A stretch of 64,000 nt of DNA, taken from assembly GCA_947649495.1 (NCBI GenBank), contig CANSRU010000001.1:180837-244836 (forward strand), written 5' to 3'. Positions 1 through 64,000 of the stretch are shown piece by piece. The translations under genes were made by a program, and so were the position numbers. A model generated the notes under the pieces. That model was not told the DNA's origin and searched no databases. It worked only from the letters and a program-made list of their open reading frames with translations. Source of the DNA: an uncultured Porphyromonadaceae bacterium (GTDB taxonomy: Bacteria > Bacteroidota > Bacteroidia > Bacteroidales > Muribaculaceae). Position 1 is the stretch's first letter. Each line of letters opens with the position of its first letter.

Positions 1-1
1 G

Positions 2-55
2 TCGATGCTCAACAGCTACGATGGCCTTTGCGCCGGATTTGAGATGAAAAAATAG
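2..55 (+). CDS. C-terminal end of an upstream CDS (partial, product unknown)
   Basis: Frame 2 reads SMLNSYDGLCAGFEMKK* and stops at 53-55, 8 nt before the next ATG. Confidence 0.4.
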   Translation, partial: SMLNSYDGLCAGFEMKK

Positions 56-63
56 CCGAAGAT

Positions 64-858
64 ATGTCAGTATCGGCTTCAATTGTCACCTACCGCACTC
101 CCGACGACGAACTGCGACAGTGCTTAGGGTCACTCCCTTGCGAACATGTGCGCCGGATATATGTGGTGGACAATTCCAGAAGCCGGTCAACACAGCATCT
201 GTGTGGCGAATATCCACACGTGGAATATATAGGCAATGACAACCGCGGCTATGGAGCCGCCCACAACATCGCGTTCGCCAAAAGCATAGCCGACGGTACA
301 AAATACCATCTCGTACTGAATCCGGACATCTGTTTCAACCCAGATACCATACCGGCGCTCACACGCTATATGGACCTGAACCCTGACACAGGCATGGTTC
401 AGCCCAAAATAGTGAACCCAGACGGCTCTCTGCAATATACGGTGAGAATGCTGCCCACACCTTGGGACCTGATTCTACGACGCTTCGTTCCACAGAAGCT
501 GTTCACCGCCCGCCGCCACCGATATGAGCTGCGGCATCTGAACCACGATCAGGAATTTGACGTTCCCTACCATCAGGGTAGTTTCATGCTTATACGCACT
601 GAAGCATTACAAAACACCGGAGGGTTCGACGAACGTTTTTTTATGTATCCGGAGGATATAGACCTCACTCGCCGGATACACGAACGATACCGCACCATGT
701 ATGTCCCTATCGCCACGGTAGTCCATAAACACCGTGCTGCTTCATACACCAGCCTCCGCATGCTTTACATACACATCGTAAACATGATACGCTACTTCAA
801 CAAATGGGGATGGATATTCGACAAGTCACGCAAGGATATCAACCGCAAACTGATGTAA
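64..858 (+). CDS. Glycosyltransferase family 2
   Basis: GT-A N-terminus SVSASIVTYRTPDDEL, VVDNS, DxxICFNPD, GGFDERFFMYPEDIDLTRRI. Confidence 0.85.
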   Translation: MSVSASIVTYRTPDDELRQCLGSLPCEHVRRIYVVDNSRSRSTQHLCGEYPHVEYIGNDNRGYGAAHNIAFAKSIADGTKYHLVLNPDICFNPDTIPALTRYMDLNPDTGMVQPKIVNPDGSLQYTVRMLPTPWDLILRRFVPQKLFTARRHRYELRHLNHDQEFDVPYHQGSFMLIRTEALQNTGGFDERFFMYPEDIDLTRRIHERYRTMYVPIATVVHKHRAASYTSLRMLYIHIVNMIRYFNKWGWIFDKSRKDINRKLM

Positions 859-906
859 AGAAGTAATCGCCAACATTCTAAACGAAATGTTGGCGATTAC
901 TTCTTT
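857..906. terminator. Perfect 21-bp stem, 8-nt loop, bidirectional terminator
   Basis: AAAGAAGTAATCGCCAACATT / AATGTTGGCGATTACTTCTTT between convergent genes; stem overlaps the TAA of the + gene. Confidence 0.85.
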
Positions 907-923
907 GTTGATTGACAATGCTG

Positions 924-1397
924 TTACTTCAATGTGTAAACGGCGTTTTCCATACGCGTGGTAGTACCACCGCCTGAATCGGGAATGTCGGATGCATTCT
1001 CAACCACATTAACCTTCACTGCCGCCGCTATCGTGGCAAGAGAGCAGCCCTCCTCGGCAACCGTAGCGCTCAATTCGAGCACATGCGAACCTACAGGGAT
1101 ATCCTTGGTGGCGATATTGACAGGATATGGCGATACGGGGACAAATGCACTCGGCACACCGTCGAACGAGTAGGTCACGGGACCGAGAGTGGCATTGTGG
1201 TCAGTATTGACCGCCTTAACCGTAACAGCCAGCACCTTCAATGTATCGGGTTTGACTACATATACGGCATTGTCGACTACCGTGGCGTTTCCATAATCTA
1301 TGGAAATGCGGACATTCGGCATATTATCATCATCGTCGCACGACGTGAAGAACCCCAACAAGGGTAATGCCATCAATAAATACAGAAACTTTTTCAT
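924..1397 (-). CDS. Hypothetical lipoprotein, predicted surface-exposed
   Basis: Signal peptide MKKFLYLLMALPLLGFFTSC followed by DDDDN. Confidence 0.7.
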   Translation of the reverse strand: MKKFLYLLMALPLLGFFTSCDDDDNMPNVRISIDYGNATVVDNAVYVVKPDTLKVLAVTVKAVNTDHNATLGPVTYSFDGVPSAFVPVSPYPVNIATKDIPVGSHVLELSATVAEEGCSLATIAAAVKVNVVENASDIPDSGGGTTTRMENAVYTLK

Positions 1398-1421
1398 AAT
1401 ATAATTAAGATAATATACAAT

Positions 1422-4013
1422 TTAATTGCGGAACACAAGGTCGTCGCCATCCATATCGATGATAATGGGACGTTCCTTATCGACTTTCTGCGCGAGAATA
1501 TCCTTCGAAAGGCGGTTGAGCACCAGGCGGTGGATAGCCCTCTTGACCGGACGGGCTCCGAACTCAGGGTCGTATCCCTCCTCGGCAAGATACTTCATGG
1601 CTGCGGGAGTAACCTCAAGTGTCACACCATTGCGAGCCAGCATCTTCTGGACACTGCGTATCTGCAGACCGACAATCTCCTCAATCTCCTTCTCATTAAG
1701 CGGAGTGAACATTATGGTCTCGTCGATACGGTTAAGGAACTCAGGCCGGATGGTCTGCTTGAGCATATCGATAACCTGAACTTTGGTCTTTTCGATTGTT
1801 TCCTCTCGGTTATCATCGGTCATGGCAGCGAAATTGTCGCGGATTACCGACGAACCCATGTTGGAGGTCATTATTATAATGGTGTTCTTGAAATTGACCA
1901 GACGTCCCTTATTGTCAGTCAGACGTCCATCGTCAAGCACTTGCAGAAGGATGTTGAACACATCGGGATGCGCTTTTTCAATCTCATCGAAGAGCACAAC
2001 CGAATAGGGCTTGCGACGCACAGCCTCCGTGAGCTGTCCGCCCTCATCGTAACCGACATATCCGGGAGGCGCTCCAACCAGACGGCTCACAGTGTGCTTC
2101 TCCTGATATTCGCTCATATCTATTCGGGTCATCATATTTTCATCGTCGAACAGATATTCGGCCAATGCTTTAGCCAGCTCTGTCTTACCCACACCTGTAG
2201 TACCGAGGAATATGAACGAACCTATAGGTCGGCGCGGGTCGTTAAGCCCGGCACGACTGCGGCGCACGGCATCGGCTATGGCACTGATGGCCTCTTCCTG
2301 TCCCACCACGCGGTTGTGGAGCTCCGCTTCAAGATGAAGCAGTTTTTCTTTCTCGCTCTGAACCATTTTGTTGACAGGAATACCGGTCCAACGCGATACC
2401 ACATCGGCAATATCCTCGGCATCGACCTCCTCCTTAATCAAGGCTTTCTCACCCTGCATCATCTTGAGCTGTTCCTGAATGTCGGCATTCTCTCGCTCCT
2501 TCTGCTGCACCTTTGAATAACGGATTTCGGCAACCTTAGCATAATCGCCCTCGCGTTCGGCGCGCTCCGCGTCGAAATTGAGCTGTTCGATATCTATCTT
2601 ATTCTGCTGTATTCGGTTAATAAGATCCTTCTCAGCACGCCACTTGGCCGTATATTCATTCTCCTCCTCACGCAATTGGGCTATATCCTTTTCTATCTCC
2701 TTGACCTTAGCGGTATCGCCCTCACGCTTTATTGCCTCACGCTCTATCTCCTTCTGTGCTATGGCACGTGTTATCTCATCGAGAGCCTGTGGCACAGAGT
2801 CAATCTCAAGCCGAAGTTTGGAAGCAGCCTCATCAACAAGGTCTATGGCCTTATCAGGCAGGAAACGGTCAGTAATATAACGCTCCGACAATTGCACGGC
2901 TGCAATAATCGCCTCATCGCGTATGCGCACTTTGTGGTGATTCTCGTAACGCTCCTTCAATCCACGCAGTATGGAGATTGCGCTCATCTCATCAGGCTCA
3001 TTTACCATCACCTTCTGGAAACGACGTTCAAGAGCCTTATCCTTTTCAAAATACTTCTGATACTCATCGAGCGTGGTGGCACCGATGCTGCGCAACTCTC
3101 CACGCGCGAGAGCGGGTTTCAGTATGTTGGCTGCATCCATGGCACCCTCACCCTTTCCCGCACCGACAAGAGTATGAATCTCGTCAATAAACAGGATTAT
3201 CTCGCCATCGCTCTGCGTCACCTCATTGACTATAGCTTTCAGACGCTCCTCGAATTCCCCTTTATATTTCGCGCCGGCCACAAGTGCGCCCATGTCGAGC
3301 GAATAGATCTGTTTGCTACGCAAATTTTCAGGCACATCGCCACGCACTATACGCTGCGCGAGCCCCTCGGCTATAGCAGTCTTACCTGTACCCGGTTCAC
3401 CGATAAGCATAGGATTATTCTTGGTTCGGCGGCTCAGAATCTGAAGCACACGGCGTATCTCCTCATCGCGTCCTATCACGGGGTCGAGTTTTCCGGTACG
3501 CGCACGCTCATTAAGGTTTATAGCATATTTACTCAGCGAGTTATAGGTTTCTTCGGCACTCTGGTCGGTGGCTTTCTTACCCTTGCGAAGCTCCTCTATA
3601 GCCCCCTTTAGCTCCTTCTCTCCAAGTCCCGCATCCTTCATAATGGTGGATGCCGGCGAATTGACATCGAAAAGAGCCAGCAACAACGCCTCAAGAGTGA
3701 CGTATTCATCTCCCTGTTTCTTGGCTATATCGAGCGAACGCTGCAACACATCGTTGGAATAGCGGCTGAGATAAGGCTCACCGCCACCCGAAACCTTGGG
3801 CAAGGATGCAATCTCGCGGTCCACCTGAGATGAAAGCTGCGATATGTTGGCTCCCACCTTGGCAAATATAAACTTCACCAGTGACTCACCCTCCGACATT
3901 ACGCCCTTGAGTATATGTACCGGCTCAATGACCTGATTGCCATTGCCCTTTGTTATTTCAAACGCTTTCTGGATTGCCTCCTGCGATTTGATGGTGAAAT
4001 TATTGAAATTCAT
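1422..4013 (-). CDS. clpB: ATP-dependent chaperone ClpB
   Basis: 863 aa; Clp_N repeats, two Walker A ([16 protein letters not shown]), ClpB middle coiled coil, full-length similarity. Confidence 0.97.
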
Positions 4014-4172
4014 AGTTGTGTGTATATGTAAAATAAATAGTTTTCAATTATATCATATATCATTCCTAACAATTGTGGCCACTGTAAGGTTTTTCACCTC
4101 TCCACTTCATTATTTTAATGATAATTCTTACTTTTGTAAATGCAAACCACATGCCAAAACCGAAAAGCGTAT

Positions 4173-5105
4173 ATGAAACACGTGCTTTATCTCCTTATGC
4201 TTTTAGCATCGCTGTCTGCGACAGCTCAGGAAAAGGCTTTTTTCGAGCTCCCTATAATACCTGACAAACTACAGACTCTGCAGGAACGCACCGACTATAT
4301 GGTGGAACACTACTGGGACTTCTGCGACTTGAAGAAATCATTCTCATCACGTGCCAAAATGGCCGAAGCATTTGACACCTACCTGTCATTTATGCCGTAT
4401 GCCTCGGCCGATGTGGCGTTCAAGTCGGTCACGGCTTTCTTGAACAAGATATCGAAACAACCTGCCGATGTGCTGTTCATCGGTGAGCTTGCCGAGGGTA
4501 TGCTCTACAGCGACACAGCCGAATTCAAAAGCGATGAACTATATCTTCATTTCGCAAAATTGATAGCCGAGAACAAAAAGATAGACAAGACATCGCGCCT
4601 GCGTTACCAACATCAGGCCAAAGTGTTATCGCAAAGCCAAGTGGGAATGAAGGTCACTGAATTTGATTACATAGATCCCACCGGCAGCAAACAGCATTTC
4701 GCAATAGACACCACACAGGTGGCCACTGTGATTTTCTTCAACGACCCTGATTGCAGCGATTGCAACATGGCACGCCTTCGCCTCGATGCCGACATTAAGA
4801 CCAACCGGCTGATTGACACAGGGCGCATATCAATCTACAGCATATACCCAGGCGATTCAGGTAACGAATGGATGTCGCAGGTGTCGGTATATCCCGCCAC
4901 TTGGAAGATAGGTGCGGCTCCCGATGCCGACGAGATATTCGACATTCGCCAGACCCCGATGTTCTACATAATGGACCATGAAGGCAAGATTGTGCTTAAA
5001 GACAACAATATAGACCTGATAATAAACATAATGTCGCTGCTTCACGCTCCAAAGAAAAAGAGAGCCGAGGCAACACAGACTTCAGGCACCGAACCACAGG
5101 ACTAA
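4173..5105 (+). CDS. DUF5106/thioredoxin-like periplasmic protein
   Basis: Signal peptide MKHVLYLLMLLASLSATAQ; FFNDPDCSDCNMAR (CxxC) thioredoxin-like motif; start moved to internal M of the 4140 ORF. Confidence 0.7.
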   Translation: MKHVLYLLMLLASLSATAQEKAFFELPIIPDKLQTLQERTDYMVEHYWDFCDLKKSFSSRAKMAEAFDTYLSFMPYASADVAFKSVTAFLNKISKQPADVLFIGELAEGMLYSDTAEFKSDELYLHFAKLIAENKKIDKTSRLRYQHQAKVLSQSQVGMKVTEFDYIDPTGSKQHFAIDTTQVATVIFFNDPDCSDCNMARLRLDADIKTNRLIDTGRISIYSIYPGDSGNEWMSQVSVYPATWKIGAAPDADEIFDIRQTPMFYIMDHEGKIVLKDNNIDLIINIMSLLHAPKKKRAEATQTSGTEPQD

Positions 5106-5123
5106 AACAAACCTAAGACTTAT

Positions 5124-5633
5124 ATGAAAAAAATTTCCGATATACTGGCACGGATATATCTGCGCTCAACAGGCTTTTCCTACAGCAACATGGCCCGGCT
5201 TTTCATGCGCCTGTTTGTAGGAGTGATGTTCATGCAGTTCGGCATACGGCATCTCGTGTCATATTCCCAGATAGCTCCTGACTTCCCTACAATTTTCAGT
5301 TGGGAACCATCGACATGCCTTGTAATAATGATAACAATAGAGCTCGTGTGTTCTCTATTTATAATGGTGGGATTCCTTACCCGTATAGCCACCATTCCCC
5401 CCATCCTGTCGATGATAGCCGCCGAGTACTATATTCTCCACGACCTCATACCGCACATCTCCATTTATGGAATAGACAGTACCCAACCGGGCTACCTGCC
5501 CATAATGTTCATAGGCATATACCTATATATATTATTGGCCGGACCGGGTAAAATATCGCTCGACTATATGGTGTCGCTGTTCATTATCGAACGTCACGGC
5601 AAAGACGAGCACGAAGAACTTGAGGAAGTATGA
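5124..5633 (+). CDS. DoxX family membrane protein
   Basis: RLFVGVMFMQFGIRHL and four hydrophobic segments typical of DoxX. Confidence 0.75.
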   Translation: MKKISDILARIYLRSTGFSYSNMARLFMRLFVGVMFMQFGIRHLVSYSQIAPDFPTIFSWEPSTCLVIMITIELVCSLFIMVGFLTRIATIPPILSMIAAEYYILHDLIPHISIYGIDSTQPGYLPIMFIGIYLYILLAGPGKISLDYMVSLFIIERHGKDEHEELEEV

Positions 5634-6727
5634 GAATAGCAGTACTGATATCAGGAGGCGTGGACAGTGCCGTGACCGTACACAGGCTTGTGGAACAAGG
5701 TCACGATCTGCACCTGTTTTACATCCGCATCGGTATGGATAATGGCGAGGGAGATTGTTCGGCCGACGAAGACATAGAGATGTGCCGGATGATAGCACGC
5801 CGCTACGCCTTGCCGTTTGATGTCGTTTCCCTGCACGAGGAATATTGGGAAAACGTAATGGAGTATGCCCTGCGCACAGTGAGAGAGGGGCTGACCCCCA
5901 ATCCAGACATGATGTGCAACAAGATGATAAAATTCGGATATTTCGAACGTCGATGGGGACATGAGTTTGACAAGACAGCCACAGGACACTACGCCACAAC
6001 AATAGAACAGGACGGTAAGGTATGGCTTGGAACGGCTGTTGACCCCGTTAAAGATCAGACCGACTTTTTAGCACAGATTACATATCAGCAGCTTGAACAC
6101 CTGATGTTCCCCATAGGCGACATGCCCAAAGCTGAAGTAAGAGCCATAGCCATGGCCACTGAAATGCCCAATGCATACCGCCGCGACTCGCAAGGAATCT
6201 GTTTTTTAGGCAAAATAAACTACAACGACTTCATAAAACGCCATCTCGGGGAACGCACCGGAGCCATAGTGGAGATTGAGACCGGACGCAAGATTGGCGA
6301 ACACCGTGGCTTCTGGTTCCACACCATAGGTCAGCGCAAAGGCCTGGGCTTAAGTGGCGGACCATGGTATGTGGTGAAAAAGAATGTGCACGACAACGTG
6401 ATATATGTGTCAAACGGTTACGACACTGAGAAACAATATGGCCATATACTTCACCTCGATGAGATGCACTGGATCACACTTGACCCATGGAAAGACTCAT
6501 GCCGCAATGTGGAAATAACATTCAAGAACCGGCACACCCCTGACTTTTTCACCGCCCGCCTCACCCACCTCGGCGGTCGCGAATATATAGTGGAAAGTGA
6601 CCGTAAAGTGCAAGGTATCGCTCCCGGACAATTTGCTGTGATATACGACCGCGATTCACGGATATGCTACGGCAGCGGTGTGATAACCGGACGCAACATC
6701 GAATCAGAAATCCCCGGCACAATATAA
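5630..6727 (+). CDS. mnmA: tRNA 2-thiouridine(34) synthase MnmA
   Basis: SGGVDSAV P-loop, NPDMMCNKMIKF, TGHYA, GICFLGK, GQRKGLGLSGGPWYV. Confidence 0.95.
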   Translation: MRIAVLISGGVDSAVTVHRLVEQGHDLHLFYIRIGMDNGEGDCSADEDIEMCRMIARRYALPFDVVSLHEEYWENVMEYALRTVREGLTPNPDMMCNKMIKFGYFERRWGHEFDKTATGHYATTIEQDGKVWLGTAVDPVKDQTDFLAQITYQQLEHLMFPIGDMPKAEVRAIAMATEMPNAYRRDSQGICFLGKINYNDFIKRHLGERTGAIVEIETGRKIGEHRGFWFHTIGQRKGLGLSGGPWYVVKKNVHDNVIYVSNGYDTEKQYGHILHLDEMHWITLDPWKDSCRNVEITFKNRHTPDFFTARLTHLGGREYIVESDRKVQGIAPGQFAVIYDRDSRICYGSGVITGRNIESEIPGTI

Positions 6728-6747
6728 CCTTAAAAAAGTGACCGCCC

Positions 6748-7389
6748 ATGGCATCTGACCGCATAAAACTTAAAGTACTCGGCATATCGTACTCCCAGAT
6801 ACAATCGGGAGCATACGCCCTGATTCTCGCTCAGGTCGGCGGACCATACCGCATACCGGTAGTGATTGGAGCGGCCGAGGCCCAGTCAATAGCACTGCGG
6901 ATGGAAAACATCACTCCGCCGCGTCCCATGACCCACGACCTGTTTGTGAGTTTCGCACATGCTTTCGGAGTAAAACTCAAAGAGGTGTTCATATACCGGT
7001 TTGAGGACGGAATATTCTCATCCGAACTCACATTCACCGACACCGAACGCTCAGTGGTGATAGACTCCCGGACATCCGATGCCATTGCAATAGCAATGCG
7101 TACCGGCGCCCCAATATACACCACTCAGGAAATCCTTGCCGAAACAGGATTCCTTATGGACATGCAGGAGACAACCGACGAAGACGAAGATGCCGCCGAA
7201 GGTGCACCGGAATTCAACGAGGAGGACGAACCGGAAATCCTGAATGACGGAATCAGCACACAGGAACCACGTCTCGAAAACTACACCATCGAGGAACTTG
7301 AACGCACATTGCAACGCCTCATCGACAAAGAGCAATATGAGGAGGCTGCGCGGGTTAGCGAGATATTGAAACGCAAGAAACAAAAATAA
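6748..7389 (+). CDS. Bifunctional nuclease (DUF151) family protein with C-terminal UVR motif
   Basis: LKVLGISYSQIQSGAYALILAQVGGPYRIPVVIGAAEAQSIA; C-terminal LERTLQRLIDKEQYEEAARVSEILKRKK. Confidence 0.9.
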   Translation: MASDRIKLKVLGISYSQIQSGAYALILAQVGGPYRIPVVIGAAEAQSIALRMENITPPRPMTHDLFVSFAHAFGVKLKEVFIYRFEDGIFSSELTFTDTERSVVIDSRTSDAIAIAMRTGAPIYTTQEILAETGFLMDMQETTDEDEDAAEGAPEFNEEDEPEILNDGISTQEPRLENYTIEELERTLQRLIDKEQYEEAARVSEILKRKKQK

Positions 7390-7407
7390 CAAATCTACAA
7401 TACCATC

Positions 7408-8724
7408 ATGTCATCCATCAAAGTCAAATTAGCCGGTATGAACTTTCTGGAGTTCGCCGTATGGGGTGCCTACCTCACCTCGCTCGGCATATATCTGGCA
7501 GGCGCCAATCTCGGCGATAAAATCTATTGGTTCTATACTGTTCAGGGAATCGTTTCAATATTCATGCCGGCCATAGTGGGAATTGTGGCCGACCGGTGGA
7601 TTCAGGCACAACGTATGCTCAGCCTGTGCCATCTTATAGCCGGACTATTCATGGCCGCCGCGGCATATTATTGCAGCACAGCGGAAACCGTGGAATTTGC
7701 TCCGTTGTTCATACTATATACCGTGTCGGTAGCATTCTTCATGCCGACAATAGGTCTGGCCAATTCAGTGGCCTACACCGCCCTGAACAAATCGGGACTT
7801 GACACTGTGAAACATTTCCCACCGATAAGAGTGTTCGGAACAGTCGGTTTCATAGCATCCATGCTCCTGACCAACTTCCTCACAATCGATGGAGACTCCA
7901 TGCAGAAGACATACTTCCAGCTGCTTTCCTCGGGCATATTCAGCTTCATACTTGCAGCCTACGCCCTTACGCTTCCTCAATGCCCCACGTCCAAAGGCTC
8001 CTCGGCCTCTATCTCAGAAGCATTAGGACTGCGTGCTTTCGCGCTTTTCAAAGACAGGAAAATGGCTATATTCTTCATCTTCTCCATGCTCCTTGGCGTA
8101 TCGCTCCAGATCACCAACAGCTACGGAACCACATTCATCCACGCTTTCGGAGCTGTACAGCAGTATGCTCAATCGTGGGTGGCTCAGAATGCCACCGCCC
8201 TAATCTCACTGTCGCAAGTGTCAGAAACATTGTGCATACTTCTCATTCCATTCTTCCTCAAACGATTTGGTATAAAAGGAGTGATGCTTATAGCCATGTT
8301 CGGATGGGTACTGCGATTCGGATTTTTCGGCCTTGGCAATCCCGAGATGCCCGGAGTTATTTTATTTGTACTCTCTTGTGTGGTCTACGGTGTGGCTTTT
8401 GACTTCTTCAATATATCTGGCTCACTCTATGTCGACAAACAGACAGATCCGTCCATACGCTCAAGTGCCCAAGGGCTGTTCATGCTTATGACCAACGGTG
8501 TTGGCGCCACCTTCGGCACACTTGCAGCAGGAGCAGTGGTGAACAATTATGTATTCTCACCCGGTCTGACACCCTCGCAGGCTATAGAAGGATGGCATAT
8601 ATCATGGTACATTTTCGCAGCCTATGCTCTTGCCGTAGCCGTGTTGTTCTGGATTATATTCCGCGACAATGAGAAGCCCAAAGTAACCGTTGACCAGGCC
8701 ATAGACGACAACAACGTGCTATGA
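7408..8724 (+). CDS. MFS transporter, nucleoside:H+ symporter (NupG-like)
   Basis: 12-TM-like; LAGMNFLEFAVWGAYLTSLG, RVFGTVGFIAS, DFFNISGSLYVDKQT. Confidence 0.85.
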   Translation: MSSIKVKLAGMNFLEFAVWGAYLTSLGIYLAGANLGDKIYWFYTVQGIVSIFMPAIVGIVADRWIQAQRMLSLCHLIAGLFMAAAAYYCSTAETVEFAPLFILYTVSVAFFMPTIGLANSVAYTALNKSGLDTVKHFPPIRVFGTVGFIASMLLTNFLTIDGDSMQKTYFQLLSSGIFSFILAAYALTLPQCPTSKGSSASISEALGLRAFALFKDRKMAIFFIFSMLLGVSLQITNSYGTTFIHAFGAVQQYAQSWVAQNATALISLSQVSETLCILLIPFFLKRFGIKGVMLIAMFGWVLRFGFFGLGNPEMPGVILFVLSCVVYGVAFDFFNISGSLYVDKQTDPSIRSSAQGLFMLMTNGVGATFGTLAAGAVVNNYVFSPGLTPSQAIEGWHISWYIFAAYALAVAVLFWIIFRDNEKPKVTVDQAIDDNNVL

Positions 8725-9434
8725 TACAATTCTATGCCCCCGACATAGAGACCACCCTCACACTTCCGCAAAGCGATTCGCAACACTGCGTGCGCGTGTT
8801 GCGGATGCAAGCGGGCGATGAACTTGAGGTAATAGACGGACATGGCCACCGCTTCCGCTGTATTCTTGTCGACGCCCATTCCAAACATGCTTCGGTGGAG
8901 ATTCTTGAACGCACTGAAATGCCACTCCCGTGGAGCCAGCAAATTACAGTGGCCGTAGCCCCCACCAAGCACATGGACCGTATGGAATGGATGGTGGAGA
9001 AACTCACTGAAATTGGGGTTAACCGGATTGTACCGCTGCTGTGTGCAAGGTCGGAACGCAAAGAGATAAAGGTGGAACGGTTGGAAAAGATAGCCGTCTC
9101 GGCAATGAAACAATCACTCAAAAGCGTGTTGCCACAGATTTTACCAATGACACCGGTTAAGCAGGTACTCACCTCCTACGCTGATGCCATGCGGTTCATA
9201 GCCTATTGCGACAGAAGCGTGCCGCGGGTATCGCTTGCTCAAAAATACACTCCGGCAACCGACACCATAGTGATGATAGGTCCCGAAGGAGATTTCTCGC
9301 CCGACGAGATAAAGATAGCGCTTGACCATGGATGGATTCCGGTGACTTTGGGCGACAACCGTCTGCGCACCGAGACCGCCGCGATAACAGCTTGCGACAC
9401 ATTTCATATAATAGACCAGATTAACCAAGCTTGA
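8721..9434 (+). CDS. rsmE: 16S rRNA (uracil1498-N3)-methyltransferase
   Basis: SPOUT knot IGPEGDFSPDEI and LGDNRLRTETAAI. Confidence 0.93.
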   Translation: MIQFYAPDIETTLTLPQSDSQHCVRVLRMQAGDELEVIDGHGHRFRCILVDAHSKHASVEILERTEMPLPWSQQITVAVAPTKHMDRMEWMVEKLTEIGVNRIVPLLCARSERKEIKVERLEKIAVSAMKQSLKSVLPQILPMTPVKQVLTSYADAMRFIAYCDRSVPRVSLAQKYTPATDTIVMIGPEGDFSPDEIKIALDHGWIPVTLGDNRLRTETAAITACDTFHIIDQINQA

Positions 9435-9438
9435 ACCA

Positions 9439-11001
9439 ATGCACCGCAGATGGCTGTTGTTTTTATCGGCTATGTGCTGCTTCGTAAACATCCATATTTA
9501 CGGAGCGGAAAAGACAAATGCAGATTTACACGACATACTGACACGGCTTGACACCGAGCTTCAACATAGGGATAAATATATATCCATGCGCCAGATGCGC
9601 ATAGACTCCCTTGAACAACTGCGTGCCACCGGTAAAATCAAATTGCAGCCCCTGATATCGCTTGCCAAACTCTATACATCGTTTGACAACGACTCCGCAC
9701 TTGTGGTGTACAGCAGAGCCTACGATATGGCCATGGCTGCCGGACAAGACTCAATGGCTGCGGTGGCCCGGCTTGAACGTGCGGCGCTGCTGCCACTCGG
9801 CGGCTTCACACACGAAGCCGTAAAGGAATACTCGGACATAGACACGACATTGCTTGGACGCGACTTGAAAATACTGTATCACAGTTGCGGACGACAGATG
9901 TATTCCTACCTCAGCTCCTTTTACAACCGTTTCGCTCCAATACGTGAAAAATATGCTTCACTGTCTCTCGAATCGCAAAGGAGACTTGTTCCGCTGCTGC
10001 CACAGCACACACCTGTGCACATGCTCAATCAAGGCGAGTATTTCTACCTTACCGGCGACTATACCCGAAGCCACGCATTGCTCTCGGCACTAATAGCGAC
10101 TGTGCCGGAGGATGACAACCAATTTGCCCGCGCCGCACACATGCTTGCCGACATAGCCGATGCCCAGGGACGCAACAACGACTATATCTATTATCTTGCC
10201 CTATCGGCCATTTCCGACACGCGAGGCGCAACACGCGAGGTAACATCGCTTCAGGAACTCGGACAAAGAATGTTTCAGGCCAACGATGTGGACCGCGCAC
10301 ACAATTATCTTTACACTGCCCTGCGCAATGCGGTGGAGTGCAATGCCGAGGCTCGAATGCTTCAGACATCGGCCGCCGTACCACTCATAGAATCCGTTCA
10401 CAGCATAGAACTGAGGGAATCGCGCCATAGAATCTATATAATAATGGCGGCAATGGCTGTGACATTGCTGCTGTTACTGTCGCTGATCGTGATACTGCGC
10501 AGAAAAATGGCACAGATGCGACATCTGCAGCTGCATCTTCAGGACACAAACCGCATAAAGGAGGAATACATCAGCCAGTTCCTCAACCTATGCTCCATAT
10601 ACATGGACAAACTGAACCAGTTCTGCCATATAGCCAACCGCAAGATATCCACAGGAAAAGTAGACGACCTCTACCAACTCACAAAATCAGGAAAATTTGT
10701 TGAAAACCAAAGTAAAGAATTCTACGAAGTGTTTGACAACGCATTCATACATATACATCCTGAGTTTGTCGACGGAGTGAACCGGCTGCTGAAACCGGAC
10801 TGCCGGATTACCCTCATGCCGGGCCAACTGCTCAACACCGATCTGCGCATACTGGCATTCATGCGGCTCGGCATAGACGACACCAGCCGCGTGGCACAAA
10901 TCTTGAATTACAGCGTGCACACCATCTACGCCTACCGCAATAAAATGAAAAACCGCGCCATAAACCGCGATACATTCGAAGCCGACATCATGGCTATATA
11001 A
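9439..11001 (+). CDS. DUF6377-type membrane-anchored regulator (TPR-like ectodomain, TM, C-terminal HTH)
   Basis: Signal peptide; helical repeats; one TM (IYIIMAAMAVTLLLLLSLIVIL); C-terminal DTSRVAQILNYSVHTIYAYRNKMKNRA. Confidence 0.75.
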   Translation: MHRRWLLFLSAMCCFVNIHIYGAEKTNADLHDILTRLDTELQHRDKYISMRQMRIDSLEQLRATGKIKLQPLISLAKLYTSFDNDSALVVYSRAYDMAMAAGQDSMAAVARLERAALLPLGGFTHEAVKEYSDIDTTLLGRDLKILYHSCGRQMYSYLSSFYNRFAPIREKYASLSLESQRRLVPLLPQHTPVHMLNQGEYFYLTGDYTRSHALLSALIATVPEDDNQFARAAHMLADIADAQGRNNDYIYYLALSAISDTRGATREVTSLQELGQRMFQANDVDRAHNYLYTALRNAVECNAEARMLQTSAAVPLIESVHSIELRESRHRIYIIMAAMAVTLLLLLSLIVILRRKMAQMRHLQLHLQDTNRIKEEYISQFLNLCSIYMDKLNQFCHIANRKISTGKVDDLYQLTKSGKFVENQSKEFYEVFDNAFIHIHPEFVDGVNRLLKPDCRITLMPGQLLNTDLRILAFMRLGIDDTSRVAQILNYSVHTIYAYRNKMKNRAINRDTFEADIMAI

Positions 11002-11028
11002 TGCCAGGCGCGTAAATCATCGCTAACC

Positions 11029-11556
11029 CTACCGGCCATTCACCAGCAAACGCTGATATATGTAGGCGTCGCCATAGCTTTCGCCTTTACGAATCCACGA
11101 TTTAAGTCGGCCCGACACTTTGAAGCCACATTTGACAAACAGGGCCCGGGCTGCCGGATTATCTACCGATGTCACAGCCCACAACTGATGCAATCCAATT
11201 TCCGTATAGGCATATCCGCACATCAGCGATAACGCTCTTGCCGCATAACCCGACTGCCGGTAGGCACGGTCAACACAGATACCAACTTCCGCCCTACGGT
11301 TCAGGGCATCAAACGAAGTAAGGTCCAATGCACCGACTGATGTACGGCCATTGTTCAACTCAATTATGAAACGGGCCTCGCCTCGCGAGAATATGTCGTT
11401 ATCGCAATTGGTCACGAACTCCCACACGGCCTGACGTGAAAGCGGAGCGCGCACAGCGCTGTCCACCCATTGCGAACGGTCGTTTTCCCACCGGAAGATA
11501 GCATCGACATCATCCGGTTCAGGGGCACGCAACGTAATCACTCCATCTGTAATCAT
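11029..11556 (-). CDS. GNAT family N-acetyltransferase (RimJ/RimL type)
   Basis: [48 protein letters not shown]. Confidence 0.88.
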
Positions 11557-12179
11557 TGGCTGAATGAATCAGTGAAAAGAGTACGTTGAAGCAACGAGCG
11601 CCCGAGTGTTATCTCGTCGGTATACTCAAGGTCATTGCCCACGGCAACCCCGCGGGCAAGTTGGGTTACTTTGACATCTGCGAACGGCGCCAGTTTACGG
11701 AATATGTAGAAATTGGTGGTATCACCCTCCATTGTCGCACCGAGGGCCAATATCACTTCTGCGACATCGCCCGATGCCACTCGCTCCACAAGCGAGTCAA
11801 TTTCAAGCATATCCGGACCGACACCATCCATAGGTGATATCACCCCCCCGAGCACATGATACACTCCCGAATACTGCCGGGTGCGCTCTATGCTCATCAC
11901 ATCGTTGACATTCTCCACCACACACACGGTGCCATGGTCGCGCCTTTCGTTGGCACAGACATCGCACAATTCCGTTTCAGATATATTGTGGCAACACCGG
12001 CAATAACATATATTACGGCGCATATTTATCAGCGACTCGCCGAGAGCGGTAACTTCCGCCTCATCCCTGCGCAACATGTGGAGCGCAAGCCGCAGAGCCG
12101 TCTTGCGCCCTATGCCGGGCAGACGCGAAAGTTCCGTCACCGCACTTTCCAAAAGGGTGGATGAGATTTCCTCCGGCAT
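11553..12179 (-). CDS. recR: Recombination mediator RecR
   Basis: [40 protein letters not shown] domain. Confidence 0.96.
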
Positions 12180-12184
12180 TGTCC

Positions 12185-14206
12185 TTACTCCTTGGTGAGC
12201 GGTGAATAATCGTGCGAATAGCGAAGCATCTGGGGTATATACTCCTCGGTATAATCAACCGCTATATCAATAATCTCACCGGTTTTGGCATCGGTCACCG
12301 GCTTGTACACCGGATTCACGAAACCTTTGTAGGGAGCAATATCAAGGTGGGCATAACGATCAAGCACCTCTTTATGCAACTTGGGATCAACCTTAACGGC
12401 ATAACGTTCCACCAGATCGCGGCCGGCTTCGTAATCGCCTTCGCTCTTTATACGCTGTATCTCTCCGAGAAGCTCGCCAAACAGTTCGCGCAGACGGGGA
12501 TAATCATTTATCTTTATATATGTCTTGCCATCTTTCACCTCATACTCTATCACCTTATCGGCAGCTCCCTTTTCAAGAGCCCATTCCGAGATAAGCTTGC
12601 GGTTGCGCATGTGGGCTTCCTCCACATCCTTTCCGGGTTCGATACGCATAAGCTGTGTCATCAGGCCATTGAGTATATATTTATAATACTGAGCCTTATA
12701 TGCTTCGGGGCTATCTATCAAACCGAGTTCAAGCAATTTGGGGTCAGCGAGATAATACAGCGCGAACAAATCGGCACGTGCCTCCTCCAATGTAGAACCA
12801 TGAGCCTTCAAAGCATCCGGATCCACCCCGGGGAGCAAACGTCCTGAAGCATGGCCGAGACATTCGTGCAGGTCTGTGTGCAGATTATCGGTTATGAACA
12901 GATATTTGTCCATGAGTTCCCTCATCGCGGCATCGGGCACGAACTCATCATTGAATCCATTACCATGGGCAGCCTCATCGTAAGCCTGGGTTATATTCTC
13001 TATCGTCACCGATTTTGAGCCATGAGCGGCACGAATCCAATTGGCGTTAGGCAGATTGATACCGATCGGTGTGGATGGATAGGAATCACCGGCAAGAATG
13101 GCGGCGGTGATCACCTTTGCTGTAACACCCTTTACCTCAGGTTTACGGAATCGGGGATCGACCGGCGAATTACTTTCGAACCACTGTGCGTTTTCGCTTA
13201 TCACCTCCGTGCGGTGCGATGCATCGAGATTTTTGAAGTTGACTATCGACTCCCAGTTACCGGTCATGCCGAGAGGGTCATCGTAGCTTTCGATGAAACC
13301 GTTGATGAAGTCTACCTGCGAACCGGTGTCGCCCACCCACAATATGGAATAATCGTCAAATGCTTTCAGCGAGCCGGTTGCATAATATTCAATAAGTTTT
13401 TCGATAACAGCACGCTGTTTGTCGTTCTCGGCATATTCGGCTGCCTTTCCGAGCAGCTCTACAATGCGGCTTATAGCGGGTGAATACAGACCACCTATCT
13501 TATAGATCTGCTCCACAACCTTGCCATCTTTCTTAACCACACGAGCATTCAGGCCATAAGACACCGGAGTTACATCGGTAGTGTCTTTGATGGCGGCGTA
13601 ATAGTCCTCGACCTCTTTCTGTGTCACGCCTTCGTAGAGGTTTGTAGCCGAAGTAACAATGAGATCAGCACCCTCGGCCTGATTCACCTTTTTAGGCATG
13701 AACCCGGGGTCGAACACCACACGGCTTATGCCATCCATATCTGCAGGACGCTTCGATGCCGGAAGTGTAGCCACACATTTATCAAAGAACTCGCGGCTGA
13801 ATTCGGGGGTGAACTTATCCATTGAATAGTGATGGTGTATGCCGTTTGCAAACCACACCTGCTTGAGATATTTCTCGAATGCTTTGAAGTCGGCACTGTT
13901 GCGGTCGCCGCTGTAAGATGTATATATGTTCTCCAGCAACTGACGCAACTGAAGATTATATCTATTGTTCTGGTCCCACAATATATCGCGACCGGTAATA
14001 GCTGCCTCTGTCAGATAATATATCAGCATTTTCTGTTTCAGCGACAGGTCCTCAAATCCCGGCACCTTGTAACGGAGCACCTCCACATCGGCGAAGCGGT
14101 CCACCACATAATTGAATTTACTATTGTTGTTATCTGCCATTGCGGTTGTTGTTATGCCCATCGAGAGTGCCGCTCCCATCAGAGCTTTTTTTAATATTGC
14201 AGTCAT
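12185..14206 (-). CDS. Dipeptidyl-peptidase III family metallopeptidase (M49), with signal peptide
   Basis: [14 protein letters not shown] (HExxGH) and EEARADLF; N-terminal signal peptide. Confidence 0.93.
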
Positions 14207-14221
14207 TGTTTATATGTCGGT

Positions 14222-15412
14222 TTATTCTATGTACAGTATCAATCCTTTAAGGTATTCACCCTCGGGGTGGTAGATATTGACCGGATGATCGGCCGGTTGT
14301 GTAAGCTGATGCAGAATCCGCACACGCCGTCCGGTCTGGGCCGCCGCCGAAAAAACAGCGAGCCGGAACTGCTCTTTGGTTATTGCCTGCGAACATGAGA
14401 ATGTGAAGAGTATGCTCCCTTTGGGCATCTTTTCCATAGCCTTGGCGTTGAGACGCTGATAGCCACGGAGCGCATTCTTTATAGCGCCACGGTGTTTGGC
14501 AAATGCCGGAGGATCAAGCACCACAAGGTCGTAGGCATCCTGAGGCATATCGGCAAGGAATTTGAACGCATCGACCGCCCATGCCTTATGCTGGGCCTCT
14601 TCACCGAAGTTCAGTTTCACATTTGCTTCAGTGAGAGCTATTGCCTTGGCTGAACTGTCTACAGAATCAACTTTACGGGCTCCACCATTCAAGGCATATA
14701 CAGAAAATCCGCCGGTATAGCAGAACATGTTCAACACCCTGCGGCCGGCAGAATAACTTTGCAACAGCCGGCGGTTGTCGCGCTGATCCACGAAGAAACC
14801 GGTCTTCTGACCCTTCAGCCAGTCGACATGGAATTTCAATCCATTCTCCACCGCCACATTTCCATCGAAAGAGCCAATTATATAATCGTTCTGAGGGTCA
14901 AGGCTCGCTTTATAAGGCAGCGTGGTCTCAGATTTATAATAGACATTCTTTATTCCTGCATCGGGGAGTTTAACCAATGCATCGGCAATCAGATTACGGG
15001 CGAAGTGCATACCAGGCGAGTGAGCCTGCACCACGGCTGTTGTGCCATACACATCCACTATCAAACCGGGCAGGAAATCACCTTCGCCATGCACAAGACG
15101 GTAAGCGTTATTGTCATCTCGTATCAGCCCAAGGGCACGGCGAAGTCCGAATGCCTCGCCGAGACGTGAGGCATAAAAATCACCGTTAACATCAATCGCC
15201 CTGTCGCTCAGCATACGCACGGCAATGCTTCCTATCTGGAAGTGCCCCACGCCAAGAGTCTCACCGGTATGAGAGACAACTTCCACCACATCGCCCTCCT
15301 CGACAGTGTCGGGCATTTTCTCTATAGCGCCGGAAAACACCCACGGATGGAAACGCTTCAACGATTCCTCCTTGCCGCGGCGCAACTGTATCTTTGAATA
15401 TTCTTTCTTCAT
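14222..15412 (-). CDS. rlmI: Class I SAM-dependent rRNA methyltransferase (RlmI-like, PUA domain)
   Basis: RRGKEESLKRFHPWVFSGAIE, VLNMFCYTGGFSVYA, LVVLDPPAFAKH. Confidence 0.9.
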   Translation of the reverse strand: MKKEYSKIQLRRGKEESLKRFHPWVFSGAIEKMPDTVEEGDVVEVVSHTGETLGVGHFQIGSIAVRMLSDRAIDVNGDFYASRLGEAFGLRRALGLIRDDNNAYRLVHGEGDFLPGLIVDVYGTTAVVQAHSPGMHFARNLIADALVKLPDAGIKNVYYKSETTLPYKASLDPQNDYIIGSFDGNVAVENGLKFHVDWLKGQKTGFFVDQRDNRRLLQSYSAGRRVLNMFCYTGGFSVYALNGGARKVDSVDSSAKAIALTEANVKLNFGEEAQHKAWAVDAFKFLADMPQDAYDLVVLDPPAFAKHRGAIKNALRGYQRLNAKAMEKMPKGSILFTFSCSQAITKEQFRLAVFSAAAQTGRRVRILHQLTQPADHPVNIYHPEGEYLKGLILYIE

Positions 15413-15414
15413 AA

Positions 15415-16779
15415 TCAGTTCAACATTCCTCGTACAACATCCATCCCATTTGCATAAACCAGAAGCAGCAACAGAAATGCCATACCTGCAATCTGGGCAT
15501 ACTCTATAACCTTCTCGGGGGCCTGTTTCCGCGTTATCATCTCATAAATCAGGAACAACACATGACCGCCGTCGAGCGCCGGTATAGGCAAAATGTTCAT
15601 AAATGCCAGTACCACCGACAAGAAAGCCATTATCTCCCAAAAGGACATCCAATTCCACTTCTCGGGAAACAGACTGCCGAGTGTACCGAATCCGCCTATG
15701 CTTTGCGCTCCATCCTTTGTAAAGACATATTTCATGGACTTTACATACGAGGTCAGCTTGTCTGTCCCCATCTTCCATCCTTGGGGTATAGACGCCAGCA
15801 GCGAATATTTAACAGAAACTGTGGGATAGACATCGGTTATTTGCTTGAGTTTGAATCCCAACTTGGCACCATCGGTAGGCGTTACCGGCAATTTTATCAG
15901 CTTGCCATCGCGCTCCACGCTCACAGTAGTAGGCTTTCCGGCATATTTCTCCAAAGCCTTGCCCAACTCATCAAACGAGCGTGTCTCCAATGTATCGAGC
16001 CCAACAATGCGGTCGCCGACAGCCATTCCGGCAGCCTTGGCCGGGCTTCCGCCCTGCACCTCAGCCACCACTACCGGCACGCGATAGGTCATAAAACCTT
16101 TAGCCTTGCTCAAAGTGAGTGCGAAATTTGAAGGCAGGGCAATATCCACCGTATCCTTGTGATTACGCAACACCCTGACATTCTTGGCCATGGCCATAGT
16201 CATGAATGCATCGGCCGATACATCGAGTTTCTCTCCATCGGCCGACAACGGTATGTCGCCGTCGCGGAAACCCACCGCCTGTGCTTCAGGCACAAAGGCC
16301 ATGCCTTCGTAAGCATTCTCAAACGGGATATACTTCTCGCCCCAGTACCATGCGATACCGGCATATATCACTATGGCGAGTATAAAATTAAATGTCACGC
16401 CACCTATCATCACCAACAGACGCTGATAGGCCGGTTTTGAACGAAACTCCCATGACTCGGCCGGTTTGGCAAGCTGCTCCTTATCCATGGATTCGTCTAT
16501 CATGCCGGCAATCTTGACATAGCCGCCTAACGGAAGCCAGCCTATACCATATTCCGTATCGCGCCATGTGGCTCGCTCATTTCCATTTTTGTCATATTTC
16601 TTTTCCCCTTTCTTAGGCTTCCATTTCACCAACGAGAACCAAGGATTGAAAAAGAGATAGAACTTTTCAACTTTTATGCCGAACGCCCTCGCCATAATGT
16701 AATGTCCGAACTCATGTATCACCACGAGCACGGCAAGTGCCACTATAAGCTGAATGGCTTTTATCAAAAATGCTTCCAT
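15415..16779 (-). CDS. rseP: RIP metalloprotease RseP
   Basis: HEFGHYIMAR, PDZ segment, NILPIPALDGGH. Confidence 0.95.
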   Translation of the reverse strand: MEAFLIKAIQLIVALAVLVVIHEFGHYIMARAFGIKVEKFYLFFNPWFSLVKWKPKKGEKKYDKNGNERATWRDTEYGIGWLPLGGYVKIAGMIDESMDKEQLAKPAESWEFRSKPAYQRLLVMIGGVTFNFILAIVIYAGIAWYWGEKYIPFENAYEGMAFVPEAQAVGFRDGDIPLSADGEKLDVSADAFMTMAMAKNVRVLRNHKDTVDIALPSNFALTLSKAKGFMTYRVPVVVAEVQGGSPAKAAGMAVGDRIVGLDTLETRSFDELGKALEKYAGKPTTVSVERDGKLIKLPVTPTDGAKLGFKLKQITDVYPTVSVKYSLLASIPQGWKMGTDKLTSYVKSMKYVFTKDGAQSIGGFGTLGSLFPEKWNWMSFWEIMAFLSVVLAFMNILPIPALDGGHVLFLIYEMITRKQAPEKVIEYAQIAGMAFLLLLLVYANGMDVVRGMLN

Positions 16780-16813
16780 ATTCTGTATTTATCTTTATCT
16801 ATTTTAGTTTAAC

Positions 16814-17980
16814 TCAAATCTTTTCCACAAGCTCTTGTGCATAAAGGCGGGCTTCCCTGTTGCTCTCCACATAATCGTTGATATCAGGCGACGATATATA
16901 AGGTACCTTTTCAAGAGTATCTTCTATCAACGGATATATATCGGTGAAGCGTATGCGGCCATGCAGGAACGATGCCACGGCGACTTCGTTGGCCGCGTTG
17001 ACCACGCACGCGGCATTTCCCCCTGACGCAAGCGCCCGGTAAGCGAAATTAAGACACGGGAAACGGCCGGTGTCCGGACGCTCGAATGTGAGATTGGCAT
17101 AATCGGCAAGGCTCATTGCCGGAGCATCCGACACAAGGCGCGTAGCATCGCCCAACGCATAGCGTATGGGTACATGCATGTCAGGCAAACCGAGCTGAGC
17201 CTTCACCGCTCCATCCACAAACTGCACCATGGAATGGACTATTGACTGCGGATGCACCACAGCCTCAATCCTGTCGGCATCGATGCCAAACAACCATCTG
17301 GCCTCTATTATCTCAAATGCCTTATTAAGCATTGTGGCAGAATCTATTGTGATTTTAGCCCCCATAGACCAATTGGGGTGGCGCAACGCATCCTCAACCG
17401 ACACAGTGGCCAACCGCTCGGCAGGAAACTGCCTGAACGGCCCACCCGATGCAGTGATTATCAGGCGCGACACCGAATCGGGATTCTCCCCAACCATACA
17501 TTGGTATATGGCCGAATGCTCAGAATCGACCGGAATGATGCGCGATTTTGATTCTTTAAGCATCTTTGTCACCAGCTCACCGGCCACAACAAGGGTCTCC
17601 TTATTGGCCAAGGCGATATCTTTCCCAGCCTCCACGGCCCTCAATGTCGGAGCCAGCCCGCTGTAGCCCACAGTTGCGGTGAGCACCGTGTCTACATCGT
17701 CACGTGCCGCGCAGGCCGCAAGAGCCGCATCGCCGGCTGCAACTTCAATGCCCATAGGCTCCAATGCGTTTCTCACACTGGAATATTGCCGTTCATCAGC
17801 AATCACGGCCATTGTCGGCCGGAATTTCATGCACTGACTCACAAGCAATTCGGCATTACGCCCTGCGGCAAGGACCTGAGCCTTGAACAAATGTGGATAG
17901 GCCGATATTATATCAAGGGTCTGGGTGCCGATTGAACCGGTACTGCCCAGCACCGCTATTCGCTTAGGTTCATTAACCAT
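16814..17980 (-). CDS. dxr: 1-deoxy-D-xylulose-5-phosphate reductoisomerase
   Basis: AVLGSTGSIGTQTLDII, ASGGPFR, HPNWSMGAKITIDSATMLNK; start set at ATG 17980 because the upstream TTG (18007) overlaps a -7 box. Confidence 0.95.
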   Translation of the reverse strand: MVNEPKRIAVLGSTGSIGTQTLDIISAYPHLFKAQVLAAGRNAELLVSQCMKFRPTMAVIADERQYSSVRNALEPMGIEVAAGDAALAACAARDDVDTVLTATVGYSGLAPTLRAVEAGKDIALANKETLVVAGELVTKMLKESKSRIIPVDSEHSAIYQCMVGENPDSVSRLIITASGGPFRQFPAERLATVSVEDALRHPNWSMGAKITIDSATMLNKAFEIIEARWLFGIDADRIEAVVHPQSIVHSMVQFVDGAVKAQLGLPDMHVPIRYALGDATRLVSDAPAMSLADYANLTFERPDTGRFPCLNFAYRALASGGNAACVVNAANEVAVASFLHGRIRFTDIYPLIEDTLEKVPYISSPDINDYVESNREARLYAQELVEKI

Positions 17981-18004
17981 CACTATATTCTTATATATAA
18001 TATG

Positions 18005-18053
18005 CAAAGATACGAATAAGTTGAGTGCAAAACCAAACTTGTTTGAGTTTTGC
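18005..18053 (-). promoter_or_regulatory. Bacteroidota-type promoter P1 of dxr with inverted repeat over the -33
   Basis: Minus strand GCAAAACTCAAACAAGTTTGGTTTTGC...TATCTTTG; TTTG-N21-TATCTTTG. Confidence 0.65.
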
Positions 18054-18078
18054 CGAACGCGAGTATCTAAGGCGAAGT

Positions 18079-18112
18079 CAAAGATACGAATAAGTCGGGG
18101 GCAATGCCAAAT
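18079..18112 (-). promoter_or_regulatory. Tandem upstream promoter copy P2 of dxr, hairpin arm truncated
   Basis: CAAAGATACGAATAAGTCGGGGGCAATGCCAAAT on +; again TTTG-N21-TATCTTTG on the minus strand. Confidence 0.5.
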
Positions 18113-18318
18113 AATTTTGCTCTCGTAGAGCGCTTTTTACCACATTGTGTAAACGAATATAAAAAATTTTACATCGGGAAAAGAACAAAATTTAATACAC
18201 TAATGTTATAAATTCGTAATCACTCCTGCCAATTGTGGAAACACCGGCGGCAATGGTGAATTTTAATTAAAACCAAACATAAATAATTACTATTGTTTCA
18301 CAAAAAATCTAACGAGAG

Positions 18319-19530
18319 ATGAAAACGAATTTCTATTTAACAGCTACAGCATGCGTGGGCATGTTCTTCGCTGCAAACTCAGCCCAGGCACAGGAACAAG
18401 TAGTAGTGGTGGAACAAGAAACCATCGCTATCGAACAACCCGTGGAATGTAAGACACATTACTCCTCATCGTGGCGCGACAACTGGTTTATCCAGCTCGG
18501 CGCAGGTGCACAGGTGCCGTTTGTCGACATCACATCTGAAAACGGTGAGAAACACCATAAGGCTTCGGCCGTGTACAACGTAGGCTTCGGCCACTGGTTC
18601 AGCCCCTACCTCGGATTCCGAATCTCCGGCCTTTATGGTAAAATGCGTTATAATTTCGTAGGTCACGATAAAGCCCAGATGGCAAGCGCCAATGCCGACC
18701 TTATGTGGGATATGACAACCTCCTGCTGCGGCGTGAATCCCGACCGTGTATTCTCATTCATACCATTTGTAGGTGTGGGCGGAACATTCACCTGGGACTT
18801 CAAGGGTGTAAAGAGCAACATATACAATGGCGACCTCACACATCGCAAAAACAACCAGTGGACACTGCCTGTATCCGTAGGTTTCCAGCTCCGCTTCCGT
18901 CTTTGCAAATATGTGGACTTCTTTGCTGAAGCACGCGCTCAGTTCTATGCCGACAACTTCAACAACTACGTACAGGGCGATCCCATCGAAGCCAACATCA
19001 CTGCCATCGGCGGTCTCAGCTTCAACATCGGCGGACGCAAGTTTACCGGCTACAATCCCTGCGAATATCTCGGCTACGTGAACCAGCTCAACAACCAGGT
19101 CAACGACCTTCGCGCTGAAGTGGCATCGACAGCAGCAGCCCTTGCCGCAGCCAATGCTCAGCTCCCCTGCCCCGAAGTGAAAGAAACCAACGCAGTCGCT
19201 ACCGTGCAGACTCCCATGCTGGCATCAGTTCGCTTCAAAATCAACTCGGCAAAAATCTCCGACGAAGAAATGGTCAATGTATACAACGTGGCCGAATGGA
19301 TGAAAGCCAATCCCGATGTAACAGTTACTGTTGACGGATACGCCGACGAAGACACCGGTACCGCCGCTTACAATCAGGAACTCTCAGCCCGCCGTGCACA
19401 GGCCGTGAAAGACGCCCTCGTAGGTTACGGAGTATCAGCCGACCGTCTCAACACCAAGGCTTACGGCAGCGCAACCCAGCCCTACAATGAAAATAACTGG
19501 AACCGCATCGTAATCTTCAGCCAACCGTAA
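18319..19530 (+). CDS. OmpA family outer membrane protein
   Basis: N-terminal beta-barrel; C-terminal OmpA domain VTVDGYADEDTGTAAYNQELSARRAQAVKDAL. Confidence 0.92.
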   Translation: MKTNFYLTATACVGMFFAANSAQAQEQVVVVEQETIAIEQPVECKTHYSSSWRDNWFIQLGAGAQVPFVDITSENGEKHHKASAVYNVGFGHWFSPYLGFRISGLYGKMRYNFVGHDKAQMASANADLMWDMTTSCCGVNPDRVFSFIPFVGVGGTFTWDFKGVKSNIYNGDLTHRKNNQWTLPVSVGFQLRFRLCKYVDFFAEARAQFYADNFNNYVQGDPIEANITAIGGLSFNIGGRKFTGYNPCEYLGYVNQLNNQVNDLRAEVASTAAALAAANAQLPCPEVKETNAVATVQTPMLASVRFKINSAKISDEEMVNVYNVAEWMKANPDVTVTVDGYADEDTGTAAYNQELSARRAQAVKDALVGYGVSADRLNTKAYGSATQPYNENNWNRIVIFSQP

Positions 19531-19571
19531 GAACCATCTCCAGCTTCGATTTTTAACTGAAGCAATCCTTA

Positions 19572-19614
19572 ATAGCTGCGGCATCGCCACATGGTGGCGG
19601 TGCCGCTATTTTTC
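19572..19614 (+). terminator. Intrinsic terminator after the OmpA-family gene
   Basis: ATAGCTGCGGCATCGCCAC-ATG-GTGGCGGTGCCGCTAT then TTTTTC. Confidence 0.7.
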
Positions 19615-19659
19615 ATTCACTTTTTTAACATCATTTGATAAGAAAACCCCCGCTCCTAT

Positions 19660-19690
19660 TTTGTTTCTATACATAAATGATATAACTTTG
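19660..19690 (+). promoter_or_regulatory. Bacteroidota primary-sigma promoter of the phosphohexomutase gene
   Basis: TTTG-N19-TAACTTTG, 55 nt upstream of the ATG. Confidence 0.75.
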
Positions 19691-19745
19691 ACGGAGTTAA
19701 CCGGATTAAATCTCATAACCGACAATTTTTTAAAACTTATTCAAT

Positions 19746-21503
19746 ATGGAAAATAACAACGACGAACTGCTGAAAACCGTCATCGCCAAAGCCGAAGTGT
19801 GGCAAGGCGAAGGTTACGATGCCGAAACACGCGCCGAAGTTAAGCGCATGCTCGACAACCCCGACAAGACAGACCTCATAGAAGCTTTCTACAAAGACCT
19901 CGAATTCGGCACCGGCGGATTGCGCGGCATAATGGGCGCCGGCTCCAACCGCATGAACATCTACACTGTGGGTGCAGCTACCCAGGGTCTGGCCAACTAC
20001 CTCAAGGAAGCGTTTGCCGACCTGCCCGAGATATCGGTGGTTGTAGGCCACGACGTGCGCAACAACAGCCGCAAGTTTGCCGAAGTGGTAGCCGACATAT
20101 TCTCGGCCAATGGCATCAAGGTATACCTCTTCGACAGTTTCCGTCCCACACCCGAGCTTTCTTTTGCCATCCGTCATCTCGGATGCCAGAGTGGCGTAAA
20201 TATCACTGCATCGCACAACCCCAAGGAATACAACGGCTATAAAGCATACTGGGCCGATGGCGCGCAGATAATAGCCCCCCACGATGTCAATATCATAGAC
20301 CATGTGAACCGCATAAAAGGCGTGGAAGGAATCAAATTTCAGGGCGACAAATCTAGAATACAGATTATCGGCGAAGATATGGACCGCGACTTCCTCGCAG
20401 CCATCAAAGGCCTGTCGCTTAGCCCTGAAGCCATAGCCCGTCACCGCGACCTCAAGATTGTCTACACCCCGATACACGGCACAGGTGTGAAGCTCATACC
20501 CGACTCGCTCAAAAACTTCGGATTCGAAAATATAATCCACGTACCCGAACAGGACATCCCGTCGGGCGACTTCCCCACCGTGGCATCGCCCAACCCCGAG
20601 GTACCATCGGCAATGGCCATGGCGATAGCTAAAGCCAAGGAAGTCAACGCCGACCTCGTGATGGCATCGGACCCCGACGCCGACCGTATAGGCTGCGTGC
20701 TCCGCGACAACAATGGTGAATACGTGCTCATCAACGGCAACCAGATTGTGATGATACTCCTCAACTACATCATGACCCGCAATGCCGAACTCGGACGCAT
20801 AACCGGCAACGAATATATCGTAAAGACCATAGTAACCACCGAAACAATCAAATCGATAGCCGACAAGAACAACATACGCATGTTTGATTGCTACACCGGC
20901 TTCAAATGGATTGCCGCAGTGATCCGCGACCACGAAGGTACAGCACGCTATCTTGGCGGAGGTGAAGAAAGCTACGGCTTCCTCGCCGAAGACTTCGCCC
21001 GCGACAAAGATGCCGTTTCAGCCATATCACTCATGGCCGAAGCCGCAGCTTGGGCCAAGGACAAAGGCCTCAACTTCCTCCAGATGCTTCAGGACATATA
21101 CATTAAATATGGCTATTCGCACGAGGAAGGCATCTCCGTGGTGCGTCAAGGCAAACAGGGCGCCGAGGAGATTCAGGCCATGATGAAAGGCTTCCGCGCC
21201 AATCCTCCCAAGCAACTCGGCGGCAGCGATGTAATCACAATCAAGGACTACGACTCGCTCAACCTCACCGATGTTACCACCGGCACCGTGACTAAACTCG
21301 ACATGCCCACCACCTCCAATGTGCTCCAATACTTCACCGCCGACGGCACTAAGATTTCGGTACGTCCATCAGGCACAGAGCCCAAAATCAAATTCTACAT
21401 CGAAGTACACGGCAAGATGGAATCGGCAGCCGACTACGACAAAGCCAACGCCGACGCCCTCGCCAAAATCGAAGTAATCAAGAAAGACCTCGGCATAGCA
21501 TAA
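19746..21503 (+). CDS. Phospho-sugar mutase (phosphoglucomutase/phosphomannomutase)
   Basis: EFGTGGLRGIMGAGSNRMN, ITASHNPKEYNGYK, DPDADRIG, RPSGTEPKIKFYI. Confidence 0.95.
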   Translation: MENNNDELLKTVIAKAEVWQGEGYDAETRAEVKRMLDNPDKTDLIEAFYKDLEFGTGGLRGIMGAGSNRMNIYTVGAATQGLANYLKEAFADLPEISVVVGHDVRNNSRKFAEVVADIFSANGIKVYLFDSFRPTPELSFAIRHLGCQSGVNITASHNPKEYNGYKAYWADGAQIIAPHDVNIIDHVNRIKGVEGIKFQGDKSRIQIIGEDMDRDFLAAIKGLSLSPEAIARHRDLKIVYTPIHGTGVKLIPDSLKNFGFENIIHVPEQDIPSGDFPTVASPNPEVPSAMAMAIAKAKEVNADLVMASDPDADRIGCVLRDNNGEYVLINGNQIVMILLNYIMTRNAELGRITGNEYIVKTIVTTETIKSIADKNNIRMFDCYTGFKWIAAVIRDHEGTARYLGGGEESYGFLAEDFARDKDAVSAISLMAEAAAWAKDKGLNFLQMLQDIYIKYGYSHEEGISVVRQGKQGAEEIQAMMKGFRANPPKQLGGSDVITIKDYDSLNLTDVTTGTVTKLDMPTTSNVLQYFTADGTKISVRPSGTEPKIKFYIEVHGKMESAADYDKANADALAKIEVIKKDLGIA

Positions 21504-21535
21504 CCCCAAGCTATTCCGATATCCCACATACCTAT

Positions 21536-21567
21536 CCGGCCGCACTCCTCGTGCGGTCGGATTCTTT
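21536..21567 (+). terminator. Intrinsic terminator after the phosphohexomutase gene
   Basis: TCCGGCCGCAC-TCCTC-GTGCGGTCGGA then TTCTTTATT. Confidence 0.75.
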
Positions 21568-21662
21568 ATTCCCTGTTTTTCATTTGTCTGTTTCACCACA
21601 GTTAACTAAATTTGTATCCGGACAGTAGCATCCCCCAAACATCTAATAATCAAACCATAACT

Positions 21663-22133
21663 ATGGAGTTTAAACATACCATTCGTAAAGTGATATATGC
21701 GTTAACATGCCTGATATTAACGACATCGTGTTCTTCAGGTAAAATTGTCATTTCTAATAACACAGATATCAGCAAATATAAATACGTGGTTTTTGGCGAT
21801 AATACCACTGGGGATTACGAATTAGACGACATTTACATGTCTGTGCGAAATGTTATAACAGATAACCTTACAGAACTATCAAATAGTGACTATAGGACGA
21901 CATTGTGCGTAGATAGTATTTTAACCCCAAACATCAATATTAAATCAGAAAAATGGGATGGCGGTTATACTTATATCACCATTTCCTTTTATGACTATAA
22001 GAACCAACAACGTGTGGCCGTTGTAAAAAGCAGTGGCATAGGATTGTCAATCAGCCAGGACCAAGATGTTGCATTAAAAGCTGCCAAGAAAAAAATCACC
22101 GAATTGTTCAGGAACAATAAAAAGACTAAGTAA
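21663..22133 (+). CDS. Hypothetical lipoprotein (AT-rich islet)
   Basis: MEFKHTIRKVIYALTCLILTTSC lipobox; start moved from 21612 to 21663. Confidence 0.65.
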   Translation: MEFKHTIRKVIYALTCLILTTSCSSGKIVISNNTDISKYKYVVFGDNTTGDYELDDIYMSVRNVITDNLTELSNSDYRTTLCVDSILTPNINIKSEKWDGGYTYITISFYDYKNQQRVAVVKSSGIGLSISQDQDVALKAAKKKITELFRNNKKTK

Positions 22134-22138
22134 TAAAT

Positions 22139-22837
22139 ATGTATCCTCGTGATAATATTTTCAGCATTTACAATATGATTGGAAAACGCACACCATTCTT
22201 GGTAAAAAGGTGTGTACCCGGATTAGGTTCTTCTTCAAGTGAAGAACGTATGTATGATCCTAATCGAGATAGGACATTCTTAGTTGAGACAGTTGAGCCA
22301 AAAGGAAAATATGGAAAAGCATATGGCAAATGTTTTTTTGATGGCAAAGCTGATGACTCATACCGCAAAAAATATTATCCAGACCTTATTGATGAAGAAA
22401 TACCTTGTGCCGGTTGTGGGGCATGGGTTTTGATTGATGTTCCCGGAGTAGACTTGAATGACATCTTTCCTCCCAAAAAGGCAGATTACATAATGAAATC
22501 AGGAAAATATAAAGGGAAAACTATCAAAGAAATATACACTATTGATGCTAAATATATCTATTGGCAGATGGACAATAACCGTTATTTCAAAATAGATTTT
22601 CATTCACTTTTAAATATTCCACAAGACGCAACAAACGCAGAAGAAATTATCAAATCAGAAAGAGAACGAATATTTCCTAAATCAACAGTAGACGACAAGA
22701 TCACATTTGGCAAATATAAGGGAAAAACATACCGTGAAATTTTTGATATTGACCCTCAATATATCGATTGGCTCCTACACACAGACCGTAAGAAAGGTGT
22801 TGATATAAACTCTTTTATTTCTATGATAAATAAATAA
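22139..22837 (+). CDS. Hypothetical protein with tandem ExoX C-terminal-like motifs
   Basis: SGKYKGKTIKEIYTIDAKYIYWQMD and FGKYKGKTYREIFDIDPQYIDWLLH; no exonuclease domain. Confidence 0.65.
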   Translation: MYPRDNIFSIYNMIGKRTPFLVKRCVPGLGSSSSEERMYDPNRDRTFLVETVEPKGKYGKAYGKCFFDGKADDSYRKKYYPDLIDEEIPCAGCGAWVLIDVPGVDLNDIFPPKKADYIMKSGKYKGKTIKEIYTIDAKYIYWQMDNNRYFKIDFHSLLNIPQDATNAEEIIKSERERIFPKSTVDDKITFGKYKGKTYREIFDIDPQYIDWLLHTDRKKGVDINSFISMINK

Positions 22838-22900
22838 ATACTCATCGAATCACTGTACACCGGAAACTTCCACCGATACGAAATATGTATATAGCATAGC

Positions 22901-22934
22901 AGCAGCGCAGAATCGATATCGATTCTGCGCTGCT
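22901..22934. terminator. Perfect 34-nt palindrome between convergent genes, probable bidirectional terminator
   Basis: AGCAGCGCAGAATCGAT|ATCGATTCTGCGCTGCT. Confidence 0.6.
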
Positions 22935-22967
22935 TATCCAACATTATGCTTATGAAATATTCGTAGT

Positions 22968-23816
22968 TTATCTGCGCTTGCGCGATTTCTTTTTGCTTTT
23001 TGAAGCTACAGCTTTGCCGCTGCGGGACTTTTTCGAAGCACGCACTTTCTTCGACTTGTGCTTTTTGGCAGGGCCATACTTCTGGGCACGGTCGTAGGAT
23101 GTCTTGTCGAACGTAAACACATCCTTGTGAGTAACTTTGTTCGTGAAATCTATTATCGCCTCGGGGTTGATTGCCAAACCGAGGAAACGAGTCTCGAAAT
23201 GCAAGTGAGGGCCAGTGCTTCGACCTGTATTTCCACCAAGAGCTATAGGCTCGCCTGCGCGAACACGCTGGTTGGGCTTAACGAGGAATTTCGACAGGTG
23301 ACCATAGACAGTCTCCATGCCATTATCGTGACGTACCACAACATAGTATCCGTAACCACGGCCTTCGTATTTGGTAAGACGAACTTTGCCATCGAATGCC
23401 GACACAACAGTGTCGCCGACAGAAAGGCTCAAATCCACACCTCGATGCATGCGGCCGAAACGTGGACGGTAGCCGTAAGGTGAGGTGATACGACCACCCA
23501 CCGGAACGACAAATCCTGTAACGTCAATATCCTGACGCTGGGGAATGGTCACACCGCTATAAGCATTGACTGCCTGACTATCCCAATTGTAGCTGAACAC
23601 CTCATTGTCGTGAAGAGCCTCGCGCTTCTTCACATCGTTGAGATACGAGTTCATCTTTATTGTCTTCAAATCCACACCCGCCGGGCGCTGATTTGCTATA
23701 AGGTCCTTGTGCTGATCTTTATGCGATGCCGGCAAATGGAATTTCTGGGCTGAAGCCGACATGCTTACAATCGCAGCGGCACCCATTGCCAAGGCTATCT
23801 TCTTGAAAAATTGCAT
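22968..23816 (-). CDS. M23 family metallopeptidase with polycationic C-terminal tail
   Basis: GRMHRGVDLSLSVGDTV, VYGHLSKFLV, HLHFETRFLG; tail KHKSKKVRASKKSRSGKAVASKSKKKSRKRR. Confidence 0.92.
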   Translation of the reverse strand: MQFFKKIALAMGAAAIVSMSASAQKFHLPASHKDQHKDLIANQRPAGVDLKTIKMNSYLNDVKKREALHDNEVFSYNWDSQAVNAYSGVTIPQRQDIDVTGFVVPVGGRITSPYGYRPRFGRMHRGVDLSLSVGDTVVSAFDGKVRLTKYEGRGYGYYVVVRHDNGMETVYGHLSKFLVKPNQRVRAGEPIALGGNTGRSTGPHLHFETRFLGLAINPEAIIDFTNKVTHKDVFTFDKTSYDRAQKYGPAKKHKSKKVRASKKSRSGKAVASKSKKKSRKRR

Positions 23817-23872
23817 TGTTTATGATTTGAGAGTTTGTGTTTCGGTAATGTTCTAAGGTTAAATCTGTATTT

Positions 23873-24334
23873 TCAGGCTTCGTCGGGTGAATACATAAAC
23901 CGTATGCCCTGAGGAGTCCAATCGTAAATTTCTTCGGGAGCAAAGAATCGCTTCAGTTCAATCTCGGCATCCTCCACACTCGACGACGCATGGACTATAT
24001 TTTCTTGACCGCTCACGCTGAAGTCACCTCTTATAGTTCCGGGCAAAGCCTCGCGACCATTGGTAGCTCCGGTCATCAGGCGCACCACGCGAATGGCGTC
24101 AACTCCTTGCAGACACATCACAATCACAGGCGAAGCCATCATCGAGGCAAGCACCAATGGGAAAAACGGACGGTCTACCAGATGAGCGTAGTGCTCACGC
24201 AACAGACGCTCGTCGAGCTGCATCATTTTCATTCCGGCTATAATCAGTCCCTTTTGCTGGAACCGACCGACGATTTCGCCGACGAGCCCACGCTCTATAG
24301 CCGATGGCTTGAGTATTACAAGTGTTTTTTCCAT
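23873..24334 (-). CDS. ndk: Nucleoside-diphosphate kinase
   Basis: EKTLVILKPSAIERGLVGEI, RGDFSVSGQENIVHASSSVEDAEIE. Confidence 0.93.
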   Translation of the reverse strand: MEKTLVILKPSAIERGLVGEIVGRFQQKGLIIAGMKMMQLDERLLREHYAHLVDRPFFPLVLASMMASPVIVMCLQGVDAIRVVRLMTGATNGREALPGTIRGDFSVSGQENIVHASSSVEDAEIELKRFFAPEEIYDWTPQGIRFMYSPDEA

Positions 24335-24373
24335 TTGCGCTGTGTCGTTTTAAGGTTATCCTCTGCGGATGTT

Positions 24374-24405
24374 CAAAGATAGGCATTAAATGACACCCAC
24401 CCAAA
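24374..24405 (-). promoter_or_regulatory. Bacteroidota primary-sigma promoter of ndk
   Basis: Minus strand TTTG-N20-TATCTTTG, about 40 nt upstream of the ATG. Confidence 0.6.
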
Positions 24406-24573
24406 CCACTGCGGTTCAAAAAAGGTTAAACACAGCTAACCGGTGCTAAATCACAACACACAACATACTATCAGTCAACGATATAAGCAAAAGAGTAAAA
24501 TTTGGTTAATTTTTGTATCCGAGTGTATATCAACACAACATTCAGACATTCAGGCACATTAATCCCGCACCCG

Positions 24574-26667
24574 TCAGCTGATCATGCTCCAGTCAACTGC
24601 CCGGTCAAACAGCAGACGCATCTCTCTCGACAGTCGGGAATTTTCGGGAGATATGAGCGAAGGGTCGGAATCGAGCACCCGCTGAGCCTCATTGCGGGCA
24701 AGCTGAATTATCTGGCCATCCGTAGCCAGATTCGCTATTTTCAGATCTATGGCCATACCACTTTGCAACGTCCCCTCCAGATCACCGGGACCGCGCAACT
24801 TCAAATCGGCCTCAGCCACCACGAATCCATCGGTGGTCGAGGTCATTATCTCAAGTCGGCGGCGGGTGTCCTTGGATATATTGTGACGTGTCATCAGCAC
24901 ACAGTAGCTCTGCCCCTCGCCTCGCCCCACGCGCCCGCGCAACTGATGCAACTGCGACAGACCGAAGCGCTCGGCATTCTCTATAATCATAGTAGTGGCA
25001 TTAGGCACATTGACCCCCACCTCTATCACAGTGGTCGCCACGAGAATATCGGCCTTATGACTGGCAAAGAGAGCCATCTGCGCATCTTTCTCGGCCGGTT
25101 TCATCTGACCGTGCACATAAGCCACCTTGAAATCCCTGAATGTATCGCAAATCTGCTCATACCCTTCCTCAAGGCTTTTCAAATCCACCTTCTCATTTTC
25201 CTTTATGAGCGGATAGACCACATAGACCTGCCGGCCGGCACGCAATTGCCGAGTCATCGAGCGGTAGACATCCAGACGGTTCGTATCGAACCTCATCAGC
25301 GTCACCACCGGCTTGCGACCCGGAGGAAGTTCGTCGATTACCGACACATCGAGGTCGCCATACACCGTCATGGCCAATGTGCGCGGTATCGGGGTAGCCG
25401 TAATAACGAGCACATGCGGAGGCACCACATTCTTCTTCCATAACCGCGCGCGCTGCGCCACGCCGAAACGGTGCTGCTCGTCAATCACCACGAAACCAAG
25501 ATTGCGGAACTGCACGGCATCCTCTATCACGGCATGAGTACCTATCAATATATGTAGCGAGCCGTCGAGCAACTGCTCATGTATAATATCCCTCTGTTTC
25601 TTGGGCGTGGAGCCGGTGAGCAATTTCACATTTATGCCTATAGGCGCCACCATTTTGGCTATGGTCTCGAAATGCTGTGTGGCAAGAATCTCCGTCGGGG
25701 CCATCAGGCATGCCTGCATCGAATTGTCAAGAGCTATCAGCATACACATCAGCGCCACCAATGTTTTGCCACTGCCCACATCGCCCTGCAACAGACGGTT
25801 CATCTGCCGCCCCGAATTCATATCAGCCCTTATCTCCTTTATCACCCGCTTCTGCGCACCGGTAAGTTCAAATGGCAGACAATCGAAATAGAATGAATTG
25901 AAATACCTACCGATATGCCTGAACCTGAATCCGCCCGACTTCGCTGCACGGTTGCGCGAATAGCTCAGTATATTGAGCTGCAGGTAGAACAACTCCTCGA
26001 ATTTAAGCCTGAGCCTCGCACGCTGTAACTCATCGTTAGTGCGTGGGGCGTGGATAGCAGCAAGAGCCTCGCTTTTGGACATCAACCGCAGTCGACCCAC
26101 CAGTTCGGCAGGCAACGGGTCGGCCACATACCGGCAATGGGTGGATATCAACGTATGCACCATATTATATATGGTACGCGAGGAGAAGCCACGGTTGCGC
26201 AACTGTTCAGTCAAAGGATACACACCACGCAGCCCCGTAAACATCTCGACCGACGAAGCCGAATCGACCTCGGGATGCACCATACTCCATCGTCCGGCAA
26301 ATTCCGAAGGCTTCCCAAACACCACATACTCCACCCCCGGCTTATAGTTTTCCCGCATCCACTTTATGCGCTTGAACCACACCACTTCCATGGTGGCCGT
26401 GCCGTCGGTAAACAGACCTACAAGCCGCATTTTCGCCCCCTCCCCCTGCACGGTAAAGTTCACGAAACGCCCCTTGACCTGCACCACAGGCATATCTCCT
26501 GAAAAAGAGGATACTGTATAAAAACGCGACCGGTCCACATAATGCGACGGATAATACATCAGCAGATCTGCACAAGTCTTGATTCCAAGCTGCTTCGAAA
26601 GCAGTTCGGCCCGCTTGGGCCCCACACCCTTAAGAAACTTCACATCAGTGTTACGGAGCCGCTCCAT
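24574..26667 (-). CDS. recG: ATP-dependent DNA helicase RecG
   Basis: LLQGDVGSGKTLVA, VIDEQHRFGV, QLRGRVGRGEGQSYC; 697 aa. Confidence 0.97.
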   Translation of the reverse strand: MERLRNTDVKFLKGVGPKRAELLSKQLGIKTCADLLMYYPSHYVDRSRFYTVSSFSGDMPVVQVKGRFVNFTVQGEGAKMRLVGLFTDGTATMEVVWFKRIKWMRENYKPGVEYVVFGKPSEFAGRWSMVHPEVDSASSVEMFTGLRGVYPLTEQLRNRGFSSRTIYNMVHTLISTHCRYVADPLPAELVGRLRLMSKSEALAAIHAPRTNDELQRARLRLKFEELFYLQLNILSYSRNRAAKSGGFRFRHIGRYFNSFYFDCLPFELTGAQKRVIKEIRADMNSGRQMNRLLQGDVGSGKTLVALMCMLIALDNSMQACLMAPTEILATQHFETIAKMVAPIGINVKLLTGSTPKKQRDIIHEQLLDGSLHILIGTHAVIEDAVQFRNLGFVVIDEQHRFGVAQRARLWKKNVVPPHVLVITATPIPRTLAMTVYGDLDVSVIDELPPGRKPVVTLMRFDTNRLDVYRSMTRQLRAGRQVYVVYPLIKENEKVDLKSLEEGYEQICDTFRDFKVAYVHGQMKPAEKDAQMALFASHKADILVATTVIEVGVNVPNATTMIIENAERFGLSQLHQLRGRVGRGEGQSYCVLMTRHNISKDTRRRLEIMTSTTDGFVVAEADLKLRGPGDLEGTLQSGMAIDLKIANLATDGQIIQLARNEAQRVLDSDPSLISPENSRLSREMRLLFDRAVDWSMIS

Positions 26668-26669
26668 AC

Positions 26670-27374
26670 TTACACTTCTTTGGCAAGCATCCTCACTATC
26701 TCTATGTCGTGAGGACGGGTTATCTTCATCAGCGCCTCATCGCCTTCGGTAAGAGCGATATCCATATACCCTGCCGCCTCCATCACCGACGCGTCGTCGG
26801 TCATCACACTGCTGTAGGGACGGCTATATGCCTCCACAAGCAGATCAGCGCGGAACAGTTGCGGTGTCTGCACCGCCCGGAATTCCGCACGGTCCACACT
26901 CTTCGAGCCACCATCTCCATCCACCCTGCGCAGCGAATCCACCATCGACACCACAGGAATGGCGCCCTGCCTTCCGGCACATATAGCATCAATCAACCCG
27001 CTGCCAACTTCAGGCGTAAACATGGGACGTGCCGCATCATGGACCGCCACCACATCCACCCCCCGGGGCATCACATCAAGAGCATTCCTCACAGACTGCC
27101 AGCGGGTATCGCCGCCCGACACCATGCGGGGCGATTCAAAATCATGGCGTCCGCACATCTCGAGCCAAAGACCACGGTAATCATCGTTAATCACCAGAAG
27201 CACTTCCGCCTCAGGCCACACAGCCTTAATGCGCTCAAGGGCAACCATCAGCACCGGACGGCCATCCATGTCGCAATACTGCTTGGGGAGCGGTGCACCG
27301 AACCGACGGCCACTTCCAGCAGCCACCACTATCACGCACACTCCTTTGCCACCAATGTACTTAGCTCCGTCCAT
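26670..27374 (-). CDS. ispD: 2-C-methyl-D-erythritol 4-phosphate cytidylyltransferase
   Basis: VIVVAAGSGRRFGAPLPKQY, VAVHDAARPMFTP, VQTPQLFRADLL, MTDDASVMEAAG. Confidence 0.95.
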   Translation of the reverse strand: MDGAKYIGGKGVCVIVVAAGSGRRFGAPLPKQYCDMDGRPVLMVALERIKAVWPEAEVLLVINDDYRGLWLEMCGRHDFESPRMVSGGDTRWQSVRNALDVMPRGVDVVAVHDAARPMFTPEVGSGLIDAICAGRQGAIPVVSMVDSLRRVDGDGGSKSVDRAEFRAVQTPQLFRADLLVEAYSRPYSSVMTDDASVMEAAGYMDIALTEGDEALMKITRPHDIEIVRMLAKEV

Positions 27375-28957
27375 CAGTATCCCAGCAGTTTTCGGTATCC
27401 CTCACTGTCATTGACTATGTTTATGCCCTCCACATACACCGGATTCAATCCGTTGGCCACATGATAATATGTCGATTGCTCGAATATATCGCGGCCTATA
27501 AGAGCCTTCACTATGGTTTCCAATGTGTGGCGCGAAGTTTCAAACTGCTTCTCATCAAACTTCACACCATCCTTCTCACCAAGCTCTATTATACGGTCGA
27601 GCATATCCTGCGTAACCTTGAATTTAGCCACAAACGCCTTTTCAGTAGGATAGTCGCGCTTTATGGTTTTACGGTTGGCATCTATATACTCTTGCGTAAA
27701 CTTATTGACCACGGCTTTTGCCACCAGATCACGGTAATAATCGCTGTAAAACGTGGTGTCTATCGGCACAAAGCGGTCAGGCATTATACCACCGCCGCCA
27801 TATACGGTGCGACCGTTGACAAGCGTGGCACATTTGAGCGAGTCGGCAAAATGCACACTGTCGGCGCTGCTGAACTCACCCGAGCGGTAGCGGCGCATCA
27901 TATCCTCATTGTACGAATCGTCGGCGCCATCTTCATAAGGCTTCTGGATGCAACGTCCCGACGGAGTATAGTAGCGGGCTATGGTAAGACGTATCATCGT
28001 GCCGTCGGGGAATGGGAATGGCCGCTGCACCAATCCCTTTCCGAAAGTGCGCCGACCCACGGTCACACCGCGGTCATTGTCCTGGATCGCACCCGCAAGA
28101 ATCTCGCTCGCCGAAGCCGAATACTGGTTCACCAGCACCACAAGATCGATGTCTCGGTACTCCCCTTTATGGTCAGTGCGGTAATAGAATGGCTTCACCT
28201 TGTCGCCCTTGGTGTAAACCACAAGCGAGTTTTTATCAAGAAACATCTCGGCCACCTTAACAGCCGCCTGCAGATACCCGCCGGTATTATCCTGAAGATC
28301 GATAATCAGCTTCTTCATACCGCTCTTTTTAAGCTTTTTGAGCGCATCGGCCACCTCTTCGGCCGTTTTCTCGGCAAAACGCGACACCCGCAGATAACCT
28401 GTGTGCGCATCGACCATATACGATGCATCAACGCTGTAAATCGGAATATCACCGCGCGTAATCACGAAATCTATCAGACCGTCCACGCCTTTGCGCTGCA
28501 CCTTCACATTGACTTTTGTCCCTTTCGGGCCACGCAGACGTTTCATCACATCTGTATTCTTCATCTTCACGCCCGATATCACCGTATCGTTCACCATTAT
28601 TATACGGTCGCCCGCAAGAATTCCCACCTTTTCCGAAGGTCCTCCGGCCACAGTCTGGATAATGTAAAGCGTGTCGGTCAGCATATTGAACTGTATGCCG
28701 ACACCCGAAAAATTTCCATCAAGCGGTTCGGTCAGCTCACGCGTCTCCTCCTTGTCTGAATATTGCGAGTGTGGGTCGAGCGTCTTGAGCATGGCCCGTA
28801 TGCCCTCCTCCACCACATGGTCGGCATTGACCGTATCCACATAATACCGTTCGATTACACGCTCGGCATAGCGCAATTTCGACTCAGGCGACATTGTCTG
28901 CGCCAGAGCAAATCCCGCTGACAGCAGCCATACGGCTGCGGCAATTATCTTTTTCAT
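27374..28957 (-). CDS. S41 family C-terminal processing peptidase (PDZ domain)
   Basis: FSGVGIQFN, PDZ, LIIDLQDNTGGYLQAAV, NQYSASASEILAGAIQDNDRG. Confidence 0.95.
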   Translation of the reverse strand: MKKIIAAAVWLLSAGFALAQTMSPESKLRYAERVIERYYVDTVNADHVVEEGIRAMLKTLDPHSQYSDKEETRELTEPLDGNFSGVGIQFNMLTDTLYIIQTVAGGPSEKVGILAGDRIIMVNDTVISGVKMKNTDVMKRLRGPKGTKVNVKVQRKGVDGLIDFVITRGDIPIYSVDASYMVDAHTGYLRVSRFAEKTAEEVADALKKLKKSGMKKLIIDLQDNTGGYLQAAVKVAEMFLDKNSLVVYTKGDKVKPFYYRTDHKGEYRDIDLVVLVNQYSASASEILAGAIQDNDRGVTVGRRTFGKGLVQRPFPFPDGTMIRLTIARYYTPSGRCIQKPYEDGADDSYNEDMMRRYRSGEFSSADSVHFADSLKCATLVNGRTVYGGGGIMPDRFVPIDTTFYSDYYRDLVAKAVVNKFTQEYIDANRKTIKRDYPTEKAFVAKFKVTQDMLDRIIELGEKDGVKFDEKQFETSRHTLETIVKALIGRDIFEQSTYYHVANGLNPVYVEGINIVNDSEGYRKLLGY

Positions 28958-28977
28958 AGTGCTAATGTTTTCTTTCT

Positions 28978-29433
28978 CTATGGTAAATATTTCGACACGT
29001 CGTGCCCGAAGCGTTTCAATTCACGGACCATCGACGAACTGACCATGGCCAGCTGAGGTTCGGTAGGCAATATCACAGTGTCCACCCCCGCTATATCGCG
29101 GTTTATGTCGGCAAGATTACGTTCGTACTCGAAATCGGCCGCCGTACGGGCCCCGCGCAGGAGCCACCGCGCCCCCACACTCCTGGCGGCATCCACCGTA
29201 AGACCACTCCACTCCATCACCTCCACACGCGGATAAAGCTCCGCCAGCAGCGATTGCAGCGCTGCTACATCGGCGCGCGCATCTTTCTCGCCATTGACAC
29301 CCACTGACACCACCACGCGGTCAAACAGTTCGAGCCCGCGCTCCAGTATCGACAAATGTCCCTTGGTAAACGGATTGAACGACCCGGCGAACAGGGCCGT
29401 GCGTTGCTGCTTGTCAGGATATTTGTGAATCAT
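28978..29433 (-). CDS. coaD: Pantetheine-phosphate adenylyltransferase
   Basis: [55 protein letters not shown]. Confidence 0.95.
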
Positions 29434-31351
29434 CTTCCACCACCAGGTTGTCTATTATAAAATTCTGGCGTTCTATCGAGTTCTTGCCCATATAGAAACG
29501 CAACATCTCACCCACGCCGTCCTCCTTGTGGAGCGACACGCGGTCGGCACGCATATCAGCACCGATGAACCCACGGAACTCCTCGGGCGATATCTCTCCA
29601 AGCCCCTTGAATCGGGTAATCTCGGCATTCACCCCAAGTTTGTTTATCGCGGATATGCGCTCCTCATCCGAATAACAATAATATGTATCGTCCGGTTCCT
29701 CCTTCAGTTTCTTTCCGGTGCGTTTCGATGTTTTTTTGTTACGCACACGGAAAAGCGGGGTCTGCAATATATACACATGCCCCTTTTTCACCAGATCAGG
29801 GAAGAACTGCAGGAAGAACGTCAGCAGAAGCAACCGTATGTGCATACCGTCCACATCGGCATCTGTTGCTATTATCACCTTGTTATATCGGAGATTGTCT
29901 ATACTTTCCTCGATGTTGAGCGCGGCCTGGAGCAGATTGAACTCCTTGTTCTCATAGACCATCTTTTTCGTCTTGCCGTAAGTGTTCTTGGGCTTACCGC
30001 GCAGAGAGAACACGGCCTGCGTCTCCACATTCCTTATCTTCGTGATTGAACCGGCCGCCGAATCACCCTCGGTTATGAATATCGACGACTCCAGTTTCTT
30101 GGCCTCGTCACCTTTCACGTCATTGAGATGCACACGGCAGTCGAGCAGTTTCTCGTTATGCAGATTTATCTTCTTGGCCTGCTCGCGTGCTTTCTTTGTC
30201 ACACCGGCCATAGCCTTGCGCTCACGCTCATTGGCCTGTACCTTTTTCAGTATCACATCGGCCACAGCCAGCTCCCGGTGAAGATAGTTGTCAAGCTCCT
30301 TCTTTATGAAATCGCCCACATACTTGGCCACCGTCGGTCCATCCGGCCCCATATCGCGTGAGCCGAGCCTGGTCTTGGTCTGCGACTCAAACACCGGCTC
30401 CTCCACCTTGACCGATATGGCAGCCACTATACCGTTGCGAATATCCGAATACTCGAAATTCGACCGTCCGAAATAATCCTTTATAGTGCGCGAAAGCGCC
30501 TCCTTGAAGGCCGTCAGATGCGTACCGCCCTGGGTGGTATGCTGTCCGTTGACAAACGAATAGTATTCCTCGCCATACTGATTGGCATGCGTGAACGCCA
30601 CCTCTATATCCTCCCCTTTAAGATGTATAATCGGATACAAGGGGTCGTTGGTCATCGCCTCGCCCAACAGATCCAGCAATCCGTTGCGCGACACATATTT
30701 CTTTCCGTTGAAATTTATTGTCAGACCGGTGTTGAGAAATGTATAGTTCTTCAGCAACGGCACAATGAACTCCTCACGGTAATGATAGTCACGGAAGAGA
30801 GTATTGTCGGGTGTGAACTGCACCAACGTGCCGTTAGGTTCGTCCGAGGGGACTATACCCGTTTCCGATATCAGGTTTCCGCCGCAGAATTGCGCCCGCA
30901 TCATCTCCCCGTCGCGCACACTCTGTATCATAAAGTCGCTCGACAAAGCGTTGACAGCCTTTATACCCACGCCATTCAGACCCACCGATTTCTTGAAAGC
31001 CTTGTTGTCGTACTTTCCGCCGGTGTTCATGCGCGATGCCACCTCGACAACCTTACCGAGAGGCACACCGCGGCCATAGTCGCGCACCGTCACCGTGGTT
31101 TCGGTCACATCCACCTGAAGCTGGCGTCCGAACCCCATCATATACTCATCGATAGAATTGTCCAGCACCTCCTTCAGAAGCACATATATGCCATCGTCGG
31201 CACTCGAGCCGTCGCCGAGTTTGCCAATATACATACCCGGACGCCGGCGTATATGCTCGTTCCATTCCAGATGCACTATATTGTCCTCGTCGTACACCGC
31301 CGCCTGCATGCCGGCTCCATCATATTCTATTTCTTCTTCAGCCATATTCAC
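29414..31351 (-). CDS. parE: DNA topoisomerase IV subunit B-type (ParE)
   Basis: [55 protein letters not shown]; ParE-like N-terminus [11 protein letters not shown]. Confidence 0.9.
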
Positions 31352-31498
31352 TTATATATCTATGCAAAAGTAGCAAATTTTCACATCATTTCCATCATAT
31401 ATCCCCAAAAGCCCGCCAATGGTGAGAATTTACACGAAAACAAATGGATTTTACGGCTATTTGTTATATTTTTGCAGCAAATAAAACAATAGATTGCA

Positions 31499-32584
31499 AT
31501 GAAACCCATCTACCGATACATAATCCCCGCAGCAGTAGCCGCCACAATGATGGCCTGCTCCCACACCCCGCAATGGACTGTCGATGGCAAAATAGAAGGA
31601 GCCGCCGACCGCACCATGATTTTTGAAGCCTCAGACAATGGCCGATGGTATCCTATCGACACCATCGACATAAATTCGGCCGGACAGTTCAAGGCATCGC
31701 ACGACGCCGTAGGCTACCCCGACATATTCCGCCTGCGTCTTGATGGAATGAATCTGTATTTTCCGGTCGACAGCATTGAGACAATCACCGTAGTGGCCAA
31801 AGCCGATGCATTCGACACCGACTACACACTCGCCGGAACCACCGATGCTGAAATGCTGATGCACGTTGACCGTCGTGTTAACGATGTAGTGCGCCGCAAC
31901 GGAGTGAAATCCATAAGCACCGACTCCACACTCAAACGTGAACTCAGCGGTATGCTGCTCGGCAATCCCGCCGGCATTGTATCCTACTATATCATAAACA
32001 AAAAGGTTGCCGGAGTGTCCCTGTTCAACCCTGCCGACAAATCCGACCTGCGCATTATAGGTGCCGTGGCCAATGCCTTCAACCAGTTCCGACCCACCGA
32101 CCCGCGCTCATCCTATCTCAAAAACCTGTTCCTCTCCCACCGCATGCCCACTGCTGCGGCCGACACCATCCATGCCGATCAGATAGGCCTCATTGACATA
32201 GACCTCTACGACAACTCCGGCAAAAGACACTCCCTGCAGCAGACCGCCGACAACAACCGCGTTGTACTGCTCAATTTCACAGTCTACGGAGCCGACTTTT
32301 CACCCGCGCTCAATGTCGCGCTCAACAAACTTTACAAGCTGTATCACCAGCAAGGGCTTGAAATATATCAGATTGCTTTCGATGGCGATGAATATCAATG
32401 GCGCCAGTCGGCAAAGAACCTCCCATGGATCACTGTCTACAATTCTGCCGCCGATGCCGACCGCTACCTGATGCAATACAACGTCCCGGCTATCCCGACT
32501 GCGTTCATCATTAAAAACGGAACCATAGTTGAACGCATCTCCGATATCTCAAAAATAGAAAATGCCGTATCGGCCCACATGTAA
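31499..32584 (+). CDS. DUF4369/thioredoxin-like lipoprotein lacking CxxC
   Basis: Lipobox AATMMAC; DUF4369-like N-terminus; AhpC/TlpA-like C-terminus LLNFTVYGADFSPALN. Confidence 0.75.
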   Translation: MKPIYRYIIPAAVAATMMACSHTPQWTVDGKIEGAADRTMIFEASDNGRWYPIDTIDINSAGQFKASHDAVGYPDIFRLRLDGMNLYFPVDSIETITVVAKADAFDTDYTLAGTTDAEMLMHVDRRVNDVVRRNGVKSISTDSTLKRELSGMLLGNPAGIVSYYIINKKVAGVSLFNPADKSDLRIIGAVANAFNQFRPTDPRSSYLKNLFLSHRMPTAAADTIHADQIGLIDIDLYDNSGKRHSLQQTADNNRVVLLNFTVYGADFSPALNVALNKLYKLYHQQGLEIYQIAFDGDEYQWRQSAKNLPWITVYNSAADADRYLMQYNVPAIPTAFIIKNGTIVERISDISKIENAVSAHM

Positions 32585-32608
32585 TCCGCCTTCATCTTGT
32601 AAGTCGCC

Positions 32609-33769
32609 ATGCACCGCTCACCTTGTAAGAAACTGAAAATACTGCTGCTTGGCGACGCCAGTAACTTCCACAACGCCCTGCGCACAGGCCTGACACGTCT
32701 TGGCCATGATGTCACTGTGGCTTCAGCCGGAAGCTACTGGATGGACACCGAACGCGACATCAACCTGCGCCGTTATAACAACAAACTGAGCGGCGCCTGG
32801 CTTTGGTTTCGTCTACGCACCCGGTTGCTGAAAGAAATGAGTGGATTCGACATAGTATCCATAAGCAACCCCATATTTCTCAATCTGCGTCCTGAGAAAA
32901 ACCGCTTTGCCCTCGACTTCCTGCGCCGCAACAACACATCCCTGTTTCTCACAGCGCTCGGCACCGACTCCGCCTATATCGATGCAGCCACCGACCCATG
33001 CGGCCCATTGCCCTACAATGAATGGGCTGTTCACGGCCAGCCCTCCCCCTATGCCATAGCCCGTCCCGACATTCTGCGCGACTGGCGCGCACCTCTTCTG
33101 CACAATCACTGCGATTACACCTACAGCATAATCGATGGAGCCGTCTCTGCCCTCTACGAATATCACCTTACATGCTCCACCATGCTGCCGGAATCAAAAC
33201 TCGCTTACGGCGGCATCCCCATCGACACTGAATCCATAACACCGGTCGAACTGCCCGACCGCCCCGACAAAGTGATACTGTTTCTCGGCATGCACCGCGA
33301 CCGTAAGATTGAGAAAGGCACCGACCGTATTCTCGCAGCCGCCCGCCGGGTGGAGGCGCGGCACCCCGGCAAATGCCGCCTCGACATTGTGGAGAATTTG
33401 CCCTACAGTCAATATCTACAACGCATGCGCTCGGCCCATGTGGTGCTTGACCAGCTATATTCCTACTCCCCCGCCACCAACGCGTTGCTTGCCATGGCCA
33501 TGGGACTGAACACACTCAGCGGAGGAGAACCGGAATTTTACAACTTTATCGGCGAACGGCGCATGCGTCCCATTATCAACGCCATACCCGACGACGAAGC
33601 ACTCGTGCGCACACTTGAAGAAGTGGTGACCCAACCCGAACTCCTGCGCCAGCGCGGCATCATAGGGCGCCGTTTTGTCGAGAAACACAATTCCTGCGAG
33701 ATTGTCGCCAACCGGTTTCTCAACCAATGGACGTCGTGCATGTCACCACATACGCTCCGTTCCCTTTAG
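32609..33769 (+). CDS. Glycosyltransferase (GT4-like)
   Basis: LKILLLGDASNFHNALRTGLTRLGHDVTVAS, VILFLGMHRDRKIEKGTDRIL, DQLYSYSPATNALLAMAMG. Confidence 0.75.
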   Translation: MHRSPCKKLKILLLGDASNFHNALRTGLTRLGHDVTVASAGSYWMDTERDINLRRYNNKLSGAWLWFRLRTRLLKEMSGFDIVSISNPIFLNLRPEKNRFALDFLRRNNTSLFLTALGTDSAYIDAATDPCGPLPYNEWAVHGQPSPYAIARPDILRDWRAPLLHNHCDYTYSIIDGAVSALYEYHLTCSTMLPESKLAYGGIPIDTESITPVELPDRPDKVILFLGMHRDRKIEKGTDRILAAARRVEARHPGKCRLDIVENLPYSQYLQRMRSAHVVLDQLYSYSPATNALLAMAMGLNTLSGGEPEFYNFIGERRMRPIINAIPDDEALVRTLEEVVTQPELLRQRGIIGRRFVEKHNSCEIVANRFLNQWTSCMSPHTLRSL

Positions 33770-34582
33770 CATCCGCACCCCTTTAAGCATCCCCCGGAGC
33801 CCTTCGCCGGGACTGCTCATTCCGCTCCGGTACATACGCCATGCCTTAAGCGGTATGCGCAGCGGCCAAGTCATCGGATATCCCAGTTTTATCAGCGCCC
33901 CATTGGCATAATGTATCCCTGCTTCTGTAACACGCCGGTAGCCTGTCGACACATCGGGATGGTTCAATATCACATCAGGGAAATATCGGCAATTCAACTT
34001 CCGGCGACGTGCCGTAAGCAAAAACAGTGTATCCTCTCCACACAGAAACCGCCCCGACCCCGGGCCGAAATCAGGATGAAACCTCAGAAGTCCGGCACGC
34101 GACCCGCGCCTTATCGCCAACTGACATCCTCCAACATGGAAATTCTTAGGCATCACAGCAAGATCCAGTTCCCTGTCGGGAAACGGAGCACGGCCTGACG
34201 CCGTGCAATTGAACACAGCAAGCTCAACATCCAGGTTCTCAGCAAACCGACGCCTTACCATATCGAAAGCACCCGGGCTGTACACCACATCATCGTCGGC
34301 ACACAGCACTATTTCGGCCGAGCAATGCTCCAACGCGTTGTTGCGGTTATGGCTCACCCCGCGGTGCTCCTCACGCACCACCGTCACATCCTCACGCACC
34401 AATTCCCGCGGCACTGCGGCTCCGCCATGCTCCTGCCACGATACCACATATCTCACGCCCTCCTCAGGCGCCATCAACATGCGCGCCACCCGGGCGGCTC
34501 CATCAGCCCCCCATGTCACAACAGCCACATCAAGCGTGGGCAATTCCTGTCCGGCAATGCTATTATCTTCCGCTCGGTTCAT
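33743..34582 (-). CDS. Glycosyltransferase family 2
   Basis: HNRNNALEHCSAEIVLCADDDVVYSPGAF. Confidence 0.8.
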   Translation of the reverse strand: MNRAEDNSIAGQELPTLDVAVVTWGADGAARVARMLMAPEEGVRYVVSWQEHGGAAVPRELVREDVTVVREEHRGVSHNRNNALEHCSAEIVLCADDDVVYSPGAFDMVRRRFAENLDVELAVFNCTASGRAPFPDRELDLAVMPKNFHVGGCQLAIRRGSRAGLLRFHPDFGPGSGRFLCGEDTLFLLTARRRKLNCRYFPDVILNHPDVSTGYRRVTEAGIHYANGALIKLGYPMTWPLRIPLKAWRMYRSGMSSPGEGLRGMLKGVRMLKGTERMW

Positions 34583-34586
34583 ATGG

Positions 34587-34635
34587 CAAATATATGAACA
34601 ATTGAGTGTGAAAGCAAGCCTTGGCTTGATTTTGT
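34587..34635 (-). promoter_or_regulatory. Divergent copy of the hairpin-promoter module
   Basis: Minus strand CAAGCC-AA-GGCTTG dyad, CTTG-N20-TATATTTG directly abutting the ATG at 34582. Confidence 0.5.
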
Positions 34636-34661
34636 AGGGCGGAAGTATTATATAAAGAAAC

Positions 34662-34691
34662 GCACCGGTGGAGTTAATCTACCATCGGTGC
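34662..34691 (-). terminator. Intrinsic terminator of the DUF3861-like gene
   Basis: GCACCGATGG/CCACCGGTGC hairpin followed by TTTCTTTAT on the minus strand. Confidence 0.65.
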
Positions 34692-34715
34692 GGTCTTCAG
34701 TTTCGATGCTAAAGC

Positions 34716-35036
34716 CTACTTATTCTTATTGCAGGAGCATCCGCATCCGCCGCCGAACTGTTCACGTACCTTATCCTTGAAATCTTTGAACTGAGGTGCG
34801 AAATCTGCAAGCAGAGCCACGTCGGGATTCTTCTTCAGGACATGATGCATCAGACGCATTGCCACCACAAATTCCTTGGCGTGCTTGTCTTTTGCGAAAA
34901 CACCCGAAGCCTTCACCTTATCTATCATAGCGGCAAGGTCATGATGACCGCTGAAATTGAAGTTGAACGCTTCACTCATTTTTCCATCCTTGGCTTCAAT
35001 CACATTGAAGTAATACGACTTTTTTTCCTTATCCAT
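34716..35036 (-). CDS. DUF3861-like small protein with Cys-rich C-terminus
   Basis: FNFNFSGHHDLAAMIDKVK...KEFVVAMRLMHHVLKKNPDVALLADFAPQFKDFKDKV plus GGGCGCSCNKNK. Confidence 0.6.
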   Translation of the reverse strand: MDKEKKSYYFNVIEAKDGKMSEAFNFNFSGHHDLAAMIDKVKASGVFAKDKHAKEFVVAMRLMHHVLKKNPDVALLADFAPQFKDFKDKVREQFGGGCGCSCNKNK

Positions 35037-35172
35037 AATTCTTTTTTTAAGGGTTAACTATTTCTTGTTGCGTAATACCTAAACATCACAGCCATCTAAA
35101 GGTTGGACTATAGACCGTTAACAAACACTAACAAGCATACAATATCCCACCACACATCATCGTTATACCACC

Positions 35173-36141
35173 ATGTCACAGACCCCGACCATCACCATCG
35201 TCATTCCCGTAAGAAACCGCGCCGGCATCATACTCCGAACCCTTGAGTCCATACATGCCCAGACATTCCGGCCGCTACGGCTCATAATTGTCGACAACGC
35301 TTCTACCGACAGCACCCTCGACACCACACTCCGTTGGAAATCCGCACACGAATCGCCAACATTCGCAATCGACATATTCAGCGAACCCAAACCTGGAGCA
35401 TCCGCCGCACGCAACCGTGGTCTGCGGGAGGTGACAAGCGACTATGTGATGTTCTTCGACTCCGACGACGAAATGCTCCCCACCCACATAGAGCGCATAG
35501 TCCGGTATCTCTCACAGCACCCCGACACCGACCTCCTGCGCTGGGACATAGGCATTGTCGACCCCGACGCATGGCTCTCGGTCAAGAGCCATCCGAAAGG
35601 CGATGAATTCATGCTCCACATGCTCCATGCCACACTTGCCACGCAACGGTACATAGTGCGCACATCCCTTTTGCGTGCCCGCGGAGCATGGGACGAGACC
35701 CTCTACATCTGGAACGACCTCGAGCTCGGCGCACGCCTGCTATCCGCCCCGATTAACACCGCATATCTCACCGGCGAACCCACCGTTCTGGTTCATCCCA
35801 CCGAAATATCCATCACAGGTACTGACTATCTCTCCCGGACCGACGGCCACACACGCACATTAGCCAAAATCGAATCAATCCTGCCATCGGACCCGCAACA
35901 CCCCCACAGGCTCGCGCTCGCTGCCAAACGAGCCATACTTGCAGGACTTTACCGCAAGGAAGGAAACCGCGATATAGCCTCACAGCTTCTTGCCAAGGCC
36001 AAATCGGCGCTGCCATGGCGCAAGCGCGTAATCCTGCACCTCATCTACACATCCGTCAGCCTCACCGGACATGGTGGAGCAGCCATCGCCGCGATGCTGT
36101 TAACGCCCGAAAAGCCCGACAAAAGAGTTAACGAGAGTTAA
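35173..36141 (+). CDS. Glycosyltransferase family 2
   Basis: ITIVIPVRNRAGIILRTLESIHAQTFRPLRLIIVDNASTDST, KPGASAARNRGL, MFFDSDDEM. Confidence 0.9.
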   Translation: MSQTPTITIVIPVRNRAGIILRTLESIHAQTFRPLRLIIVDNASTDSTLDTTLRWKSAHESPTFAIDIFSEPKPGASAARNRGLREVTSDYVMFFDSDDEMLPTHIERIVRYLSQHPDTDLLRWDIGIVDPDAWLSVKSHPKGDEFMLHMLHATLATQRYIVRTSLLRARGAWDETLYIWNDLELGARLLSAPINTAYLTGEPTVLVHPTEISITGTDYLSRTDGHTRTLAKIESILPSDPQHPHRLALAAKRAILAGLYRKEGNRDIASQLLAKAKSALPWRKRVILHLIYTSVSLTGHGGAAIAAMLLTPEKPDKRVNES

Positions 36142-36261
36142 CAACCCTTACATTCTGCATAACGGATGTTAAGCAAAAACCACTTTTGCCATCTCGGGCG
36201 TTACTTTATATAAGGAATGTGCCTACCTTTGTCGCGACATTTGACCAAAATATAAAGCATC

Positions 36262-38061
36262 ATGTCAAACATATTGACCGACTTGATAAGCAAGCAGGCG
36301 CTCAAATATGGCTCCCGCGAGGCTTACAGATATAAAAACAACGGTGTCTGGGAATCGACATCTTGGACTGAACTGCAGAACACAACCGCGACGGTTGCCT
36401 GCGCATTGGAAATTATCGGCATCGAACAGTGCGATAACATCACCATCTTCTCGGCCAACCGTCCCGAAATCATAATCACCGACTTTGCAGCCTACGCCAA
36501 CCGCGCAGTGCCCATCTCAATATATGCCACCAGCTCATGCGAGCAGGTTGAATACATTGTCAACGACTCCGGTGCTAAAATGATATTCGTAGGCGACCAG
36601 GCTCAGTATGCCATTGCTCGTAAAGCCATGGCCAATTGTCCGCGCCTCAAGCAGATTGTCACATTCGACAATGTGCCGCGGGATGCCGACGACACCACCA
36701 CACTTACATTCAGCCAGTTCACCGAACTCGGCCGGAAAGCCTCCGAAGCATGCCGCCGGTCAGTGGAGCAACGCACTTTAGCCGCCACCCCCGACGACAT
36801 TGCAACGATAATCTACACCTCGGGCACCACAGGCGAACCCAAAGGCGCCGTACTCCCCCACTCTTGCTTCAACGCCGCTTTGGAATTCCATGTATCACGT
36901 CTCACCATGCTCAGCGACAGCGACACCTCCCTATGCTTCCTGCCGCTAAGCCACATCTTTGAGAAGGCATGGACATACTTCTGCATGCACATGGGCATGA
37001 GGTTTGCCATAAACCGCGATCCGCGCGAAATCCAGCAGACCATCCAGGAAGTGCGTCCCACATGCATGTGCTCCGTGCCCCGCTTCTGGGAAAAAGTCTA
37101 CACCGCGGTCCAGGAGAAACTCGCCGACATGAAGGGCGTGAAAAAATGGCTCGCCGCACGCGCCCTGAAGATTGGACGCCGGCGCAACATCGACTATATA
37201 AGGCTCGGTCGCAAAACTCCGTGGCTGCTCGAACAGCAGTACCGCTTCTTCGACAAAAAAGTATTCAACACCCTTCGCCGGGCTATCGGTGTGGAGAACG
37301 GCAACATATTCCCTACAGCCGGAGCGCCTCTGTCACCCAACATCGTTGAATTTTTCCACTCCTGCGGCATTAACGTCATGATTGGTTACGGCCTGTCCGA
37401 AACCACCGCCACCGTAAGCTGCTTCCCGTCTACTGGTTACGAGATTGGTTCTGTCGGCACACCGCTCGCCGGCGTGCAGGTCAAAATCGGCGATGAAAAC
37501 GAAATCCTCGTCAAAGGCCCGACCGTAATGCGCGGATACTACAATAAACCTGAGGCTACAGCACAGGCTTTCACCCCCGACGGATGGTTCCGCACAGGCG
37601 ACGCCGGCTACATCGATTCCACCGGCGCCATTGTGCTCACTGAGCGCATCAAGGACCTCTTCAAGACTTCCAACGGAAAATACATTGCCCCGCAGGCCCT
37701 CGAAAGCCGTCTCGGCGAGGACAAATACATCGAGCAGGTAGCCGTGATCGGCGACCAGCGCAAATATGTAACCGCAATCATAATCCCCGCGTTCGAGGCT
37801 CTCAAGGAGTATGCACGGAAAAAACACATCCAGTACCGCAACATGGAAGATCTCGTGAAGAACGCCGACATAAAAGCCATGATTGAGGAACGCATACAGA
37901 AGCTACAGGCCAACTTCGCCGGCTTCGAGCAGATAAAGAAATTCACCCTCCTTCCTCAGGAATTCACAATGGAGGCCGGAGAACTCACTAACACCCTCAA
38001 GATTCGCCGCCCCATAATCAACAACCGCTACGCGCGCGAGATTGAAGCAATGTATGCCTGA
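36262..38061 (+). CDS. AMP-dependent long-chain fatty acid-CoA ligase
   Basis: IIYTSGTTGEPKGAVLPH, GYGLSETTATVS, GWFRTGDAGYID, LKDLFKTSNGKYIAPQ-like. Confidence 0.93.
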   Translation: MSNILTDLISKQALKYGSREAYRYKNNGVWESTSWTELQNTTATVACALEIIGIEQCDNITIFSANRPEIIITDFAAYANRAVPISIYATSSCEQVEYIVNDSGAKMIFVGDQAQYAIARKAMANCPRLKQIVTFDNVPRDADDTTTLTFSQFTELGRKASEACRRSVEQRTLAATPDDIATIIYTSGTTGEPKGAVLPHSCFNAALEFHVSRLTMLSDSDTSLCFLPLSHIFEKAWTYFCMHMGMRFAINRDPREIQQTIQEVRPTCMCSVPRFWEKVYTAVQEKLADMKGVKKWLAARALKIGRRRNIDYIRLGRKTPWLLEQQYRFFDKKVFNTLRRAIGVENGNIFPTAGAPLSPNIVEFFHSCGINVMIGYGLSETTATVSCFPSTGYEIGSVGTPLAGVQVKIGDENEILVKGPTVMRGYYNKPEATAQAFTPDGWFRTGDAGYIDSTGAIVLTERIKDLFKTSNGKYIAPQALESRLGEDKYIEQVAVIGDQRKYVTAIIIPAFEALKEYARKKHIQYRNMEDLVKNADIKAMIEERIQKLQANFAGFEQIKKFTLLPQEFTMEAGELTNTLKIRRPIINNRYAREIEAMYA

Positions 38062-38114
38062 TTCAAGGCTCATATCGACATTAATCACATCAATTATAAT
38101 ATCAACCATTCCCG

Positions 38115-39240
38115 ATGATTACACAGGAACAGCTAAAAGAGACTTTTGAACGCAAGCTCGCGTTGAGGAGGTATCTTTGACGTCGACAACAAGAAAATAC
38201 AAGTAGAGGAAGAAGAACTCCGCACTCATGTGCCCGACTTCTGGGAGCACCCGAAAGAGGCACAGATTCAGATGAAAAAAATCAAGGACCTTCAGGCATG
38301 GATTGACGGATATCAGGAAGTGGCCGATGCTGTCGACGAGCTTGAGGTGGCCTGGGATTTTGTCAAGGAGGGAGCCATGGACGAGGAAGAACTCGATGCC
38401 ATGTATGCCGATGCCATCGACAAAATCGAGAAACTCGAGTTGCGCAACATGCTCCGTCGCGAGGAGGACAAACTTGGTGTCGTGCTCAAGATCAACTCAG
38501 GAGCCGGAGGAACAGAGAGCCAGGACTGGGCTTCGATGCTCATGCGCATGTACCTCCGCTGGTGCGAACGCCGTGGCTACAAGACATCCATTGCCAACAT
38601 TCTCGAAGGCGATGAGGCCGGAATTAAATCCTGCACCATCAACGTCGAGGGCGACTTTGCCTACGGCTACATGAAAAGCGAGAACGGCGTTCATCGTCTG
38701 GTGCGCGTGTCGCCCTACAATGCCCAGGGCAAACGCATGACATCCTTCGCATCTGTTTTCGTCACCCCGCTTGTCGACGACACCATTGAAGTCCGCGTTG
38801 ACCCCGCGCTTCTCTCTTGGGACACATTCCGAAGCGGTGGTGCCGGCGGACAGAACGTCAACAAAGTGGAATCGGGCGTACGTCTCCGCTACCAGTTCAC
38901 CGACCCCTATACCGGCGAACAGGAAGAGATTCTCATCGAAAACACCGAGACCCGCGACCAGCCTAAGAACAAGGAAAACGCCATGCGGCAGCTCCGTTCC
39001 ATACTCTACGACAAAGAACTCCAGCATCGCATGCAGGAACAGGCCAAGATTGAAGCCGGAAAAATGAAAATCGAATGGGGCTCGCAGATTCGAAGCTACG
39101 TGTTCGACGACCGCCGCGTAAAAGACCATCGCACAGGCCATCAGACATCCGATGTCAACGGCGTGATGGACGGCGACCTTGATGGATTCATAAAAGCCTA
39201 CCTCATGGAATTTGCCGGCAACGAAGACCAGCAATCCTGA
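38115..39240 (+). CDS. prfB: Peptide chain release factor 2, expressed by programmed +1 frameshift
   Basis: ORF1 38115-38180 (MITQEQLKETFERKLALRRYL, stop TGA); +1 frame from 38179 continues DVDNKKIQVEEEELRTHVPDFWEHP...RSGGAGGQNVNK to 39240. Confidence 0.95.
38166..38181 (+). promoter_or_regulatory. prfB recoding site AGGAGG TAT CTT TGA C
   Basis: SD-like AGGAGG, 3-nt spacer, CTT TGA C; same layout as the E. coli prfB site. Confidence 0.93.
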
Positions 39241-39273
39241 CCCGTTCCCCCTCCGAATAGACACACATAACTC

Positions 39274-39302
39274 AACCCTGCCCCACAAAGGCGGGGTTTT
39301 GT
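39274..39302 (+). terminator. Intrinsic terminator after prfB
   Basis: AACCCTGCC-CCACAAA-GGCGGGGTTTTG. Confidence 0.75.
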
Positions 39303-39426
39303 CGTTCTAAACCACCTATTCCCGACTACAAGCCAATCCTCCACCTATCCCCGCGCTTCCATTTGCGAAATAACTGAACCATCGCAAGTTGTGTCCCGAT
39401 TTGTCAACAGTAAAATTGTGCTAAAA

Positions 39427-39458
39427 TTTGTTTTTTTAACTAACATCCATTATCTTGC
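39427..39458 (+). promoter_or_regulatory. Probable promoter of the lipoprotein gene
   Basis: TTTG-N20-TATCTTGC (one mismatch to TAnnTTTG). Confidence 0.45.
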
Positions 39459-39481
39459 GGAACTCACTAAAAATACACACC

Positions 39482-40267
39482 ATGAAAAATAAGAGCACCT
39501 ACATGCAACGAAAATCATTATTCGGACTAATGACAATGTGTGCCATTTCATTTATGGCATGCGATAACGACAAATCGTCAGAACCGCCATTGCCACCCGA
39601 CCCGGTGTTAACTCCTGAAGCCCTTACCGCCGAACTGCGTCCGGTGCTTTCCGAAGGCAAACGATGGGTGTTTGAAGACAGCTACCGTAATATTTACGAT
39701 GGAAGCACCTCAACATTGACATACACCGGAGTTCTTGATGGCGATACTGAGGCCGGAGGCCTTGCGGCAAAAAAAATCAGATTATATTCCGAAGATGGGC
39801 AGGAATTCGGGACACCCATTGTGCGACGCGAGGAGAATGGCAATGTTTACCGGTACTGGTATTTCAACGATGGCTACGATATGCATGAAATATGGGGACT
39901 GAGCTACAACATAACCCCACAGAACGATGTAACCATTGTAACACCCAAAAGCCATATCATCACCATAAGCCGCGGCACAATCGTGCTTCAGGGAAAAACT
40001 CGCCGTGCCATAAAGGTGTGGGTCGATTTTAACGAAAAGCATCGCTATCCTTACGATTATGTAGTGGAAGGCATAGGCCCGCTGTTTGGCTCAGAGCCTA
40101 TCTATTCATATAGTCTGGTCTCACATGGGCCTGAAAATACAGTCCTTGATTATTCACGCCTGCTGGAATGCTACGATGGCGAGGAGAAAATCTACGACCA
40201 TCGCGAGTTCAACGATGCCCTGTACGTGCCTGAAGTAGTGTTTACCGACATTGACCTGCAACAGTGA
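39482..40267 (+). CDS. Hypothetical lipoprotein
   Basis: MKNKSTYMQRKSLFGLMTMCAISFMAC lipobox followed by DNDK. Confidence 0.65.
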   Translation: MKNKSTYMQRKSLFGLMTMCAISFMACDNDKSSEPPLPPDPVLTPEALTAELRPVLSEGKRWVFEDSYRNIYDGSTSTLTYTGVLDGDTEAGGLAAKKIRLYSEDGQEFGTPIVRREENGNVYRYWYFNDGYDMHEIWGLSYNITPQNDVTIVTPKSHIITISRGTIVLQGKTRRAIKVWVDFNEKHRYPYDYVVEGIGPLFGSEPIYSYSLVSHGPENTVLDYSRLLECYDGEEKIYDHREFNDALYVPEVVFTDIDLQQ

Positions 40268-40358
40268 TCTGATTCCCCAGTATTTATTCACCCGCCCCAT
40301 TCGTCCCATCAAGCCAATTCCCGCACTTCGCTTGCAAAACACTCACTCATAACAGACA

Positions 40359-40387
40359 GGCGGCATCCCCGTAATGGGAATGCCGCC
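40359..40387. terminator. Bidirectional terminator hairpin
   Basis: GGCGGCATCCCC-GTAAT-GGGAATGCCGCC between convergent genes. Confidence 0.7.
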
Positions 40388-40421
40388 GTAAATTTTATAG
40401 TTGACCTATGTCGGTTGTGGG

Positions 40422-41024
40422 TTACTTGCTTTCGCTGACTTTGTTATAGCGGGCGTTAAGACCCGAAATCACATCATTGGTCACATCAAGCGCAGGGTTG
40501 AAATAAACACCGGCCGACTTGAACAGTATCGCATCATAGCCCTTCTTCGCATTGTAGTCCTTGATAAACGATTGGAGCGAATCCTGGAACTGCTGCTGCT
40601 GCTGAGCCATCTCCATTTCGGTGTTGCGCTGCAGATTTGCCAGATAATTCTCGGCATCCTGCTGCATTTTCTGGAACTTGGCCACATCTGCATTGTAAGA
40701 AGCCTCCGACAGATAACCGTTCGAGCGGGCCTTCTCCTCTATCTGAGTGCCAAACTTCTGGAGCTCGGTTGCTCTCGACTGACGCGCGCTCTCCACCTTG
40801 CTGAATGCACGTATCGAAGCCTCCTTGAAATCCTTGGCAAGATTGTAGTTGGCCATTATAGAATCCTCATCTATATATCTGATGTTGATTGTTGCTGCTT
40901 TGCTGTCAGTCGCGGCGACAGAATCTGAAGCGGCTTCAACGGTTTCTGCTGTTGAGTTGCCGGCGCACGACCCGAAAGCGAGCAATATGCCGAGCGAAAC
41001 TGTGGCAAGAACTAAATTTTTCAT
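40422..41024 (-). CDS. OmpH/Skp family chaperone-like lipoprotein
   Basis: Lipobox LLAFGSC; IRYIDEDSIMANYNLAKDFK; long coiled coil with Q-rich segment. Confidence 0.8.
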   Translation of the reverse strand: MKNLVLATVSLGILLAFGSCAGNSTAETVEAASDSVAATDSKAATINIRYIDEDSIMANYNLAKDFKEASIRAFSKVESARQSRATELQKFGTQIEEKARSNGYLSEASYNADVAKFQKMQQDAENYLANLQRNTEMEMAQQQQQFQDSLQSFIKDYNAKKGYDAILFKSAGVYFNPALDVTNDVISGLNARYNKVSESK

Positions 41025-41060
41025 TGCGATAATAAAAACGGTATTAAACGGTTCAATAAT

Positions 41061-41225
41061 TCATTTTTCATTGTCAAGCGCACAACCTATGTTCCGCCTG
41101 CGGAGCGCCGGCACATCCTTGACATGTCCGGTGGGAAATTTGCCGTTTTTAACAAACAGCACCCGCACACCTAATAAAAGTACGGCTATCAGCAACAAAG
41201 CTATGGTAAGCAGTAGCAATTTCAT
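41061..41225 (-). CDS. Small single-pass membrane protein
   Basis: MKLLLLTIALLLIAVLLLGVRVLFVKNGKFPTGHVKDVPALRRRNIGCALDNEK; start moved to internal M. Confidence 0.55.
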   Translation of the reverse strand: MKLLLLTIALLLIAVLLLGVRVLFVKNGKFPTGHVKDVPALRRRNIGCALDNEK

Positions 41226-41397
41226 GGGTTCAATGAGCTTTTGCAGTGCAAATATAGGAAACGTGGGAGAATTTTTTGCCATAAGTCAATTTTATTTTGT
41301 AACTTGTGGTGCTCTTAGCTCACTTTTTAACAATATTTTCAATTAACACAGCTGCCCGCAGCCGTTATATAAAACGTAAAACCAAAATATCAATAAA

Positions 41398-42858
41398 ATG
41401 AAAGTTTCAGAACTCAAGCCCACACGGGTATTCTCAATCTTCGATGAGATCACTAAGATACCCCGTCCATCAAAAAAGGAGGAAAAGATACGCGCCTACC
41501 TTCTCGACTTCGCAAAGAAGCACAATCTTGATGCAAAAACCGATGCCGTAGGCAATGTCGTAATAACCAAACCCGCCACACCGGGCCACGAAAACGCCCC
41601 CACTGTCATATTGCAGGGACACATGGACATGGTGTGCGAGGCCAACGACAAATCCTTCAACTTCGAGACAACTCCTATCACCACTGTGGTAGATGGCGAA
41701 TGGGTACGTGCCGAGGGAACAACCCTCGGAGCCGACAACGGAATTGGTGTGGCTGCATCTCTGGCCGTACTGACCGACCCCGACTTGGTTCACGGTCCGC
41801 TCGAAGCTCTGTTCACCATGGACGAGGAAACCGGCATGACCGGAGCTTTCGGTCTTGGCGAAGATATGATCAACGGTGACATCCTGATAAACCTCGACTC
41901 GGAAGACGATGCCGAACTGTTTGTAGGCTGTGCCGGAGGTGTGGACACTGTATGCACATTCCACTACAACCGCTCATTCGCGCCCAAGGACTTCCACTAT
42001 TTCAGAATAGCCGTGGCCAAAGGTCAGGGTGGACACTCCGGTGGCGACATACACCTCGGACGAGCCAATGCCAATAAGATTCTTGCCCGCTTCCTGTTCG
42101 ACCTTTCGAAAGAGCACGAGATAGCCATTTCCGAGATTGATGGCGGAAATCTTCGCAACGCCATTCCCCGCGCAGCCCATGCCGTGGTCGGTGTACACAC
42201 CTCTCATAAGGAATCTGTACGTGTGGCGCTCAACAAATATGCCGCCGACATCGCCGACGAGTATGCCGGAATCGAACCCACACTCGAAATCACCATGGAG
42301 AGTGTCGATGTACCCGACTTCTGTCTTGACACCGAATCTGCAATATCGCTCGTCCGTGCCGTATATTCCGCACCTCACGGCGTAGTGTCCATGAGCCGCG
42401 AGATAGAAGGGCTCGTAGAGACCTCTACCAATCTTGCCTCGGTAAAGATGGGTACTGACAACACTGTTGTGGTCACCACAAGCCAGCGTTCGTCGGTCAA
42501 CTCCCGCAAATGGGATATCGCCAATCAGGTAGAAGCCCACTTCCTCCTCGCTGGTGCTGAAGTGAAACATGGCGAAGGCTACCCCGGTTGGAAGCCCAAC
42601 ATGCAGTCACCCATCATGGCCATTGCAAGCGAGGCCTACAAGGAACTCTATGGTGTGACACCTAAAATAATGGCCATACACGCCGGTCTGGAATGCGGAC
42701 TCTTCCTGGAGAAGTATCCCCATCTCGACATGGTGTCGTTCGGACCTACACTACGCGATGTGCACTCGCCATCCGAACGCATGCATATCCCCGCCGTAGA
42801 ACGTTTCTACGAACAGCTCAAGCTCACCCTTACAAAGGTGGCCGACCTCAAGAAATAA
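41398..42858 (+). CDS. pepD: Aminoacyl-histidine dipeptidase
   Basis: LQGHMDMVCE, LGADNGIGVA, MDEETGMTGAFGL, GGHSGGDIHLGRANANKIL. Confidence 0.94.
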   Translation: MKVSELKPTRVFSIFDEITKIPRPSKKEEKIRAYLLDFAKKHNLDAKTDAVGNVVITKPATPGHENAPTVILQGHMDMVCEANDKSFNFETTPITTVVDGEWVRAEGTTLGADNGIGVAASLAVLTDPDLVHGPLEALFTMDEETGMTGAFGLGEDMINGDILINLDSEDDAELFVGCAGGVDTVCTFHYNRSFAPKDFHYFRIAVAKGQGGHSGGDIHLGRANANKILARFLFDLSKEHEIAISEIDGGNLRNAIPRAAHAVVGVHTSHKESVRVALNKYAADIADEYAGIEPTLEITMESVDVPDFCLDTESAISLVRAVYSAPHGVVSMSREIEGLVETSTNLASVKMGTDNTVVVTTSQRSSVNSRKWDIANQVEAHFLLAGAEVKHGEGYPGWKPNMQSPIMAIASEAYKELYGVTPKIMAIHAGLECGLFLEKYPHLDMVSFGPTLRDVHSPSERMHIPAVERFYEQLKLTLTKVADLKK

Positions 42859-42871
42859 ACCTACAATACTA

Positions 42872-42917
42872 AATCAAGCCGCAGGTCACAAATCACCCTG
42901 CGGCTTGATTCTTTTTT
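42872..42917 (+). terminator. Intrinsic terminator after pepD
   Basis: Perfect 14-bp AATCAAGCCGCAGG/CCTGCGGCTTGATT followed by CTTTTTT. Confidence 0.85.
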
Positions 42918-42932
42918 ATAACACATCCAGCC

Positions 42933-43787
42933 ATGAAACATCCATTAGCCTGCTCTCTGGCCATAATAACACTGATTTCCACCGCAAATATACATGCCGA
43001 GATACCTGCCGATTCAACCAATATAGCAAAAGAGGCGGTAACACAGCCCACTGATTCCATACCGGCTGAGACACCGGCCGAGATTATACGTCTCACCGAC
43101 GAAGATTACCGCCGCGTGGCCGAGGAACTTGGCGTGGAGACTGCGGCCATAAAAGCGGTGGTGGACATCGAGGCCGGACGCGCCCACCAAGGATTCTTCG
43201 CCCCGGGAAAACCGATTGTCAACTTCGACCTCACCATGTTCCGCCGTTTTGCCGCCAAACGCAAGCTCAACCTGTCGCGCTACGGAGGTTCGCACGCCGA
43301 AGTGTTCGCACGTCCCAATGCCCGGCGCCACGGCTCTACGCAGGCCGCACAGCAAGTCAGATTGCAGAAAGCACGTTCCATCGACGAAGTAACGGCAATA
43401 GAAGGCACCTTCTGGGGAATGTTCCAGATCGGGGGATTCAACTGGAAGATATGCGGATGCAAGGATATACACGAATTTGTCGAACGCATGAGCCGTTCCG
43501 AACTCGAACAGCTCGAACTTTTCGCTGCTTTCATCAAGCATCTCGGCTACGACAAATATCTGCGTAATAAAAACTGGGCGGCATTCGCCTCTCGCTATAA
43601 CGGACCGTCGTATGCCCGCCGCGGCTATCACACGAGAATGGCCGCAGCCTACGCCCGTCACAAAAAAGAGGAGAAAAACAGCAAATCCTCTGCCTCAATC
43701 ACATCAACCACACAAGAACAGCCGACAGCACCGACACCGAAAGCGAGCTCAGAAGAGCACTCCACACAAGCCGACGGCCGGGATTGA
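42933..43787 (+). CDS. N-acetylmuramidase domain protein
   Basis: AAIKAVVDIEAGRAHQGFFAPGKPIVNFD, GTFWGMFQIGGFNWKICG, RYNGPSYARRGYHTRMA. Confidence 0.85.
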   Translation: MKHPLACSLAIITLISTANIHAEIPADSTNIAKEAVTQPTDSIPAETPAEIIRLTDEDYRRVAEELGVETAAIKAVVDIEAGRAHQGFFAPGKPIVNFDLTMFRRFAAKRKLNLSRYGGSHAEVFARPNARRHGSTQAAQQVRLQKARSIDEVTAIEGTFWGMFQIGGFNWKICGCKDIHEFVERMSRSELEQLELFAAFIKHLGYDKYLRNKNWAAFASRYNGPSYARRGYHTRMAAAYARHKKEEKNSKSSASITSTTQEQPTAPTPKASSEEHSTQADGRD

Positions 43788-45054
43788 TTCCGCATTTCAT
43801 CTTCAGAACCACACCTACTGTCACTGCATAGATTAGATACCACAACGTGAACGACACGCCCACTGCCCTGATGCCGCCCAATGTGTATGCTATTGAGGTA
43901 AGGCACAGACATACGGCGCAACTCGTCAATTCAGTAAAAAGATACAGCCGTCCGCGGCCGCCGGCAATCAACACGAAAGCCATGCACCACGACACTCCCC
44001 TCAACACAAGTCCGGGAGCCGCCAACCTGACAAAAGGCACCACCTCTTCAAATTCCGCGCTATAAAGCAGACGAACTATCCATGGTGCCAACACAACCAT
44101 GAGAGCCGCGAGAGGAGCCACAATAAGCAACGTTATCCCGGCCTGATGACGCATCATCACCGTAACCCCGCGCATCCCGCCGCGGCATGCCGCCGAAATG
44201 CGCGGATAATACTCCATGCCAAGTGCTGTGAACACAATGCCGGCATATCTCACCGAAAGGGTGAATCCGCTCTGATACAACCCCATGTCGCTTTCACCAC
44301 CGCAATGATTGATATACGACAGTATCAGGTAGCTCACCATCCACGTGCATGCCGACGAAACCGTGACATATAATCCCAGTTTGGTAAACTCCTTCATCAA
44401 AGTCCGTTCAAGCGTCCTGTCCACCGTCACCTTGCGTGTTCTCGGCGCAAAAGCCATATAGCATGCAGCCATTATCACACTGCCTGTAATCAGAATAGGC
44501 ACAATCGAATCAAAACGCCACACATAAACCATGGGCATGGTCACGGCAAGCATAAGCACCATACCCCACATCGAGGCCCGGGCTATGCGTCGCAACGCCC
44601 CGCTACCCTGCATCACCGCACCGTCACGCGCCACACTCACCGACAATGCCACACTCACCGACAATGCCATAAAAGCCCACGAATGTGTCATATCGCCGAA
44701 TGTAAGAACGCTCAGCAATGGCGACAACACTATAGTAACCAACAATCCTATAATGGCAAGTATATTACCATAGCGGCGCACCACCGATATTATAGCCGGC
44801 AGCTGTGATTCACCGGCTGCCGCCATGCTGCGCACCGTACTCGTGCGCAATCCCAGCTGCGCCAATGCCGACATCATCTCTATCACAGAATTGTACAGCC
44901 CTATCAGGCCAACACCTGTGGCGCCTACCCACAGTGCTATCAGCTTGGTTCTCACCACCGAACATGCCATCGACAGCACCTCCACGCTGCCAAACAGACT
45001 CATGGCGCGGAGTATGCGGCGGGTGAGCGGAGAAATTTTATTGACATTACCCAT
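43699..45054 (-). CDS. Polysaccharide flippase (MATE/Wzx-like)
   Basis: Multiple TMs; VEVLSMACSVVRTKLIALWVGATGVGLIGLYNSVI. Confidence 0.8.
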   Translation of the reverse strand: MGNVNKISPLTRRILRAMSLFGSVEVLSMACSVVRTKLIALWVGATGVGLIGLYNSVIEMMSALAQLGLRTSTVRSMAAAGESQLPAIISVVRRYGNILAIIGLLVTIVLSPLLSVLTFGDMTHSWAFMALSVSVALSVSVARDGAVMQGSGALRRIARASMWGMVLMLAVTMPMVYVWRFDSIVPILITGSVIMAACYMAFAPRTRKVTVDRTLERTLMKEFTKLGLYVTVSSACTWMVSYLILSYINHCGGESDMGLYQSGFTLSVRYAGIVFTALGMEYYPRISAACRGGMRGVTVMMRHQAGITLLIVAPLAALMVVLAPWIVRLLYSAEFEEVVPFVRLAAPGLVLRGVSWCMAFVLIAGGRGRLYLFTELTSCAVCLCLTSIAYTLGGIRAVGVSFTLWYLIYAVTVGVVLKMKCGINPGRRLVWSALLSSLSVSVLSAVLVWLM

Positions 45055-45063
45055 TCACAACCT

Positions 45064-46368
45064 CTATTTCACCCACGAAAGCGGATTTAGTTTGGTTCGC
45101 TCCTTACGTATCTCGAAATGCAGTTCAGTCTTGCCGGTATCGGCATTACGCCCTATGGTACCGATATCCTGATTGGCCTTGAGCTTATCTCCGTTCTTTA
45201 CATTGATGGATGTGAGATTGGCATAAATGGATATATAGCTTCCATGGCGCACCATCACCACTATGCCATAACCATCCTGTCTGAACACCCCCGACACCGT
45301 ACCGTCGAATATTGCTCTCGCTTTTGTTCCCGACGACACTGCGATATCAACTCCGGGGTTATCAGTCTCCACGTATGCCAGATCAGGGTGTTTCTGACGG
45401 CCGAAACCGCGCACTATAGTATATGCTCCACGCACCGGAAACAACAGACGGCCACGATTGCTCTCGAAATTGCCTGTGAGCACCCTGTCGGGATCGGCCA
45501 TGGCTATAAGCGGTTCCTTGGACGAGGACTTTGTTCCCGAAGCGTTGTTCCCGCCACCTTTTCCACCCTTTCCGGCATCTTTCTTTGCCCTTGCCTGAGC
45601 AGCCTTGCGTTCACGTTCCTGCTGTCGCTTCTGTTCGGCCGCAATCATCCGGTCGAGATCGCGGTCAAGCTGACGCAGACGCTGCTCGTTCTTTTTCAGG
45701 ACACTCTTTAATGTGCGCTCCTCCTTTTTCAACTGAGCCTGTATTTTCTCCGACTCCTTCTTTTTCCCTTCAAGTTGACTTTGGGCGGCATTCAGCGACG
45801 ACAGTGAACGGCGCTGCTGTTCATGCAGCGTGCCGAGCCGTGTCCGCTTCTCGGCAACACGTCCGGCAGTTGCGGCAATCTCCCGCTCCTTGCGTCCGCG
45901 CCACCGCGATATCTCCTGCATGTAGCGCAGGCGTGCATGAGCCTTGGCAAATGTCTCCGACGAAAATATGAATCCGAGCATATCCATCGCTCCGCGGTTG
46001 CCCTGCATACGCCGCAAAGCCTTGGCATAATCGCGCCTCAGTGTCTCAAGATGCGCATTCAGAATCTCAATTGAATCGCCGGCGTCGCGCAACCTTCGGT
46101 TTATGGAGTCAAGCTCGCTGCGCATCCGGTCTATCTCCCGGTTCTTGGCCATTATATCGCCCCGCAACTGATTCAACTGTTTAAGATTCTTCTCCGTGCG
46201 CTCGGTGTTTTCGGTCAACTTGCGCGATGTTTCCTTGATTTTTTTCTGTGTGGCCTGCTGCTCCTTCTTCACATTGCCTATAGTGCGCTGCTTGGCAGCA
46301 TGCACCGGCAAGCACAGCGCTACCGACGCTATCCATAAGCATACAAGACGAACACACAGCCTCATCAT
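45064..46368 (-). CDS. EnvC-like murein hydrolase activator (coiled coil + degenerate M23)
   Basis: Signal peptide, long coiled coil, C-terminal VRGFGRQKHPDLAYVETDNPGVDIAVSSGTKARAIFDG. Confidence 0.88.
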   Translation of the reverse strand: MMRLCVRLVCLWIASVALCLPVHAAKQRTIGNVKKEQQATQKKIKETSRKLTENTERTEKNLKQLNQLRGDIMAKNREIDRMRSELDSINRRLRDAGDSIEILNAHLETLRRDYAKALRRMQGNRGAMDMLGFIFSSETFAKAHARLRYMQEISRWRGRKEREIAATAGRVAEKRTRLGTLHEQQRRSLSSLNAAQSQLEGKKKESEKIQAQLKKEERTLKSVLKKNEQRLRQLDRDLDRMIAAEQKRQQERERKAAQARAKKDAGKGGKGGGNNASGTKSSSKEPLIAMADPDRVLTGNFESNRGRLLFPVRGAYTIVRGFGRQKHPDLAYVETDNPGVDIAVSSGTKARAIFDGTVSGVFRQDGYGIVVMVRHGSYISIYANLTSINVKNGDKLKANQDIGTIGRNADTGKTELHFEIRKERTKLNPLSWVK

Positions 46369-46381
46369 ACCGGAATATCAG

Positions 46382-47251
46382 CTACAATGTTTTCAACTTT
46401 TTCATAATTTCCGCCGCTGTAATCCTGCGGTAGCCCGACGGAATTGTGATGTCGCGCAGTTCCACGTCGTCATTCCACCGCGCTTTCGACAGATTCCACT
46501 CCAAGGCAACGGCGATATCGGTCTTCGCACTTCTCACCTCCACACCGACCGACTCGGCCATAGGGCCGAACGGAGTAGCGAATGGGGCCCCATATATACA
46601 GTTCACGGGGTTATGTCCACCGCTGCTCACCACAAGGGCTGTCAGCGCCGAGGGGGGATTGAAGGCGAAACCATAGGCTATACCATCGGCAGGTGGCAGC
46701 GGAGTGCACGACCATCCATTGCCATCGGGAAACACATCATAATCCCAGGCTGTCTTCTTCATCACTGAAACATCAGCGTCTCCGAGCTGAAACAAACGGC
46801 CGAGCAGCAGGTCCTGAACATTGGCCACCGTGGCGGGAAATCCGCCAAGAAATGTATCTATGCGTTCCGCGATATAAGCTTTGGAATGTTTGTCAAGCAC
46901 CACCACCGAATCGCCGGTAAGCTGGAGCACACCAATCTCCATTCCGAAAAATTTCAACGACAGGGTCACACTTTTGTCCCGCTCAAAAACAGCCGTACCC
47001 GACACCGAGATGGATTTGGGCGATGAAATACGCACCGTCATCGGCACACGCACGCGTTCCCACCGGCCATAGCCCGACACCACCTGCTGTAAAAGAGTTG
47101 AGGCCTGAGCCTGCGATGTCACCTTTTCGTCTGAAATCTGATACTGATGCTGTCCGGCCGACGGCTCTTTGGCCGAACGGCATGCATCGAAACCAAAAAG
47201 CATCAGCGCACAGATGCAGCATTTTATTATGTGTGATATGATATGTCGCAT
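46382..47251 (-). CDS. DUF4292 lipoprotein
   Basis: Lipobox LFGFDAC; DUF4292-like WERVRVPMTVRISSPKSISVSGTAVFERDKSVTLSLKFFGMEIGVLQLTGDSVVVLDKHSKAYI. Confidence 0.8.
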   Translation of the reverse strand: MRHIISHIIKCCICALMLFGFDACRSAKEPSAGQHQYQISDEKVTSQAQASTLLQQVVSGYGRWERVRVPMTVRISSPKSISVSGTAVFERDKSVTLSLKFFGMEIGVLQLTGDSVVVLDKHSKAYIAERIDTFLGGFPATVANVQDLLLGRLFQLGDADVSVMKKTAWDYDVFPDGNGWSCTPLPPADGIAYGFAFNPPSALTALVVSSGGHNPVNCIYGAPFATPFGPMAESVGVEVRSAKTDIAVALEWNLSKARWNDDVELRDITIPSGYRRITAAEIMKKLKTL

Positions 47252-47285
47252 TGCTTGGAGAATATGATAATGAGGCTATCGGTTT

Positions 47286-49037
47286 TTACTTGAAGAAAAA
47301 TGTACGGTGCTTGACCTTGCGCCGGAGAAGATCGTTGGAGGAATCCAACTCAAGAGCACGTTTCCAGAAGTCGAGCGCACCATCGGGGTCGCCGTTCATG
47401 AAATATATATCGCCGGCATGCTCAAGCATATCGGCAGTCTCTCTTTCAGAACTTTCGAGTGCCGCATCTATGGCCTCCTTGGCCTCGGTGTAATTTTTCA
47501 TCTTGAACAGCACCCAAGCATAGGTATCGAGCGAGGTGTCGTCGTCGGGCTTCTCGGTTATCACCCGCTTTATCATGGTGAGAGCCTTGTCGAGATCGCG
47601 GTCCTGACATGCCATGTAGTATGCACAGTTGTTAAGCGCCAGCAGATTGTCGGGATTCATGCTCAACGCCTCCTGATAATAACGGAATGCAGAATCGGTC
47701 TGCTCCGAGCTGTAATATGTATCGCCCATGGCCGAATATATCTCCGAACGTTTCTCCATATCGGCCGAATCGGTCAGCTCGAGCGCTTTTCCAAGATATG
47801 ATAGAGATGCGGGATAATCCTTTTCGCGCAGTTTTCCGGAAGAGGCCATCAGATAGAAATCCATATCATCGGGGAAATACCGCATAGCCGCTGACAATGT
47901 CGACATCATCTTCTGCATGTCGCCAATCTCATAATACAGACTGGCAAGAGCCTTCCACCGCTGCGCGTCCGACGGGTCGGAATCGAGAGCATAATCTATC
48001 TGTTCGGCAGCGCCCGGATAATCGCGTATGGCCATAAGGTAATCGCCATATAGATTGCGCACATCCACTTCGTGAGGATATTGGTCGATAAGAGTGTGGA
48101 ACAGCGATGTGATACGCTGATGCTGAGTGGAATCGGTGTACAGATCAGCAACATATTCGCGCAGAATGCCAAGTTTAGGCTCCATGTCAAGGTCGGGTTG
48201 ACGCAGAGCGTTAAACACTTCACGGTCGTAGCCCACGCTATCGCCTATGTTTTTATAATATCCGGCCTTGTGATAATAAGCCAGACCGCTCGTAGGGTCT
48301 ATTTCGAGAGCCCGGTCAAAGTAAGCAAGCGCCGAATCATTGTTTTCGTAGGAGGTGAATATCGAGCCCATTATTATATTGTAGGGCACCGACTGTGGGG
48401 AAGAATCGAGCATGCGGTGAGCCTCGCGCAACACAGCGGCCGTATCGCCCATCATATTGTAGAGCTGTATCTTTCTTGAAAAGATATTGACATCATCGCC
48501 CTCGCGCATCTCTATCGAATCGTATATGGCAAGAGCCCTGCGGATATCATCGGCACGTCCCGACGCGGCAAGCCGGTCGGCGTATGAACCGCCAACGTCG
48601 GTACGGTCGGGGAAATGACGGTACAGATTGCCGAGTGTGGCCACAGCCTCGGCATTGTCGCCCATCTGCGACGCAAGCGAGGCATACATCACCCCCGCAT
48701 AGAAATCGTCGGGAGTTTTATTCACATAATTCCTGACACGCTCCATACCTCCGGCCACCATGGAACTGTCGCCGTTGCTTTCAAGTATCATTTTCAGACC
48801 GCGCTCCTTGTTTAAAAAATTATCTGCGGGATTAAGGTCAGACGCATACTCGACAAGCGAATAATAAGCATCGTTCTTCCCATCACCCTTCAGGCGGAGC
48901 GCCTCGAGATATACATAGTCGGCTTTGCGGACATCGCGTTCAGATTCCGGCACACGTTTGCCCCACACGGCCTGCGACATGCCGAGCACCAATACGGCCA
49001 TCACGGCCACTGACTGATTTATACGTTTGATATTCAA
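47286..49037 (-). CDS. Tetratricopeptide repeat protein
   Basis: Signal peptide; many TPRs (AFRYYQEALSMNPDNLLALNNCAYYMA). Confidence 0.88.
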   Translation of the reverse strand: MNIKRINQSVAVMAVLVLGMSQAVWGKRVPESERDVRKADYVYLEALRLKGDGKNDAYYSLVEYASDLNPADNFLNKERGLKMILESNGDSSMVAGGMERVRNYVNKTPDDFYAGVMYASLASQMGDNAEAVATLGNLYRHFPDRTDVGGSYADRLAASGRADDIRRALAIYDSIEMREGDDVNIFSRKIQLYNMMGDTAAVLREAHRMLDSSPQSVPYNIIMGSIFTSYENNDSALAYFDRALEIDPTSGLAYYHKAGYYKNIGDSVGYDREVFNALRQPDLDMEPKLGILREYVADLYTDSTQHQRITSLFHTLIDQYPHEVDVRNLYGDYLMAIRDYPGAAEQIDYALDSDPSDAQRWKALASLYYEIGDMQKMMSTLSAAMRYFPDDMDFYLMASSGKLREKDYPASLSYLGKALELTDSADMEKRSEIYSAMGDTYYSSEQTDSAFRYYQEALSMNPDNLLALNNCAYYMACQDRDLDKALTMIKRVITEKPDDDTSLDTYAWVLFKMKNYTEAKEAIDAALESSERETADMLEHAGDIYFMNGDPDGALDFWKRALELDSSNDLLRRKVKHRTFFFK

Positions 49038-49074
49038 TACTTGAAACTGTTATAGTGATTTAACGGCCGGAGCG

Positions 49075-49518
49075 TCAGTCCTTGCCGGTGTGCCCGAAAC
49101 CACCTTCGCCGCGGAGAGTGCTGTCAAGCGTATCCACCTGCTCCCACTCCACTTGCGAATAGCGTGTCACCACCATCTGGCATATACGCTCTCCGTTATT
49201 GATAACAAAGGGAGTATCGGAAAGGTTGATTAATATAACCCCTATCTCTCCACGGTAGTCGGCATCGATTGTTCCGGGAGTGTTCACCAAAGTTATGCCG
49301 CTTTTCAATGCCAGACCGCTACGCGGACGCAACTGGCATTCATAGCCTTGCGGAAGGCTGATACGCACCCCGGTGGGTATGAGGGCACGCTGCATCGGCA
49401 TCAAAGTGACAGGGCTTTCCAATGAGGCCCGCAAATCCATGCCGGCCGACAGCGGAGTGGCATAGGCCGGCAGGTCTCCGCCCGAGGCGTTGACTATCTT
49501 TACTTTTACTGTATCCAT
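49075..49518 (-). CDS. dut: dUTP diphosphatase
   Basis: [61 protein letters not shown]; start moved to MDTVKVKIV. Confidence 0.95.
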
Positions 49519-49523
49519 ATTTT

Positions 49524-50060
49524 TCAGAAGCTTATACCGAGACGCACACAAGCCATACTCAGGCCATTGATGTCGCACCATTCGTCGCTTTTCTGGAATG
49601 AACGCATTCCATTATATACGTAGCTCAGTGCGAGATACGAAGTGAATGAACGGCCGCGGGCAAGGTTAATGCCGATGCCGGGCGACAGATACAGACGTGT
49701 GGTCTGCTTGCTGTATGTAACATTGTTGAATACGCATCCGGCACGTAGGTCCATGAAGAGGAGAGTGGGACGCGAACTGAAGCCGGTGCGCAGCAAAGCG
49801 TAGACAGGGAACGACCGCGTGGCGTTGCTTACCATCATGTTAACTCCGGCACCGATACCGAGCACATCTATCGAATTGCTTTTATATCCGAAAAAAGCAT
49901 CGAGATTTATGGTCGACATGTCGTTGCTGGTAAGGTCAATGGCTCCTCCGGCTTCAGCACCCCACACGAAGTGTTCGAGAGCCGACGGCACAGCCGATTC
50001 GGAAGCACGGACTGACAATACGGGAATAAGAGCGAGCAATAGCAGTAAAATCTTTTTCAT
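49524..50060 (-). CDS. Outer-membrane beta-barrel-like hypothetical protein
   Basis: Signal peptide, alternating beta strands, C-terminal aromatic (LGISF). Confidence 0.6.
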
Positions 50061-50077
50061 AATGTAATGATGAAATG

Positions 50078-50126
50078 CAAATATACGAATAAGTAGGGTG
50101 CAATGCCAAATTTATTTGAGCATTGC
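50078..50126 (-). promoter_or_regulatory. Hairpin-promoter module upstream of the barrel protein gene
   Basis: Minus strand GCAATGCTCAAATAAATTTGGCATTGC...TATATTTG; TTTG-N21-TATATTTG. Confidence 0.65.
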
Positions 50127-50160
50127 CGAGCAAAAGTATATTGGCAGCATGTCAAATATA

Positions 50161-51036
50161 CTATTTTTTCAAACGGCAGGCGACCACCGCACCGCTACTC
50201 GCTAGCGACATGCAAGCCCAGTTCTTCCGCTCGGTGAAACCCTCCATACGCAAACCGCACCGCTTAGCCACCTCTTCCACCACCGGGATATCCTCGACAT
50301 AGAAGCCGCTGAGCAGCACTCTCGCACCGGGTGCGAGATGCCGTGAATAGGCAGGCAGGTCGGCAGTTATCACATTGCGGTTTATATTGGCCACGAGCAC
50401 ATCGGCCTTGAAGCCCACCTCATCCAGACGCGAACAGTCGCCAAGCAGAATGTTTATTTCATCGTGATTGTTAAGCTGCTTGTTATCGAGCGCGTTAAGG
50501 TAAGCCGGCTCATCAATCTCAATACCGGCCACAGGTGCCGCGCCACGCATGGCGGCGAGTATGGCCAGAATACCGGTTCCGGTGCCCATATCAATCACAG
50601 CCTTGCCTTCGAGCTCAAGCTCAAGCAGACGTGATATAATGAGCCATGTGGTGGAATGGTGTCCGGTGCCGAATGCCATTCTGGGGTCAATTACAATATC
50701 GTAATCGCATTCAGGGATGTCGGTATGGAAAGAGCTGTGGATAACACATTTATCGGCCACTACTATCGGCTTGAAATAATTTTTCTCCCATTCGTGGTTC
50801 CAGTCGCGCCCCTCCACCATGGTCACAGTCCATGTGTGTGTGCAATCAAACGGCATGGCATCAAGAGCCTGCTCGCATTCGGGGGTATACGCATCTTTAC
50901 GTATATAGGCCACCAGCGCGTCGGCTTCAGGCACAAAACTCTCAAAACCGGCATCGGCAAGCAGGGCCGCCGCCACATCGGTTATATCCTCGCTGCAAGG
51001 GGTGAGACCGATTCTCACCTCCATGTAATCGTTCAT
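50161..51036 (-). CDS. prmA: Ribosomal protein L11 methyltransferase
   Basis: DPRMAFGTGHHSTTWL, VIDMGTGTGILAILAAMRGA, DVLVANINRNVI, LSGFYVED. Confidence 0.95.
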   Translation of the reverse strand: MNDYMEVRIGLTPCSEDITDVAAALLADAGFESFVPEADALVAYIRKDAYTPECEQALDAMPFDCTHTWTVTMVEGRDWNHEWEKNYFKPIVVADKCVIHSSFHTDIPECDYDIVIDPRMAFGTGHHSTTWLIISRLLELELEGKAVIDMGTGTGILAILAAMRGAAPVAGIEIDEPAYLNALDNKQLNNHDEINILLGDCSRLDEVGFKADVLVANINRNVITADLPAYSRHLAPGARVLLSGFYVEDIPVVEEVAKRCGLRMEGFTERKNWACMSLASSGAVVACRLKK

Positions 51037-51088
51037 AAATCGTGATGAATGTTAATTAGGTTGATTGACTGTCTACGCCGGCACAAAT

Positions 51089-51370
51089 CTATTTGCGGTG
51101 GCGTGTAAGTTTGAACAGTTTCGTGCCGATACGGAACGCAATCACGGCATAGTCTATATAGCTGAGGCTACCGAGTATTTTCCCCATTATACCGTTACGC
51201 GCACCCATGCCGGGAATGCTTTCCCGCGCCTGACCCGCATCGTGCATCAGTCTTGCCTTGGCAATCTCGCAGCGTGCCAACATGTAGGCGCGCCGGTAGC
51301 GAAGTTCGTCGATAGTGTACCCCGGCCAGTTGGCCGGTTCCATGTCGCTATGTTTTGGCAATTTTTCCAT
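51089..51370 (-). CDS. Small hypothetical protein (possibly YqjK-like by position)
   Basis: MEKLPKHSDMEPANWPGYTIDELRYRRAYMLARCEIAKARL...; start moved to internal M. Confidence 0.55.
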   Translation of the reverse strand: MEKLPKHSDMEPANWPGYTIDELRYRRAYMLARCEIAKARLMHDAGQARESIPGMGARNGIMGKILGSLSYIDYAVIAFRIGTKLFKLTRHRK

Positions 51371-51381
51371 ATAAGATAGCT

Positions 51382-51720
51382 CTAAGAAAGTATAAGCCGC
51401 GACACGAACCGCGACACCGGATTGATGAACAGAGGCTTGCGGAGCAGAAACAGCAAAACCATCATGGCAATATAGACAACAGCCACGATGCCACATCCCC
51501 AGGCCATGCCTATGGACTGACCAATCCACTCGGCCAAAGCCACAGACAGAAATATAAGCGCCACCATTGCGAGGGAAAAGACTACGAAAGCCACAGCCAC
51601 AGCCGAAAGCAATACCGAGAGTTTTTCGGCAGCCGTAAGCTTGGCATATTCTATTTTAAGAGTGGCATAGTCCTTTCCTTGCTGCCACAGACGGCTGAAG
51701 GAGTTTTCTTTTTCAGACAT
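51382..51720 (-). CDS. Phage_holin_3_6/YqjE-like membrane protein
   Basis: Two adjacent TM segments after amphipathic N-terminus; DYATLKIEYAKLTAAEKLSVLLSAVAVA. Confidence 0.7.
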   Translation of the reverse strand: MSEKENSFSRLWQQGKDYATLKIEYAKLTAAEKLSVLLSAVAVAFVVFSLAMVALIFLSVALAEWIGQSIGMAWGCGIVAVVYIAMMVLLFLLRKPLFINPVSRFVSRLILS

Positions 51721-51890
51721 AAACAGGTCGTGTTAATATAGAAACGGCATCAGAGGAGTTGCGACCAATCAAGATAAACCATCATATCCGCCCGCGGCCG
51801 CACGCATCGTGAGCCTGAGACCCACATACACGTACGGCTGATGCGTTGCAGACATGAGAAGCATTCCTGATATTACGCCTCTCCCGAATG

Positions 51891-52088
51891 TCAATCCTCG
51901 ATATCGGCAGTAAGCTGCTCAACCAAGGCGTCGATCTCGCTTTCAGTGCAGAGAATGCCTTTTTTCTCAAGGATTTCCTTGATGCGGCGACGAAGGTCGG
52001 AGCCTTTCTGAGGAGCGTAAAGCAGCGCCACACCGGCACCTACAATGGCGCCACCGAGAAATGCGTATAAAATACTTTGTGTACTCAT
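51891..52088 (-). CDS. YtxH domain protein
   Basis: LGGAIVGAGVALLYAPQKGSDLRRRIKE. Confidence 0.85.
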   Translation of the reverse strand: MSTQSILYAFLGGAIVGAGVALLYAPQKGSDLRRRIKEILEKKGILCTESEIDALVEQLTADIED

Positions 52089-52127
52089 GTGATTCTGGAA
52101 TAAAACGGGTTAGTTACTGTGGGTAAA

Positions 52128-52328
52128 TCATTTCATATCGAGCTGCTCAGCCAATTCATCGGCCAGCTCTTCCATCTTGTCCTTCTTGAGGTTGATACCT
52201 TTGGATTTCAAGAATTTGACAATCTCCTTACGGGTGTTCTCACCCTTTTCGGGAGCGAAAAGCAAACCTACCGCGGCGCCGGCAATGGCTCCGCCTACTA
52301 CAGCCAGGATAATGTTAAGGGGTTTCAT
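52128..52328 (-). CDS. YtxH domain protein (paralog)
   Basis: VGGAIAGAAVGLLFAPEKGENTRKEIVKFL; start moved to internal M. Confidence 0.85.
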   Translation of the reverse strand: MKPLNIILAVVGGAIAGAAVGLLFAPEKGENTRKEIVKFLKSKGINLKKDKMEELADELAEQLDMK

Positions 52329-52590
52329 ATCGTAAATATATTTGAAATTTGATTTTACGTGAATATAACAACCATGATGCCACAAAAGATTTACGGGCGC
52401 TGAAAAAAACAGCCTGTGGCAATCAGGTTTGTGGTGGCTAAATTAACATATTGGGCTTAACATTCCAAAAAAATAAGGCTTTTTCTGCCGCTAATCATAT
52501 CCTAACCCTTTTATAATAAAATATAAGATGTAACTTTGTAAGCGATAGACTCCGAACACGGAACAAACATTCAATCATTAACATAAATCC

Positions 52591-54912
52591 ATGAAAAAAA
52601 TTCTGACCTCCGTGCTGGCGGCAGCGTGCATAGCCACAGGCTGCACAAAGAAAATCCAGCAAGAAGCCGATTACCGCGTGGTTCCGCTACCCCTGGAAAT
52701 AATTCCGGGCGACTCAACCGCCACGTTCACACTCTCGGAATCGACCGTGATAGCTTATCCGGCCGACAACGACACATTGCGCCGCAACGCCGAACTGCTG
52801 AGCGAATATCTCGAGACCCTTACCGGCTCGCAGCTTCAGCTCACCACCGACGCGCCCGCAACCAATGCCATCGTTCTAAGCACAGGGCTCGACAACAGCA
52901 ACCCTGAAGCCTACAGACTTACTGTCAATCCGGAAAATATAACCATAGAGGGAGCATCGGCAGCAGGCAACTTCTACGGCATCCAGACTCTCCGCAAGTC
53001 CATTCCATCGGCTGCCAAGCAGACAGTGCTGTTCCCCGCCGTCACCATCAACGACCAGCCACGGTTCCCCTACCGCGGAGCCCATTTCGACACTTCGCGC
53101 CATTACTTCCCGGTAGATTCCATAAAGGAATTCATCGACATGCTGGCGCTGCACAACATAAACCGCTTCCATTGGCATATAACCGACGACCAGGGATGGC
53201 GCCTTGAAATCAAGAAATATCCTCTTCTCACCGAGATCGGTTCCAAACGCGAGGGAACATGCGTGGGTCACGACTTCGAGACCTCCGACAGCATACCCTA
53301 CGAGGGATATTACACTCAGGAAGAAGCCAAAGAGATAGTGAAATATGCGGCTGACCGCCACATAACCGTAATACCGGAGATAGACCTCCCCGGCCACATG
53401 CTCGGAGCACTGGCAGCCTATCCCAACCTTGGATGCACCGGCGGCCCATACAAGGTGTGGCAACGCTGGGGAGTGGCCGACGATGTTCTTTGTGCCGGCA
53501 ACGACTCAACCCTGCAGTTCATCGACGATGTGCTGACTGAGGTAACCGAAATATTCCCCTCGGAGTACATACATATCGGTGGCGACGAGTGTCCGAAAGT
53601 GCGCTGGGCCGAATGCCCCAAGTGTCAGGCCCGCATAAAGGCCCTCGGACTCAAAAAGGATTCCCACAGCACCGCCGAGCAGAAACTCCAGAGCTACGTG
53701 ATGGAGCATGCCGCCACTACACTTGCCGGACTTGGCCGCAAGATGATAGGCTGGGACGAGATAATAGAGGGTGGACTGTTTCCCGGAGCCACAGTGATGT
53801 CGTGGCGTGGTGAAGAGGGTGCCGCCGAAGCTGCCCGCCAGGGTCACGACGCGATACTCACCCCCACAAATTTCTGTTATTTCGACTATTCGCAGTCGCA
53901 GGATCTTGACAGCGAACCCCTCGGCATAGGCGGATTTGTACCGGTATCGAAAGTTTACAGCCTTGAGCCCACAGGACACCTGAACGAGGAACAGGCCAAA
54001 CACATACTCGGCGCACAGGCTAACCTGTGGACCGAATACATAAAAACATTCAGCCACGCGCAGTATATGGAGCTCCCCCGCCTTGCCGCAATGTGCGAGG
54101 TGCAGTGGACCCAGCCCGAAAAGAAAGATTTCACAGATTTCACAAAACGCCTACCCCGCATGATAGCTCAATATGACGCATTGGGCTACAACTACGCCAC
54201 CCATATATTCGACATACAGGGTGGACTGGAATCAGATTCAGACAATCATGTGATAGTGGCAAACTTCCGAACCATAGACGACGCTCCGATTTATTACACT
54301 CTCGACGGCAGCGAACCCACCGAAACCTCGGCTATCTACACCGAGCCTGTGGTTCTTGACAAATCGTGCACCATCAAGGCTGTGGCACTGCGCCCCTCGG
54401 GAGCATCGCGCTTGTTCTGCGACAGTGTGTCGTTCAACAAAGCCACCTCGGGTGCTGTAACTCTTGAAACTGAGCCCCACTCACGCTACCGTTCGACCGG
54501 TCCGGCGCTGCTCACCGACGGACGCTTCGGAGCATCGAGCTTCAACACAGGCGAATGGATGGGCTTTGAGGGTGTGCCTATGATAGCCACAGTTGACCTC
54601 GGCTCGGAGCAGGAAATATCGTCAGTAACCATGCGTATTCTTCTCAACACCCCCAACTGGATTTTCGATGCCCGCGGCATAAAGGTGGAGGTGTCGGCTG
54701 ACGGCAAGACATTTAAGGAAGTGGCTTCGGAAGAGTATCCCGTGATGACCAAGGAGACAATAGACATTGCCACCCACGTTATCAAATTCGCTCCTGTAGC
54801 CGCACGCTATGTAAAGGTTACAGCACTTTGCGAGAAATCCATTCCGGCATGGCATGGTGTGGGCGAAGGCAAACCCGGCTTCCTGTTTGTGGACGAAATA
54901 GTGGTGGACTGA
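52591..54912 (+). CDS. Beta-N-acetylhexosaminidase, GH20, lipoprotein with C-terminal F5/8C-like domain
   Basis: Lipobox ACIATGC; YRGAHFDTSRHYFPVDSIKEFID, HWHITDDQGWRLEIKKYP, IHIGGDECPKVRW. Confidence 0.95.
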   Translation: MKKILTSVLAAACIATGCTKKIQQEADYRVVPLPLEIIPGDSTATFTLSESTVIAYPADNDTLRRNAELLSEYLETLTGSQLQLTTDAPATNAIVLSTGLDNSNPEAYRLTVNPENITIEGASAAGNFYGIQTLRKSIPSAAKQTVLFPAVTINDQPRFPYRGAHFDTSRHYFPVDSIKEFIDMLALHNINRFHWHITDDQGWRLEIKKYPLLTEIGSKREGTCVGHDFETSDSIPYEGYYTQEEAKEIVKYAADRHITVIPEIDLPGHMLGALAAYPNLGCTGGPYKVWQRWGVADDVLCAGNDSTLQFIDDVLTEVTEIFPSEYIHIGGDECPKVRWAECPKCQARIKALGLKKDSHSTAEQKLQSYVMEHAATTLAGLGRKMIGWDEIIEGGLFPGATVMSWRGEEGAAEAARQGHDAILTPTNFCYFDYSQSQDLDSEPLGIGGFVPVSKVYSLEPTGHLNEEQAKHILGAQANLWTEYIKTFSHAQYMELPRLAAMCEVQWTQPEKKDFTDFTKRLPRMIAQYDALGYNYATHIFDIQGGLESDSDNHVIVANFRTIDDAPIYYTLDGSEPTETSAIYTEPVVLDKSCTIKAVALRPSGASRLFCDSVSFNKATSGAVTLETEPHSRYRSTGPALLTDGRFGASSFNTGEWMGFEGVPMIATVDLGSEQEISSVTMRILLNTPNWIFDARGIKVEVSADGKTFKEVASEEYPVMTKETIDIATHVIKFAPVAARYVKVTALCEKSIPAWHGVGEGKPGFLFVDEIVVD

Positions 54913-54942
54913 TATAGGCCGAATCCACGTCTAAAAGACACC

Positions 54943-54984
54943 ATCGGGGTATTTCCTTAATCGGGGAATACCCCGATTCTTTTT
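54943..54984 (+). terminator. Intrinsic terminator after the GH20 gene
   Basis: ATCGGGGTATTTCC / GGGAATACCCCGAT followed by TCTTTTT. Confidence 0.8.
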
Positions 54985-55004
54985 AATATAGTCTGTTCTC
55001 TGGG

Positions 55005-55523
55005 CTACTGACTGAGAGCGCAATCGCCTACATCGGCCGACAGCAGTTCCTCAACGAGCTTACGGCGCGCCTCGGCGTTTGATTCGTTGGTTTCACCTAA
55101 AAACATAATTTCGGGATAACCGCTATATGGATAATATCCTCTCAATTCATCGGCGTCCATAAATGCGCCATTACCGTAGAGGGAGGAGACATGGGTGGCA
55201 ACGCGAGCAGAGGCAGAAGTTGCAGTTGGTGCCGGAGATAAGGTTGAAGCTGGAGCCGAGTTTTGGGATTTAGCTGTAACAGGCTCGTCGTTGACAGTGG
55301 AAGCTTCCTTTCCCGGGATTGCAGACGAGCTGTTCTTACCCCGGCTTATCTGGGAGATTATGAGCGCTGCCATGGCGTTGACCACATCGCTTTCCGACCG
55401 GACTAACTCACCGGTCAGCCCATAGTTGACAACGGTGGATATTATTTCAGCACGTATAGCGGCATCTTCTATCATATTTATGGCATCGAGCCACTTGCGG
55501 TGAAAAGAGAATGAGGACTTCAT
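55005..55523 (-). CDS. DUF6291-like (phage-replication-associated type) protein
   Basis: SFSFHRKWLDAINMIEDAAIRAEIISTVVNYGLTGEL...AALIISQI; S/T/A/P-rich linker. Confidence 0.5.
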   Translation of the reverse strand: MKSSFSFHRKWLDAINMIEDAAIRAEIISTVVNYGLTGELVRSESDVVNAMAALIISQISRGKNSSSAIPGKEASTVNDEPVTAKSQNSAPASTLSPAPTATSASARVATHVSSLYGNGAFMDADELRGYYPYSGYPEIMFLGETNESNAEARRKLVEELLSADVGDCALSQ

Positions 55524-55629
55524 GGCAAATTCTGTGTTTTTGATGTTTATTTGCCACAAAGTTATAACCCCAACATCCCATAAGATTGTGAATTTACACT
55601 TTTATGCACACGCACTATATATGCAACAA

Positions 55630-55656
55630 CGGAGCCGCACCATTGGTGCAGCTCCG
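55630..55656 (-). terminator. Hairpin downstream of rpoD
   Basis: CGGAGCCGCACC-ATT-GGTGCAGCTCCG (one mismatch). Confidence 0.5.
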
Positions 55657-55698
55657 AGTGTGTTGATTCTGTTCTGTTTTTTGCTGTGAGCCGGATGC

Positions 55699-56559
55699 CT
55701 ATTGCCCGAGATAGGGTTTGAGCAGACGGCTTTTCTGTCCTTTGAGACGGCGGATGGCCTTTTCTTTGATCTGGCGCACACGTTCGCGCGTAAGATCAAA
55801 CTTGGCTCCGATCTCCTCAAGCGTCATTTCCTGACAACCGATACCGAAGAACATCTTCAGAATCTCGCGCTCGCGCTCGTGAAGCTGACGCAGTGCACGA
55901 TCCACTTCTTTGGCAAGCGACTCCTGAGTAAGAGTGGAATCGGCCATAGGGGAATCGTCGTTGGTCAACACGTCGAGCAGACTGTTGTCCTCGCCTTCCA
56001 CAAAGGGAGCGTCGACCGATATGTGACGGCCTGACACCTTGAGAGTATCAGCGATTTTATCAACAGGCACATCGAGACGTTCGGCAAGTTCCTCGGCCGA
56101 AGGACGGCGTTCGTGATCCTGCTCGAACTTTGACAGTGCCTTGCTGATTTTGTTAAGCGAGCCAACCTGGTTGAGGGGCAGACGCACTATGCGCGACTGC
56201 TCTGCAAGAGCCTGCAGAATAGACTGGCGAATCCACCACACAGCATAGGAGATAAACTTGAACCCTCGGGTTTCGTCAAATTTCTGTGCCGCTTTTATCA
56301 AGCCGAGATTGCCTTCATTGATAAGGTCGGGCAAGCTAAGTCCCTGATTCTGGTACTGCTTGGCCACCGACACCACGAAGCGGAGATTGGCACGAGTGAG
56401 TTTGTCGAGGGCGCGTTGGTCTCCCTGGCGAATGCGCTGCGCGAGCTCTACCTCCTCTTCAACTGAGATAAGCTCTTCACGGCCTATTTCCTGAAGGTAT
56501 TTGTCAAGCGATGCGCTTTCGCGGTTAGTGATTGATTTTGTGATTTTTAATTGTCTCAT
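55699..56559 (-). CDS. rpoD: RNA polymerase primary sigma factor (short Bacteroidota form)
   Basis: [71 protein letters not shown]. Confidence 0.95.
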
Positions 56560-56690
56560 CTTTCGTATGTGAGATTAAGCGTGCAAAATTACAAAAAATA
56601 TTGCAAATGCACGCATAGAAATTGCATGTTTTTACATTCGTGTCGCTTATACCGATACAAAACGTACCGGATTCACGTATAGCAAAACAA

Positions 56691-56719
56691 GTGCGCCCGC
56701 GCGATAGTCGCAAGCGCAC
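56691..56719. terminator. Terminator hairpin downstream of the ABC permease gene
   Basis: GTGCGCCCGCG...TGCAAGCGCAC-type stem (GTGCGC/GCGCAC core) next to T-runs. Confidence 0.6.
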
Positions 56720-56745
56720 CCGTTTTTTTAACACTAAACGTGCGA

Positions 56746-58056
56746 TTATTTATAACGTACCCATCGTATGAGCTCCTTAACCGTAGGCTTCTTGCCATAC
56801 ATGAATATGCCCACACGGTATATCTTGGCGGCAATCCATACCATAAGGAAGAACGACAGATAAAGCACAACCAACGACACGGCTATTTCCCAGGCGGGAA
56901 TGCCGAAAGGTATGCGCGCCATCATAACCATGGGCGATGTGAACGGTATGATGGATGTCCAGACGGAGAGTGCCGAGGTGGGGTCGGAAGCGGCGGTCAT
57001 ACCAAAGATAATACCTATGATTATGGGGAATATCACGATTGATTGCAGCTGTCCGGCATCCTGGATATTGTCGACAGCGGAACCGATAGCCGCATAGATG
57101 GCGGCATAGAGCATAAATCCGCCGACAAGGAATGCAAGCAGCAGGGCGAAAAGCTGGATTATATAACCCACATTACCCATGATGGACACGGCTTGCAGAA
57201 GCTCGATATCTGTATTGAGCGTGGACACATCGGCAGCTCCCGAATTGAGCGCGGCGATCTCAGCTGTCATTTCCGACGGCAGCAAAGCCGGGAGCAGGAA
57301 TGCCGACATCGAGGCTATGAGCACACCCCATATCAGAATCTGAGTCACGGCCACGAGTCCGATTCCGCATATCTTACCGAGCATGAGCTGAGTAGGTTTG
57401 ACCGAGGATACTACAATTTCGAGAACACGGTTGTTCTTCTCCTCTATTATACTTGTCATAACCATCTGTCCATAAAGCAGCAGGCACATGTAAAGAAGCA
57501 TGGTGAGCACTATGCCGAGCATGTAGCTGAGGAATGTGGAGGATTCGCGCTCGCCCTCCTCGCGGTCGTTACGGAAACTTTGGAGCGACACATCGCTATG
57601 CACAGCCTCGATAATCTTGCCGAGGTCGGCTATATCGTATTTTTCAAGACGGTGGCTTTCAATAATATCATCAACCTGCGAAGTGATGGCCGATTCAAGG
57701 TTCATGGAGGAGGCGCTGTTGGTATAAAGCCGCAATGGTTTCTGGCCGTCGGCAATATCGGCGGGTATATACAACACCGCATCCACCGAATCGATATTCA
57801 GTGCCGAATCGAGAGGAATGTCAGTCTCGGCAAAGCTCACCGGACCGGCTGCCTCAAGATTCCGGGCTATAATACCGGAATCGTCGACCACGAGCACCGT
57901 GCGGTCGTCGCCTTCCGAAAAAAGAGCGATAAGCGTCGGCACTATCATCAGTGCCAGCATGATTACAGGCATGAGCAGCGTGGTGATGATAAAACTTTTC
58001 TTTGTGACGCGCTCCATAAACTCGCGTCTTATAATAATGCCTATTTTTGAGGACAT
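56746..58056 (-). CDS. ABC-2/NatB-type transporter permease
   Basis: IIRREFMERVTKKSFIITTLLMPVIML, EEKNNRVLEIVVSSVKPTQLMLGKI, 6 TMs. Confidence 0.9.
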   Translation of the reverse strand: MSSKIGIIIRREFMERVTKKSFIITTLLMPVIMLALMIVPTLIALFSEGDDRTVLVVDDSGIIARNLEAAGPVSFAETDIPLDSALNIDSVDAVLYIPADIADGQKPLRLYTNSASSMNLESAITSQVDDIIESHRLEKYDIADLGKIIEAVHSDVSLQSFRNDREEGERESSTFLSYMLGIVLTMLLYMCLLLYGQMVMTSIIEEKNNRVLEIVVSSVKPTQLMLGKICGIGLVAVTQILIWGVLIASMSAFLLPALLPSEMTAEIAALNSGAADVSTLNTDIELLQAVSIMGNVGYIIQLFALLLAFLVGGFMLYAAIYAAIGSAVDNIQDAGQLQSIVIFPIIIGIIFGMTAASDPTSALSVWTSIIPFTSPMVMMARIPFGIPAWEIAVSLVVLYLSFFLMVWIAAKIYRVGIFMYGKKPTVKELIRWVRYK

Positions 58057-58089
58057 GGCTGTGTAGAGTTATTATTAAGAATAGTGTGA

Positions 58090-59022
58090 TTATTGATTTT
58101 GCGCATCGTAGGCTTTGACGGTGCTTATAAAAATGTCGTTCATCGAGGCCATGGCTTCGTTGACGGCGGTAAGCTGCACAGCATCGTTGGCCACAGCTAT
58201 CACATCGCGCAGGGTGGTGCCGTCGGTCACCGTTATGTCAAGTCTATGACGTCCGTATGGCATCTCGGCAGCTGTGCATCCGGCAAGCATGGGCGTGAGC
58301 TTATCGGCAAGCGCGCGTGCATCGCCGTCGAAAACGAGTGAGTAACGGCCGCTGGTGTACCGGCGGCGAATGTCGTCGACATTGCCCGTGAGTATGTTGT
58401 GACCGGCATTTATAAGAGTTATATTATCGCAAATCTCCTCTACCGACGACATGTTGTGGGTGCTGAATATCACCGTTGCCCCTTCATCCTTCAGCCGCAG
58501 AATCTCGTCGCGGAGCAGATTGGCGTTGATAGGATCGAACCCTGAGAAGGGCTCGTCAAAAATGAGCAGCTTGGGACGATGCAGTACAGTGACAATGAAC
58601 TGCACTTTCTGCGCCATGCCTTTGGAGAGTTCCTCGACCTTACGGTTCCACCACGAGCTTATCTCAAAACGTTCGAACCACTTCTTGAGCTCACGTGTGG
58701 CCTCGGAGCGCGAAAGGCCTTTGAGCCGGGCAAAGAACAGCGCCTGCTCCCCTACCTTCATTTTCTTATACAGACCGCGTTCCTCAGGAAGATAGCCGAT
58801 GTGGGCTACATCCTGCTGCGTGAGAGGATGTCCGTCGAATGTCACGAGACCGCTATCTGGGGCGGTGATATGATTTATGATTCGTATGAGGGTGGTCTTG
58901 CCGGCTCCGTTGGGGCCGAGCAGACCGTAGACTTTGCCTTGCGGCACAGCTACCGACACATTGTCAAGAGCCTTATGTGAGCCGAAAGATTTCGACACAC
59001 TGTCAACTTTCAGTAAGTCCAT
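58090..59022 (-). CDS. ABC transporter ATP-binding protein (NatA-like)
   Basis: GLLGPNGAGKTTLIRII, ELSKGMAQKVQFI, LLIFDEPFSGFDP. Confidence 0.95.
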   Translation of the reverse strand: MDLLKVDSVSKSFGSHKALDNVSVAVPQGKVYGLLGPNGAGKTTLIRIINHITAPDSGLVTFDGHPLTQQDVAHIGYLPEERGLYKKMKVGEQALFFARLKGLSRSEATRELKKWFERFEISSWWNRKVEELSKGMAQKVQFIVTVLHRPKLLIFDEPFSGFDPINANLLRDEILRLKDEGATVIFSTHNMSSVEEICDNITLINAGHNILTGNVDDIRRRYTSGRYSLVFDGDARALADKLTPMLAGCTAAEMPYGRHRLDITVTDGTTLRDVIAVANDAVQLTAVNEAMASMNDIFISTVKAYDAQNQ

Positions 59023-59081
59023 AAAGTGATGTATGAATTATATTCTTTTTCAATGTTAGACGCGGCAGACTTGAAAAAATT

Positions 59082-60272
59082 TCAAGCCACCGGATTTTTT
59101 TTATTCTTTCCGAAATACCGGTCTATTATAGCAGCAAGCGCACCGTCGCCTGTCACATTGCAGGCTGTGCCGAACGAATCCATCGAGATATAGAGCGCTA
59201 TCATCATCGCATTCTGGACATCGGAGAATCCGAGAATCGACGACAACAGCCCCAACGAGGCCATTATGGCTCCACCCGGAATTCCGGGCGCCGCAATTAT
59301 CGTCACACCGAGCATGGCTATGAAATGGCTGAACATTCCGGCATCGTAAGGTATGCCCTGCATTATCATAAGCGCCAACGCGCATGCCACAATCTTCAGG
59401 GTGCTGCCCGACATGTGGATGGTGGCACATAGCGGGACTACAAATCCGGCAACATCTTCCGACACTCCCATTTTCACAGCCTGCCTGAGTGTGACAGGAA
59501 TGGTTGCTGCCGACGACTGCGTGCCGAGCGCAGTGAAATAGGCGGGGAGCATGGTCCATAGCATACGGAATGGATTTGCACGGAAAAAACATGCCGCGAC
59601 ACAGTATTGCACCACGAGCACAAGCACATGGAGCAGGAATATCACCGCTATGATTTTCAGGAAACCCATCAGTATTACCCCGACCTGCCCTGCCACAGTC
59701 ATGTTAAGGAATATACCGAATATGTATATGGGCAACAGCGGTATGACAGCCCTGTTGATGGCGAGCGAAACCACATCGCGGAACTCACCGAGACCGTGGC
59801 GTAAGGCCGTGCCTGAAACATAGGCCGTGCCCAGACCGAGCATGAAAGCGAGCACAAGTGCCGTCATCACCGGCATCAAAGCTGGTATGGACATGGTGAA
59901 ATAAGGCTCGACTGCTACAGCAGCATCCTGAGGAACCGACGCGGCACCATCGGAAAGCATGGACGGAAAAAGCCACGTTCCTGTGAAATAGGAGGCAAAA
60001 CCGGCACACAGTGTCGCTCCATAGGCAAGGGCAGCCGTGGCAACGAGCATGGCTCCGGCACGTCGTCCGATGTCGGCTATGGCAGGAGCAACAAAGCCAA
60101 CTATGATGAGCGGGATGAGGAAAGTGAGAAACTGTCCGAAAACTTCGTTGAATGTGGCCGCAATGCGGGCCAACCATTCAGGAAACACACATCCGGCGAC
60201 CACTCCGGCAATAATTGCTATCACTATACGAGGCAGAAGCCCTATTTTAAGTCTGTTTTTCATGGATATCAC
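59082..60272 (-). CDS. Dicarboxylate/amino acid:cation symporter (DAACS)
   Basis: FLTFLIPLIIVGFVAPAIADIGRRAG, SSAATIPVTLRQAVKMGVSEDVAGFVVPLCATIHMSGS, D-G-A-L-A-A motif. Confidence 0.93.
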   Translation of the reverse strand: MISMKNRLKIGLLPRIVIAIIAGVVAGCVFPEWLARIAATFNEVFGQFLTFLIPLIIVGFVAPAIADIGRRAGAMLVATAALAYGATLCAGFASYFTGTWLFPSMLSDGAASVPQDAAVAVEPYFTMSIPALMPVMTALVLAFMLGLGTAYVSGTALRHGLGEFRDVVSLAINRAVIPLLPIYIFGIFLNMTVAGQVGVILMGFLKIIAVIFLLHVLVLVVQYCVAACFFRANPFRMLWTMLPAYFTALGTQSSAATIPVTLRQAVKMGVSEDVAGFVVPLCATIHMSGSTLKIVACALALMIMQGIPYDAGMFSHFIAMLGVTIIAAPGIPGGAIMASLGLLSSILGFSDVQNAMMIALYISMDSFGTACNVTGDGALAAIIDRYFGKNKKNPVA

Positions 60273-60360
60273 TGATATATGTTACAAATATAATATTTTT
60301 TTGCGCTAAGCTGTAACTTTTCGCCACCGGGCATCGTCTAAATAAACAGAAACCCAAAAC

Positions 60361-61125
60361 ATGAAGAAAATGAAACTCAATCAAGCACTATGCATCCTGG
60401 CTCTCGGAGCCGCTGTCAGCACCACCATGTCGTGCCGCAGAATAATATCGGCCTTTGATGACTACGACTGTACATCGACCGGACCAGAGATAACCCGCGT
60501 GACAAAAATAAACAATATAACCGGACTTCACTCCGCTTCAGGTCTGAATGTGACATACGAACAGTCAGACTCGCTGATAGTACGCGTAAGTGCCCCCGAT
60601 GATGTGATGCCATTTGTGGAAACAGCGATAGAAGGGAACACCCTCTCCTGCCGCACCACCAAAAGCCTGCGCGGCTGTGCCAGTCTGGTGAAAATAAATG
60701 TCAAGGCACCCGGAGTAACGGCATTTGAATCGTCGTCAGGTTCAAGCCTTACCATAGCCTCACCATATATAGTGAAGGACGGCGACATATCGGCCGAAGC
60801 CTCGAGCGGTTCGGCAATAAATGCCGACAACCTTCAGGCCGCATCACTTTCAGCCCGTTCGTCGAGCGGCGCTGCCGTCAGAATCAACGGAATAACCGTG
60901 GACACCGCATCGGCCGGAGCTTCAAGCGGAGCTTCAATGGAGCTCTCGGGCAAAACCGTCGGAGTTAACTTATCGGCATCGTCGGGAGGTGCAGTATATG
61001 CCGATTCATTTTTCGCAACGACAGGTTCGGCCAAAGCATCGAGCGGAGGAGCCGTATCGTGCAACATCGAAAATCCGACAGACATAATATCCAGTTCGGG
61101 TGGCTCGGTAAACAACAAAGACTGA
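60361..61125 (+). CDS. DUF2807 (head GIN) domain lipoprotein, repetitive beta-helix
   Basis: Lipobox AVSTTMSC; repeated SSG/ASSG motifs across the C-terminal half. Confidence 0.85.
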   Translation: MKKMKLNQALCILALGAAVSTTMSCRRIISAFDDYDCTSTGPEITRVTKINNITGLHSASGLNVTYEQSDSLIVRVSAPDDVMPFVETAIEGNTLSCRTTKSLRGCASLVKINVKAPGVTAFESSSGSSLTIASPYIVKDGDISAEASSGSAINADNLQAASLSARSSSGAAVRINGITVDTASAGASSGASMELSGKTVGVNLSASSGGAVYADSFFATTGSAKASSGGAVSCNIENPTDIISSSGGSVNNKD

Positions 61126-61166
61126 AACAGACAGACAAAAAACAGCTTACATATTTGATAGTAAAA

Positions 61167-61201
61167 TTTCGGGCGGCTACCGCGATGGTAACCGCCCGAA
61201 A
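61167..61201. terminator. Bidirectional terminator hairpin
   Basis: TTTCGGGCGGCTACC-GCGAT-GGTAACCGCCCGAAA (one mismatch) between convergent genes. Confidence 0.8.
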
Positions 61202-61219
61202 ATGTTTTACGTATGTCGC

Positions 61220-62557
61220 TTAGATGACGCCCTGCCCCATCATGGCATTGGCCACTTTCATGAAGCCGGCGATATTCGCGCCTTTCATATAGTTGAGATA
61301 GCCGTCAGGTTCCATTCCGTACTTGACACACTGCTCGTGGATGTCGCGCATTATCACGTGGAGTTTTTCGTCCACTTCAGCGGCACTCCACTGGAGATGC
61401 ATGGCATTCTGGCTCATTTCAAGACCGGAAGTAGCCACACCTCCGGCATTGACAGCCTTGCCGGGAGCATAAGTTACCTTGCTGGATATGAATGTGTCGA
61501 TGGCTTCGGGGGTACATCCCATGTTGGAAACCTCGGCCACCATGAGCACACCGTTGTCCACAAGCTGCTTGGCATCGTCGCCGTTAAGCTCATTCTGCGT
61601 AGCACATGGAAGAGCTATGTCCACCTTCTGCTCCCAGGGCTTGCGGCCGGGGAAGAATGTTGCCTCGGGATATTTTTCGGCGTAAGGAGCCACGATGTCG
61701 TCGCCGGTGGCACGCAGATAAAGCATATAGTCTATCTTATCACCTGAAATTCCTTCGGGGTCGTAGATATATCCGTCAGGACCTGAGATGGTGACCACTT
61801 TAGCACCGAGTTCAGTAGCCTTCAGAGCCGCACCCCATGCCACATTACCGAAACCGGAAATAGCCACGGTCTTGCCCTGGATATTATCGTTTTTGGCTGC
61901 GAGCATGCTCTGAACAAAATAGAGCGCACCGAAACCGGTGGCTTCAGGACGGATGCGTGAGCCGCCAAACGACATTGCCTTGCCGGTCATCGAACCGTCG
62001 CATTCGTTGCAAAGCTTCTTGTACATGCCATACATGTATCCTACTTCGCGTCCACCCACACCTATATCGCCGGCAGGAACATCGCGGTCGGGACCGATGT
62101 TTTTCCACAATTCGAGCATGAATGCCTGGCAGAAACGCATTATTTCAGCATCGCTCTTGCCGCGGGGCGAGAAGTCGCTACCACCTTTTGCTCCGCCCAT
62201 GGGCAGTGTGGTGAGTGCATTCTTGAAAGTCTGCTCAAATCCGAGGAACTTGAGGATAGAAAGATTGACCGATGCATGGAAGCGGATGCCCCCTTTGTAC
62301 GGACCTATGGCGTTGTTGAACTGCACACGGTAGCCGATGTTGGTCTGCACCTCACCGCGGTCGTCAGTCCATGTAACACGGAAAGTAACGATACGGTCGG
62401 GTTCTACCATGCGTTCAACTATCTTTGCTTTTTCAAATTCGGGATGCTGATTGTAGACATCTTCCACGCACATCAGCACTTCCTTTACAGCTTGCAGATA
62501 CTCATGTTCACCGGGATGCTTCATCTCGAGTGAAGTCATAATGTTGTTTATATCCAT
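61220..62557 (-). CDS. gdhA: NADP-specific glutamate dehydrogenase
   Basis: PYKGGIRFHASVNLSILKFLGFEQTFKNALTTLPMGGAKGGSDF, VPAGDIGVGGREVGYM. Confidence 0.96.
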   Translation of the reverse strand: MDINNIMTSLEMKHPGEHEYLQAVKEVLMCVEDVYNQHPEFEKAKIVERMVEPDRIVTFRVTWTDDRGEVQTNIGYRVQFNNAIGPYKGGIRFHASVNLSILKFLGFEQTFKNALTTLPMGGAKGGSDFSPRGKSDAEIMRFCQAFMLELWKNIGPDRDVPAGDIGVGGREVGYMYGMYKKLCNECDGSMTGKAMSFGGSRIRPEATGFGALYFVQSMLAAKNDNIQGKTVAISGFGNVAWGAALKATELGAKVVTISGPDGYIYDPEGISGDKIDYMLYLRATGDDIVAPYAEKYPEATFFPGRKPWEQKVDIALPCATQNELNGDDAKQLVDNGVLMVAEVSNMGCTPEAIDTFISSKVTYAPGKAVNAGGVATSGLEMSQNAMHLQWSAAEVDEKLHVIMRDIHEQCVKYGMEPDGYLNYMKGANIAGFMKVANAMMGQGVI

Positions 62558-62646
62558 ATTTATATGAGATAAATGGTGTTATGTTATTCTGGTATGTTAA
62601 CTTGATGCAAATATAGCGATTATTAATTGAGATAAGCACAAAGAAA

Positions 62647-62678
62647 ATGCCTTAAATTTGGTTAAATTCAAGGCATTC
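62647..62678 (-). terminator. Terminator of the MltD-like transglycosylase gene
   Basis: Minus strand AATGCCTTGAATTT-AACC-AAATTTAAGGCATT then TTCTTT. Confidence 0.75.
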
Positions 62679-62705
62679 TTTAGCAATTTGTTATTGTGCG
62701 GATAC

Positions 62706-63980
62706 TTAACGGCGCTTTTTCGAGGTGCGACGCTTAGCCGACGATTTTTTCTTGGACGATGATTTACGTGATTTCGACGCTGCCGCCTTAGATTTTTTCG
62801 ACGATGATTTCACGCTGCTACCCTTGGCTGGAATCTTGAGTTTCTGACCTATGGATATACGGGTAGTGCCTTTGCTCATGCCATTGGCCTGCTGTATGGC
62901 CTGCACTGTCGTGCCGTATTTGCGGGCGAGGCGGTCGAGGTTGTCACCGCTTTTCACCACATGTGTAGTGGGCTTGGGCTCGGCCTTTTTAGCCTTCGCG
63001 CTCTTCTTCGATGCCGAGGTCCGGTCGGCACGCTTTGAAGAATAGGACGACTCATAACGGTCGGAACCTGATTGTGAGCGGGAGCGCACATTGTTGCGCG
63101 TTGAAGCAGCCGCCATGGTCTCGTTGCGTTCTATAACCTCTATCACCAGCTCATCGCCCTCTTTCACCTTGCCACGGCGCAAGTTGTTCCAGCGTTTCAC
63201 ATCAGTAGCGCTCACACCATACTTCTTGGCAATGTCGCGTAGGTTCTCGCCACGACCCACCACGTGTGTCTTCTTGACAACATTGACGGCAGCCATGCCA
63301 TCGCCACCGCCGCCATTCAACGACGCCGAATCGGACTGGCCGGGGACACGACGCGGTTTTCCGGGCTCAACATAGGTGCGGCGCGCATATTCGTCCATGT
63401 CGTGATTGAGTATAGCGTCTTTGCTTATTATATAACTCAGGCACTGCTGCGAAGGCAATACGAGCGAGTAGGGATGATGATCACCGGGAATGATATCCTT
63501 GCGGAACTGAGGATTGAGCATGCGTATCTCCTCCACCGGTATGTTGAGCACATCAGCAATCTGGCGGAAGTGCACGCGGTCGGCCACCTCAACCGTATCG
63601 GTCACGAGTTGTTTTTTAACGAGTGTCGGAGCTATTCCGTAGCGGTTGTGATAGTTCATCACAAAATTGGCGGCAATGAATGCAGGCACATAACCGCGAG
63701 TCTCGCTCGGGAGATAATTGTATATCTCCCAGAAGTCCTTCTTACCTCCACCTGCGCGCCGCAGAGCTTTGTTCACATTGCCGGGGCCGCAATTGTATGC
63801 GGCTATTGCAAGCGACCAGTCGTTGTAGATGGAATAGAGCTGCTTGAGGAATTTGGCGGCATAGCGGGATGACATGCGGGGATCGCGACGCTGGTCGACA
63901 AGCGAGTTAACCTCCATGCCAAGACCGGTGGCGGTGGCAGGCATGAATTGCCATAGGCCGCCGGCTCCTGCGCGCGACAC
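62706..63980 (-). CDS. Lytic transglycosylase, MltD-like with two LysM domains (5' end outside window)
   Basis: SRAGAGGLWQFMPATATGLG, AAYNCGPGNVNKALRRAGG; LysM THVVGRGENLRDIAKKYGV and THVVKSGDNLDRLARKYGT; polycationic tail. Confidence 0.92.
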   Translation of the reverse strand: MSRAGAGGLWQFMPATATGLGMEVNSLVDQRRDPRMSSRYAAKFLKQLYSIYNDWSLAIAAYNCGPGNVNKALRRAGGGKKDFWEIYNYLPSETRGYVPAFIAANFVMNYHNRYGIAPTLVKKQLVTDTVEVADRVHFRQIADVLNIPVEEIRMLNPQFRKDIIPGDHHPYSLVLPSQQCLSYIISKDAILNHDMDEYARRTYVEPGKPRRVPGQSDSASLNGGGGDGMAAVNVVKKTHVVGRGENLRDIAKKYGVSATDVKRWNNLRRGKVKEGDELVIEVIERNETMAAASTRNNVRSRSQSGSDRYESSYSSKRADRTSASKKSAKAKKAEPKPTTHVVKSGDNLDRLARKYGTTVQAIQQANGMSKGTTRISIGQKLKIPAKGSSVKSSSKKSKAAASKSRKSSSKKKSSAKRRTSKKRR

Positions 63981-64000
63981 AGCGTTGGGGTTTATAGCCG

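Follow-up and report, generated by a model that had tools for sequence, protein, structure and literature searches.

Covarying hairpins beside Bacteroidales promoters very probably belong to an interspersed repeat that carries a -7 box

Two distant hairpins in a 64-kb window of the genome of an uncultured Muribaculaceae bacterium (the window being the whole stretch of 64,000 nucleotides analysed here) differ by base changes that preserve their pairing, which raises the question of what these paired changes maintain: a promoter structure at each locus, or a sequence with a history of its own. An earlier note on this DNA had attributed paired change within fixed flanks to selection on the dyad itself. 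Direct reading of the two copies (18027-18053 and 50100-50126) returned exactly the sequences quoted there, and their six base differences do resolve into three Watson-Crick swaps, namely A-T to T-A, A-T to G-C and C-G to T-A. The differing bases occupy positions 5, 6, 12, 15, 22 and 23 of the 27-mer, all within three stem pairs, and when six stem substitutions were drawn at random, only 12 of 100,000 draws left all twelve pairs intact. In a scan of the window for the geometry of this hairpin (H1), the 18027 and 50100 copies were the only perfect 12-pair examples, and matches with 11 of 12 pairs occurred at chance frequency. The supposedly fixed flank, CAAAKATACGAATAAGT, which occurs unchanged at 18005, 18079 and 50078 and in diverged form at 34587, requires some revision: it is a sigma-ABfr -7 box present at both loci, but one variable base (K) changes together with a partner approximately 55 nt away, and again with a second box (at 18079 and 50153), such that the box itself covaries.

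Both hairpins were found to be embedded in a larger unit of approximately 74 bp, which comprises a box (CAAAKWTAC), GAATAAGT, YGAGN, H1 (GCAAWRC CAAAT TT ATTTG A GYWTTGC), CGAGCGNGA, a guide (GTAWMT), NNGRC..GYC and a further box, and which in tandem arrays recurs head-to-tail about every 74 bp. The 50-kb copy is a complete unit on the plus strand (50078-50161; covariance model match G000:C1:230914-230997, E 1.2e-22), running from the left box and a spacer through H1 (50100-50126; 12 bp with a bulged A, delineated by pairing, covariation and folding) and a second spacer to the guide GTATAT (50136-50141) and the right box (50153-50161). Guide and right box form a second hairpin, H2 (50136-50161, by pairing and folding), in which GTATAT pairs with CAAATATAC; it can alternatively pair with the left box at 50078. 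On the minus strand, the left box provides the -7 box TATATTTG (50078-50085) of a gene at 49524-50060 (minus; 178 aa, an open reading frame without a Pfam match) whose ATG lies 17 nt downstream, while a -33 TTTG is read inside the H1 arm (50107-50110, minus), 21 bp from the -7 box. The stop codon of prmA (50161-51036, minus; PF06325, E 3.4e-46) abuts the right box.

The 18-kb copy repeats this arrangement upstream of dxr (16814-17980, minus; PF02670, E 7e-43). Here the complete unit (18005-18087, plus; covariance model E 4.8e-26) contains the -7 box for dxr, TATCTTTG (18005-18012, minus), a -33 TTTG in the H1 arm 21 bp away (18034-18037, minus), an H1 of the GCAAAAC/GTTTTGC type (18027-18053, by pairing, covariation and folding), and an H2 (18063-18087, by pairing and folding) whose guide GTATCT (18063-18068) pairs with CAAAGATAC in the right box (18079-18087), a sequence shared by the left box at 18005. 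A second tandem unit begins 74 bp on (18079-18112, plus) and is truncated to the box, spacer and left H1 arm. A third, degenerate copy (34587-34661, plus; covariance model E 6.4e-4) lies upstream of a glycosyltransferase gene (33743-34582, minus), whose start codon is a few nucleotides away; its inner stem is richer in GC (CAAGCC TT GGCTTG).

A covariance model built from an alignment of 30 units from many genomes identified 16 copies at E < 1e-3 in the source genome (2.45 Mb, 34 contigs). Allowing up to 3 mismatches, the element was found in 20 of 198 Muribaculaceae genomes and in 2 of 16 sampled genomes of the same genus, with up to about 20 copies per genome, and it was nearly absent from wider samples of the phylum and class. 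A scan with named sequences returned 97 stretches, and among the matches listed the labels were Muribaculaceae, Porphyromonadaceae, Alistipes, Odoribacter and other Bacteroidales, together with one metagenome-assembled genome under the label Lachnospiraceae, in which the match has the same coordinates as in a Muribaculaceae genome. The viral contigs searched contained no match. Searches of the open-access literature by sequence string and by topic recovered no description of this repeat, which is weak evidence of novelty. Taken as a family, these copies are very probably an interspersed repeat that carries a local promoter box.

Across this family, the paired change described for two loci proved to be widespread, in many more copies from many genomes, and involves both H1 and H2. 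In the 30 diverse units, 95.2% of 629 cells were paired (96% of H1 cells), sliding the partner column by 1 to 3 positions reduced pairing to below 50%, and double changes occupied 48 cells compared with 16.9 in shuffles, none of 500 shuffles reaching as high. We further applied an R-scape-like test with a phylogeny-preserving null, in which Fitch substitutions on a FastTree tree were reassigned to branches and scored by a G-test with average-product correction. Among 142 H1 sequences, stem pairs 28-44 and 27-45 ranked first and second of 1,431 column pairs, with E values of approximately 0.008 and 0.011 when only the 12 proposed pairs were considered, but of about 1 over all pairs. In 64 complete units the top scores again fell on stem or box-guide pairs, with all-pairs E values of 0.23-0.67 for the first four. 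Over all column pairs, then, neither the 142 H1 sequences nor the 64 units showed significant covariation against the tree-preserving null (E 0.2-1). We regard this test as moderate, not decisive, support, because the short sequences under test also supplied the tree and because few of the double changes can be placed on a single branch.

A further regularity concerns the box and its internal inverted copy, the guide. Of 65 complete units, 59 show agreement between left box, guide and right box, as GA/TC/GA (45 units), TA/TA/TA (10) or GT/AC/GT (4), and a further AA type with guide TT occurs in one genome (G039). In another genome (G183), one GT-type copy otherwise resembles the GA copies of the same genome, which indicates that the three positions can change together. 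This agreement is the strongest hint of mechanism, and suggests that a site-specific process may be at work, one that would require box:guide pairing in the folded single strand and a match between that strand and its target.

The strand opposite the box reads TATMTTTG, with TTTG 21 bp upstream, and together these fit the consensus of sigma-ABfr promoters of the Bacteroidota, which have a TAnnTTTG -7 box, TTTG at the same distance and a location near the start codon (PMC7366714); the box and TTTG of the unit are accordingly described here as a predicted promoter of this class, unlike ordinary promoters of congeners in having hairpins, a guide and a second box. Of 107 arrays, drawn from many genomes, 102 have the left box ahead of a start codon (ATG) by no more than 120 nt (median 25.5 nt), compared with 26 that have a gene start on the right side. 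Native TAnnTTTG boxes occur at like distances in 16 of 54 window genes versus 3 in a reversed control; to the right of the last box, a native -33 motif showed no clear spacing peak. Beyond dxr and prmA, whose identities were confirmed by Pfam, the genes behind copies in the source genome include what we take, from their N-termini, to be der, dgt, guaA, dnaE and uvrA.

Comparison with relatives lends no support to the idea of the dyad as a promoter structure that is conserved at these loci. The unit is absent from the intergenic region between prmA and the adjoining gene at 20 same-genus loci, several of which have a native box where one would be expected. Upstream of dxr, der, dgt and dnaE in the same genus it is likewise absent, many of these regions keeping a native box such as TGCAAATATACGCAATAG, with a single exception: a congener (G178) that possesses several copies and carries two units at dxr, of box type GT with guide GTAACT. 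Left and right boxes match and native boxes stand at empty sites, as a target-site duplication of the MITE kind would have it, but same-genus orthologues, at approximately 65-85% DNA identity, are too diverged for the empty sites to be base-exact. A closer pair sought in the genus of another positive genome (G057) gave a best match of 75% DNA identity at the tested locus, with the two flanks at different places. An all-against-all comparison of the flanks of the compared loci yielded one clear shared site, occupied in both of two Alistipes genomes (L103, L118); at this same site of the same gene both H1 arms differ, through either concerted change or independent insertion. Together with the element at dxr in the congener, this shared site with different arms makes vertical persistence with concerted change possible.

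The decay of copies bears on the same issue. Of 148 copies detected by their left half, 57 have no recognisable guide and 20 (approximately 14%) no distal H1 arm, figures which include some last, partial units of arrays; right-half matches with readable upstream sequence still have the left part. That the promoter half outlives the dyad argues against a promoter role for the hairpin, and the orthologous promoters that have a -7 box without the element, combined with the copies that retain the promoter half without a dyad, suggest from sequence comparison that the promoter does not need the dyad. Selection on the dyad itself is upheld in part: paired change is widespread, but since the copies form a patchy interspersed repeat, the most likely target of any selection behind it is the repeat element. 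The covariation signal belongs to the repeat family rather than to promoter architecture. More generally, covariation beside a promoter can be a property of a resident repeat and not of gene regulation.

The explanation that we favour, with confidence somewhat above even, is a REP- or MITE-like repeat whose landing sites are -7 boxes: each landing would leave the box in duplicate and bring in a fresh -33 TTTG, and the pairing would serve propagation. Under this explanation the unit would be a non-coding, tandemly amplifying palindromic repeat interspersed in the genomes of some Bacteroidales, which enters the chromosome at an existing -7 box and leaves a box on both sides; arrival by such insertion is, in our judgement, likely. 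The promoter would be kept working by the H1 arm, whose TTTG lies upstream of the -7 box at a distance of 21 bp, and would need the left half alone, such that this half could persist after the distal half decays. Self-complementarity, both in H1 and between guide and box in H2, may be kept because a folded single strand is the form that is copied or recombined, with the guide rendering the box double-stranded for a putative trans-acting recombinase or HUH-type enzyme; whether the element's own propagation is what maintains the pairing we consider evenly balanced. More speculatively, and with a good deal of doubt, these units could represent a class of non-coding elements across the Bacteroidia that insert into -7 boxes by base-complementary recognition, the guide pairing with the box in the folded strand and target and guide changing together, while carrying a replacement -33 motif so that the gene stays expressed.

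Several other explanations have to be weighed against this one. Were the dyad a promoter or operator structure selected for gene control at each locus, either as the site of a dimeric regulator or as a cruciform at -33, it would be expected where it is found, as copies always adjoin a promoter in one orientation and the -33 TTTG sits in the stem. We nevertheless consider such a role improbable: orthologues of these housekeeping genes within the genus lack the dyad, copies reduced to the promoter half persist, the dyad is common to genes as unrelated as dxr, der, dgt, dnaE and guaA, and the A-T to T-A swaps preserve pairing while altering the sequence that a protein would read. An RNA element (a terminator, attenuator or small RNA) in transcripts that cross the intergenic region appears very improbable. 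Single strands of both window units do fold better than shuffles (z about -2.8, calculated with DNA parameters), but the hairpin is placed upstream of where the adjoining gene is inferred to start, no T-tract follows H1, the window has no Rfam match at gathering score, and G-U is very rare among the variable pairs of the H1/H2 alignment. This scarcity of G-U intermediates fits a DNA dyad better than an RNA.

The paired changes may instead be mutational rather than selected, produced by quasipalindrome template switching or by conversion between arms and copies that homogenises the dyads. The orthologous Alistipes copies that differ in both arms at once, the tendency of copies within one genome toward the same arm type and the scarcity of one-sided intermediates all accord with this; against it, the bulged base is retained from type to type, as are the unpaired spacers, whereas template switching should remove such imperfections too, and we consider it unlikely. 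Mobilisation as REP or REPIN elements by a RAYT (TnpA-REP) would account for extragenic palindromes with a bulge, tandem arrays and genome-specific types, and in one of the positive genomes (G035) a gene for a Y1 transposase lies close to a copy. The search for a parent transposase covered Y1_Tnp (PF01797; Y1/RAYT), which had no match in the source genome or in six further positive genomes but is common in relatives that lack the element; the unit alignment has no conserved GTAG or CGTC tag, which in the definition of REPs and REPINs precedes the palindrome (PMC3733652, PMC8266576), and the units run head-to-tail. We accordingly hold this origin to be quite improbable. In the single genome concerned, the Y1 gene lies approximately 0.7 kb from one copy (L326, 1393-2544), and another copy follows about 4 kb further on.

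Returning to insertion at -7 boxes, the unit shares with REP, BIME and REPIN elements a short extragenic palindrome with a bulged stem, tandem arrays, lineage-specific types and likely single-strand folding, and differs from them, beyond the features just given, in its strict placement on -7 boxes and in containing a complement of the box. Correia repeat enclosed elements and other promoter-carrying MITEs, as far as their descriptions go (PMC2649163, PMC10969869), are likewise small non-coding interspersed repeats able to supply neighbours with promoters; compared by these descriptions rather than by sequence, the present unit differs in that its duplicated flank is the promoter box and its orientation to the gene is fixed. 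The architecture, and the architecture only, also resembles integron attC sites, with outer pairing, an unpaired central spacer, an inner stem with an extrahelical base and a structure kept more than its sequence, but the box (CAAAKWTAC) has no GTTRRRY core and there are no cassette genes.

If the favoured explanation is correct, the repeat would have an unusual 'safe' niche in the core promoter box of housekeeping genes, which it occupies in a fixed orientation, and through it promoters could naturally turn over in abundant gut bacteria. Interspersed palindromes are already known; near-exclusive siting on a promoter box, with an internal complement that tracks the box, would be unusual, and the match of box, guide and box makes the question of mobility directly testable.

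Variants of this arrangement were also seen. Two genomes from other families of the class (L329 of G484, 1000-1100, and L361 of G824, near 1501) contain a unit of related form, with GCAGAGCCAAACTTGTTTGAGCTATGCCGA and, as its box, the different sequence CCAAATTTTTGCG, which is again complementary to sequence that follows H1 (GCAAAAAT, GCAAAAT). In Muribaculum caecicola (G144; L092, L125), TA-box copies have a wholly different H2 stem (GTATATTGTATTCATACAAATATAC) in which pairing is kept.
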